A stretch of DNA of 38,403 nt from a virus: positions 1 to 38,403 of IMG/VR virus record IMGVR_UViG_3300030333_002938; one strand, given 5' to 3'. This document shows positions 1 through 38,403 of this stretch, piece after piece (the first letter of the stretch is position 1; each line of letters opens with the position of its first letter). A program made the translations under genes and the position numbers. The notes below the pieces were generated by a model. It saw nothing but the letters and a program-made list of their open reading frames with translations, made no database searches and was not told the DNA's origin.

Positions 1-12
1 ACTCTAATGGCC
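1..12. repeat. Left copy of 12-bp terminal direct repeat (putative cos end)
   Basis: The window begins with ACTCTAATGGCC and the same 12 bases lie at 38391-38402, one base from the right end. Two such matches at the extreme ends are very unlikely by chance. A 12-base 5' overhang filled in during library preparation would leave exactly this pattern. An assembler overlap would normally be longer. Confidence 0.65.
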
Positions 13-63
13 CGCAAGAATATATTCGGCCACAAAGGATCCATTGATCCCGCCTACGCCCTC

Positions 64-93
64 AAATTTGGTCATATTTGGCCGTATTTGGCG
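64..93. repeat. Three phased 10-bp repeats beside the terminus (candidate cosB/terminase site)
   Basis: Three tandem 10-mers share ATTTGGNC or a close match. The TTTGG cores are at 67-71, 77-81 and 87-91, exactly one helical turn apart. A related TTTGGCG lies near 125-131 and ATTCGGCC near 24-31. Phased sites beside a cohesive end recall terminase-binding sites of cos phages. Binding is inferred. Confidence 0.45.
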
Positions 94-184
94 CTCTTTT
101 CCCTTCTGCGACAACTTTATCGCGTTTGGCGTAAGCGCGTTTTAACAGCAATCTGGGTGATTATCAAGCCAATTTCAAATTGAA

Positions 185-811
185 TTAGATTTGACCCGAA
201 TTGCGGCTATTCTGAGCTTCTTTCTCAAGCCCAGTAATCAACAGATGTTCCGTCAAGGGTCGTGACCGTTTTTTACAATTGCATCGACGGCAGCAGCAAC
301 GGAGGTTGTAGTCAGCGTGATGTCCGCCAAGCTGTAAAGGAACGACGTGATCTAATGTGGCTTGCTTCCAGTTTGAATTGCGGGCGCCCGGAATAACTTT
401 GACTCCACAGATATAGCAATGGAAATTATCGCGCTCGTAAATTTCCCAGCGGCAGACCTCAAAGCAAACAGACTTTGCTTTTCTCGCGCGGCGCTTAATC
501 TTTTTATATCGATCTAAGCAACGGCGGCTACAGTATTTCGTAAAACGTTTCGTCAGCTTTTTATTACATTCAAAGCAGTTCGTATGCGACTTGGTTTTCT
601 TTTCTCGTTTTTTATTTTGTTTTTTTCGATAGAGCTTTAAGTAGCAATCTCGGCAACGTCTTTGCGTCGTCGTTTTATGAATTGGCTTTCCGCAATCGCG
701 ACATCGTTTTGGTTTATTTTCAACCCAACATTTGCGACATAGCTTAGAGTTGCGTGATGTGCTTTCAACTATTGGCGCTTTACATTTCTTGCATTTATAT
801 TTTGAGCGCAA
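185..811 (-). CDS. HNH endonuclease with N-terminal zinc-finger pairs
   Basis: This 208-residue, very basic protein ends in an HNH nuclease domain: CYIC near residue 133, then LDHVVPLQLGGHH near 152-164 and paired cysteines CCCRRCNCKK. The first 100 residues carry three CxxC pairs with partner cysteines, probably DNA-binding zinc fingers. The start is TTG at 811, because an AAGGAT ribosome site sits just upstream and no ATG fits. It is the last gene of the rightmost-to-leftmost order and borders the putative cos end. HNH proteins next to cos sites assist terminase cleavage in several cos phages, so a packaging role is plausible. A homing endonuclease is the alternative. Confidence 0.85.
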   Translation of the reverse strand: MRSKYKCKKCKAPIVESTSRNSKLCRKCWVENKPKRCRDCGKPIHKTTTQRRCRDCYLKLYRKKQNKKREKKTKSHTNCFECNKKLTKRFTKYCSRRCLDRYKKIKRRARKAKSVCFEVCRWEIYERDNFHCYICGVKVIPGARNSNWKQATLDHVVPLQLGGHHADYNLRCCCRRCNCKKRSRPLTEHLLITGLEKEAQNSRNSGQI

Positions 812-825
812 CGGCTATCCTTGCC

Positions 826-948
826 TTACTGCCCTCCAATCCAATTAATAACCAAGCGGGGAAGTTCTAATGTCAAAACTAAATAGACCGCGATAGCAAA
901 TCCCCAAAATAAATATGGTCCCTTATCTTGTTTGATCTTCCAACACAA
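826..948 (-). CDS. Small membrane peptide (40 aa)
   Basis: An open frame starts at TTG (946-948), six bases after an AGGTG ribosome site, and ends at TAA 15 bases before the HNH gene. The product has a charged N-terminus (KIKQDK) followed by one hydrophobic stretch, YLFWGFAIAVYLVL, at residues 12-25. It overlaps the 3' end of the tail-fibre gene by 26 bases and fills what would otherwise be a 111-base gap. This is the packing style of the rest of the genome. It could be a lysis accessory or membrane anchor; the sequence does not say which. Confidence 0.5.
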   Translation of the reverse strand: MCWKIKQDKGPYLFWGFAIAVYLVLTLELPRLVINWIGGQ

Positions 949-2320
949 TACATTCACCTCGCGCTACCGTTTGTTTTGATGTGCTGCTATGTCGAACCTC
1001 TACGTCAAACTTTTGGATACCCGGAACTAAGTCTGCGGTTTGGGCTGAAGTTAAAGTTATCACTGCGTTGCTTCCAACCCCTACGCCCGATACCGATATT
1101 AAAGAAGCGTCAGTGTCGGCGTTTCGAACTGTCAAAACGCATGTTACTCCTGCAATATCTTTTCCAGCCGGAAACGATAGCTTATCGTGACTTGTTCCGT
1201 CGTATGCGTCCGAGCGAATTAACTCTAAGTCATAAGCAGTTGACGGGTTAACGTAAACAATCGCATCATTTGTTAATTTGTTGACAATTGTTGTTCCGAC
1301 CACATACCCGGCTTGCCCTGCTGTATAGCTGCCGGGAATTGCAGTCGTCCACGGATCGCCTGCTGCACTTGCTGCGGACAGTGCTGCTCCCGTGCTTCCC
1401 GCTCCAGCATGACCCGCGATTGCCTCGTCCCATACGCCATCGGATATAGCTGAAACACTTAACGTGTCCGTCACTGCTTTAATTGCATCGCATACCGCAT
1501 CCGTTGTTGCCAACGCAGACGCTGTTGCAAGACTAGAAAGCGCACCGCTATCTGGCAATGCATCTGTCGTCGCTTTGATTCCGTCAACCACTGTGTCAAC
1601 TGTTGCAAGGTTCGCGGCTGTTGCGAGACTCGAAAGTGATCCACTATTTGGAAGGTTATCAGTGACTGCTTTAATTGCATCCACCACTCCGTCCACTGTG
1701 TCGATCAATGCTTTCAGAGCGCCCAAGCCGTCCGTTCCGTTTGATAAGTCTGTTTGTATACCATCAACGACGGTATCAACCGTCGTCAATGCTGCCGCTG
1801 TTGCAAGGCTGCTGAGGGAACCGCTGTTGGGAAGATTGTCCGTTACTGCTTTAATCGAGTCTACCACCGTGTCAACCGTTGCAAGGTTGGCCGCTGTCCC
1901 TGCGGAGTCTGTACCTCTCATGTCGCTGTTTGTTGTTGTTGTGTCGGCAAGCGTTACGCGGCTAACATGACCGCTGCTGTTTACGCCTAGCGTATAACCT
2001 TCGGTAATCTTTGGTCGATATAACTCAATCGTCCGAGTGACGGGGGCCATTCCAGTTTTTGAAATATGAAAAACCATTTCCTCGCTATCATTACCGGCGG
2101 CAATCGTCATGTCCTCGTCAAGCAAAAGCGAGTACACACCCGGCATATTGCTACTTGAAAGTTCTGCCGTCGTTGGCGTAGTCATGGCTGTGGCCGTTCC
2201 ACCATTGCGTGAGCGGTACACTGTGAACGAACTAAGCCCAACCTCGCGCGTCGTAAAATCCGTCGAATCCACGGCTACGAAATAGATGTATTGGTCTGTC
2301 GTACCGGATGGTATGCGCAT
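923..2320 (-). CDS. Tail fibre / BppU-like baseplate protein with internal repeats
   Basis: The 465-residue protein has an N-terminal beta-rich domain (about 1-105) that resembles BppU-type upper baseplate domains. Residues 144-290 hold imperfect repeats built on LATVDTVVDxIKAVTDNLP, probably a trimeric fibre shaft. A stretch near 293-345 (SDGVWDEAIAGHAGAGSTG) is of a kind common in phage minor structural proteins. The C-terminal domain (about 365-465) is again beta-rich. The ATG follows directly on the TAA of the beta-helix gene, so the two are co-translated and probably form one adsorption apparatus. Cysteine is nearly absent, as expected of an extracellular fibre. The exact position on the virion is inferred. 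Confidence 0.65.
   Translation of the reverse strand: MRIPSGTTDQYIYFVAVDSTDFTTREVGLSSFTVYRSRNGGTATAMTTPTTAELSSSNMPGVYSLLLDEDMTIAAGNDSEEMVFHISKTGMAPVTRTIELYRPKITEGYTLGVNSSGHVSRVTLADTTTTNSDMRGTDSAGTAANLATVDTVVDSIKAVTDNLPNSGSLSSLATAAALTTVDTVVDGIQTDLSNGTDGLGALKALIDTVDGVVDAIKAVTDNLPNSGSLSSLATAANLATVDTVVDGIKATTDALPDSGALSSLATASALATTDAVCDAIKAVTDTLSVSAISDGVWDEAIAGHAGAGSTGAALSAASAAGDPWTTAIPGSYTAGQAGYVVGTTIVNKLTNDAIVYVNPSTAYDLELIRSDAYDGTSHDKLSFPAGKDIAGVTCVLTVRNADTDASLISVSGVGVGSNAVITLTSAQTADLVPGIQKFDVEVRHSSTSKQTVARGECIVLEDQTR
1450..1891 (-). repeat. Degenerate coding repeats in tail fibre gene
   Basis: About four units of 30-45 codons encode LATVDTVVD, IKAVTDNLPNSG and SLSSLATAA segments (residues 144-290 of the fibre protein). 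Units differ by substitutions and one spacer. This suggests growth and shrinkage by recombination, with fibre length as the likely trait affected. Confidence 0.75.
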
Positions 2321-3442
2321 TTAAACTGCTCCCGACTCAATTGCGTGTAATCCTTGTCGCCCAGTTGTTCCACCTGAGCCGTCAGCCGTTTTTACATACG
2401 CCCCATAGTACGCTTCGATAGCCGTTGATGTGCCGGTAAAAGGCGTGTATTGATTCGTCCTTAAATTTCGCAACTCATCGCTCATTGTCCAATCGCCTGA
2501 CGATGCGTTCGGGTATGGCGAAGATGTTAAATCATAGTCAGCAGGAACCATTGGCGTCATTAGGTCAATCATGTTGCTGTCTACGGTAAACCGCTTCGTC
2601 GTATTGCCGTAAAAAGCGTTGGGGCCGTTCATAATTACTTCGGAGTTGTTTTCATCATCTATCGCTAAATTGCAATTCTGGAATACGTTGTACTCGCAGA
2701 TAATTTGATCGTCTATCATTACTCCGTTTCCGTCTCCAGCGGAGTGCGTGGAATCGGAATACAAAAACACGTTATTGACGCAACGACCGGCCGCTCCAAT
2801 TCCGCGCCAAAATAAATCAACCGTTCCATCCCAGTAAAACATACTGTTGGATATTGAAACGCATTGAACTAAAAACGCGAGATTTGATTCGCCGCTGCCA
2901 GTAATCAAACAACCATGCATGAATCCAGTTGATGACGTTTTGAAAAAACTCACCCCACCAGATGCGACCATATTTTTCCACGTGCAGTAGTAAGCACCTG
3001 TAGTGTTATCCGCCTGCGGAACACAGTTATCAAACACTGACCGGTAGAAAAGAATGTTGTTGTCCAAGTCCATGAAAATACCGCTGTCCGTCGACGTGTT
3101 TTGAAAATAGCAGCGGTTGAATACTATGCTGTCGACCGAGTTTTGGTCCCACACTTTGTCAGTGCCGCTCGCGTCTAAATATAACAACGACTCCGTGTCT
3201 GCAGCGGAACTAGAGTATGGCGCGATCACTATTTGTGACGAAATGGAATGACCTGTTGGTAGTGAACCCAGCGAGGTCATTGGATTGCCACTCGACGTAT
3301 TCTTTACGTTGAATCGATAATTGGCGGTTGTGGTTGTTGCGACAGAAAACGCTTTCGAAAGTGTTTGGTACGGATCGCCAATAGTTCCAGCACCGGAATC
3401 GCTCCCGCCAGTATGATCGATGTAGATTTCAGAAACGGCCAT
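2321..3442 (-). CDS. Putative tail spike, parallel beta-helix (pectate-lyase-like) protein
   Basis: The 373-residue protein opens with IYIDHTGGSDSGAGTIGDPYQTL, the typical entry to right-handed parallel beta-helix proteins of the pectate lyase type. Between about residues 90 and 290 short strands repeat with asparagine and cysteine turns (FNRCYFQN, YRSVFDNC, VNNVFLYSD, EYNVFQNCN), as expected for helix coils. It ends in a small beta domain. Such proteins bind or cut surface polysaccharide as tail spikes. No catalytic set could be identified, so binding without cleavage is possible. It sits between the exported/lysis-like cassette and the fibre gene. Confidence 0.65.
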   Translation of the reverse strand: MAVSEIYIDHTGGSDSGAGTIGDPYQTLSKAFSVATTTTANYRFNVKNTSSGNPMTSLGSLPTGHSISSQIVIAPYSSSAADTESLLYLDASGTDKVWDQNSVDSIVFNRCYFQNTSTDSGIFMDLDNNILFYRSVFDNCVPQADNTTGAYYCTWKNMVASGGVSFFKTSSTGFMHGCLITGSGESNLAFLVQCVSISNSMFYWDGTVDLFWRGIGAAGRCVNNVFLYSDSTHSAGDGNGVMIDDQIICEYNVFQNCNLAIDDENNSEVIMNGPNAFYGNTTKRFTVDSNMIDLMTPMVPADYDLTSSPYPNASSGDWTMSDELRNLRTNQYTPFTGTSTAIEAYYGAYVKTADGSGGTTGRQGLHAIESGAV

Positions 3443-3445
3443 TCG

Positions 3446-3709
3446 TTACTTCACCATATAGCGATTGGCTTTTACGTTTTCTTCAATGCGCGGTCGCAAA
3501 CAATCCATTTGTTTGACTGGACTCGTAATCGGCTGATCGGTTAACCAGCGCAAAAATAAATTGATTACTGGAAGCGCAATTGTCGTTAGGCCCAACACTA
3601 GTTCCGTGTGTTCCTCTAGCAATTTGGATTGCGCAACGACCGCGACAAGACCTGCCAATAACGTAAGGCCATTAATCCAAAACGTTTTACTCTTGTACCA
3701 CGATTTCAT
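3446..3709 (-). CDS. Holin-like small membrane protein
   Basis: The protein is 87 residues from the ATG at 3709, which overlaps the preceding TAA as TAATG and has GGGGA upstream. A longer frame from 3745 would run into the neighbouring gene. It has a basic N-terminus (KSWYKSK), two hydrophobic segments at about residues 12-27 and 37-54, and a charged C-terminal tail. Size, topology and position between exported proteins and tail fibres fit a two-helix holin. Membrane permeabilisation is inferred; no family signature was recognised. Confidence 0.55.
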   Translation of the reverse strand: MKSWYKSKTFWINGLTLLAGLVAVVAQSKLLEEHTELVLGLTTIALPVINLFLRWLTDQPITSPVKQMDCLRPRIEENVKANRYMVK

Positions 3710-3951
3710 TATTTGCATCCCCAACGATTGCATCGGTTGAACCAATTCTTAACTCGCAGGCATTTCCAATTTCGTTTCGTTTGCCATTTAAAAGAAAATT
3801 CAACAGCTTGATTCTGACTTAGTTTTTTAACAAGGTTTTTGACTGGCGTTTTGGCCGGGCGGCATTTCCCGTTTGAACAATCTTGAGCAATTGCTTGAGA
3901 CGCGAATCCAATGACCAGACAAGTGATAAAAATAACAACGATGTTTTTCAT
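3709..3951 (-). CDS. Small exported cysteine-rich protein
   Basis: The 80-residue product begins with a clear signal peptide (KNIVVIFITCLVIGFASQAIAQ, cleavage after about residue 22). The mature part is basic and contains five cysteines, including DCSNGKC and a terminal NRCNRWGCK. An AAGGAG site precedes the ATG. Export and likely disulphides suggest action in the periplasm or outside the cell. It lies between a protease gene and a holin-like gene, so an envelope or lysis role is possible. No known family was recognised. Confidence 0.65.
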   Translation of the reverse strand: MKNIVVIFITCLVIGFASQAIAQDCSNGKCRPAKTPVKNLVKKLSQNQAVEFSFKWQTKRNWKCLRVKNWFNRCNRWGCK

Positions 3952-3963
3952 ATTACAAACTCC

Positions 3964-4857
3964 TTAAAGTCCAAATGTACAACCGGGATCGTCCGGCCGC
4001 TTTGCTGGTTTATCTTTTGGTGGAGGCTTTACGCCTTCAAATACGTCGCACCATTTTTCATGAAACTCCGCCGCTTCACGATGGTATTCAATTAATTTGT
4101 TTTGTAACAGATTTGGCGTAGGATCTTTTGTATCTGGTTTCGGTTTAATAATTTCGTCTTCCGCCCATATCGGTAAGTCAACGATATTCGTTTCCATAAA
4201 AAACCCGTTTTCGACAATTGGATCATCGTCAACGCCATCTAAACTGACCTCTTCCATTTCATAGTCAGTAGATACCTCAACCAATCCGTCAACTCGTGGA
4301 TGTCCGGCAGTGGTTCTGTTTCGCGCTTGCTTATAGATAAACGCTGTCTGTTGCCCAGCACCCCGCCCACCCCATGACCAAGTCAAAACTCCGTATTGCA
4401 AATGGTCATCGTCAGACCAGACGCCACTGCCGGACTGTCCACCGATTGAATTGGGATCCCACCGCCAAAGTGGAGAGTTGTTAGACATGTCAACAGTCGT
4501 GACATCTGTCCCATTATGATTACGGCAACGTGGGAACCCTTTAGTATAGTGCGACCCGCTTGGGCGTTTCTTTGATAGCTTCACCGGTTGCACTTTACTG
4601 TACGGTTCCACCGTTTCAAGAATTGCCCAGTCACTCAGCGTCCTGTCTGAGTATGCCGCCATGATGACACGCGCCGAAACGCGATCACCTGTTGATTCAA
4701 TATCGCATTGCACAACGCGGCCAATTCTTGTTCCCGCTACATGTGCGTTGGTCATGATTAAAGACTTGCCGTTTCGTATTCCGCAGATTGATCCCGAACC
4801 GCAACTGCTTTTATTTAATACTCTAACAACCGCTCTAATTGATTCGCCGTTTTTCAT
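3964..4857 (-). CDS. Trypsin-like serine protease
   Basis: The 297-residue protein has the chymotrypsin-fold triad: His39 in IMTNAHVAG, Asp76 in SDWAIL and Ser142 in GGQSGSGVW. The start is set at the ATG at 4857, four bases after the upstream stop; a TTG at 4911 would overlap that gene by 50 bases. No signal peptide is seen. The C-terminal third is acidic and proline-rich (KPKPDTKDPTPN, PPPKDKPAKRPDDP) and may be an anchor or linker. Trypsin-like proteases are uncommon in phages. Its place among exported proteins and a holin-like gene suggests a role in cell exit or virion maturation. The prohead protease is a separate ClpP-type enzyme. Confidence 0.8.
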   Translation of the reverse strand: MKNGESIRAVVRVLNKSSCGSGSICGIRNGKSLIMTNAHVAGTRIGRVVQCDIESTGDRVSARVIMAAYSDRTLSDWAILETVEPYSKVQPVKLSKKRPSGSHYTKGFPRCRNHNGTDVTTVDMSNNSPLWRWDPNSIGGQSGSGVWSDDDHLQYGVLTWSWGGRGAGQQTAFIYKQARNRTTAGHPRVDGLVEVSTDYEMEEVSLDGVDDDPIVENGFFMETNIVDLPIWAEDEIIKPKPDTKDPTPNLLQNKLIEYHREAAEFHEKWCDVFEGVKPPPKDKPAKRPDDPGCTFGL

Positions 4858-4861
4858 TTGT

Positions 4862-5284
4862 CTACCCGAAAATAGAAATGATTTGCAGAATGATTGGAAC
4901 GAGTTTTTCAAGGAACTCTAGCAGCGCATCCCAGTCAATCTGTGAACGGTCAACGACTCCATCGGCAGACATTGGCACACCCTCTGCTCCACTGAATACC
5001 ATTTGCGTTATTGCCAACTCTTCTGCCGATTGACGAAAGGCAGGCGACAACATGCAAATACGAAGTCGCATTAACTGACCTCTTTTAATTTCACCTTTCT
5101 TGTGAAGTTCCATAGCCGCACGAATTACGTTTCGATGAAAGCTAGTTTGCGCTTCCGTCTCCAAAACATTCGTAAATGAATCCTTATTATCCAATGCTGC
5201 GACACTCCCGTTTTGTCCACAAGCCAATCCAACAAAAAGGCAAATCGAAACAACGATTGCCGCTAAACATTTTTTAAATTTCAT
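4862..5284 (-). CDS. Exported protein of unknown function
   Basis: The 140-residue product starts at the ATG at 5284, chosen because GAGG lies eight bases upstream and a signal peptide begins there (hydrophobic core LAAIVVSICLFVGLACG). Cleavage is probable near residues 21-24; the cysteine there only weakly fits a lipobox. The middle is helical and charged, and the C-terminus ends in a hydrophobic helix (LEKLVPIILQIISIFG). It is the first gene after the 5307-5340 terminator. Envelope targeting is supported; the function is not known. Confidence 0.6.
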   Translation of the reverse strand: MKFKKCLAAIVVSICLFVGLACGQNGSVAALDNKDSFTNVLETEAQTSFHRNVIRAAMELHKKGEIKRGQLMRLRICMLSPAFRQSAEELAITQMVFSGAEGVPMSADGVVDRSQIDWDALLEFLEKLVPIILQIISIFG

Positions 5285-5306
5285 TCTGACCTCGTCATGT
5301 CGAAGC

Positions 5307-5340
5307 AAAAAAAAAAGAGACAAGCCAGTTGGCTTGCCTC
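5307..5340 (-). terminator. Strong intrinsic terminator or attenuator
   Basis: On the minus strand GAGGCAAGCC, loop AACT and GGCTTGTCTC form a 10-bp stem with one G-U pair, followed by ten U. It lies between the RuvC-like gene and the exported-protein gene. Only 22 bases separate the U tract from the next start codon, so it would act as an attenuator in the leader of the left-end genes unless a promoter overlaps it. Confidence 0.85.
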
Positions 5341-5346
5341 TAATGT

Positions 5347-5359
5347 TAGCGTCAACGAA
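5347..5359 (-). promoter_or_regulatory. 13-bp motif shared with 31780-31792 (candidate promoter/operator)
   Basis: TTCGTTGACGCTA on the minus strand occurs here and upstream of the portal block, the only two places noticed. A TTGAAA box lies 15 bases before TAACAT in this copy, a weak sigma70-like arrangement. Both copies sit at operon boundaries. It could be a promoter or a regulator-binding site. Confidence 0.4.
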
Positions 5360-5370
5360 CAGATTTCAAA

Positions 5371-5886
5371 TCAGAAATACGAAATTAATTCGCTACCTCG
5401 GTTTTCTTGGTAGTAAATGGCTGCTGCAAGCGCCGCCCATATATGCGAGCGCACACCATAAAGCGGCCCGCGATTTTTCTTTGTTCCGATTTGCGGTGTC
5501 TTACCTCCGCCAATTGGAGAGTACATGTCAAGGATTGCTTGTCGAACATTAGCGTCCTTCGCGCGAGCAGAATTGCATAGATGTAGTTTGATGTCTTTAC
5601 GAAACACCTTTGCAATTGGAAGCATTGCATGGCCCTGCGTTATGCACTCGACAAATCGTCCAATCCAAACGCAGGTTTCAAATGTTTCTCGTCCGACAGG
5701 CATCCCGTAGCAAGCAATCATTTCAATCGCTGTTAAGTGAACATTGAATAACTTGATGTGATCGCTATACAAGAACGAACACAGATCGTCGTTTAACATA
5801 ATATCTTTGGCGAGTATTGAACTATCATCCGCAACAACACAATACGCCGACTCAGTTGTTCCGGGGTCAATTGCTAAAACTGGCAT
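5371..5886 (-). CDS. RuvC-like Holliday junction resolvase
   Basis: The 171-residue protein has the RNase H fold signature of RuvC-type resolvases: Asp7 in VLAIDPGTTESAYCVV, Glu55 in AIEMIACYG, and KDANVRQAILD near 110-120 with Asp111. A late helix has SHIWAALAAA, with His148 where RuvC has an acidic or histidine metal ligand. This variant is typical of phage enzymes. It would resolve branched replication and recombination intermediates before packaging. It is the last gene of the early block, directly before a strong terminator. The leader resembles the early ribosome-site motif (ACGAAAGAAAG). Confidence 0.8.
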   Translation of the reverse strand: MPVLAIDPGTTESAYCVVADDSSILAKDIMLNDDLCSFLYSDHIKLFNVHLTAIEMIACYGMPVGRETFETCVWIGRFVECITQGHAMLPIAKVFRKDIKLHLCNSARAKDANVRQAILDMYSPIGGGKTPQIGTKKNRGPLYGVRSHIWAALAAAIYYQENRGSELISYF

Positions 5887-6100
5887 CGCGGTTCTTTCTT
5901 TCGTATTTCAATTCTTGCGCGCAATTCTGGTGAATGAAATTTGATTTAAATCCACAAGCGATTCGCTCAAGAATATTTTCGCTATATGTCGGTTGCCCGC
6001 ACACATGACAATAAATTGTCAACTCAATTAACTTGCAAACGTTTAAAACGATTAAACAGGCCGTCAGGAAAACGGCAGCATTGAAAAACATTTTTCTCAC
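5867..6100 (-). CDS. Small membrane-anchored protein with zinc-binding cysteines
   Basis: The 77-residue product starts at GTG (6100): GGAGG lies five bases before it, while the ATG three codons on would be too far. An N-terminal hydrophobic segment (about residues 6-22) could be a signal anchor. It is followed by CHVCG near 31-35 and HQNC near 57-60, a likely zinc site. The 3' end overlaps the RuvC-like gene by 20 bases. Function unknown. Confidence 0.55.
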   Translation of the reverse strand: MRKMFFNAAVFLTACLIVLNVCKLIELTIYCHVCGQPTYSENILERIACGFKSNFIHQNCAQELKYERKNRDASFSN

Positions 6101-6118
6101 TTACACCTCCATTCGTTT

Positions 6119-6550
6119 TTACTCCCCTCCCTCTAACACGAATGGTACGATCTTGTTTTGGTTTTTATTTCGATAAACTCCCGCGTAATATTTTCGTCCG
6201 TTTTTTGACACGGCGTATCCAAATCCGACATGCGACCGATTGCAAAGCAACCATCGACGATGACCGTCGGATCGCATCCACGCATTGATAGCTGCTTCGG
6301 GTGTTGAGTAACCCTTTGCAATAATTTGTTCTCCGCCGCCATGAACCATGCGCTCAATCGACGCCATATAACGCGCCCAGTTGTTGGCTTGATCGCAGAG
6401 TTTTTTATCAAGCACCTGTTTTGACAGACCACACTTTTCCCTTTGCTTCATTGCGGCTTCAAACATTTGACGCGATCTTTCGTTTTTAATTACATCTGCG
6501 CCAACCCATAGAACGTGCAAGCAAATAAGAATTGCAATTACGGTTTTCAT
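6119..6550 (-). CDS. Exported CAP/SCP-domain protein
   Basis: The 143-residue protein starts at the ATG at 6550, which overlaps the upstream TGA as ATGA. It has an N-terminal signal sequence (residues 1-19) and a CAP (SCP/PR-1) domain: LCDQANNWARYMA near 51-63, MVHGGGEQII with His70 at 68-77, a helix with WMRSDGHRRWLL at 91-102, and GFGYAVSKNGRKYYAGVY at 109-126. The His/Glu/His cavity residues of the family are present. Bacterial CAP proteins are extracellular; proposed roles are lipid binding, protease-like activity and adhesion. A CAP protein among phage early genes is unusual. It may modify the envelope during infection or block superinfection, but this is inference. Confidence 0.75.
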   Translation of the reverse strand: MKTVIAILICLHVLWVGADVIKNERSRQMFEAAMKQREKCGLSKQVLDKKLCDQANNWARYMASIERMVHGGGEQIIAKGYSTPEAAINAWMRSDGHRRWLLCNRSHVGFGYAVSKNGRKYYAGVYRNKNQNKIVPFVLEGGE

Positions 6551-7008
6551 TTCGCGCACTCCTTCGTTTGGATTCGTAAAACTTCGAAATCTTCATTGGG
6601 AATATTTACGATCAACTCGGAGTCTTGATTGTCTCGCGCATTGGTCGTTCGTCCACCAAAGGTTAAATCGTAACCGGTGTTATGAATGGCAATCATTCGT
6701 ATTTCATTACTCCTGTCACAAACAACAAACAGAGTTTTGAGATTGAACACACGAAACATTTCGTGGGCGTACTTGATCTTTGATGCAGATAACATCACGT
6801 CAGGAAAGTCACCCCATTTAAAGGAACGACATTTAATTTCGCAGAGCGCGAGAATTCGTTTGCTTCCGGTCTTGGCTTGCATAGCGTAGTCAAGCCTTTG
6901 CGACATCGGCAGTTTTTCCATTCTTACATTAAAATGGTTTGCCAGAATATTAGCGATTTGATTTTCGTTTCTTCGATCCGTTTCCGTTTCGAAAATCTTT
7001 CGCGCCAT
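6547..7008 (-). CDS. Putative PD-(D/E)XK nuclease
   Basis: The 153-residue protein starts at the ATG at 7008, with GGAGGG upstream; an earlier start would run into the phosphoribosyltransferase gene. It shows an alpha-helical N-terminus with conserved Glu/Asn (ETDRRNENQIANIL), then Asp40 in RLDYAM, and LALCEIKCR with Glu57-x-Lys59, followed by a helix (LSASKIKYAHEMFRVF) and strand (TLFVVCD). This order matches the D...ExK core of restriction-like nucleases. It could be a recombination exonuclease, a host-DNA-degrading enzyme or a repair nuclease. The call rests on motif order alone. Confidence 0.55.
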   Translation of the reverse strand: MARKIFETETDRRNENQIANILANHFNVRMEKLPMSQRLDYAMQAKTGSKRILALCEIKCRSFKWGDFPDVMLSASKIKYAHEMFRVFNLKTLFVVCDRSNEIRMIAIHNTGYDLTFGGRTTNARDNQDSELIVNIPNEDFEVLRIQTKECAK

Positions 7009-7033
7009 TTCTTTACCCTCCGTGTTTATCGTG

Positions 7034-7546
7034 TTAAATTTCTCCGTCTGAAAATGCCGCAATATACGGCAGATTCCGAAGCGTCTCGTCAAAGTCTAAT
7101 CCGTAGCCGATGACGAATTTATTCGGTATTTCAAAAGCAATATAGCAAGGAGTTTCGCCCGTCTCTTGTGTTCCATTCTTGGTCAACAAGCAGACGGACG
7201 AAACTGTTTTGGCGCCTTCACTCGACACGTAATTTTTTAACCATGCCATTGTATGTCCGGTATCAAAAATATCGTCAACCAGAAGCACGTCATGGCCCTT
7301 TACGTCTAAGCTAAGGTTAGTTGTTTTCGCTAACTCGCCGCGCTTTGTTTCTTCGTAGCTTTTAATCTGAATACATCCAACGCGCAAAGGCATATCAAGC
7401 AAACGAATCAAATCAGATAGAAATATAATACTGCCAGTCATTACTCCAATAATTGTCAGTGGTTTATTTTCGTAATCTTTATTAATCGCTTGCGCTACGC
7501 GTTTAACGCCTTCACGAATATCAGAAGCAGATAATAGCATTTCCAT
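7034..7546 (-). CDS. hpt: Hypoxanthine(-guanine) phosphoribosyltransferase
   Basis: The 170-residue protein carries the type I PRTase hallmarks: GVMTGS (34-39), the PRPP-binding loop VLLVDDIFDTGHTM (87-100), the flexible-loop region IKSYEETKRGELAK, and the C-terminal FVIGYGLDFDETLRNLPYIA. These fit the hypoxanthine/guanine branch closely, and the length is near the bacterial norm. It would convert hypoxanthine or guanine plus PRPP to IMP or GMP. TAATG overlap with the OB-fold gene suggests coupled translation. DpdA-type exchange releases free guanine from DNA, and FolE consumes GTP, so purine salvage would serve this phage directly. That link is inference. Confidence 0.9.
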   Translation of the reverse strand: MEMLLSASDIREGVKRVAQAINKDYENKPLTIIGVMTGSIIFLSDLIRLLDMPLRVGCIQIKSYEETKRGELAKTTNLSLDVKGHDVLLVDDIFDTGHTMAWLKNYVSSEGAKTVSSVCLLTKNGTQETGETPCYIAFEIPNKFVIGYGLDFDETLRNLPYIAAFSDGEI

Positions 7547-7890
7547 TAAAAAGGAACCTCTGCGTTATTGTATGTTACGGTCTGTGCTTGCGGCGGGGCT
7601 TCGCCAATCTGGTTAAATGTGTCCACATTCAAACTCACGAAGTATTTAATATCGCTTTGCGGATCCTTTTGCCATCCGCGACTATCGACCCAAACAAAGA
7701 ACTCGTAGGTGCTATTGATTTTAAGGTCGTCTGCCTTTACGCAATCGTCTTTTGTAAAATAGACCTCGTAGTCAGAATTGTATTTTTTATTTTTATCGTG
7801 AACGATAACGGCGCGCTTGCTAAAGCCACCCTTAAACGTTTCTGTGTCCTTTACTTTCATAACTGTGCCGGTGATTTTTAAGTCTGCCAT
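7546..7890 (-). CDS. OB-fold ssDNA-binding-like protein (DUF3127-like)
   Basis: The 114-residue protein begins with a beta-rich domain (LKITGTVMKVKDTETFKGG, then KRAVIVHDK) similar to DUF3127 proteins, which are predicted OB folds. The C-terminus is a flexible tail ending AEVPF, reminiscent of the xDIPF tip by which SSB recruits partners, though less acidic. Its neighbours are a helicase-loader-like gene and an initiator gene upstream, so a single-strand binding role in replication or annealing is likely. Binding itself is inferred. Confidence 0.6.
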   Translation of the reverse strand: MADLKITGTVMKVKDTETFKGGFSKRAVIVHDKNKKYNSDYEVYFTKDDCVKADDLKINSTYEFFVWVDSRGWQKDPQSDIKYFVSLNVDTFNQIGEAPPQAQTVTYNNAEVPF

Positions 7891-7902
7891 CGATTGAACT
7901 CC

Positions 7903-8349
7903 TTACATTTCTAATTTCTTAACTAAGTCACGAATGAATCCTCGGTAAATTCTACTGTCTGGATTTTTTCGAAACATCCGAATTGAAAACTCTGCGCTGT
8001 CTTCCATTTGGTTGATATTAAAAAGCCAGCGTATTTCGTCGTCCGTCAGATTATCAATTTTCCTTTCCAATTCGTCTGTTCCTCTTTCGTCTGGCGTTTC
8101 TTCAATAAGCCACGTGTTCGCTTTTTCAATTGCGCCTGTCGAATAATTTTTGGGCCGTCGCTCTCGTATTTCCGCGAACTTTGGAAACCATTTCAACTCC
8201 GTCGCGCAAGCGTCACAGGCAGCTTCCCAATCTGACTTAGGCCAATGTTTTATCTTTTCGTACCAAGTTCCAATTGATTGCGGCGGCTCCGTGTTCGTCA
8301 TGTTTGCAATCTTGCCGACGCCTTCCAAGAATTCGTTTTTTTCAATCAT
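7903..8349 (-). CDS. Putative helicase loader-like replication protein (G39P-type)
   Basis: The 148-residue protein has an N-terminal helical pattern, TWYEKIKHWPKSDWEAACDACA, then WFPKFAEIRERRP. This resembles the N-domain of G39P-type helicase loaders, where a WYE...L helix and PPTIAEIR motif recur. The C-terminal half is acidic (LTDDEIRWLFN) and may be the partner-binding region. It lies directly downstream of an initiator-like gene, the usual initiator-loader order. No replicative helicase is visible, so it would load the host helicase. Similarity was judged by eye. Confidence 0.5.
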   Translation of the reverse strand: MIEKNEFLEGVGKIANMTNTEPPQSIGTWYEKIKHWPKSDWEAACDACATELKWFPKFAEIRERRPKNYSTGAIEKANTWLIEETPDERGTDELERKIDNLTDDEIRWLFNINQMEDSAEFSIRMFRKNPDSRIYRGFIRDLVKKLEM

Positions 8350-8366
8350 GGCTTTGCCCTTTCGTG

Positions 8367-9107
8367 TTATTCAAATGCCTTGCGTAGAATTTCCTTAGTC
8401 CTTTCCTCTTTTGATTGCTGGAAGGTGACCGGTTTTCTTGATTCCTTTCCGTCTTCCGTTTTGCGAATCCAGCCTGCTGCGGCGCTGCGCCAGCGACTCA
8501 TTTTATTTTTGCCGACTTTCCAGTTCTTTGAATCGTAGAAATAAAAGAACTTCTCCGCCTCACTCTTAGTTGACCCATTAGCGACAAAATATTCAATACA
8601 TTGTTCAAGAATTGGAGGCTTGAAACGTTTCTGAATAACCTTGTTTTTATTTTCAGAAATAGAAACAGAATTAGAATCAGAATCATATAGAGTTTGCTTA
8701 CCATTTGCTTTAGCCCGGCTTAAGCCCGGCTTGATCTTTGCTTGACCACCTTTTCGCCCCGCGTTTTGTCGTTTTAAACTCGTCAGTTGATCCGATAAAT
8801 ACCACTCCCACATCTTCGGATGCGTCCAAGCGTTCTCGTCATCGGGGCAAACAACGAACTGCTTCCAAACAAGTTCAAATTCCTGTTGTTCGTCTTTGCT
8901 TAAGCCCAGCATAAGCGCGGCTTCAGCCCGGCTTAAATACAATCTACAGTTTCCTGAAGCATGTAGATAACAAAGTAAATCTATCAACATTGATTTCTGC
9001 GCGCGGTTCATCAAAAGAACAGTTGGGCTGGTAAGCCAATCCGTCGCGTGAAATCGAAACCACGGAAGTTTCTTTTTGTCATTTACTTTTATAGGTTCGC
9101 TTGACAT
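8367..9107 (-). CDS. Putative replication initiator (DUF1376/O-like)
   Basis: The start is the ATG at 9107, preceded by AAAGGAG. The 246-residue protein opens with PWFRFHATDWLTSPTVLLM and a winged-helix-like region with MLGLSKDE, similar to DUF1376 (YdaU) and lambda O-type replication proteins. A polar linker (about 120-160; RKGGQAKIKPG, then Ser/Asn-rich) follows. The C-terminal domain has FYFYDSKNWKVGKNKMSRWRSAAAGWIR, a motif shared by many phage replication proteins. It would bind an origin and recruit the loader encoded next to it. Confidence 0.65.
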   Translation of the reverse strand: MSSEPIKVNDKKKLPWFRFHATDWLTSPTVLLMNRAQKSMLIDLLCYLHASGNCRLYLSRAEAALMLGLSKDEQQEFELVWKQFVVCPDDENAWTHPKMWEWYLSDQLTSLKRQNAGRKGGQAKIKPGLSRAKANGKQTLYDSDSNSVSISENKNKVIQKRFKPPILEQCIEYFVANGSTKSEAEKFFYFYDSKNWKVGKNKMSRWRSAAAGWIRKTEDGKESRKPVTFQQSKEERTKEILRKAFE

Positions 9108-9128
9108 AATACTGACTCCTTTCGTGTA

Positions 9129-9160
9129 CACGTCGTGCCGACCATGCCCGGTGCGACGTG
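9129..9160 (+). terminator. Hairpin with plus-strand U tract
   Basis: A 12-bp stem with two G-U pairs (CACGTCGTGCCG / CGGTGCGACGTG) is followed on the plus strand by seven T. On the minus strand it precedes the initiator ribosome site and has no U tract. It would stop plus-strand transcription or shape the initiator mRNA leader. Confidence 0.45.
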
Positions 9161-9209
9161 TTTTTTTATTTAAAGAAAATAACAGGCTCGCTTACTAGAC
9201 GAGCCTGTT
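9161..9209 (-). terminator. Intrinsic terminator after annealing-protein gene
   Basis: AACAGGCTCG at 9181-9190 pairs perfectly with CGAGCCTGTT at 9200-9209 (10 bp, 9-base loop). On the minus strand it is followed by ATTTTCTTTAAAT. It lies 15 bases after the stop of the 9225 gene. The U tract is interrupted, so termination may be partial. Confidence 0.65.
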
Positions 9210-9224
9210 GATAAATTGACGACC

Positions 9225-10064
9225 CTATTTTGTTGCGCTTTCCAGTGCCTTTTCTAAACTGGTTTTTTGTTCCTCCACAGGCGCCTTCGTTACCGCTTTA
9301 TGATTGAACGCTTCCGCAACTGATATCTGTCCGTCTTTTATGGCGTTGAAAATTGACAGAAGCGTCACGCGATCGTCCTCCGTCCACCCGACGCCAATCG
9401 GTCGACCAATATAGTTTTCAAGAACATCGACCTGTACGCCGATCCTATTAAAACTATCGACGATCTTTGAAACGCCATCGCCGGATAAGACCTTTGCCAT
9501 GTATCGTTCAGCCATCGCCTGTAATTCCGTTCGCAAGCCGGATGATATACAGCGCAGTATGACCTCACGAACTCGTTTTGACATTTCACCTTTCAGAATC
9601 ATGCCGTAAAACTTATCGTCATTCCAGCGCTGCATCTTTCCATATCGTGTTTTATAGAACTTGGAAACGATTCCAACGTCCTGCCAAACGCGACCCCGCT
9701 GCAAGTCAGTAAATGTTGCGGTCACACGGACCTTATCTTCATCAATTTCGTCGACTTCGCAACGGATCCGATTAAATCCGTATGCCTCCGCCAGCGCTTC
9801 CGCTGCGCGAATCGAAAGACCTCGCGCATACTTCTGACGGCCCGACGGATCCGCGCTGCCGATTGGCCTGCAATAAACCATCGACTCCGCAAACGACGGA
9901 TAGGCTTCCATTTGCGAAACAATCTCTTCCTTAATCGCTTTATGATCGCGTGGATGCGCCGCCGCGAGTGACGCGATAGTTTCGTTTTCCAATTTCATTA
10001 ATGTGACGTTTGACGCCTCAAGCTGATTAGCAATAGCTAATTCGTTTTGCGAGTCAGTTGACAT
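9225..10064 (-). CDS. Putative single-strand annealing recombinase (RecT-like)
   Basis: The 279-residue protein contains GLSIRAAEALAEAYGFNRIRCEV (about 82-104), a beta segment with VRVTATFTDLQRGRVWQDVG, then a helix with FYGMILKGEMSKRVREVILRCISSGLRTELQ. This layout is seen in a widespread phage family often found beside RecB/Cas4-like nucleases. The C-terminal part (GVGWTEDDRVTLLSIFNAIKDG) is helical. A Cas4/RecB-like nuclease lies just upstream, as in exonuclease-annealase pairs. The function is inferred from fold pattern and context. The leader is the early motif (AGAAAGGAAAGAACC). Confidence 0.5.
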   Translation of the reverse strand: MSTDSQNELAIANQLEASNVTLMKLENETIASLAAAHPRDHKAIKEEIVSQMEAYPSFAESMVYCRPIGSADPSGRQKYARGLSIRAAEALAEAYGFNRIRCEVDEIDEDKVRVTATFTDLQRGRVWQDVGIVSKFYKTRYGKMQRWNDDKFYGMILKGEMSKRVREVILRCISSGLRTELQAMAERYMAKVLSGDGVSKIVDSFNRIGVQVDVLENYIGRPIGVGWTEDDRVTLLSIFNAIKDGQISVAEAFNHKAVTKAPVEEQKTSLEKALESATK

Positions 10065-10227
10065 GGTTCTTTCCTTTCTTCGTAGTTAATAAAGCAATGG
10101 CTAATCCAAACGCATGGACGCGCCCCTCGTTTCGTCGTTTCGTTTGCTCGTACTTTGCCTCAGTCGTCATGCGTCGAGCAGCAGCCTGACGATCCCGTAG
10201 TATTCGTATAATCTTCCTGCGTTCCAT
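10054..10227 (-). CDS. Small basic protein (57 aa)
   Basis: It starts at an ATG with GAAAGGAACC upstream and overlaps the annealing-protein gene by 11 bases. The product is highly basic and helical (ERRKIIRILRDRQAAARR, KYEQTKRRNEGR), so nucleic-acid binding is possible. It overlaps the small membrane-protein gene on the same strand by 68 bases; one of the two could be spurious. No family recognised. Confidence 0.4.
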   Translation of the reverse strand: MERRKIIRILRDRQAAARRMTTEAKYEQTKRRNEGRVHAFGLAIALLTTKKGKNHVN

Positions 10228-10336
10228 CGTTCCGGTTCCTTTCAAAAGCAAAGTGACTAAAGGTTAGCGCTGTGATAGTCACGGCGGCTAAACTCATTAT
10301 CAACCCCAACGTAATAAACGTGATTTGTTCAAACAT
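10160..10336 (-). CDS. Small single-pass membrane protein (58 aa)
   Basis: The ATG at 10336 has GGAGG six bases upstream. Residues 4-28 (QITFITLGLIMSLAAVTITALTF without the flanks) are hydrophobic, followed by a polar tail rich in Asn, Thr and Gly with a CC pair. It overlaps its upstream neighbour by 8 bases. The strong ribosome site favours this frame over the overlapping 57-residue basic frame. Function unknown. Confidence 0.5.
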   Translation of the reverse strand: MFEQITFITLGLIMSLAAVTITALTFSHFAFERNRNDGTQEDYTNTTGSSGCCSTHDD

Positions 10337-10520
10337 ACCTAACCTCCAACTCATGCTTGTATGCTTCAACACTTCCATCGTCGTTACTGAGGGAATAGAC
10401 CTCTCCGCAGATTCTATCGACTGTGTAGAGTCCACTGGACAGTTCATTATCAGGATCGGTAAACCAAACGGTCGCACCTTCGTAAATCAATTCCTCGTCG
10501 TAGTTAATCTCGTCCGACAT
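10329..10520 (-). CDS. Small acidic protein (63 aa)
   Basis: The start is the ATG at 10520, preceded by the early leader ACGAAAGGAGCAGGAAG. The product is acidic and beta-rich (YEGATVWFTDPDNELSSG, YTVDRICGEVYSLSNDDG), suggesting a small SH3-like or antirepressor-sized domain. No family was recognised. It belongs to a run of five short overlapping genes, typical of phage early regions that carry host-takeover proteins. Confidence 0.6.
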   Translation of the reverse strand: MSDEINYDEELIYEGATVWFTDPDNELSSGLYTVDRICGEVYSLSNDDGSVEAYKHELEVRYV

Positions 10521-10653
10521 CTTCCTGCTCCTTTCGTTTATTCCTCGCACGTTTATTAATCTCATCGACGATAAACATGCTTCCTAGTAGCCCGACACAA
10601 AAGACGACAATTACAATTGCAAATTCCATGCACAGGCATTCTTTATTAAACAT
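10504..10653 (-). CDS. Small membrane protein (49 aa)
   Basis: An open frame begins at the ATG at 10653, overlapping the upstream stop by eight bases, or at a second ATG at 10629. It has one hydrophobic helix (FAIVIVVFCVGLLGSMFIV) followed by a basic tail (NKRARNKRKEQE). It ends within the first codons of the acidic-protein gene. Neither start has a strong ribosome site. N-out/C-in topology with a positive cytoplasmic tail is expected. Confidence 0.45.
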   Translation of the reverse strand: MFNKECLCMEFAIVIVVFCVGLLGSMFIVDEINKRARNKRKEQEDVGRD

Positions 10654-11005
10654 CGTCCCAATTCTCGTCAATCAGATTGCTTTGAATCATTACGTCGCGC
10701 GAACAGATTCCGCAATCAAGTCGTCGCAATTCATGTTTGCATATTGCGTACTTACCAAGAAACTCAATCATGTAAGCCGCGCCATACCACACGCATAAAT
10801 TGTAAGCGACTTGATCCTCGTTCAATCTGTCCAAATTATTGGCGAGCCTTAATTGCGAAGCAGCGCGAAGATCAACAGCCCGCTCAAATAATTCATCCGC
10901 TAAATCTATTTGATCGAAATCCAGCAGCGTTGCTACGAATTCAAACACATGGTCGACATCTTCTTCGCTTTTGCGATACGGTTCGTCGTATTCTCTATAG
11001 GTCAT
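10646..11005 (-). CDS. Uncharacterised protein with C-terminal cysteine cluster
   Basis: The 119-residue protein starts with AGGTG five bases upstream. The first 80 residues are acidic and helical (YRKSEEDVDHVFEFVATLLD, LADELFERAVDLRAASQ). The C-terminus has CKHELRRLDCGIC near residues 89-101, a likely zinc site. No family recognised. It follows the Cas4/RecB-like nuclease gene by eight bases and may be co-expressed with it. Confidence 0.6.
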   Translation of the reverse strand: MTYREYDEPYRKSEEDVDHVFEFVATLLDFDQIDLADELFERAVDLRAASQLRLANNLDRLNEDQVAYNLCVWYGAAYMIEFLGKYAICKHELRRLDCGICSRDVMIQSNLIDENWDDV

Positions 11006-11012
11006 TGCGCAC

Positions 11013-11855
11013 CTAACTTTCTAATTGGACGAGTTGTTTCGCTTTGCGTTCAGAGTTGACGTAAGGGCAAGAGTCCCAATAGCCGCACCAAGTATTCGAA
11101 CACCACCACGAGCCGGGTATTGCTGGCATAAACACACCGGCTTGAATAGCTGCCGCAGCCATGTCAATACGCTTGCCCAATGTCCGCAAGTCGTTGGCAT
11201 CGCGGATAGAGTCAACCGTAGTCCTTGTCACACCGCGCTTGCTAGATGTTAAAACATCTAAGCGGACATTGACAGGGTAAACGCCCTGCGTCACTTGATA
11301 GGCTGCGTAGCCGGTCAATTGAATACTTTCGTCCGCAAGTCCCGCTTTCGGCTTTGCTTTTGAGGTCTTCAAATCGACCACCCTTTGCGTGTCGTCAATT
11401 AAATCGATATACCCTAGTAAATCGTAGTCGCAGTCGTCCATTACGACCCGGAATTCTTGTTCAACCTTTAGCGGTTGATATTCTGGCGCCTGTTCGTCCG
11501 CATGAACCGTCGCCAGTTTGACGACTTCTTCCGTCGCTTGACTCAAGAGTTTTTTAGTTCCAATCTTTCGTTCCTCTTTCGTCAGGCTTACGTCATCACG
11601 AAACGCCGCCTCCAGTTTATCAACCGCCGTTTCAACGATATCGTTTTTTGGTAAGTCCTTCCTTGTCTCAATTTTCTGTTTGAAATTTATTTCCGCGCCG
11701 TGATGCAGCGCAGTTCCTTTTAACATCGCAACGGCAGGCGGCGCTTTTTCGTTTTCGATATATCGCCGCCGCCATTGTTCACCACAGCGCGACATCATTG
11801 CCAACTGCGAAGCGCTGAAGTGTGGTTTATTTCCTGTTTGGTCATTCCTACTCAT
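11013..11855 (-). CDS. RecB/Cas4-like PD-(D/E)XK exonuclease with likely Fe-S cluster
   Basis: The 280-residue protein has the RecB-family nuclease order: FSASQLAMMSRCGEQWRRRY with Cys24, GTALHHGAE with His51-52, LLGYIDLID with Asp151, VVDLKTSK with Asp161-x-Lys163, and QLTGYAAY. The C-terminal WCSNTWCGYWDSCPY supplies Cys252, 257 and 263, which with Cys24 would make a 4Fe-4S site as in Cas4 and AddB. Such enzymes resect DNA ends. Pairing with the annealing protein at 9225-10064 suggests a phage recombination pair; Cas4-like adaptation is unlikely without Cas genes. Confidence 0.8.
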   Translation of the reverse strand: MSRNDQTGNKPHFSASQLAMMSRCGEQWRRRYIENEKAPPAVAMLKGTALHHGAEINFKQKIETRKDLPKNDIVETAVDKLEAAFRDDVSLTKEERKIGTKKLLSQATEEVVKLATVHADEQAPEYQPLKVEQEFRVVMDDCDYDLLGYIDLIDDTQRVVDLKTSKAKPKAGLADESIQLTGYAAYQVTQGVYPVNVRLDVLTSSKRGVTRTTVDSIRDANDLRTLGKRIDMAAAAIQAGVFMPAIPGSWWCSNTWCGYWDSCPYVNSERKAKQLVQLES

Positions 11856-12102
11856 TACTTACTTTTCCTTTCGGTTCGTGCATCCGTTGAATATGTTGAT
11901 GCAGCCAGACAACATCCTCGCGCGACAGAGCGCGAAAGAACTTATTCGGTGCAGCTTGAACGGTTATGCCAAGTTCCGGCAAATCTCGCAGCCAACGATT
12001 AATCGTCCGACTCGTGCAGCCAATAACCTCCGCAATAATATTGGGTGACATGTAATCGGGTAATGCTTCCTCGTCTATCGATTCGTTTACTTTTGCTCGC
12101 AT
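11848..12102 (-). CDS. Helix-turn-helix DNA-binding protein (84 aa)
   Basis: The start is the ATG at 12102, with AAAGGAAT upstream and just past a terminator; longer frames would cross that terminator. MSPNIIAEVIGCTSRTINRWLRDL near residues 18-42 (shown here as two helices joined by a turn) is a helix-turn-helix of the excisionase/MerR-like helix_turn_helix_17 type, followed by a wing (FFRALSREDVVWLHQHI). As the first gene after a terminator, it may control the recombination and replication genes that follow. No other regulator was found in the genome. Confidence 0.65.
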   Translation of the reverse strand: MRAKVNESIDEEALPDYMSPNIIAEVIGCTSRTINRWLRDLPELGITVQAAPNKFFRALSREDVVWLHQHIQRMHEPKGKVSNE

Positions 12103-12114
12103 GATATTCCTTTC

Positions 12115-12138
12115 AAAAAAAAGGGCGGTTGCCCGCCC
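12115..12138 (-). terminator. Strong intrinsic terminator with GCAA tetraloop
   Basis: On the minus strand GGGCGG, loop GCAA and CCGCCC form a GC-only 6-bp stem capped by a GNRA loop and followed by eight U. It begins seven bases after the stop of the VWA gene and ends before the HTH gene ribosome site. It separates the MoxR/VWA block from the recombination block. Confidence 0.85.
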
Positions 12139-12145
12139 GTGTAAA

Positions 12146-13570
12146 TTAAACATCTGCGCAAACGTTAATCCCAAACGGACATCCGTAATACGCCCTTCCT
12201 GTCGAAGGTATGACGGTGACGCAATCGCGTTTCGGATCCTCACTCGGCCAGTCTGTTTCACAATCCGTAAACTGGATTATCTGATCAACGTCCAATCCTT
12301 CGACGTAGTTAAGCACCGCTCTATGACTTGTGCCACCACCGTAGAGCGTCTTGAACTCAATCGGTCCTTCGCATCTATTCCATGTGTCGTGGCCAATGAC
12401 GCTAGTATCGTGGTAGACAATCTCGATTCGATCAACGTTCGTGACCGACTCAACCAAGTCATTCATTAGCCGCACCCACAAAGGAAAGTAATCAACACAG
12501 CTTCCGCTGCAATCAACTACTAGCGCAACAGAGTTGCCATTACGCCGCTTCGTACCCGGCATAAACGAGTCTTGTGATTGACAGCGACGACTTCTCCGCG
12601 ACCAATCGATGCGTCGGTCACCGCCCGGACGCAATGCGTCAATGACAACGTCCTGCCATTGCTGCCCAGCCAGACCTGTTTCCTCAGTACATTCGTTCAG
12701 ACAAACGTGATCCCGTGAGCGACTTACCCCGCGATTGACATGCACGCTTTTTAACTCGTCAGGATTACCAAGTTCACCAAACTCGTCCGCGATCAAATCA
12801 GCAGCAGTCCCGACCACTTCCGGCATGTCTTCGATATCTTCACCGGGATAGAAGTCGCTGCGAAAGGATCCCGCCGCGTGAACTCCGTCCATGACCCGAG
12901 AATCGCCCGTCTCGGCTCCAGATTGGCCGTCAGACGGCCCGTTTTCCTGTCCGGCGTCCGAATTATCGCTTCCCTGCGAATCGGCGCCAGAATCGCCCGT
13001 CTCGGCTCCGTCGCTTGACGGCTCCATATTTGCGCCAGAATCGCCCGTTTCCTGTCCGGCATCCGAATTATCGCTTTTCTGCGAATCGGCGCCAGAATCG
13101 CCCGTCTGCGCGTCTGGCTGGCTATCCTTGGCATCCTTCAATTGATCGTTATACCACTCCATTCTTGGCGCGTAGTAGTCGACCCAACACAGACCCGGCT
13201 CACAGCCGATGTCGGCAGGATGCGTCCCGCCGTCAGGAAGTGAAACCCACTTGGCGATCACGCTGTTTATTTCGTCATCCATCGCGTAGTTCGCAACGAC
13301 ATGATTCGTCAACCCAGAGTCGTTGTACTGATCGTGATGACGAAACAAAACGTGCATCACCTCGTGCATCAGCAAACCCTTTTTCTGCTCCCGTTTGAGT
13401 GAATCAAAAAACGCAGGATTAATTAGCAAAGCCGTTCCATCTGTCGCGGCTGTTTCAATCCTGTCGGTTTCAATCACCCGCAAATGCAAAAGCGAATTTG
13501 CGAGTGATACCCACAACGGACGATCGCTCAAAAGCAATTCAAATAAAATCTGTTGGTATGAACTCTTCAT
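12146..13570 (-). CDS. Metallopeptidase-like / VWA-like protein (DUF2201 type)
   Basis: The 474-residue protein starts at the ATG at 13570 with GAGGGCG upstream. Residues 69-78 hold HEVMHVLFRH, an HExxH-type zinc motif, inside the metallopeptidase-like N-domain of DUF2201 proteins. An acidic, Ser/Gly/Asp-rich repeat linker spans about 154-225. The C-domain is VWA-like: VVDCSGS (351-357) gives the MIDAS DxSxS, with later TLYGGGTSH and IIQFTDCETDW. It belongs with the upstream MoxR-type AAA+ ATPase, since MoxR and VWA proteins act together in metal insertion or complex remodelling. The substrate is unknown; a phage assembly or host-takeover chaperone is the inference. Confidence 0.8.
   Translation of the reverse strand: MKSSYQQILFELLLSDRPLWVSLANSLLHLRVIETDRIETAATDGTALLINPAFFDSLKREQKKGLLMHEVMHVLFRHHDQYNDSGLTNHVVANYAMDDEINSVIAKWVSLPDGGTHPADIGCEPGLCWVDYYAPRMEWYNDQLKDAKDSQPDAQTGDSGADSQKSDNSDAGQETGDSGANMEPSSDGAETGDSGADSQGSDNSDAGQENGPSDGQSGAETGDSRVMDGVHAAGSFRSDFYPGEDIEDMPEVVGTAADLIADEFGELGNPDELKSVHVNRGVSRSRDHVCLNECTEETGLAGQQWQDVVIDALRPGGDRRIDWSRRSRRCQSQDSFMPGTKRRNGNSVALVVDCSGSCVDYFPLWVRLMNDLVESVTNVDRIEIVYHDTSVIGHDTWNRCEGPIEFKTLYGGGTSHRAVLNYVEGLDVDQIIQFTDCETDWPSEDPKRDCVTVIPSTGRAYYGCPFGINVCADV
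12896..13111 (-). repeat. Coding repeats in linker of the VWA protein
   Basis: Near-identical blocks encode ETGDSGADSQ, SDNSDAGQE and similar, in about four copies. The DNA shares long exact words (GAATCGCCCGTCTCGGCTCC on the plus strand). Recent duplication of linker units is the simplest explanation. Confidence 0.8.
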
Positions 13571-13580
13571 TGTTACGCCC

Positions 13581-14483
13581 TCATTTGATGTACTGGAGAA
13601 TTGCAAGTGCTTCCAAGGCTTCCGCGTCCTCGTTAATATCTTGCAAAATGTTTTGGGATCCTTCAAACGCCGATTGAATAGCGTCTGCCGTTTCTTGCAA
13701 AGCGTCTAGTTCCTTTTGAACTCGATCACGCTTTTTCTTCGCGCGCTTTCGCTCCGATTTATCTCCGCAATTAATTGCGGAGTTATGTTCGGTCAATTCC
13801 TTTTTCAATTCCGCGTATTGATCCTCCAATTGCTGACGAGCGTTATCGATAATCGCGCGCATTGTATTGGGGTCTGTTCCGCACTTGCAGCGATACAGGA
13901 CGTTGCCTGTTTTCTCCAGCGACTCCGCAAACGTTTTCAATCGATCCAGCGCGCAGGATGGAACAAAAAACGCTCCACCTCTTTCTCGCACTCGAACAGC
14001 GTTAAATTGTTCGACCAGAATCTTGCCAAGGTGATGCGATACCCGACCGGCCGATACCGCGCCATAATACTTATCGACCAACTCCGTCAATTGTAAATCC
14101 GGTTGCCAATCGATATCGCGTCCATTTTGAACACGCGCCTCCAAGTCAGCGGGCGCTTTTTCAATTTGCCAGTACGCCGATACATCAAAGTCACCCTCCA
14201 ACACGATGCGATAAATATCTCGCGTGAAGTAATCGTTTCTCGTATCCTCAACTGACTCCTTTAAAACAACCATCGCATTGAGCTTGTCGTTTTTACGAAT
14301 CAAACAATCGCGCCCGAAACGTTCCTTTAAAGCCAATTTCAACGCGTCGTCTTTGCTAATCGTCCCCCAAGTAATCGACTTATATCCGTCGACCAATTCT
14401 AGGTCATCCTTTTTCGTCATTGTTGAGGACCAAAAAACAATCTCGCCCGATACCAAGTCAAATTCTTTTGTGTTCGTAGTCAT
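13581..14483 (-). CDS. Uncharacterised coiled-coil protein between MoxR and VWA genes
   Basis: The 300-residue protein has a mixed alpha/beta N-terminal region (about 1-110), a middle domain with FFVPSCALDRLKTF (172-185), a YRCKCG pair near 197-202, and a long charged helix from about 207 to 285 with heptad-like spacing (QLEDQYAELKKELTEHN, RVQKELDALQETADAIQ). It is fixed between the AAA+ ATPase and the VWA gene, so it probably bridges them or is their client. No family was assigned. The leader is the exact early motif CACGAAAGGAAAGAACC. Confidence 0.7.
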   Translation of the reverse strand: MTTNTKEFDLVSGEIVFWSSTMTKKDDLELVDGYKSITWGTISKDDALKLALKERFGRDCLIRKNDKLNAMVVLKESVEDTRNDYFTRDIYRIVLEGDFDVSAYWQIEKAPADLEARVQNGRDIDWQPDLQLTELVDKYYGAVSAGRVSHHLGKILVEQFNAVRVRERGGAFFVPSCALDRLKTFAESLEKTGNVLYRCKCGTDPNTMRAIIDNARQQLEDQYAELKKELTEHNSAINCGDKSERKRAKKKRDRVQKELDALQETADAIQSAFEGSQNILQDINEDAEALEALAILQYIK

Positions 14484-14507
14484 GGTTCTTTCCTTTCGTG
14501 ATATTCA

Positions 14508-15518
14508 TTAATTACTGTTAGTCTCTGCGTCGCGCGCCGCCTTCAATGCCGACGCATGTTTCTTCAATAATGCCTTCCACGGTGACTGCATTAGCGCGTC
14601 GCTAAATCCTCTGTCCGCCACTTCTCGTAAAAACAAAACGGCGTGCGCCGACGGAAGGCAGACAACCAACTCAAATAAGTTTGCGTCATTATGGCCGTAC
14701 CCTTCGTTGCATAAATACTCTGCCAGACGATTGGCCCATGTTTTCATTAACATAGGATCCTCTGGCGGTTCCTTCTGTCCGTCGAGTACTTCCTTGACCT
14801 TTGGAACATTTACGTGCGTCGCCATCCATGCGTGAAAGCCCTTCGCCGTATCCTTACCAATCACACCCTCAAGCACTTCAGGATTCGACGTTGCACGAAT
14901 CACACTACCAACTCGTTCCCAGTTGCGCGGACTCGGTTGATTCTCGTCAATCTTCGCGTCCCAGCGATGGAAGTGTTCAGGATGTTGTGAAAGGTATTCC
15001 AGAATCGTTTCGTTATATTCCGGCGACTCCCGATACCACTCACTCCACCCGATAAACTCGGCTTCAATCGTCAGCATGATAAATCGGTCGCGCAATGCAG
15101 AGGCGAGCCGAGTGCATCCGGCGCGATCCTCAACACGATTGCCCGTCATTACGATAATCGTTTCGGGGTGCAGTTTGGTCTTTCCAATTTCACGACCCAA
15201 CACAAGCTTCATTAACGGAGAGATCATGTCGGGCGTTGCTTGCGTCAATTCGTCCAAACAGATAACCGCTTTTTCAGTCGGCCATATTTCAGCAGGAAAC
15301 CATTTAGCAATTTCCTCGTCTTTGTCGAGATACATACCGCCGCGAAAGTCAATCGGCTCAAACTCTGCTGCTCTGATTTCAACGTAGGGCAGGTCTAGTT
15401 CCTCCGCGATTGCCTTGACGATTGTTGTCTTGCCTAAACCGGGCGCGCCAAGGATGCCAAACGGTTGGTTGATAGCTGCCAGTTTCTTGCCTTCTTCGAT
15501 TAATGTTTTAGCGTTCAT
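14508..15518 (-). CDS. MoxR-type AAA+ ATPase
   Basis: The 336-residue protein has Walker A GAPGLGKTT (24-32), Walker B VICLDEL (85-91), sensor-1 Asn in VMTGNR (123-128) and an arginine finger in LASALRDRF (138-146). EPIDFRGG (54-61) and the insert around ATPDMISPLMKLV match the MoxR clade. MoxR ATPases pair with VWA proteins to remodel or activate enzyme complexes. The VWA partner lies two genes downstream. The C-terminal domain (about 230-336) is helical and specific to this branch. The leader is again CACGAAAGGAAAGAACC. Its client in the phage is unknown. Confidence 0.88.
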   Translation of the reverse strand: MNAKTLIEEGKKLAAINQPFGILGAPGLGKTTIVKAIAEELDLPYVEIRAAEFEPIDFRGGMYLDKDEEIAKWFPAEIWPTEKAVICLDELTQATPDMISPLMKLVLGREIGKTKLHPETIIVMTGNRVEDRAGCTRLASALRDRFIMLTIEAEFIGWSEWYRESPEYNETILEYLSQHPEHFHRWDAKIDENQPSPRNWERVGSVIRATSNPEVLEGVIGKDTAKGFHAWMATHVNVPKVKEVLDGQKEPPEDPMLMKTWANRLAEYLCNEGYGHNDANLFELVVCLPSAHAVLFLREVADRGFSDALMQSPWKALLKKHASALKAARDAETNSN

Positions 15519-15544
15519 GGTTCTTTCCTTTCGTGGTTTTAAAA

Positions 15545-15829
15545 TTAAATTGAATCGATTAAGGGTAAATTGCCTTCAATGTCAATAATGTGATCGATAA
15601 CGTAGTCAGACGCGTCACCAATCCGCTCCGTCAAATCACGCACGACATGTTCTTTTTCTCGCGCGCTTAAGTCGTAGTAATCTTCGTCAAGCGACATTTG
15701 AAGATTGGCGGCAATGACTTCACGAATAGTCGTTCCGTCAAGGCGCGCGGCTGTCCGGGCCGTCTCGACCAAGTCAATAATTTCGTCTGCCAGTTGAATA
15801 AACTCGAATCGTGTTTTGCTAGTCATCAT
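15545..15829 (-). CDS. Small acidic helical protein
   Basis: The 94-residue protein starts at one of two adjacent ATGs (15829 or 15826) after the leader ACGAAAGGGAAATG. It is acidic and almost entirely helical (FEFIQLADEIIDLVETARTA, then YYDLSAREKEHVVRDLTERIG). A dimerising early protein is likely; no function can be assigned. It is the gene directly upstream of the MoxR ATPase. Confidence 0.6.
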   Translation of the reverse strand: MMTSKTRFEFIQLADEIIDLVETARTAARLDGTTIREVIAANLQMSLDEDYYDLSAREKEHVVRDLTERIGDASDYVIDHIIDIEGNLPLIDSI

Positions 15830-15895
15830 TTCCCTTTCGTTGGTTGAGTCTCATCAGTGCCGTCTCTATCCGGCAGACGCCCGAAGGCGTTTCGA

Positions 15896-16138
15896 CTAGG
15901 CTCGTGGCAACCTGCGATCATAGAACGACCAGAGTTGGATGCTTCGCAGTTGATTGACTATTGCCTGAATATCGTGAGTGCCATAGTCGAAGATCGAACC
16001 CCAACGGAAGGTCTTGCCGTTATCCGCAATCGTGCGGCAATAACGTTCGAGTTGCTTCAAGTCGTAAACGGTTGCCGTGTGCGTGTGGTCTTCCTGAACG
16101 ACTTCAATAATCAGAGGTTTGGTTGCAGTTATCATCAT
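15896..16138 (-). CDS. Small early protein of unknown function (80 aa)
   Basis: It begins ATGATG, overlapping the stop of the 52-residue upstream gene. The product starts with beta strands (ITATKPLIIEVVQEDHTHTATVYDL) and continues with a helix and short strands (TFRWGSIFDYGTHDIQAIVNQL). A longer plus-strand frame covers the same region but lacks a ribosome site and context. No family recognised. Confidence 0.6.
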   Translation of the reverse strand: MMITATKPLIIEVVQEDHTHTATVYDLKQLERYCRTIADNGKTFRWGSIFDYGTHDIQAIVNQLRSIQLWSFYDRRLPRA

Positions 16139-16293
16139 ACGTTCCTTTCGTAATCAACAGAGTAGACTACTGTTCGCTGGTTGGGTCCAAGCATCTTGAC
16201 GATCTCGCCAATCCAAGTGACGTCTGTCCTCTTCTCCAAGTCCCTTACGAACTTTTCAGCGTTTGATCGGCTGCTTAATTGTCTTGTTTCCAT
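16135..16293 (-). CDS. Very small early protein (52 aa)
   Basis: The ATG at 16293 follows CACGAAAGGGCAAGACG, the early leader. The frame runs 52 codons to a TGA that overlaps the next ATG. The product is mixed-charge (METRQLSSRSNAEKFVRD..., ending VVYSVDYERNV). Its leader and exact fit between neighbours make it credible despite its size. Function unknown. Confidence 0.6.
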   Translation of the reverse strand: METRQLSSRSNAEKFVRDLEKRTDVTWIGEIVKMLGPNQRTVVYSVDYERNV

Positions 16294-16317
16294 CGTCTTG
16301 CCCTTTCGTGTTATTGA

Positions 16318-16563
16318 TTAACGTCTGACCAGAACATCTACGCGGAAGTCGGTTGCCCGTTCCACTGCCGAATTAATTTCGTCGGCAATCCATTCTTTCC
16401 ACTGTTCGAGCGTTGCTTGGTTTAAAGCGAATACGCCAATTGAGTAGATGTCCAGTCGCCAGTCGTCCGCAACAAAGTAAAAATAACCTTCGCCTTTGAC
16501 AAACTCGATCTTGCCAAGATGCGGAAATGTTTCTGCGATCCACTCGTTCAATTTCTTAATCAT
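16318..16563 (-). CDS. First gene of early block, unknown (81 aa)
   Basis: The product is 81 residues with aromatic-rich strands (KIEFVKGEGYFYFVADDWRLDIY) and a helix (LEQWKEWIADEINSAVERATD). The leader CCACGAAAGGAACTAACG precedes the ATG. Its position just after the structured noncoding region makes it the first early protein made, a place where phages often keep host-takeover or regulatory proteins. No family recognised. Confidence 0.6.
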   Translation of the reverse strand: MIKKLNEWIAETFPHLGKIEFVKGEGYFYFVADDWRLDIYSIGVFALNQATLEQWKEWIADEINSAVERATDFRVDVLVRR

Positions 16564-16583
16564 CGTTAGTTCCTTTCGTGGTT

Positions 16584-16638
16584 AAAAAACATTCAAGTCC
16601 GGCCAGCGAAACCGCTGACCGGTGTTCAATGTTTTTTT
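16584..16638 (-). terminator. Bidirectional terminator hairpin before the early genes
   Basis: CCGGCCAGCG (16599-16608) and CGCTGACCGG (16613-16622) form a 9-bp stem with one mismatch and a 4-base loop, extended by AACATT/AATGTT. The minus-strand product ends in six U and the plus-strand product in seven U. On the minus strand it follows the candidate structured RNA and precedes the first early gene, so it can be an attenuator or the end of a small RNA. Confidence 0.8.
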
Positions 16639-16641
16639 GAT

Positions 16642-16734
16642 GACTGGGCTTTCTTGTTTTCAGCCAAGCGATTGACTCGGTATCAATCTCGCCTCATCCG
16701 GCGATAGGTTAGGACTCACTGAAACGTCCCAGTC
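16642..16734 (-). ncRNA. Candidate structured RNA with four nested helices
   Basis: Read on the minus strand, four helices fit without conflict: P1 GACTGGG/CCCAGTC (16728-16734 with 16642-16648), P2 GTTTCAG/CTGAAAAC (16719-16725 with 16656-16663), hairpin TCGCC/GGCGA (16700-16704 with 16689-16693), and hairpin GATTGA/TCAATC (16683-16688 with 16670-16675). A consensus -35 lies about 40 bases upstream and a U-tract hairpin directly follows. It could be a riboswitch with expression platform or a phage small RNA. No known family was recognised. Transcription and fold are inferred. Confidence 0.5.
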
Positions 16735-16749
16735 GAGATGGCGCCGGGG

Positions 16750-16781
16750 ATTGTGCCGGCGTCCGCTGCTTGAATTGTCAA
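16750..16781 (-). promoter_or_regulatory. Candidate early promoter (consensus -35)
   Basis: TTGACA on the minus strand (16776-16781) is a perfect -35. The best -10, CACAAT at 16750-16755, is 20 bases away and poor. Transcription would begin just before the candidate structured RNA. The placement fits; the -10 does not. Confidence 0.35.
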
Positions 16782-17023
16782 AGATCAAATCCGATAGAAG
16801 TATCTTCGGATATCCGACGGAAAAGATCACGATTAATCCAAGTCTTTTTGTCAGATTTACGAAAATAAATCCAAGGGATCGAAAGAGCTTGGAAAAACAA
16901 GCTTTTCCTGATTTCTTTTATCGGCTCCAGAACGGCCGAATACGGGCGAAAAACAGAAATGGCGTCAGATGAGCGGCGAGCGAAAGAAATAAACGCCACG
17001 GGGATCCTCAGCGACCAGAGGAT
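16782..17023. other. Noncoding block with inverted and direct repeats
   Basis: No credible gene is present; the open frames here lack ribosome sites. It contains CTTGGATT twice on the minus strand (near 16840 and 16869), a palindrome CGGATATCCG with a nearby second CGGAT, an imperfect inverted repeat GGAAAA/TTTTCC near 16890-16907, and a hairpin ATCCTC/GAGGAT near 17003-17022. It could hold an origin of replication or operators for the early genes. Neither is proven. Confidence 0.45.
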
Positions 17024-17064
17024 AAAAGAACGGGGCAGTGAGTGAACCACAAACTCACTGCCCC
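17024..17064 (-). terminator. Terminator of the structural-gene unit
   Basis: A perfect 12-bp stem (GGGGCAGTGAGT / ACTCACTGCCCC, 17032-17043 with 17053-17064, 9-base loop) is followed on the minus strand by GTTCTTTT. It lies 28 bases after the last structural gene. A smaller CCCGG/CCGGG hairpin at 17068-17088 sits between them. Confidence 0.65.
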
Positions 17065-17091
17065 TAACCCGGCGAAAGGCGAACCGGGATT

Positions 17092-17508
17092 TTATGGCGA
17101 TTGAATACCGCTGTTTTCAAGAACCATCTTAGCTGTAGTCGATGTCGCGGCTCGATAGACAAGGTTGATGTAGTCACTCGTGTTGAGGTCCGCAAACGGA
17201 CAAATCTTTCCAGCGTTTGTTGATAGATAATACGCTTGCCCAACAGTCATCGACGCACCCGTTTTAATTGTGCCTGTTGTGATGACTGAAATGTAGTCGC
17301 CATCCGCTGCTGCTTCGTCGTTTGCAATCCCGTAGATTGTCGTTGAAGCCGCCGCTGTGTTTAACGCTTTCATCGCTTTATTGCTATTTGTTCCGTCTAA
17401 GTAAACAGCCATGCCGCGCGTGATCGCTTCGCCCGCCTGAACGGTTACTGTTTTACACGTTGAACTCGCTACGCCGACGTTCGCTGCTGTGATTGATAAA
17501 TCTGCCAT
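17092..17508 (-). CDS. Putative virion decoration protein (DUF2190-like)
   Basis: The 138-residue protein is beta-rich with small residues: TVTVQAGEAITRGMAVYLDG (about 22-41), IYGIANDEAAADGDYISVITTG (58-79), MTVGQAYYLST. The pattern of gain/start-up, bioavailability-like and VGxAYYLS strands is common to DUF2190-type capsid decoration proteins, although this copy is at the tail end of the operon. The head decoration candidate at 28327-28713 has a related layout, so this may be a second decoration or a tail ornament. Confidence 0.55.
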   Translation of the reverse strand: MADLSITAANVGVASSTCKTVTVQAGEAITRGMAVYLDGTNSNKAMKALNTAAASTTIYGIANDEAAADGDYISVITTGTIKTGASMTVGQAYYLSTNAGKICPFADLNTSDYINLVYRAATSTTAKMVLENSGIQSP

Positions 17509-17509
17509 G

Positions 17510-17782
17510 TTACCACTGTCCTATCGGACATCCTCCGTTCTTTCTGTTTAGGTGCATTTTGTAAAAGTCTTTGCGCGACGTGGGACACTTGCCAAGTTCG
17601 CTGCACGACGTAGACGCTGTAAGCTTATCGCAATTGCAGCACGCCATTAGTCGCTTGTTTTTTGTTTCTTCGTCAATCACCCACGAGTCACAATACTGCT
17701 GAACATTAATGTTCATTACTGCAATTCGTTTTTCGATTGGCATCCTGTCAGACGCTCGTTTTATGATCCTTTGTTTTGCCAT
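17510..17782 (-). CDS. Small cysteine-rich zinc-ribbon-like protein
   Basis: The product is 90 residues from the ATG at 17782, five bases after the upstream stop. After a basic start (AKQRIIKRASDRMPIEKR) it has CCNCDKLTASTSC, then GKC and GGCPIGQW, a cluster of six cysteines that could hold zinc. It sits between two virion-protein genes and is likely structural or an assembly factor. No family recognised. Confidence 0.55.
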   Translation of the reverse strand: MAKQRIIKRASDRMPIEKRIAVMNINVQQYCDSWVIDEETKNKRLMACCNCDKLTASTSCSELGKCPTSRKDFYKMHLNRKNGGCPIGQW

Positions 17783-17786
17783 TATT

Positions 17787-19979
17787 TTACTCGCTATCGA
17801 AATACTCAATACGCAAGTTTCTTAGCCTGCATGTTGGACGGGCTTTAAATGGTACTCCTTCAGTGAATACACCTCCGTCACCACCAAAGGTAAATTTCTG
17901 TCTGTATGGTACATCAATTATTGCAAGCGACATTCCGCCGCATTTGTAATAGTAAAAGTTTCGCATGAACGCTTGAATTGTTGTTTGTTCCAACACAAAT
18001 GAGTTGCCATTGATATACAAAGTTTCACTGGTCGTTTGATTCTTGTATTCGGCAACATATTTGATATTAGCAAACTCATCATGCGGAACGTCAAACCTTG
18101 TCGGATAGTGTGTGTAAAACGGATAGACAACCATGATTGGTTTTGAGCCGTCATTCCATCTTCCTCTGTTTTCGTAATCCGCAGAAAAGGTTATCCAGAT
18201 TCCATCCTCGTCAAGTCTATATGGACCAACGTGCTGAATTTTTACCTGAGCCGTGTGGCCAATATAAAACGAGGAATCTACACCGTCGAGTAAATCTTGG
18301 TCAGGTATAAACTGCTGCCAATATCTATTGCCACTCCAATGTAATTTAAAATCAAACTCAACTTCGACGCGGCTGTAATTTAAATACGAATACGTTTCTT
18401 CGTCAGGCCAAGTATTAAACGGCGCAGCCAATGGCTGAAAAACGCCAAGCCGACTGTTTGTTCTGGAATTGTATTTCAAAGCAGCGCCATTTGTTTTACC
18501 CAACACGTATGGGTTATCGTGATATTCATGCGGGACTAAAGGAATGACTGACCAGCCGGTCATAGGTTTAACGTCGTGTGACGGGTCGCCCGGATTCCAG
18601 TTGAAATCCATGTGGTTGTATTTTTCTAACGTCCGTCCGTCTGAATCCTCTGCTCTTTCAATGAATCTGTAAATTTCATTATTCATTGACTGCCAGCCAT
18701 ATTGTCCACCATAGTTTGAGTTGACTTTATGGTGCTGTAATTCAAGCGACGGCATGTAGGGTGTTTCATATCGACCACCGCCTGCGTCTTCCGTTACGAC
18801 CCAAAACCCGTTAATTGTGCTTTCCGTTACTCCTGCGAAACTAGTTGGGACAGTATGGTTCCAAGGCTCCGAGCCACAACCACACCAATATTCATTCAAC
18901 CAATAATTATAACCCAGTGTCTCTCCAGTATTGAAAGCCTCCATGCTACCCTTTTTGGGAAGTATTAATGCGGTGAATTGCGCGACCGTCGTATCAAAGT
19001 CAATTTCTATTTCGGATCCTTCGTCACACATTCCGCAACGCATATTACGAGCGTCGAACGTAATGCCCTCTGTGTCTCCACCCGCAATCGTGTGCGGGTA
19101 ATCTTTAAAACAGTAAGCACTTAAATAGGAGTTATGTGCGCCTTCGTAATCTTCGATAACCAAAACGGCATACGAATTATGGAGTGGATTTGAAACTTCA
19201 AAGATTGCGGTTCCTTCCGCTACTCCATTCGGATTATCTGTTACAACAAGTTCACCGTTCCCAAGCGGCCCGCCTGTTGCGTTCCATGTAGCTGTTCCAG
19301 TTCCTGACCATGAAACGAAAGTGATAGTAGCGTTAGGGTCGTAAGGCCCTCGTCCCTTCATATCCTCCGACGGTGACACATACATCTTAAATGTGTCGTT
19401 ATGAAGGTAATCAGCCCAACGAACTAAAACAGAAAGACGGCTAGTTGATTCATTGTATGTCGGTTTGTTTTCAAGCAGCGGCCACGAACTGTCATAATTT
19501 GAAACAGGCCAGCCAGATGAGGACTGTCGCCACAATCGATCTTTCATGCTGATGTAGCCGCCAAATCTCCATTGACTGTTTGGTACTATGTCTGGATTAT
19601 TGCCGTCGTAAACTAATGTCTGGACTAGGAACGTCCCAGTACCGTCACCGTCGCAATTAAACTTGATAAGTGTTTTAACATCCTCTAGTTCGTCACCTAT
19701 ATTCCATGACAGGGCGTGGCTGTGTATATGATTTCGACCGCAAGCGCCTCCAAAAGTAAAAAACTCTGGAATCCTCATTTTAATTGGTTGGCTGGCGCCG
19801 TTATACATTTGCCGAATTTGGGTCATGTTATTAATTAACGGACCACAGCCGCACCACCAGAGTTCACAAACACCTTCGCAGCAGTTTTCGCAATTGCCAT
19901 TTGCGTTTGTAATAAAGAAACTTCCACCGTCGGGATCGAATCCAAATCCGTCGCGTTGTGGAATTAACTCACCGGCCAT
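17787..19979 (-). CDS. Large virion protein, probable tail-tip or receptor-binding protein
   Basis: The 730-residue protein has an N-terminal cysteine-dense segment (CENCCEGVCELWWCGCG, about 30-46) and further CGMC and WCGCG pairs in the middle. Long aromatic, beta-rich stretches rich in Asn, Gly, Trp and Tyr follow, with no helical repeats. This suggests several beta-sandwich domains, perhaps carbohydrate-binding, tied by disulphides or metal. The ATG overlaps the upstream TAA as TAATG. Position after the distal tail genes favours a host-contact role. No family was recognised, so the role is inferred. Confidence 0.5.
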   Translation of the reverse strand: MAGELIPQRDGFGFDPDGGSFFITNANGNCENCCEGVCELWWCGCGPLINNMTQIRQMYNGASQPIKMRIPEFFTFGGACGRNHIHSHALSWNIGDELEDVKTLIKFNCDGDGTGTFLVQTLVYDGNNPDIVPNSQWRFGGYISMKDRLWRQSSSGWPVSNYDSSWPLLENKPTYNESTSRLSVLVRWADYLHNDTFKMYVSPSEDMKGRGPYDPNATITFVSWSGTGTATWNATGGPLGNGELVVTDNPNGVAEGTAIFEVSNPLHNSYAVLVIEDYEGAHNSYLSAYCFKDYPHTIAGGDTEGITFDARNMRCGMCDEGSEIEIDFDTTVAQFTALILPKKGSMEAFNTGETLGYNYWLNEYWCGCGSEPWNHTVPTSFAGVTESTINGFWVVTEDAGGGRYETPYMPSLELQHHKVNSNYGGQYGWQSMNNEIYRFIERAEDSDGRTLEKYNHMDFNWNPGDPSHDVKPMTGWSVIPLVPHEYHDNPYVLGKTNGAALKYNSRTNSRLGVFQPLAAPFNTWPDEETYSYLNYSRVEVEFDFKLHWSGNRYWQQFIPDQDLLDGVDSSFYIGHTAQVKIQHVGPYRLDEDGIWITFSADYENRGRWNDGSKPIMVVYPFYTHYPTRFDVPHDEFANIKYVAEYKNQTTSETLYINGNSFVLEQTTIQAFMRNFYYYKCGGMSLAIIDVPYRQKFTFGGDGGVFTEGVPFKARPTCRLRNLRIEYFDSE

Positions 19980-20656
19980 TACACTGTTCCCAAGCTGTCG
20001 CCATTATAAGCAACAAAATCCCAGTCTGCCGAAACGCTCATTGGTTGAAAGTAAACGTCAACCCCGTAAGCGTTATTATCAGTTGCAACATTCGAGTAGC
20101 CAGTTGTCGAAAGCAGCCCTTGGACTTCGCTGTCGCCCGAGTAATGGCCCGAGTAATTTACATACTCAAGCGTCGCGCTATCCGTCGCCTTAAATGTAAA
20201 AGAGCCGACGCCCTTCGTTCCGTGTTGCGCTTCCGGTAATACTTCAAAGGTATGCGCTGAGGTTCCGTTAGTCGTCTTGACGATTGTCCATGTCGTCGTT
20301 CCCAAAACAATCGAATCTCCAGTACGCATTGCTTCAAGTGCAGCTTCTCTGTCAGTTGATCCGTTATCGTCGTGGTTGAATACAATTGTTTTTCCGTTTG
20401 GATGATGATGTGCGTATCCTGCCGCTGGCGCCGCCGAGCTACTTTGGTAATTCCAACTTGCTGTAAAACTCGTCGTATCACCGTCGTCTGTCGTGACAAG
20501 CAGAATATCCCAAACTGTAGAGGACGTGAACATTCGCGTGATAGGAAACTCAATCCAAGCACCTGTGCTATCGGGAGTGAATCGTGAAACTAATTGCGTC
20601 AGTTTTGGAGTCCCTGTGGGATCCTCAACCATCCATACTTCGTACTGTAATGCCAT
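19979..20656 (-). CDS. Virion-associated protein of the tail-tip region
   Basis: The 225-residue protein is beta-rich, with an N-terminal module (LQYEVWMVEDPTGTPKLTQL) resembling attachment domains and later strands (STTVWDILLVTTDDGDTTSF, TIVFNHDDNGSTD). TAATG overlaps on both sides couple it to the neighbouring structural genes. It is probably a tail-tip or fibre-attachment protein. No family was recognised. Confidence 0.5.
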   Translation of the reverse strand: MALQYEVWMVEDPTGTPKLTQLVSRFTPDSTGAWIEFPITRMFTSSTVWDILLVTTDDGDTTSFTASWNYQSSSAAPAAGYAHHHPNGKTIVFNHDDNGSTDREAALEAMRTGDSIVLGTTTWTIVKTTNGTSAHTFEVLPEAQHGTKGVGSFTFKATDSATLEYVNYSGHYSGDSEVQGLLSTTGYSNVATDNNAYGVDVYFQPMSVSADWDFVAYNGDSLGTV

Positions 20657-21690
20657 TACGGTCCTACGCCTCCACCACCACCACCGCCGCCGCCGCCTGA
20701 CGGTGACGGAATATAAACTCTGACCTTTGAAAGTTGTCCACCACTAGCCCACGTATATCGCTGGCCCGTAATCGTTTCTCTGCCTGCGCCGCTAACCTGC
20801 GCCCAAGTCGGGACCGTTCCAATTTTCGTTTGCGGCTCCCCTGTCGGCTGCGGTGCTGGCCTTTCACGCGTCGTTGTATTTGAAACCATTTGGTAGGCGC
20901 CATCGTGGACTAAGGTATCTGCCGCGTAGCTTTTTGTATTATCGTATAAGCCGCCGTATCTCAGTAGGCTTGGCGTTGCGCTTTGACATTCGACAACTTC
21001 AAAGACTTCATTGCACCATAAAATATACGGACCCATTCCTGTAGACGTTCCACCCATGCAAGCCAAGCCGTGTGTTGCCGCAACATACTTTCCTAACTCA
21101 CATCGTCGCCACGATCCGCCCGGCCATTCGCTCGAAGCCGTAGGGTCAACTTGCTCCGCCAATTTATAACCCTGTCCAACTTGATTATTTGGACCCCACT
21201 CGTATGTGTGAACATCATACTTAAAGGAACATTGTTCTTGGTTATCGCCTTCACTGCCTCCGTTTTTCGTAAGGATGACTGGAAAGATTCGTGACTGCAA
21301 AGCAAATTGCTTGCCGCCCATATTTACAACTGGAAACCAAGTATCTCGTTCTGGCGGGTAAAGAAAATAGACGCGTCCTGTATATGTGGCAGAGTCACCT
21401 TGTCTTTCGGGGTCGGTCGATTTAATTTTTTCAACGTCTTGCCCTTCGGTCGTCTCGTCGTAAATCCACAATTCACACTGATGTTCCCGCATGACTTGGA
21501 ATTCATTTGTCACAGGCTCTCTTTTGTCGTCCTCAATTGGAACGAGAGTGCTATTTATTCGCGCAAGCCTTACCGTTCCAGTGTTATTAACGTCGGTTGC
21601 AAGCCCCGGTATATTTACCGCTTGTGCTTCAACACTTCGCACCGCATCCGCGATACGCTTCATTGACTCGTCGCTAAAATACTGTGTCAT
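20656..21690 (-). CDS. Virion protein with poly-glycine C-terminus
   Basis: The 344-residue protein has an N-terminal helix (DESMKRIADAVRSVEAQ), a beta-rich core and a segment YDNTKSYAADTLVHDGAYQMVSN (about 250-272; split here by function only) typical of carbohydrate-binding or fibre modules. The last 15 residues are PSGG followed by ten glycines and VGP. Poly-Gly tails occur at ends of phage adhesion proteins. It lies two genes after the tape measure. Confidence 0.5.
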   Translation of the reverse strand: MTQYFSDESMKRIADAVRSVEAQAVNIPGLATDVNNTGTVRLARINSTLVPIEDDKREPVTNEFQVMREHQCELWIYDETTEGQDVEKIKSTDPERQGDSATYTGRVYFLYPPERDTWFPVVNMGGKQFALQSRIFPVILTKNGGSEGDNQEQCSFKYDVHTYEWGPNNQVGQGYKLAEQVDPTASSEWPGGSWRRCELGKYVAATHGLACMGGTSTGMGPYILWCNEVFEVVECQSATPSLLRYGGLYDNTKSYAADTLVHDGAYQMVSNTTTRERPAPQPTGEPQTKIGTVPTWAQVSGAGRETITGQRYTWASGGQLSKVRVYIPSPSGGGGGGGGGGVGP

Positions 21691-21702
21691 TATTTGCCCT
21701 TC

Positions 21703-22572
21703 TTAAACGCCAAGTCCCAACGAGTTAAAATTCTGCGTCCTATAAACCTGAAACTCTTTCCAGTGACCAATAGTCGGGTCCGTTTCTTTCGTTCCATTAT
21801 CTTTCAACATGCCTTTGCCGCCGACAAGCTGCCCGGTTCGCTCCGTAAATCGTAACGGTGGGTATTGAAGGTCTTCGGCTAGGTACAAAGTCCCTTCATG
21901 TCGAACTCGCTTCCACCAAGATTTATCTGCGCTCGTGTGTACCGGGTAACGAAAATGGAAAACAACAGTAACCGTCCAATAAGTTAAGTCCTCTGCGTAC
22001 ACAATCTTGGCTGTAATATTATGGATTCGGACAACGCCTGCTGCGAAGCCCATAAATGTCGAGCTATTAACTGTGTTGGCGTAGGTGTAAATCGACGCGG
22101 GATTAAAACTCGGCAAGTTCTTCGTCACTGTTGCCGCTAAATCGCCTACCTGAATTTTAACTCCAGTAATTGGTTCACCCGCCGCTGTATTAATTGGATT
22201 ACCGTCGATGTCCTCGTCAATTTCTTCTGTCGATTGCAGAGTAGAGTACTGAATATCGGCAGGCTCAGTAAGCGGATTGTCGTTTGGGTCTTTTGATTTC
22301 GATTTATAGGTGCATTGAACCTCAAACATAATCGGACTTACGCGAGTAGCTTGAGCGGATCGACAACGAAACCACGGATTGGCAGGATGTGAGTGACCAC
22401 TTTTAGGGATACGAATGTCCGCTAAAACGTCGGCGGCGTAACATTGCGTTGGCGTGTTAGAAACCGTGACGGTAAAATTACGAACCCATTGCGTTGACCC
22501 TTTGATGCCGTCTTCCGACTGCCAGCCGCCGCCAGCTTTCCAAGTTTCTTGTACGTCTAATACTGTTCCCAT
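21703..22572 (-). CDS. Probable distal tail protein
   Basis: The 289-residue protein is the first gene after the tape measure, where siphoviruses encode the distal tail protein. Its sequence is beta-rich with DLTYWTVTVVFHFRYP (about 212-227) and an acidic loop (STEEIDEDIDGNP). No Dit signature could be confirmed by eye. A structural role is likely from position and composition. Confidence 0.5.
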   Translation of the reverse strand: MGTVLDVQETWKAGGGWQSEDGIKGSTQWVRNFTVTVSNTPTQCYAADVLADIRIPKSGHSHPANPWFRCRSAQATRVSPIMFEVQCTYKSKSKDPNDNPLTEPADIQYSTLQSTEEIDEDIDGNPINTAAGEPITGVKIQVGDLAATVTKNLPSFNPASIYTYANTVNSSTFMGFAAGVVRIHNITAKIVYAEDLTYWTVTVVFHFRYPVHTSADKSWWKRVRHEGTLYLAEDLQYPPLRFTERTGQLVGGKGMLKDNGTKETDPTIGHWKEFQVYRTQNFNSLGLGV

Positions 22573-22589
22573 TACACACCCTTCAGCGC

Positions 22590-24242
22590 TTAAATATTAT
22601 TTTCAATTGGCTGTTCTTTTTGCGTCATCTTTTCCCAAAAACCAAGTCCTTGTTCCATTAATTCGTTTAACGTCTCAAGCAATTTTTTTGAGTCCTCTGC
22701 CGCCTTAAGTTGTTTCTGCGATTCTGTCACACGTCCTCGTGAAAGCAACCTTCCCTCCGATGCCGTCAGCGCTTTGAAATCTTGTTTTTTATCAACGGTT
22801 GTTTTTGTCGGATCCGGTTTTTTATTTGGATCATCATCACCTGCTAAGTTTGATAAATCTAAACCCATCCATTTGCCAGCGCCGCCGCCTAATTCGACTG
22901 TAAACAAGTCTTTCCAACTTGCCATTCGACCCTCAAACTTATCGTTGACCTTATCGAGTAGATTGCCCGTCGTTTTTCCAACAGCGGCCCATGCAGCTTT
23001 TTCCGCACCTGACATTTCGCGCTCAATTAGGCCGGGGAATTTTTCTGTCGTAATTTTAAATCCTTCCAACATATTGCGGCCCGCGATTTCACCCGCTTTG
23101 CGCATGGCGTCACCGCCACTCATCTTTCTTGTTACGACATCCCAAAACACTTTAATTAAATCAATAATCTGTGCGATGCGATTTTTCCACATCGTTATGT
23201 AAGCCATGAACATATCGCGGCCCATGTTTAGGAAATTATCTGCAAACCATTTTAGCCACGCCGGGATCTCAACTGTAAATCTATGCTTGACCATTTCAAC
23301 GTAAGAAATAATCGACGCCTTAACAGTTGCAATGGCAATAAACATTACCTGCACCCAATTCTCAACTGCCACCTCAGCAAACGTCCATGCGTAAACAAGC
23401 TTCTCGCCAATCCATGCAGCCAACTCACCCATCTTCTCTGCAAACGATTGCATGAGCGGTAAAGCTTTAGCAATGACCTCTTGTATGATTGGCGAAATCC
23501 GATTGAACCAGTCTGCCAGTTTTTTGACGAATGGCGCCAATAACTCGCCAACTTTTTCAAGCATGTCACCCCAATTATTACCAAGTGATTTTAACGCACC
23601 CTGTAATGTATTAGTTCCTTGGTTTGCCATGTCCCAGCCCTCTGCCAACTTCTGTTGTATAAAGGCTTGTTTTTCTGACTCTGTTTCCATCTGTCGCATA
23701 GCAGGAAACGTTTCAATCAATGCGTCTACATACCCTTCTGTTCCATTGACTGCGGCTCTCATGGCGCGCTTTAAAGGCTTGCCGGTTATTTCCGCTAACG
23801 CAATTGCGCTTTGCGTTACTTGTTTCATCCGGTCATCGGTGACGCCCATTCCGCGAGCGACCTGCATTTGGTTCATAATTTCTTCGTCGCCAATGTTAGT
23901 TAGCGCTTGTAGATTGGCGGCATAGTTTTGTAACTCTTTCGAGTTGCCGCGCATCGCCTCTTCCTGAACGGCCCATGAATTTAAGCTCTCACCAATCATG
24001 CTTGTAAACGCATTAAACGCCGCTTTCGCAGCGGCAGACGCAGCCTTTGCGGCGAGAAATCCACCTGCCACCAATGCGAGTGGGCCGACCATACCTTTCA
24101 TGCTTCCGCCAAGTCCACTACCAGCGCTTGACGTTTGGCGCATTGACGTTTTCAAATTATCGGTAGACTTGGACGCTTTATTAATTGCTGGCGACGCTTC
24201 GTCGCGAGCTTTCAAAAGAATGTTAACGGAGTTGCTTGCCAT
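22590..24242 (-). CDS. Tape measure protein
   Basis: The 550-residue protein begins with NSVNILLKARDEASPAINKASK, a standard tape-measure opening. A hydrophobic Ala/Gly segment (VGPLALVAGGFLAAKAASAAAKAAF, about 52-76) follows, then long helices including a region with amphipathic segments near 230-330. It would set tail length at roughly 80 nm if fully helical. It lies directly after the frameshifted tail chaperone genes and overlaps them as TAATG, the classic order. Confidence 0.9.
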   Translation of the reverse strand: MASNSVNILLKARDEASPAINKASKSTDNLKTSMRQTSSAGSGLGGSMKGMVGPLALVAGGFLAAKAASAAAKAAFNAFTSMIGESLNSWAVQEEAMRGNSKELQNYAANLQALTNIGDEEIMNQMQVARGMGVTDDRMKQVTQSAIALAEITGKPLKRAMRAAVNGTEGYVDALIETFPAMRQMETESEKQAFIQQKLAEGWDMANQGTNTLQGALKSLGNNWGDMLEKVGELLAPFVKKLADWFNRISPIIQEVIAKALPLMQSFAEKMGELAAWIGEKLVYAWTFAEVAVENWVQVMFIAIATVKASIISYVEMVKHRFTVEIPAWLKWFADNFLNMGRDMFMAYITMWKNRIAQIIDLIKVFWDVVTRKMSGGDAMRKAGEIAGRNMLEGFKITTEKFPGLIEREMSGAEKAAWAAVGKTTGNLLDKVNDKFEGRMASWKDLFTVELGGGAGKWMGLDLSNLAGDDDPNKKPDPTKTTVDKKQDFKALTASEGRLLSRGRVTESQKQLKAAEDSKKLLETLNELMEQGLGFWEKMTQKEQPIENNI

Positions 24243-24957
24243 TAGTTTTTACCCCATTTCTGTGACTCTGCTTTTGAATCTTCCGACCATAAAAACTGAC
24301 ATGCAGATAGAAACGATTGCGACTGCTCAAGAACGCCGCCCATAATTGGGAACGCTCCATTCTTTGCATAGTCGGCCAGTTCAATAAACATCGTTACCTC
24401 GCGTCCAATTATCTGTTGTGGGCAACTCGTAATTTCCAAGTAGCCTTTGTTGTTGCATTTACTACATCCCGCCTCGTCGCAGGTAGGGCAAGCGATTTGA
24501 AGTGGCGTCGTTTCGCTTGGAATTATTTCACAGCGATTGCCGGAACACCCACTACAAATTAATCCGTTTCGGATACAGCTTGCGAGTCTGATTTTTTTTT
24601 ATCTTCGTGAGTAGGAACAACCGCGCCCAGTAGCTTGCCCATTAAATCGGTCGATGCCTCTATTGGATTTAACACAAGGTCGATGTCCTCAACATTAAAC
24701 GGAATCGCTTCGCCGCTGCTAGGGTCAAACATATTAACCCAATCCAACAAGCCAATTGATACCGTTTCGTATATGGCATCTAGTTGCGCCGCCATGCCGT
24801 CTACCTCACCCGCCTGCAAAGCGTCGAACACTTTTGCGACTCGTCTCCACTCGCGCCCGTTTAAGGCGCGGTAGATAAACGTTGGTGGATTTTCTTTGTC
24901 CTTATCGGAATCCAAAACAAGTTTGATTCGCGCAGTAGGATCGGTATAGAGTGGCAT
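24242..24957 (-). CDS. Tail assembly chaperone, -1 frameshift (gpGT-like) product
   Basis: The upstream chaperone frame and the following frame are joined by a -1 shift on the A9 run at 24592-24600. In the new frame the sequence reads on without a stop from the slip site to the TAA overlapping the tape-measure ATG. It has no ATG, GTG or TTG before its conserved part, so independent translation would miss it. The extension of about 116 residues has CSGCSGNRC, then CPTCDEAGCSKC and a final CP, a DnaJ-like zinc-ribbon. Lambda gpG/gpGT is the precedent for this arrangement. A separate 49- or 65-residue gene here would lose the cysteine domain. Confidence 0.8.
24559..24957 (-). CDS. Tail assembly chaperone (gpG-like), unshifted product
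   Basis: The 132-residue protein precedes the tape measure. It has a mixed N-domain with TFIYRALNGREWRRVAKVFD, then helices and an acidic segment (FNVEDIDLVLNPIE). It ends HEDKKKSDSQAVSETD after the slippery lysine codons. Tail chaperones of this kind coat the tape measure while the tube is built and leave the mature virion. The ratio of this form to the shifted form is set by slippage at the A9 run. Confidence 0.75.
   Translation of the reverse strand: MPLYTDPTARIKLVLDSDKDKENPPTFIYRALNGREWRRVAKVFDALQAGEVDGMAAQLDAIYETVSIGLLDWVNMFDPSSGEAIPFNVEDIDLVLNPIEASTDLMGKLLGAVVPTHEDKKKSDSQAVSETD
24592..24600 (-). promoter_or_regulatory. Slippery A9 run for programmed -1 frameshift
   Basis: GAT AAA AAA AAA TCA contains the heptamer A AAA AAA, a well known -1 slip site. 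The zero frame stops 29 bases after the run. The -1 frame is open beyond. Confidence 0.8.
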
Positions 24958-24973
24958 GTGGTTCTCCTGTTAT

Positions 24974-25903
24974 TTAAAACGCAAATGTTGGCGGCGTGTT
25001 GTAACGAATTTCCATATCATCAACGACGATTCCGTTTCTATCGGATTGCGACACGCTCATTGTTTGAGCTTTTGCCGATGACACAACAATGGAATCGGTT
25101 CCGTCCGCTAACGTAAATGAAGCAGAATATTCTTGCATTGTCAACCAATCGCCGTATGTATCGTCTGCCGCAACTAGGGCTGCTTCTGGATTAATCGTAA
25201 GCGTCGATGTTCTCCCAGTGATAATTCCAGCAATGTAACCTGCTCGCTCTACATTACATTCTCGCAATACGACTTCATTGCCCGCGCTGAACGTCGCAGA
25301 TTGAATATACGGATTGTATGAACCGGCAAGCGTCAAGGCGTTTGCGCTTCGGAGCGGCTTCTGTGTTGGCAAGCTGCTTGGCGAAAGAACGGCGGCGTCT
25401 TCCATGATGGCTGTTTTTGACGCCTCTGTTCCTGCGTCCAAAACACCTGTAAATGTCCACTCAATTGAAACCGGTTTTCCCGTTTCCATGACGATAGAAA
25501 AGTCACCAACGGCTCCAACAATCTTTGTCATCCGTCCGTTTTGATACATTCCAATTGTCAAAGTTTTAACATTAGAACCCGGTGCTTCTGACGAAGCCGT
25601 AAATGTCGTCGAGCTTTTTACCCAACCACATGCAGGCAGTAATACATCTGCCCAGCCCGGAACGCCACCCGATCCGTCACCTACGAAATCTGTTTTAAAC
25701 GTAGCTGTTCCAGACATTAGTCCAGTTGAAGCTACGTTATGATCGAATGTTCCTAATTTTGGCCGATCAATCATTTCAATTGTTGGAGCGATCAGCGGAT
25801 CGTAGGCGAGAAAATTCGCGTCAGCACCGGCCAATGAAATTGCAGTACCAATCGTCGTTTCAATCTTTGCGGCGATAACGCCAATCTTTCGTAGTAATGG
25901 CAT
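24974..25903 (-). CDS. Major tail tube protein
   Basis: The 309-residue protein opens LLRKIGVIAAKIETTIGTAI, the ETTxGT pattern frequent in tail tube proteins, and has a beta-sandwich composition with WTFTGVLDAG (about 150-159) and Ala/Thr/Ser-rich strands. It lies directly upstream of the tail chaperone gene, the usual place for the tube protein. A second immunoglobulin-like or tube-related domain probably makes up the C-terminal half, given the length. Confidence 0.75.
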   Translation of the reverse strand: MPLLRKIGVIAAKIETTIGTAISLAGADANFLAYDPLIAPTIEMIDRPKLGTFDHNVASTGLMSGTATFKTDFVGDGSGGVPGWADVLLPACGWVKSSTTFTASSEAPGSNVKTLTIGMYQNGRMTKIVGAVGDFSIVMETGKPVSIEWTFTGVLDAGTEASKTAIMEDAAVLSPSSLPTQKPLRSANALTLAGSYNPYIQSATFSAGNEVVLRECNVERAGYIAGIITGRTSTLTINPEAALVAADDTYGDWLTMQEYSASFTLADGTDSIVVSSAKAQTMSVSQSDRNGIVVDDMEIRYNTPPTFAF

Positions 25904-25915
25904 GTGGATGTCCTT

Positions 25916-26380
25916 TTATGCTGAGGTTGTTTGGCTTGTTTCGTCAACGCGATAAGTCACGCGACAATTAAATGTCATCGCTCGGCCCGAGTCGTCTGCC
26001 GGTTCAATTGCAACGGGCGGTGTAAATTCTGCGTTAATTGCAAGGTCATCGAATGTGTACCACGACGCCTGCGGATCCGATAGCGCGTCCATCGCTTCGA
26101 CAACAAAATCATTCATTCGCTCGTCAATAGGCACTTCGTCATCCATGCTAGGCGCAACAATACATGTAATGTTTATTGGTAAAATCCACGCGACCTTTGC
26201 TGGATTTCCCATTGCGGATAACTCCGCGTCTGACTCAATGTCCTCGTGCGTCAAAATGATGGCGCCGTCTTTTATTTGAAAGTCAGACTTTCGATTCGGT
26301 CTGTAAACAGCGCTGCAAGTTTCAAGCTGCCGCAAACGGTTTTCGGCAACATCCATTATCTGTGTCACGAGTGAGGGCAT
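25916..26380 (-). CDS. Probable tail terminator/completion protein
   Basis: The 154-residue protein has an N-terminal helix (VTQIMDVAENRLRQLE), a strand WILPINITCIV (66-76), a helix (DERMNDFVVEAMDAL) and ends with CRVTYRVDE. This alpha/beta order matches gpU-like tail terminators that cap the tube. The position between the gpZ-like gene and the tail tube gene agrees. Confidence 0.6.
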   Translation of the reverse strand: MPSLVTQIMDVAENRLRQLETCSAVYRPNRKSDFQIKDGAIILTHEDIESDAELSAMGNPAKVAWILPINITCIVAPSMDDEVPIDERMNDFVVEAMDALSDPQASWYTFDDLAINAEFTPPVAIEPADDSGRAMTFNCRVTYRVDETSQTTSA

Positions 26381-26381
26381 G

Positions 26382-26984
26382 TCACGCTCCCGAGTTTATT
26401 TTAAAATTATATTTACGTATTTGATCTTTAATAAATTTGTCAATTCGATATGTCAAACGTTTTCGGATATCAAAGGTTAGCGGATGGCTTAGGCGATGTT
26501 TTTTCCAAACGCCCCAAGCAGAGGCGCCATGTAACTTTGCAATTTTTCGTCCGCCGATATTTACAAAAGCATGTCCGTTAAATTTATCTACGACAAACCC
26601 TTTTCTAAATTTGCGCGTTTTTCCTTTTATGATTTGATAACTAATACCATTGGGCGATTTTTTCTTGCCCGTCTTGACGAGTTGTTTTTTTAACTTGAAC
26701 TCTTTAAGTGACGGTCGTTCTGATTTTTTAATTGACACAACCGCAAGCAGGCTTCCGCGCTTTGCTTTCTTTGTGACTTTGATTGCCTTTTTAATTACGC
26801 CTTGTTTTAAATTTATCTCCGATTGAACTAGCTTGGCGGCAGGTGATATTGCATCTTTTGCAACTTGATTAATTATCGTGTAAACAGCGCCGCGTATTCG
26901 CTTATCGCTAAATCCAATTTCCGCCAATTCCTGTAAGCGGTCAAAAGAGTCGTCTGCAAACTGTATATTGAGTCCAGTGGTCAT
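26382..26984 (-). CDS. Minor tail protein Z-like (neck/tail completion)
   Basis: The 200-residue basic protein has AAKLVQSEINLKQGVIKKAIKV (about 55-76) and a central block GISYQIIKGKTRKFRKGF... FVNIGGRKIAKL. These are features of the prophage minor tail protein Z family (gpZ), which helps join the tail to the head. The high lysine content is usual for the family. Its ATG overlaps the stop of the gene before it as ATGA. Confidence 0.7.
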   Translation of the reverse strand: MTTGLNIQFADDSFDRLQELAEIGFSDKRIRGAVYTIINQVAKDAISPAAKLVQSEINLKQGVIKKAIKVTKKAKRGSLLAVVSIKKSERPSLKEFKLKKQLVKTGKKKSPNGISYQIIKGKTRKFRKGFVVDKFNGHAFVNIGGRKIAKLHGASAWGVWKKHRLSHPLTFDIRKRLTYRIDKFIKDQIRKYNFKINSGA

Positions 26985-27325
26985 CGAACCGCCACCTGCG
27001 TTACGCCTCCGTCTGACTCAATTAATGTGTAGACGGGACGCCACTCTGCCGTTCCGCCTCTTTTTAAAGACACATAAACTTCGTCACCTCCGTTATCAAC
27101 CACGTGATTCTGAACGCCATCGTCTGCGTTATTATGAAAGTAAATCATTAAAGAAAACGCGACTGCATTTCCTACTTGGTCAATTGCGGTTGGCGGATTC
27201 CTATCAACGATAGCAGTCCGCGAAACGGTCGTTCCCGAGTCGCGGAATTTATACGAAACAGATTCGCCATGCTGCTCAAGCAACGTGGCGAATCCGTGTT
27301 CCATGCTATCGTTAAAAACAGTCAT
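26981..27325 (-). CDS. Probable head-tail joining protein
   Basis: The 114-residue protein starts with a helix (DSMEHGFATLLEQHG) and then beta strands (VSYKFRDSGTTVSRTAIVDR, EVYVSLKRGGTAEWRPVYTLIES). This is the pattern of small connector or head-closure proteins encoded between capsid and gpZ genes. It overlaps the gpZ-like gene as ATGA. No family was confirmed. Confidence 0.55.
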   Translation of the reverse strand: MTVFNDSMEHGFATLLEQHGESVSYKFRDSGTTVSRTAIVDRNPPTAIDQVGNAVAFSLMIYFHNNADDGVQNHVVDNGGDEVYVSLKRGGTAEWRPVYTLIESDGGVTQVAVR

Positions 27326-27329
27326 GCTA

Positions 27330-28298
27330 CTAGGTGGTAATATTATCCAACAAAGCAGCGGCTTCGCTCAGCAGTACTTTCTGGTGTACGTCATGGCGAA
27401 CGCGGATTACATCCGAACGAACTGTTTCGTCGCGGTACGACTCAATCATGCCGCCAGCAGTTGAACCGTCAGCGCTCCAATGAAACGTGCGACCGAGGCA
27501 AGGTTCCTTCGGATCACTACCAGTTGCAATGCGAGCGACCATCGCGTATTCGCCTGACCAGATTTGGGCTGGTGAAGCGCTCTGTCCTTCGTTGGCGCTA
27601 TTCTTTGTTCCGCCTCCGACCAGAATATAATCAAGGTCAAAAACGGCTTTCAACATATTGACAGTAATATCTTGCGCCTTCGTAGGATCGCCTGCGCCAC
27701 TTGACGCAATACGGTCACGAACTTGCGCACATTCTCGCAAGTTACGAAAAACCTTTTTATTAATAATCAGCGCGTTAGCCCACAAGCCGGATGCATCGTA
27801 GATTGCTTGGACTCGTCCTTCAACGTCATCGACGGGAGTTGCGTTTGTCGCATCGTCCCATTCGTTAGTAACGCTAGTCGGGGTCCAAGTGCTGGTATTG
27901 AAAATAGCGTCCGCTGCGCGCTTTTCGTGATTGACCATGACGGCCGACATCGCACGCTGAGTCGCAATTAACTCAGCGTCAAAGAAGTCCGCATACATCT
28001 CTGCTTCGGCGTCGTCAACAGGTTCCTCGTGACCATGTTCTTCACAAGAAAACGAATCCGTTGTGAACGTCCAATTGCTACGACTATAGCCAGATCCCGG
28101 CGCGCGTCGTGTTTCGCTATTCATTAACAGTTGAGCAAGTGGAATCTTACCAAAGATTCCGGCTTTATTCTGAACTTCCATGACTGGCAAAACTTGGTTA
28201 GCAATAAAGCCGCCCATATTTGCTTGCAAATCAAACGCCTCTAGTGAGGCTTCAAGGTCTGGCCTGTGTGTGGCAAGACTGGTGCTTGGACTAGGCAT
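27330..28298 (-). CDS. Major capsid protein
   Basis: The 322-residue protein has the features of a HK97-fold capsid protein: an N-terminal helix (DLEASLEAFDLQANMGGFIANQVLPV), the extended loop region with FTTDSFSCEEHGHEEPVDD, the A-domain with LWANALIINKKVFRNLRE (168-185), and VVGG-like VGGGTKNSANEG followed by a C-terminal IRVRHDVHQKVL. It follows the decoration and protease/scaffold genes in the canonical order. Function is supported by both sequence and position. Confidence 0.85.
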   Translation of the reverse strand: MPSPSTSLATHRPDLEASLEAFDLQANMGGFIANQVLPVMEVQNKAGIFGKIPLAQLLMNSETRRAPGSGYSRSNWTFTTDSFSCEEHGHEEPVDDAEAEMYADFFDAELIATQRAMSAVMVNHEKRAADAIFNTSTWTPTSVTNEWDDATNATPVDDVEGRVQAIYDASGLWANALIINKKVFRNLRECAQVRDRIASSGAGDPTKAQDITVNMLKAVFDLDYILVGGGTKNSANEGQSASPAQIWSGEYAMVARIATGSDPKEPCLGRTFHWSADGSTAGGMIESYRDETVRSDVIRVRHDVHQKVLLSEAAALLDNITT

Positions 28299-28326
28299 AG
28301 TTATTTACTCCGTTTTATTTTTAGGG

Positions 28327-28713
28327 TTAGGATGCGGCAGTATCGCCAGCGTTGTTATAAAGCATTTCGATAATATCGTTCTCGGCGGCAGCGGCTTCCA
28401 AAGCAGTGCCGACAATAAACGATGTTGCTTGCGCAGTATCTTGAACTTCGCCGTCTGCTTCGCTATAAAGCAAAGCGCCGGCATCGCACGCTTCTTTTGC
28501 GCGGACTTTATGCGTTCCCGCAGCGCTTCGTAGCTTAACGCTTACTTCGTCGCCAGCGGCCAAAGCTGCGGCAGTTTGCAACGTTCCAATACCCTTTTCT
28601 GTTAAACCAGCCTTGGTTACTTTCCCGTCGGAATCCAACTTCACGCGACTATACAATTCAATTGCTTCGTCAGCGGTGAAGGTCTTAAACCCACTATCGT
28701 TTCGTTGACTCAT
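28327..28713 (-). CDS. Capsid decoration protein (DUF2190-like)
   Basis: The 128-residue protein has FTADEAIELYSRVKLDSDGKVTKAG (about 11-35, abbreviated) and ASFIVGTALEAAAAENDIIEMLY near the C-terminus, the strand pattern of small capsid cement proteins. It is encoded between the protease/scaffold gene and the capsid gene, where cement proteins are usual. It would stabilise the expanded head from outside. Confidence 0.65.
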   Translation of the reverse strand: MSQRNDSGFKTFTADEAIELYSRVKLDSDGKVTKAGLTEKGIGTLQTAAALAAGDEVSVKLRSAAGTHKVRAKEACDAGALLYSEADGEVQDTAQATSFIVGTALEAAAAENDIIEMLYNNAGDTAAS

Positions 28714-28725
28714 TTTAATCCTCCG

Positions 28726-29298
28726 TTAAACCGCGACATGTCGCTCTTGGTTATACTCCGACTCATTAATAACTTGTTCACGCAAACCGGGATGTTGTCG
28801 GTTTACCATCTTGATTGCGCGTTCCCTTGCCGATCCTGTGCTGTCCATATAATCTCGAATTGCTTGTTCCCATTTCGCACGAAAAGTGCGCGAAACGTTT
28901 TTGGCTTTTCGAATCTTAGTGGCAACAGGTCGAAGGGATCCAGTTGCTTTTGCTTCCGGCTTTTCTTCTTCTTTTTCTTCTTCTGCAACAACGTCTTCCG
29001 TCTCTTCTTTTTCTTCTTCTTCGACTTCTTCCGTTGTTTCCTCAACCGACTCCTCCGCCGGTTCTTCTTCTTCTTCGTCTTGCATTTTTTCTTCGTACTC
29101 TGCAATTGTCGCTTCGGCAATCGCAAGCGCTTGCTTCAACTCTTCCAGTTCTTGAGCCTGTGCGTTGTTATGGACGGCTGTAATTTCGTCCAAGTCTGTG
29201 CCAGCTTCCAGTTGCGCCAGAATGAATTGATCGTTAGCACCACGACACCGCGTCCTAATTGCAGCGATGGTTTCACCGATTGTCTTCACATCAGACAT
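28726..29298 (-). CDS. Scaffold protein from internal start
   Basis: Within the protease gene an in-frame ATG (29298) has a strong GGAGG eight bases upstream. The 190-residue product would be the acidic helical part alone (DVKTIGETIAAIRTRC..., Glu-rich coiled coil, basic C-terminus RKAKNVSRTFRAKW). This is the lambda C/Nu3 arrangement, in which the scaffold is made alone in excess over the fused protease. The ribosome site is seen; expression is inferred. Confidence 0.7.
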   Translation of the reverse strand: MSDVKTIGETIAAIRTRCRGANDQFILAQLEAGTDLDEITAVHNNAQAQELEELKQALAIAEATIAEYEEKMQDEEEEEPAEESVEETTEEVEEEEKEETEDVVAEEEKEEEKPEAKATGSLRPVATKIRKAKNVSRTFRAKWEQAIRDYMDSTGSARERAIKMVNRQHPGLREQVINESEYNQERHVAV

Positions 29299-29916
29299 CT
29301 TTGAATCCTCCAGTTCGGAATCATCGCCGCGCGGCGCATCCACGTTAGACGCTAACAACCTTTGCGGCATGTTTTTATAGTTCTTGTGATTGCCCATTGC
29401 GACAGCGAGCGCACGACCGGTTATTCCAGTTGCAAAGCCATACTTAATCGCGTCGGACGAATCAAACCAAGTTTCTTCTCTCATCATTTTTTCGGCTGTC
29501 TGCGCCGATAGATTTGTTGACCCTTCGTAATCAATAACCATTTTTTCCCGTATGCTATCAATCAAATCTGCTTGTTGTCGAATCTCGTTTGCGGTACCCC
29601 AGCCTTCCGACATTGGTTCGTGAATCATCACCCAGCCGTTTTCAGCAATTAACCGTTCGTCTCCAGCAAGGAAAATCACAGACGCAATTGATAACGCCGA
29701 CCCGATACAACGAGTCGTAATATTTGCGGGATGCGCTTTTAACGCTTCTGCAATGGCATTACCCTCAAACACGCTTCCGCCTTCACTGTTTATATCAACG
29801 TAAATTTGATCCACGTCGGACGGAAGGCTGCGGAGTTGTTCGATAAACGCTTTACTCGATAACTCACCGGGATCTCGGCCGATAGTTTGTAAAATTGTCA
29901 GTGTTGTTTCAGCCAT
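28726..29916 (-). CDS. ClpP-type prohead protease fused to scaffold
   Basis: The 396-residue protein has a ClpP/S14 N-domain: VDINSEGGSVFEG (40-52), the nucleophile Ser76 in IGSALSIASVIFLAG, and His99 in GWVMIHEPMS, with WGTANEIRQQADLIDSI. After about residue 206 comes an acidic coiled coil with long Glu runs (about 255-335), then a basic C-terminus typical of scaffolds that bind capsid subunits. The protease would trim scaffold and perhaps capsid during head maturation. A nested scaffold start is listed separately. Confidence 0.88.
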   Translation of the reverse strand: MAETTLTILQTIGRDPGELSSKAFIEQLRSLPSDVDQIYVDINSEGGSVFEGNAIAEALKAHPANITTRCIGSALSIASVIFLAGDERLIAENGWVMIHEPMSEGWGTANEIRQQADLIDSIREKMVIDYEGSTNLSAQTAEKMMREETWFDSSDAIKYGFATGITGRALAVAMGNHKNYKNMPQRLLASNVDAPRGDDSELEDSKMSDVKTIGETIAAIRTRCRGANDQFILAQLEAGTDLDEITAVHNNAQAQELEELKQALAIAEATIAEYEEKMQDEEEEEPAEESVEETTEEVEEEEKEETEDVVAEEEKEEEKPEAKATGSLRPVATKIRKAKNVSRTFRAKWEQAIRDYMDSTGSARERAIKMVNRQHPGLREQVINESEYNQERHVAV

Positions 29917-29919
29917 GTA

Positions 29920-31497
29920 TTATTCCACATCGTCGATTGTTTCTTGTTGGGTTGCTTCAAGTTCTGTCGAAAGCCCGACTGTTAAGCCGGGCGGTAAAGG
30001 CAGCGCGACGAGTTCTCGCCAATGAACAGGACTGTCTGGGTATTTTTTGTTTAACTTCGCCGCGCGCTTTTTCGCAATCTCGATTGCCAGTGCGTTATCG
30101 TCCACTGTCTCTGCAATAATTTCTTCCCAGTCATTGGAGCGTTCCGAATGAAGTCGTCGAGGCGACGTGAGATTGCCCTGTAGTCTCGTAATATCACCTT
30201 GCGCGTCACGGATTGGTTCAATGTAAGGCCATTGTGGAGGATTGAATTTATGTCCGTAAATATCAACCTTAGCTTTCTTCGATGCTTGGCGAATGGCCGA
30301 GTCGTTTTTCATCCACTGGTTGATCTTCCAGCAGTGAAACGGATCGTGCAGTCTTTTGACTAAATTTCGTTGGTGATATTTAAAACCCTTGCGCGCCTCG
30401 TCAACTGCGCCGCGCCATCCGCTGAAATTTGTTTCGCTTCCGTCCATTAAAACTAAGACAAGAGGCAAGCCAAGATTGGCGCCAATTAATTGCATTAATA
30501 GTCGCACTTGTTCAAAATATTCTGCGTTTGGAACATTGGGACTAAACCCTTCTAATGTCTCGCCCGGCATCCCGGTTATTTCCATTCCGGGTGAAACATT
30601 ATCAAGCTGCCTTGACTGATTTGTGCTTGTCGTTCCGGTTGACTCGCTGCCGTATCCTTCGCCGCCTAGCGACGGAGTCACGGCGCCAATTTGCTGCGTT
30701 CTTAAAATTGCAAAACAGGAAACGATTTGTTGTTGAACGAGCTTGGCGAAATTAACGTCCTCCAACATTCCGGCTAAATTAAACACCGGCGCCAGTTTGG
30801 TTACGCCTCTTGTCAGTGTAATTCGCTTGGGATCGTAGACGTGGAAAAACTGCCGGATGCCATCGGAGTTTCTAGCAGGCATTTTAATTGGATCACTAGG
30901 CGTCGTGTCCATTGGGTCAATGGCGTCCTCTGAAATAAAGAACGCCTCACGACGACGATGCTCGTTTAACTTGACGCCGAGAACAATGTTGTCCTCGTCT
31001 GGTGAGTCATGACGGATTTGATGCGCTTCAATAAACTGTAATTTGTTTTCTTTTTCCAAAGCAGCGAGTCCGCAATCGCCGTCCAAAAACATTGACCTAC
31101 AAGCCAGCCATTCCATGTCATGAAAGTTCATTTCCTCTGCAATGTCTAGCATGTCAGGATTGGTTGTTTCCGCCAGCCACCTAGCTTTCAGGTCGGCATC
31201 TAATTTTCGGTCGCCGGTTTTGAAGTCCAGACTAAATCCGTCTTGAACGATATTGTTACAGGCGCGGTCCATGACTTGACCAATCATGGCGTCATTACGA
31301 TCCATGTCACGCGCTTTTTCAATAGCGTCGTAATAGTCGCGCTCGTTTCTAATGTGATAGTCGCCGGATCCACCCTGCGGCGCCAAGCCTTTGCGCTTTC
31401 TATTGAAACGACTTTGCTTCGTCATTTCGTAATCGTTTTTCAGACTTTCGTACAAGTCCGACAATTTGGTTTTGCTTTTGCCGTTTCGACTAGACAT
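29920..31497 (-). CDS. Portal protein (lambda family)
   Basis: The 525-residue protein matches the lambda-type portal layout: RNERDYYDAIEKARDMDRND (about 50-69), VMDRACNNIVQDGFSLDF (75-92), RSMFLDGDCGLAAL, then a central FFHVYDPKRITLTRGVTKLAPVF, and GANLGLPLVLVLMDGSETNFSGWRGAVDEARKG without break in the crown/stem region. The C-terminus is charged. It follows the terminase gene and two small genes and precedes the protease. It forms the dodecameric DNA channel at one capsid vertex. Confidence 0.88.
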   Translation of the reverse strand: MSSRNGKSKTKLSDLYESLKNDYEMTKQSRFNRKRKGLAPQGGSGDYHIRNERDYYDAIEKARDMDRNDAMIGQVMDRACNNIVQDGFSLDFKTGDRKLDADLKARWLAETTNPDMLDIAEEMNFHDMEWLACRSMFLDGDCGLAALEKENKLQFIEAHQIRHDSPDEDNIVLGVKLNEHRRREAFFISEDAIDPMDTTPSDPIKMPARNSDGIRQFFHVYDPKRITLTRGVTKLAPVFNLAGMLEDVNFAKLVQQQIVSCFAILRTQQIGAVTPSLGGEGYGSESTGTTSTNQSRQLDNVSPGMEITGMPGETLEGFSPNVPNAEYFEQVRLLMQLIGANLGLPLVLVLMDGSETNFSGWRGAVDEARKGFKYHQRNLVKRLHDPFHCWKINQWMKNDSAIRQASKKAKVDIYGHKFNPPQWPYIEPIRDAQGDITRLQGNLTSPRRLHSERSNDWEEIIAETVDDNALAIEIAKKRAAKLNKKYPDSPVHWRELVALPLPPGLTVGLSTELEATQQETIDDVE

Positions 31498-31499
31498 GG

Positions 31500-31769
31500 T
31501 TACCTTCCAAAGTCGTTTTGCACGCCGAGAAATCGCGTGCGTGAGCCTGCTGTGTTTGCAGACACATACGCTTGCGCTTCCTCTTTAATTGTTCGTAGTT
31601 CTTCCACCGACCAACTTACGGAGGATCCACCTGCCCCGCTTGATTCCGGGGTTACGACTAACAGCTTGCGACATAGAGTCACTACCGTTTTTGCTTTTGA
31701 CAGCGACTGCGTTTCCTCGTAATCGAGTGCGTCGAGCAGTTGTGTTCGTAGGGATGTAAGAGTTGCCAT
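31500..31769 (-). CDS. Small gpW-like connector candidate
   Basis: The 89-residue protein lies between terminase and portal genes, where lambda-like phages encode gpW. It has an N-terminal helix (TLTSLRTQLLDALDYEE), a middle helix with KAKTVVTLCRKLL, a Ser/Gly loop and a third helix (SVEELRTIKEEAQAYV), ending in a flexible tail. The helix-loop-helix order with SVEEL resembles gpW, though it is longer and not certain. Confidence 0.5.
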   Translation of the reverse strand: MATLTSLRTQLLDALDYEETQSLSKAKTVVTLCRKLLVVTPESSGAGGSSVSWSVEELRTIKEEAQAYVSANTAGSRTRFLGVQNDFGR

Positions 31770-31779
31770 GCCACTAAAG

Positions 31780-31792
31780 TAGCGTCAACGAA
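31780..31792 (-). promoter_or_regulatory. Second copy of 13-bp motif at portal-block boundary
   Basis: TTCGTTGACGCTA on the minus strand repeats the 5347-5359 sequence. It lies in the 38-base gap before the gpW-like gene. A TTGACC box lies 16 bases before TACTTT, a weak sigma70-like pair. It marks a likely start of a transcript for portal and head genes, or a regulator site. Confidence 0.4.
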
Positions 31793-31807
31793 AACTCGGT
31801 CAACTAT

Positions 31808-32116
31808 TTATTCTGGAACTGAGCTATTTATTTGTTCTAGTAGCCAGCGCATCGCGTCAACAGGATGTTTAACAGGTCGGTTATTCGTCAATCTAATTTC
31901 ATTTGATAAGACGCCGTGAAATAAGAGTGAAAGACCTCGTTTTTGTTCGCCCGTTAGTCGACGAAGAAATACGGAGTCTGTCTGGTAAGCGTCAGTTTTC
32001 TTGACAGGTATATCGGCTGTTACGGATTTTCCAGAAACTTTCTTAACCGATGGCTTACGTCCTCGTTTTTTTGGCTTTGGCATTTCGCCTACTGAGGGTA
32101 AATCCGTTCTTTTCAT
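31808..32116 (-). CDS. Small basic protein with AT-hook-like motif
   Basis: The 102-residue protein follows the terminase gene by two bases. The N-terminus contains PKPKKRGRKPS (about 13-23), an AT-hook-like DNA-binding motif, in a Lys-rich tail. The C-terminal half is helical (FLRRLTGEQKRGLSLLFHGVL, DAMRWLLEQINSS). DNA binding next to terminase makes a small-terminase or packaging-accessory role possible. No small subunit was recognised elsewhere. This role is a guess from position. Confidence 0.45.
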   Translation of the reverse strand: MKRTDLPSVGEMPKPKKRGRKPSVKKVSGKSVTADIPVKKTDAYQTDSVFLRRLTGEQKRGLSLLFHGVLSNEIRLTNNRPVKHPVDAMRWLLEQINSSVPE

Positions 32117-32118
32117 TT

Positions 32119-34251
32119 CTACTTCCTTTGCGTAATTAAGTATGGTTGTCCGCTAGGAGTCAAAAACGGTTTGATGTTTTTTTCCTTTGCGGTGCTAACG
32201 ACAGGTTGTGAATATGTTCCAAGTGGTAACTGTACGCCCTTCATTCGCGCAGCGGCACAGGCCATGTATGTGGCGTCCAGAAAGTGATTGTTCCGGTTGA
32301 CTTGATGCCAGTACTTACGAATACCCTTGCCCGGTATAAACTCCTCGCGCCGTTCTTCCGCCACAATGTGATGCGAGTAGCTTAAATGTTTTTTTCGATC
32401 CTCTGTGCTATAGACTGAAAGACTAGCAGGCATGTAATGTCGCGCTTCGTTAAATGTTGGCGTCAAGAAACGCTCGTGAACGAATTGCTTCCAGTAGTCT
32501 GTGTCAAGTAAATACAGCCAAAGGTTTTCTTGCTTTTGAAACGAGGCGTACCAGTTCTCACCCGGTATTCTGTCTTTGCTGGCTTTTCCAACTGAAAACG
32601 AACGACTGTTAATTCCTTTCGACGCCATGAACGGAGTTCCGCCAACTTCACGAATGAATTGATAGGCCGTTTTCGTGAAGTCGCCAGAGTCTACTAAAGC
32701 CATGTCAATAGATTTTCCGACGCTCAACATTTCGGATCGCCAGCGAACAAGAGAATTAAATAAAGCAATTTCCGACGCTTGACTATCTGTTTCTGTCCCG
32801 ACTCCGTGTACTTCTATAACTCCGTAGTCGACAACATTTCCTATGCAGTCAGGTTGCCACCCAATCATTACCCAATGACATAAATATTTACCAAGGTCAA
32901 TTCCTACAGTTACGAGTTTGTGTTCGGGATGCCATTCGCCTTGGTCGAGTCCTGACATTCTTTTACCAACAGTCGCTGCCGTTAAGCCGGATGTTTCCGG
33001 GCCGGATTCCTCTGACGGGTCGTTCTGACATTCCGATAAGAACGACTCCATTCCGTAATCAGCAATTATGTTGTAGCAATGTTGAAGCGCGGATACCTCT
33101 ACGTTCCATCCGTCAAGCAAAACAGTTTGGTCGAATCTTTGTGGATTCGAAACGACGGCGCCAGCGTCCATTTGTTTTCGATTATCAATGTAAAATTGCG
33201 TTGCGTCCCTTCCTTCTTTATCACCGGCGCGCTGCCCTTCCTGACGTTGAACAATGTATTCTTCCCACATGGCGGAGTTATCTGGAAACTCGTCCAGCAT
33301 TTTAAATCGTTTTCCTGACCACGATGACTTCTGTTTGGGATCCGTGTATTGATAGGCAAGGCAATATCTGTTTTGAATCGTACATAGCATCACTCGCGCA
33401 ATTCGTTTCATTGGCCCCGCAAGTCCTGCGATGTCACGGTCAATGCTTTGTGACCGAATTGAAATCTGGTGCGACGACATGGCGCTTTCTCTTGTTTCCG
33501 GGTCGTCAATTAAAACAAAGTCTGGCCGCATCCCGTTAATTATTAATCCGCGAATGGCTGCGTCTAAGCCGAAGTACGCCAGTGAAACGCCACCGTATGG
33601 CGAACCTTCAATAGTTGGTAAAGTAAACGACGAAGCCTTCCATGCGATACGAGTTAACTTCCCATTATGCCGCTGCATGTTCCCGCGCTGCGGTGCGCCC
33701 TCAAGTGCTTTGACGGGATCCGCAATTTCTGGAAAGTCGTCGCCCAGCAACTCGTTATTTTCAAATTGATACTTTATGTCTTTGAATATTCGTTCTGCAT
33801 GTGGCCCTGTTTGCGCAATGATAATCGGAAACCTGACCCATTGATTTAAAATTGCATAAATCATCATCACGGTTGCCACGGTTGTTTTTCCTTCACCGCG
33901 CGGAGCTGAGATTGCTTGGTCACCGCCATACTCTGCAACGTGACAAATTGCTTCAATCATTTCGTCGTGATGTTTGGCGTTTGACATATAGAACCGATCC
34001 GCAAAGTATGTCTGTATAAATTGCTTTGGATCCTTCAATGCGCTTGCACGTCTCTTTTTGTCCGCGCATTTACGGACAGTTATTTCCATTTCCGCAGCGC
34101 GCTTGCGGCGCATAATTTCGCGCTGCGACGAACGGTATTCTGGTTTAACTTTTGATAAAGCAGCGCGCCCGTCTGCCGCAAATTTCTCTGCTCGTTTTAT
34201 CTGTTCTTCGAGCTGCTCAATCTGTTGTTCGCTTTGTGGTTTGTCGCTCAT
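32119..34251 (-). CDS. terL: Terminase large subunit
   Basis: The 710-residue protein has an N-terminal coiled region (1-65), then the packaging ATPase: Walker [10 protein letters not shown] (116-124) and Walker B FVLIDDPE (245-252). The nuclease part has Asp452 in [10 protein letters not shown], Asp521/524 in [10 protein letters not shown], and a late [14 protein letters not shown] with the third acidic residue. This matches terminase ATPase plus RNase H-like nuclease, with NHxLDA as seen in lambda gpA-type proteins. The ATG overlaps the FolE stop as ATGA, so it is translated with the modification genes. It would cut at cos and pump DNA through the portal. Confidence 0.93.
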
Positions 34252-34838
34252 TCATTTAACGATAAAAGTGCGAAGAACTCTGACCGCGCACGCTGGTCAT
34301 CCTTAAAGTTTCCTCGTATGCAAGACGTAATCATCTGTGCATCCTTTTGCCGAACGCCTCTACAAGCCATACATTGGTGCTGCGCTTGCATTACAACGCC
34401 GACGGCTTTTGCGTCTAAATTCTTTTCTACTGCTAAGGCAATTTGCTCAGTCAGCCTTTCTTGAACCTGAAGCCTTTGCGCGTAACATTCGACGACTCGC
34501 GCTAATTTTGACAAGCCAACTATTGTTCCGTTTGGAATATATCCAACAGCCGCGCGACCAACAAACGGCAATACATGGTGTTCACAAACGGAGGTAAAAC
34601 GTATTCCGTTTAAGATAACGATTTCGTCCGAGTCGCTTTCAAATTGTTTGCTTAGAATTTCGTCTGGATTTAGAAAATAGCCGCTCGTCATTTCACCCAA
34701 TGCTTTAACCATTCGAGCAGGCGTTTCCGGGTCGATACCAACAGGCATTACTCTCGTCAGTAATTGCGCAGCAAGATCGTGTTCAATTTCTACCGCATTG
34801 GCAAAAGTAGTTTGTGAGTCTGTAGGCTTAGTTTCCAT
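34248..34838 (-). CDS. folE: GTP cyclohydrolase I (preQ0 pathway step 1)
   Basis: The 196-residue protein carries the GTP cyclohydrolase I signatures: [20 protein letters not shown] (about 83-102) with Cys85 and His88, [22 protein letters not shown] (109-130, cited as two motifs), and HQCMACRGV (154-162) with Cys156 as the third zinc ligand. It converts GTP to dihydroneopterin triphosphate, the substrate for QueD. Start at the ATG 34838 is preferred; an ATG at 34871 has a better ribosome site but would overlap queE by 82 bases. It is the last of the modification genes and overlaps terL as ATGA. Confidence 0.93.
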
Positions 34839-35398
34839 TTGGGATTTTCCATTATTAAGGCTTGGCACCATTTCACCGCTTTCAGGTCAGGGGATCCGTC
34901 TGGGTTAAACGTAGGGCTTAAATAAAAATGCTCTGCTTCAAGTCTAGGCTTAGGCAGCGCCATATTATCGTTTATTACATATCGTAATTCATTGACAGGT
35001 CCGCATCGTAAAGTATGTTCGGCCGTTTTTGGGGAACAGCTTATCCAGTCAACCGAGTCGGGTAGTTCACGTGTTCCGTTTGTTTCGACGGCGTGAAAAT
35101 AATCTGGTAATGAAGCAAGCAACGTTTCCGATAATTGAAGCGCCGGTTCACCTCCCGTCCAGATGATGTTGCCGCATTTATTTTCGTCAAGACTTTTGAT
35201 CGTTTCGATCAATTCGTTTTCTGTGTACTTAATTCCATTCGACCAATTCGTGTCGCAATCAAATCCATGTTCCTTTATGTTGCAAGTAAGATTACAACCC
35301 GAAAACCTGACGAATACGTTTACTGTTCCAGTTCGATTTCCTTCGCCTTGGATCGAGTAGAATATTTCATTGACGCTATAGGTCCGTTGTTTCAGCAT
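34790..35398 (-). CDS. queE: QueE, 7-carboxy-7-deazaguanine synthase
   Basis: The 202-residue radical SAM protein has YSIQGEG (14-20), the cluster cysteines Cys35, Cys39 and Cys48 in [27 protein letters not shown] (81-89), and a C-terminal WKLSLQTHK typical of QueE. The cluster spacing is CX3CX8C rather than the usual CX3CX2C, so the loop is enlarged. It turns 6-carboxytetrahydropterin into CDG. The start is the ATG at 35398, overlapping queD by 23 bases; a GTG at 35410 lacks a ribosome site. Confidence 0.9.
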
Positions 35399-35855
35399 AG
35401 CAATTTTCACTTTCGGCTAGTCGGTAGTTTGCGGAATTATTTTGTGTTTCATGGCAGGTAACTTTGACGACTCGAACCCGGCCACCCGTTTCTTTTTCAA
35501 CTACATTGGCAGTTTTGCAAAAGATAAATTTGGCGAATGATTCACAGCCGACATTGACCATAGTCCTAAGCTGGATCAATCCTTTTTGATCCATTTCAAT
35601 AAAATCAGAAAGATGTGGATCGTCCTCCGCTATTATGGTCGTGTGGTCGAACCATAATTTAAAATCGTTTTTCAAACCATTCGCCTTAAAAGCCCCGAAA
35701 TCCATCACCCAGTTCCGGTCGTCCAATTTACCAGCAAACGTGATATTGAATTCTAAAGCGTATCCGTGAAGAAACTGACAATGCGAGTCGGCACGCCATT
35801 GACGAAAGCAAGTAGAATATCCGGTGAATCGTTTGGTGGATTCATACATAAGCAT
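35376..35855 (-). CDS. queD: QueD-like 6-carboxytetrahydropterin synthase
   Basis: The 159-residue protein is of the phage QueD type: TGYSTCFRQWRADSHCQFLHGY (11-32, key residues Cys16, Cys26, His30), NWVMDFG, FDHTTIIAEDDP and, near the end, CHETQNNSANY. The canonical zinc triad SxxH...HGH is changed: Cys/Phe replaces the first His and HGY replaces HGH. This change seems to be shared by related phage proteins. It converts dihydroneopterin triphosphate to CPH4. The ATG at 35855 has GGGA upstream; a GTG at 35870 is possible. Confidence 0.85.
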   Translation of the reverse strand: MLMYESTKRFTGYSTCFRQWRADSHCQFLHGYALEFNITFAGKLDDRNWVMDFGAFKANGLKNDFKLWFDHTTIIAEDDPHLSDFIEMDQKGLIQLRTMVNVGCESFAKFIFCKTANVVEKETGGRVRVVKVTCHETQNNSANYRLAESENCYAETTDL

Positions 35856-35870
35856 TTTTAATTTTCCCAC

Positions 35871-36284
35871 TCATCCGCCGCGTGCAAGTTGTCGTGTTTT
35901 TTTGCGTAGCCACGAATTACGATATCCCATTGTCAGCCCCGTCATTGGAGCGTAAACATTAAACTGATACAGCGCATTGTTATACCTATCCGATGCCAAT
36001 GAATAAATCGTTTCGTTTTTATTAATTAACTGTTGTAGTCGTTTGCTGTTTTGAAAAATCCAACGACGATATTGCTCTGTTTTCAAATCCGTTATTTTCA
36101 ATTCGTATGGTTCAATAATATCGCTCGGATTTAGCACTCCATATTTTGCCGACAGAATAAAATATCGCTCCGTTGTTTTTTTAACTATGCTCGTGGACAT
36201 TTTAAAAAACGAACCTAGGTACATATCTTCTGCGCGACATTTTTTTATTTGTTTTTTTGAACCACATCCTATGATTCCAATCAT
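35871..36284 (-). CDS. DUF6884-like protein in modification operon
   Basis: The 137-residue protein starts at the ATG at 36284, overlapping the queC stop as ATGA with GGAG upstream. It begins IGIIGCGSKKQIKKCRAEDMYLGSFF (cited in parts) and has YFILSAKYGVLNPSDIIEPYELKI near 44-65. These are the signatures of the DUF6884 family, similar to YaaA-type proteins (gCgkxK, LSAkyGLl, pYd). Its fixed place between queC and queD suggests a part in making, inserting or editing the modified base. The biochemical role is unknown. Confidence 0.7.
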   Translation of the reverse strand: MIGIIGCGSKKQIKKCRAEDMYLGSFFKMSTSIVKKTTERYFILSAKYGVLNPSDIIEPYELKITDLKTEQYRRWIFQNSKRLQQLINKNETIYSLASDRYNNALYQFNVYAPMTGLTMGYRNSWLRKKTRQLARGG

Positions 36285-36940
36285 GCGTACTCCACCGGAT
36301 CCTCTTTTCCAATATTTGCAAACGCCTCTAATCGTTCCTGACAGGCGCCGCATTTACCACATGATTCGTCTTGGTCTTTATAACAGGTCCGTGTCCACGC
36401 GTATGGAACGCCATGTTCGTGGCCGTAATTTAAAATCGTTGTTTTGTCTCCGTCAAGAAACGGCGCAACACAATCAACCTTTCCGTCAGTTGAATATTTA
36501 AGAGTTTGCTTAAGTGAATTGAAAAACTCAGGTCGGCAGTCGGGATAAATCGCGTGATCGCCCGAGTGAATCCCAAGCCACAGTTGATCGATGCCAAGTG
36601 ACTCGGCAAGCCCCGCAGCAATCGAACTGAAAATCATGTTCCTATTCGGGATCACCGTTTGCTTCATTGTCTCTGACTCGTAGTGACCCTCTGGTATCGC
36701 GCCGCCCGTTTGAAGTAGATTGGACTCAAACTCATCAAACAAAGATGTCACGTCGATGACACGTCGTTGAACCCCCGCAAACGCGCATAATCGACCACCC
36801 TGCAAAAGTTCATATTTATTATGTTTTGACGGATATTGGAACGAAACAGCGCAACAATTGGCTTTTCCTACCGTATTTATCATGTAATACAAAACTGTTG
36901 CCGAATCCATTCCGCCGCTAAGTAAAGTCATTGCTTTCAT
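36281..36940 (-). CDS. queC: QueC, preQ0 synthase
   Basis: The 219-residue protein has the N-type ATP pyrophosphatase loop LLSGGMDSAT (6-15), FQYPSKHNKYE, IPNRNMIF, LWLGIHSGDHAIYPDCRPEF, and a zinc site CGKCGACQERL near the C-terminus with an extra upstream Cys (TCYKDQDESC). These identify QueC, which turns CDG, ATP and ammonia into preQ0. The ATG at 36940 overlaps the dpdA stop as ATGA; longer frames would run back into that gene. No glutamine amidotransferase fusion is present, so free preQ0 is the expected product. Confidence 0.93.
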   Translation of the reverse strand: MKAMTLLSGGMDSATVLYYMINTVGKANCCAVSFQYPSKHNKYELLQGGRLCAFAGVQRRVIDVTSLFDEFESNLLQTGGAIPEGHYESETMKQTVIPNRNMIFSSIAAGLAESLGIDQLWLGIHSGDHAIYPDCRPEFFNSLKQTLKYSTDGKVDCVAPFLDGDKTTILNYGHEHGVPYAWTRTCYKDQDESCGKCGACQERLEAFANIGKEDPVEYA

Positions 36941-37776
36941 TGTTTTGCTTCCCAAAACCGTTTTGCTTTTAATAACCACTCGACTTGAGTGCCGCCGCAA
37001 CATGCGCAAAAGTATTTCGTTCCCAACTCGCCAATGTCCTTTTGATACCAAAGGATTTGTCGCGCTGCGACTACTGTAACCATAGTTGCTTTTCGTCCTC
37101 TGTTCCTCCACTCTTCCTTGTCCTTTAGTTTTCTAAAATCCAAGTCGTAGTGTTGACGTAAGGCTCTGCAAACAGCCGGTGCTGGAGGTCGTTTGCTTGC
37201 TTCTCTACTCGTGTATTTTGCTGTTTTAAAATTGCCGAGATAAATCGACATCGCTCCAAATTGCTGCCCCGCACACCAACTGCTAGAATCGACGGACGTT
37301 GGTTTATAGGCAGTAACGTAATCTTGATTGCAAAAGCCAAGCAAATGGACTTTTCTATTTCCTATTTGCTGCATTATGTTATTAATGAACGCTTTATTTT
37401 TTCTTGTCCCGACCAAACCGCCAATCGCGATCATGTCGGTCTGATTATAAAATCGTTCTATTGCGTCCGAGTGTTCGCCTCTTGTGAAGATTGGTAGCGG
37501 ATCAAATCCGCGACGTAACATCGTTTGGTAATTCTTTTCTGTCGCAATAGGATCCCCAATAACGTCAAGGACGAAATACTTCCAAGGCTTGAACGGAAGC
37601 GTTTCAAGAAAGCGACAATAGTCGTCAAGTTTAATTTGCTTTCCAGACTTCCATGCTGTGAAAGCTCCCGAGTCAATTAATACAGTCAAGTCCTTTTGAT
37701 TGGCCGTAATTAATTTCGCAAAAGATTTATTTAAGTAGGGGTAAGCAACAAGCACGTTTGTCTTTGGCATTTTCAT
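36937..37776 (-). CDS. dpdA: DpdA-type DNA 7-deazaguanine transglycosylase
   Basis: The 279-residue protein is a small TGT-fold enzyme: IDSGAFTAW with Asp35 (34-42), FVLDVIGDP with Asp71 (68-76), IAIGGLVG (117-124), HLLGF (144-148) and DSSSW (163-167). The C-terminal FCACCGG (256-262) may bind metal. The cognate tRNA enzyme is longer and has CxCx2C plus His; the short form and phage context, beside queC/D/E and folE, fit DpdA, which exchanges guanine in DNA for preQ0 or a derivative. The sub-family was not decided. ATGA overlap with the ParB-like gene upstream indicates coupled translation. Confidence 0.85.
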   Translation of the reverse strand: MKMPKTNVLVAYPYLNKSFAKLITANQKDLTVLIDSGAFTAWKSGKQIKLDDYCRFLETLPFKPWKYFVLDVIGDPIATEKNYQTMLRRGFDPLPIFTRGEHSDAIERFYNQTDMIAIGGLVGTRKNKAFINNIMQQIGNRKVHLLGFCNQDYVTAYKPTSVDSSSWCAGQQFGAMSIYLGNFKTAKYTSREASKRPPAPAVCRALRQHYDLDFRKLKDKEEWRNRGRKATMVTVVAARQILWYQKDIGELGTKYFCACCGGTQVEWLLKAKRFWEAKQ

Positions 37777-38339
37777 TCAACGATAAACTCCATTCCCGCG
37801 TCATGTAGCGCTTGCGCAATACATCCTGTTGCGTCCTCTTTTTGTTCTTGCAAAACAACGACTTTAATCGTCGCCATTATTCCCTCGTCTGTGAGGCCGT
37901 CTGTGTCAATAAGTTCCTCACCCGTTTTCATGTCTGTGTCCCATTCACCTGCCAGAATTTGAAGCTGTCCAAGCAAGTCGTCGTTTAATTCTGGAACAGA
38001 GTCAATCAACTCTCCGACCTTGTCTTTGTCAACATCTGCCAAGTAGGTCAATGTATCGTAACTTGCAAGCAGCTGCTCGGCTTCCTCGTCTGTCACATCT
38101 AACAGCAGGCAAGGAACGTCGTCTAGTTGATCGGCGCGAAGATGTCCGTCAATCAACATATACCCGTCACCGTCAGACGGTTCATAAACGATGCAAGCGC
38201 CCGCGACTCCGATAGATGCCAAAACGTTTTTGAATGAGTTCACTTGGGCGTCAGGATGCTGCCGCCAGTTCTTTGGATGCGGCCGCAATTCACTTGACGG
38301 CAAACGCTGGAATCCTTTGATTCGGTCTTTGATCTTCAC
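37773..38339 (-). CDS. ParB/sulfiredoxin-fold protein, probable DpdA partner
   Basis: The 188-residue protein has a ParB/Srx N-domain: LRPHPKNWRQHP (18-29), then YMLIDGHLRADQL with the GHLR phosphate-binding motif near 65-77, and VTDEEAEQLLASYDTL. The C-terminal part is acidic. The start is GTG (38337-38339), since GGAGG lies seven bases upstream. Bacterial Dpd systems use DpdB, a ParB-like ATPase, together with DpdA to insert preQ0. A ParB-like gene fused by ATGA overlap to dpdA may do the same here. It is the first gene after the putative cos end. A terminase-linked role is the alternative. Confidence 0.75.
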   Translation of the reverse strand: MKIKDRIKGFQRLPSSELRPHPKNWRQHPDAQVNSFKNVLASIGVAGACIVYEPSDGDGYMLIDGHLRADQLDDVPCLLLDVTDEEAEQLLASYDTLTYLADVDKDKVGELIDSVPELNDDLLGQLQILAGEWDTDMKTGEELIDTDGLTDEGIMATIKVVVLQEQKEDATGCIAQALHDAGMEFIVE

Positions 38340-38390
38340 GACTCGTCCTCCACTCGGCCCACCTAACTAACTGTGTCTAATTTTTTTGGG

Positions 38391-38402
38391 ACTCTAATGG
38401 CC
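38391..38402. repeat. Right copy of 12-bp terminal direct repeat
   Basis: ACTCTAATGGCC again, followed by one base A (the left copy is followed by C). The bases 38340-38390 form the leader of the ParB-like gene and contain no other feature. Confidence 0.65.
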
Positions 38403-38403
38403 A

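Follow-up and report, generated by a model that had tools for sequence, protein, structure and literature searches.

How is the cysteine-rich open frame that precedes the tape measure gene in this virus genome translated, and what does it add to the protein encoded upstream of it? The initial annotation had proposed that a programmed -1 frameshift on a run of nine adenines (A9) extends a tail chaperone with a DnaJ-like zinc ribbon. The frameshifted tail chaperone is among the most conserved recoding events in phages, and the slip site in lambda is G_GGA_AAG. Conserved frameshifted tail chaperones were reportedly described by Xu, Hendrix and Duda in 2004, and PMC5009743 reviews them. To our knowledge, the recruitment of tail subunits by the added T domain is poorly understood. 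Lambda makes gpG plus a little gpGT, with the tape measure protein as the binding partner of G and the tail tube protein as that of T (PMC5009743), and two tested genes of a tail chaperone cluster related to HK97 were shifted at 6–7% (PMC3711429).

The window, i.e., the whole stretch of DNA analysed here, is a 38.4-kb virus record (IMGVR_UViG_3300030333_002938) whose structural genes are located on the minus strand. These include genes for large terminase, portal, ClpP-like head protease and major head protein, and several open reading frames (ORFs) of connector size. On the same strand, a 132-aa ORF, here called G-like, was found with the tape measure gene on one side and the gene for a putative major tail protein on the other (Table 1), and a G-like ORF had the same position in the related loci L002, L004, L006, L075–L077, L080, L081 and L090. 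The family search with the major tail protein candidate of the window gave no match.

Table 1. Features of the tail chaperone locus, in window coordinates.
Feature	Position	Strand	Basis or remark
Putative major tail protein gene, 309 aa	24974–25903	-	Position; ORF; same place in L002, L004 and L006
G-like tail-assembly chaperone ORF, 132 aa, zero frame	24559–24957	-	ATG at 24957, TAA at 24559
TAA stop of the -1 frame, directly 5' of the slip site	24599–24601	-	Sequence
A9 run	24592–24600	-	Sequence; slippery heptamer A_AAA_AAA at 24598–24592
-1 frame extension (T-like), 118 codons plus stop	24242–24598	-	Eight conserved cysteines, then a helical part
Possible weak stem-loop 3' of the slip site	24554–24585	-	Core stem ATCCG/CGGAT
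TAATG, extension stop overlapping the tape measure start codon	24240–24244	-	Sequence; same in L002
Tape measure gene, 550 aa	22590–24242	-	PHROG tape-measure matches

Other regions of the minus strand contained genes of separate interest. Positions 34248–38339 carry a 7-deazaguanine gene set composed of GTP cyclohydrolase I (FolE), a QueE-like radical SAM protein, a QueD-like protein (6-pyruvoyl tetrahydropterin synthase) and QueC, which suggests that the phage modifies guanines in its own DNA; a 279-aa ORF adjoining these genes (36937–37776) might be a DpdA-like DNA transglycosylase. A MoxR-type AAA ATPase (14508–15518) was detected near a DUF2201 metallopeptidase/VWA protein (12146–13666), and this chaperone-like pair (12146–15518) is unusual in a small phage. 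Besides, the N-terminal part of an HNH endonuclease (185–811) has several extra CxxC motifs.

Across the A9 run, the zero frame reads GAT AAA AAA AAA TCA and the -1 frame reads TAA AAA AAA ATC AGA. Because the TAA sits directly before the slip site, the heptamer A_AAA_AAA is the only -1 entry into the open frame, which continues for 118 codons up to a TAA (24244–24242) sharing one base with the tape measure ATG. The first ATG, GTG or TTG in the -1 frame is a TTG located 152 nt beyond the run and 3' of the CxxC...CxxC block. The initial annotation had described the run, a downstream frame that is open but offers no normal start codon before its cysteine-rich part, its end exactly at the tape measure ATG, and the motifs CSGCSGNRC and CPTCDEAGCSKC within it; all of these were confirmed.

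A profile search based on three sequences identified 65 IMG/VR loci and one contig of a Planctomycetaceae MAG, and these 66 relative loci, with duplicates of one contig left out, were analysed. Viral scans using either the window extension alone or L080 as query found nothing, and no close relative of this phage group was present among 50,697 phage records. The nearest relative, L002, was 77% identical to the window at the amino acid level in G and 65% in the extension, and it retained A9, the TAA before the run, all eight cysteines and the TAATG junction. Between these two sequences, substitutions in the -1 frame were distributed over the three codon positions as 23/16/57 (57 of 96 at the third position), dN/dS was 0.20, and stops occurred in both other frames of the extension region. 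Together, these features indicate that the -1 frame of the extension is constrained as a protein-coding sequence.

The extension was in frame -1 relative to the upstream ORF, with a canonical heptamer in register at the junction, in all 66 relative loci, which share kinship and do not represent 66 independent trials; at 90% identity, and with the window included, the junctions formed 20 types. Except for L012, which has A_AAA_AAG, every relative locus had A_AAA_AAA, and the A run consisted of seven (L006), eight or nine residues. Elsewhere in the long ORFs of the relatives, A_AAA_AAV or G_GGA_AAR was found at 34 of 43,287 codon positions (0.08%), and A9 occurred once in 163 kb, so that the regular presence of a heptamer at the junction exceeds what chance would give. 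The slip site was kept while the surrounding sequence diverged to ~30% amino acid identity. Thus, the alignment of related phages, which had been suggested as a check on the proposal, revealed conservation of both frames and of the slip register, and this comparative evidence argues strongly for a -1 shift. Several candidate relatives were set aside: the Poseidonia loci L007 and L008 (a match of 16 residues, with a profile search of the L007 genome finding nothing), L078 and L079 (match confined to a 27-residue motif), L082 and L088 (gene order on the strand read did not match), and the phage match MT121966.1, which is a phenylalanyl-tRNA synthetase.

In Planctomycetota genomes, far more diverged homologues were detected; they share the gene order, and all of them have the -1 relation. 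Their slip sites were G_GGA_AAA (L075), A_AAA_AAC (L076) and A_AAA_AAA (L077, L080, L081, L083 and L087). The isolated Microcystis phage Mae-JY22 (PP438414.1; L090:2504-3300) has A_AAA_AAC at the equivalent place and a layout of G, -1 extension and tape measure, which its record annotates as two separate hypothetical proteins; homology in this case is indicated by gene order, slip site and a partial motif, the score (E 0.3) not being significant. Such exchange of X_XXY_YYZ heptamers is predicted by tandem ribosomal slippage and is hard to fit to sequencing error or to RNA polymerase slippage, for which long homopolymers are the preferred sites. L080 and L083 are two copies of the tail module, at ~573 kb and 4.87 Mb on contig C1 of the planctomycete-class genome G697, and probably correspond to two prophages; this genome is a possible laboratory source for frameshift work.

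With regard to RNA structure, many relatives had a stem-loop 7–8 nt after the run, with z-scores down to about -6, and in the main subfamily compensatory changes exceeded those in all 500 shuffles, a control that is somewhat inflated by the kinship of the sequences. RNAalifold found no common structure for all 21 junctions; only the main subfamily has one. The fold of the downstream stretch of the window was not superior to those of shuffled sequences (z -0.9), and in L002 a 15-bp stem of modest significance was located at the equivalent place (z -1.7), so that a structural stimulator in the window is only a candidate.

The same fusion protein would also arise if RNA polymerase added one A within A9, generating A10 transcripts. 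In bacteria, transcriptional slippage at A runs is an established phenomenon (work cited in PMC3711429 and PMC5009743), the run is A9 in the window and L002 and A8–A9 in most relatives, and the downstream RNA structure of the window is weak, all of which would suit this explanation. However, the arrangement is kept at sites with seven As (L006) and at G_GGA_AAA, A_AAA_AAC and A_AAA_AAG, and stem-loops that covary in the relatives are placed at the spacing typical of ribosomal stimulators. The occurrence of several types of canonical heptamer, always -1, argues against transcriptional slippage as the general mechanism, and we consider it improbable as the source of the fusion, although at the A9 of the window it may contribute to the same protein. 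An error of assembly or sequencing is a further alternative: if the true run were A10, there would be one continuous gene and no recoding, and A9 is indeed a place prone to errors in base count. This is extremely unlikely, as independent assemblies, whether with A7, A8 or A9 or with no long homopolymer at all, show the -1 relation and an in-frame fusion was found in no relative. As a general explanation, sequencing error was rejected because A7, A8, A9 and the non-homopolymer heptamers all keep this relation.

Alternatively, the two frames could encode separate proteins, with translation of the extension either reinitiating once the G stop is passed or starting at an unusual codon, the ATC at the end of the run. 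The annotation of Mae-JY22 as two proteins is in line with this, and about 20 relatives (L004, L019, L033 and others) have the junction AAAATGATG, in which a zero-frame TGA directly follows the heptamer and an ATG of the -1 frame lies immediately at the run. In these relatives, the extension could be supplied by frameshifting as well as by reinitiation. On the other hand, the window, L010, L013, L051 and L075 have no ATG, GTG or TTG ahead of the first cysteines, and an own start is disfavoured for them; moreover, it is the in-frame heptamer that is conserved and not a start codon, and reinitiation would need no A run. Separate translation is a very improbable account of the extension in the window, and ribosomal -1 slippage remains the preferred one.

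The identity of the upstream protein as a tail chaperone is supported by its position and by weak but repeated family matches of its relatives. Seven of 29 G-like members matched Pfam PF08748 (Phage_TAC_4; best E 0.0037), four matched phrog_313 ("Tail assembly chaperone"; best E 1.6e-4) and the L076 protein matched phrog_344 (E 0.016). These matches are weak and family searches with the window protein gave no chaperone family match, so the name rests mainly on position plus the matches of relatives. The model of the window protein (pLDDT 81) had the order beta-beta-alpha-alpha-beta-alpha-alpha, and comparison with PDB gave no solved-fold match.

In the extension, cysteines 15, 18, 23, 37, 40, 45, 48 and 59 (numbered from KKIRL) were invariant among 29 sequences, with the spacing C-x2-C-x4-C-x13-C-x2-C-x4-C-x2-C-x10-C. 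One of these, the cysteine of TSCPQ, is additional to the two motifs described initially, and a GGxLDQSAxF part is conserved C-terminal to the cysteines. The extension was modelled (pLDDT 83, pTM 0.75) as a beta hairpin around the cysteines followed by two long helices. Invariant candidate metal ligands in paired CxxC motifs are a feature of zinc domains, and since all eight cysteines are invariant in 29 sequences, zinc binding is very likely. The Mae-JY22 extension, in which the 37/40/45/48 block is missing, has four cysteines only (CxxC...C...CP), equivalent to 15, 18, 23 and 59; this observation suggests two metal sites, one formed by 15/18/23/59 and the other by 37/40/45/48.

As for the DnaJ-like character claimed for this domain, it held as a motif resemblance and failed as a family assignment. 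The extension has one CPxCxGxGCxxC-like block, whereas the four CxxCxGxG repeats of the DnaJ cysteine-rich domain are absent, and DnaJ membership was rejected as none of the 29 members matched the Pfam DnaJ zinc-domain profile at E 0.1. In fold searches, no match of the G part or of the extension reached significance; the best solved fold for the extension was that of the zinc protein anti-TRAP, which carries a DnaJ-like motif (E 0.61, prob 0.60, not significant). The sole match in a PDB profile search was the CxxCxGxGCxxC loop of phenylalanyl-tRNA synthetase alpha (27 residues, E 0.001), and a relationship to this enzyme was rejected because the loop alone is alike and the rest of the protein is unrelated. 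The cysteine-rich T-like domain matches no family.

The directly observed features of this locus are the two ORFs, the slippery site and its conservation, the coding constraint on the -1 frame, the invariant cysteines and the gene order. We consider it highly probable that they represent a chaperone pair of the lambda G/GT type, in which a minority -1 slip at A_AAA_AAA adds a cysteine-rich, probably zinc-binding domain. We infer from the sequences that slippage occurs, its frequency and its ribosomal nature in the window phage, as well as zinc binding and the roles of the products. Most ribosomes would produce the 132-aa G-like protein, and a minority would slip back one base at the heptamer and continue in the -1 frame, giving a fusion product of ~238 aa that consists of G residues 1–122 and the extension from IRLASC onwards. 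The added domain would hold probably two zinc ions through its eight conserved cysteines, and a helical hairpin would follow. If lambda is taken as a model, coating of the tape measure protein would fall to the G part and recruitment of the major tail protein to the T-like part, which the zinc sites would keep in shape for this contact.

Several known systems resemble this arrangement in part. Lambda has the same order of major tail protein, G, -1 T and tape measure, with a short overlap carrying a canonical -1 heptamer, and L075 uses G_GGA_AAA; in contrast, the main heptamer here is A_AAA_AAA, and the added domain contains eight invariant cysteines without matching a known T domain. E. coli dnaX (A_AAA_AAG plus a stem-loop) likewise has an A-rich heptamer of lysine codons, identical to that of L012, and many relatives have a stem-loop at similar spacing. 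The dnaX shift shortens its product, whereas the shift here adds a domain, and the structure in the window is weak. No earlier report of a zinc-binding or cysteine-rich T extension was found in the open-access literature. Thus, the -1 frameshifted tail chaperone is known, and the cysteine-rich, very probably zinc-binding T-like domain is new within the scope of this search.

As a start codon is often missing, ordinary annotation easily overlooks the extension, which is spread across an uncultured phage group linked to Planctomycetota. The natural exchange of A_AAA_AAA, A_AAA_AAG, A_AAA_AAC and G_GGA_AAA at one homologous site is useful for studies of slippage outside E. coli, and the eight invariant cysteines give the added domain a clear, testable chemical signature. 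A more tentative and rather speculative idea is that the extension represents a new, zinc-dependent domain for tail assembly, which needs its two metal sites to hold the major tail protein or to pass it on. If this were true, tail assembly in these planctomycete-associated phages would depend on metal (or on the redox state of cysteines) as well as on the frameshift ratio.
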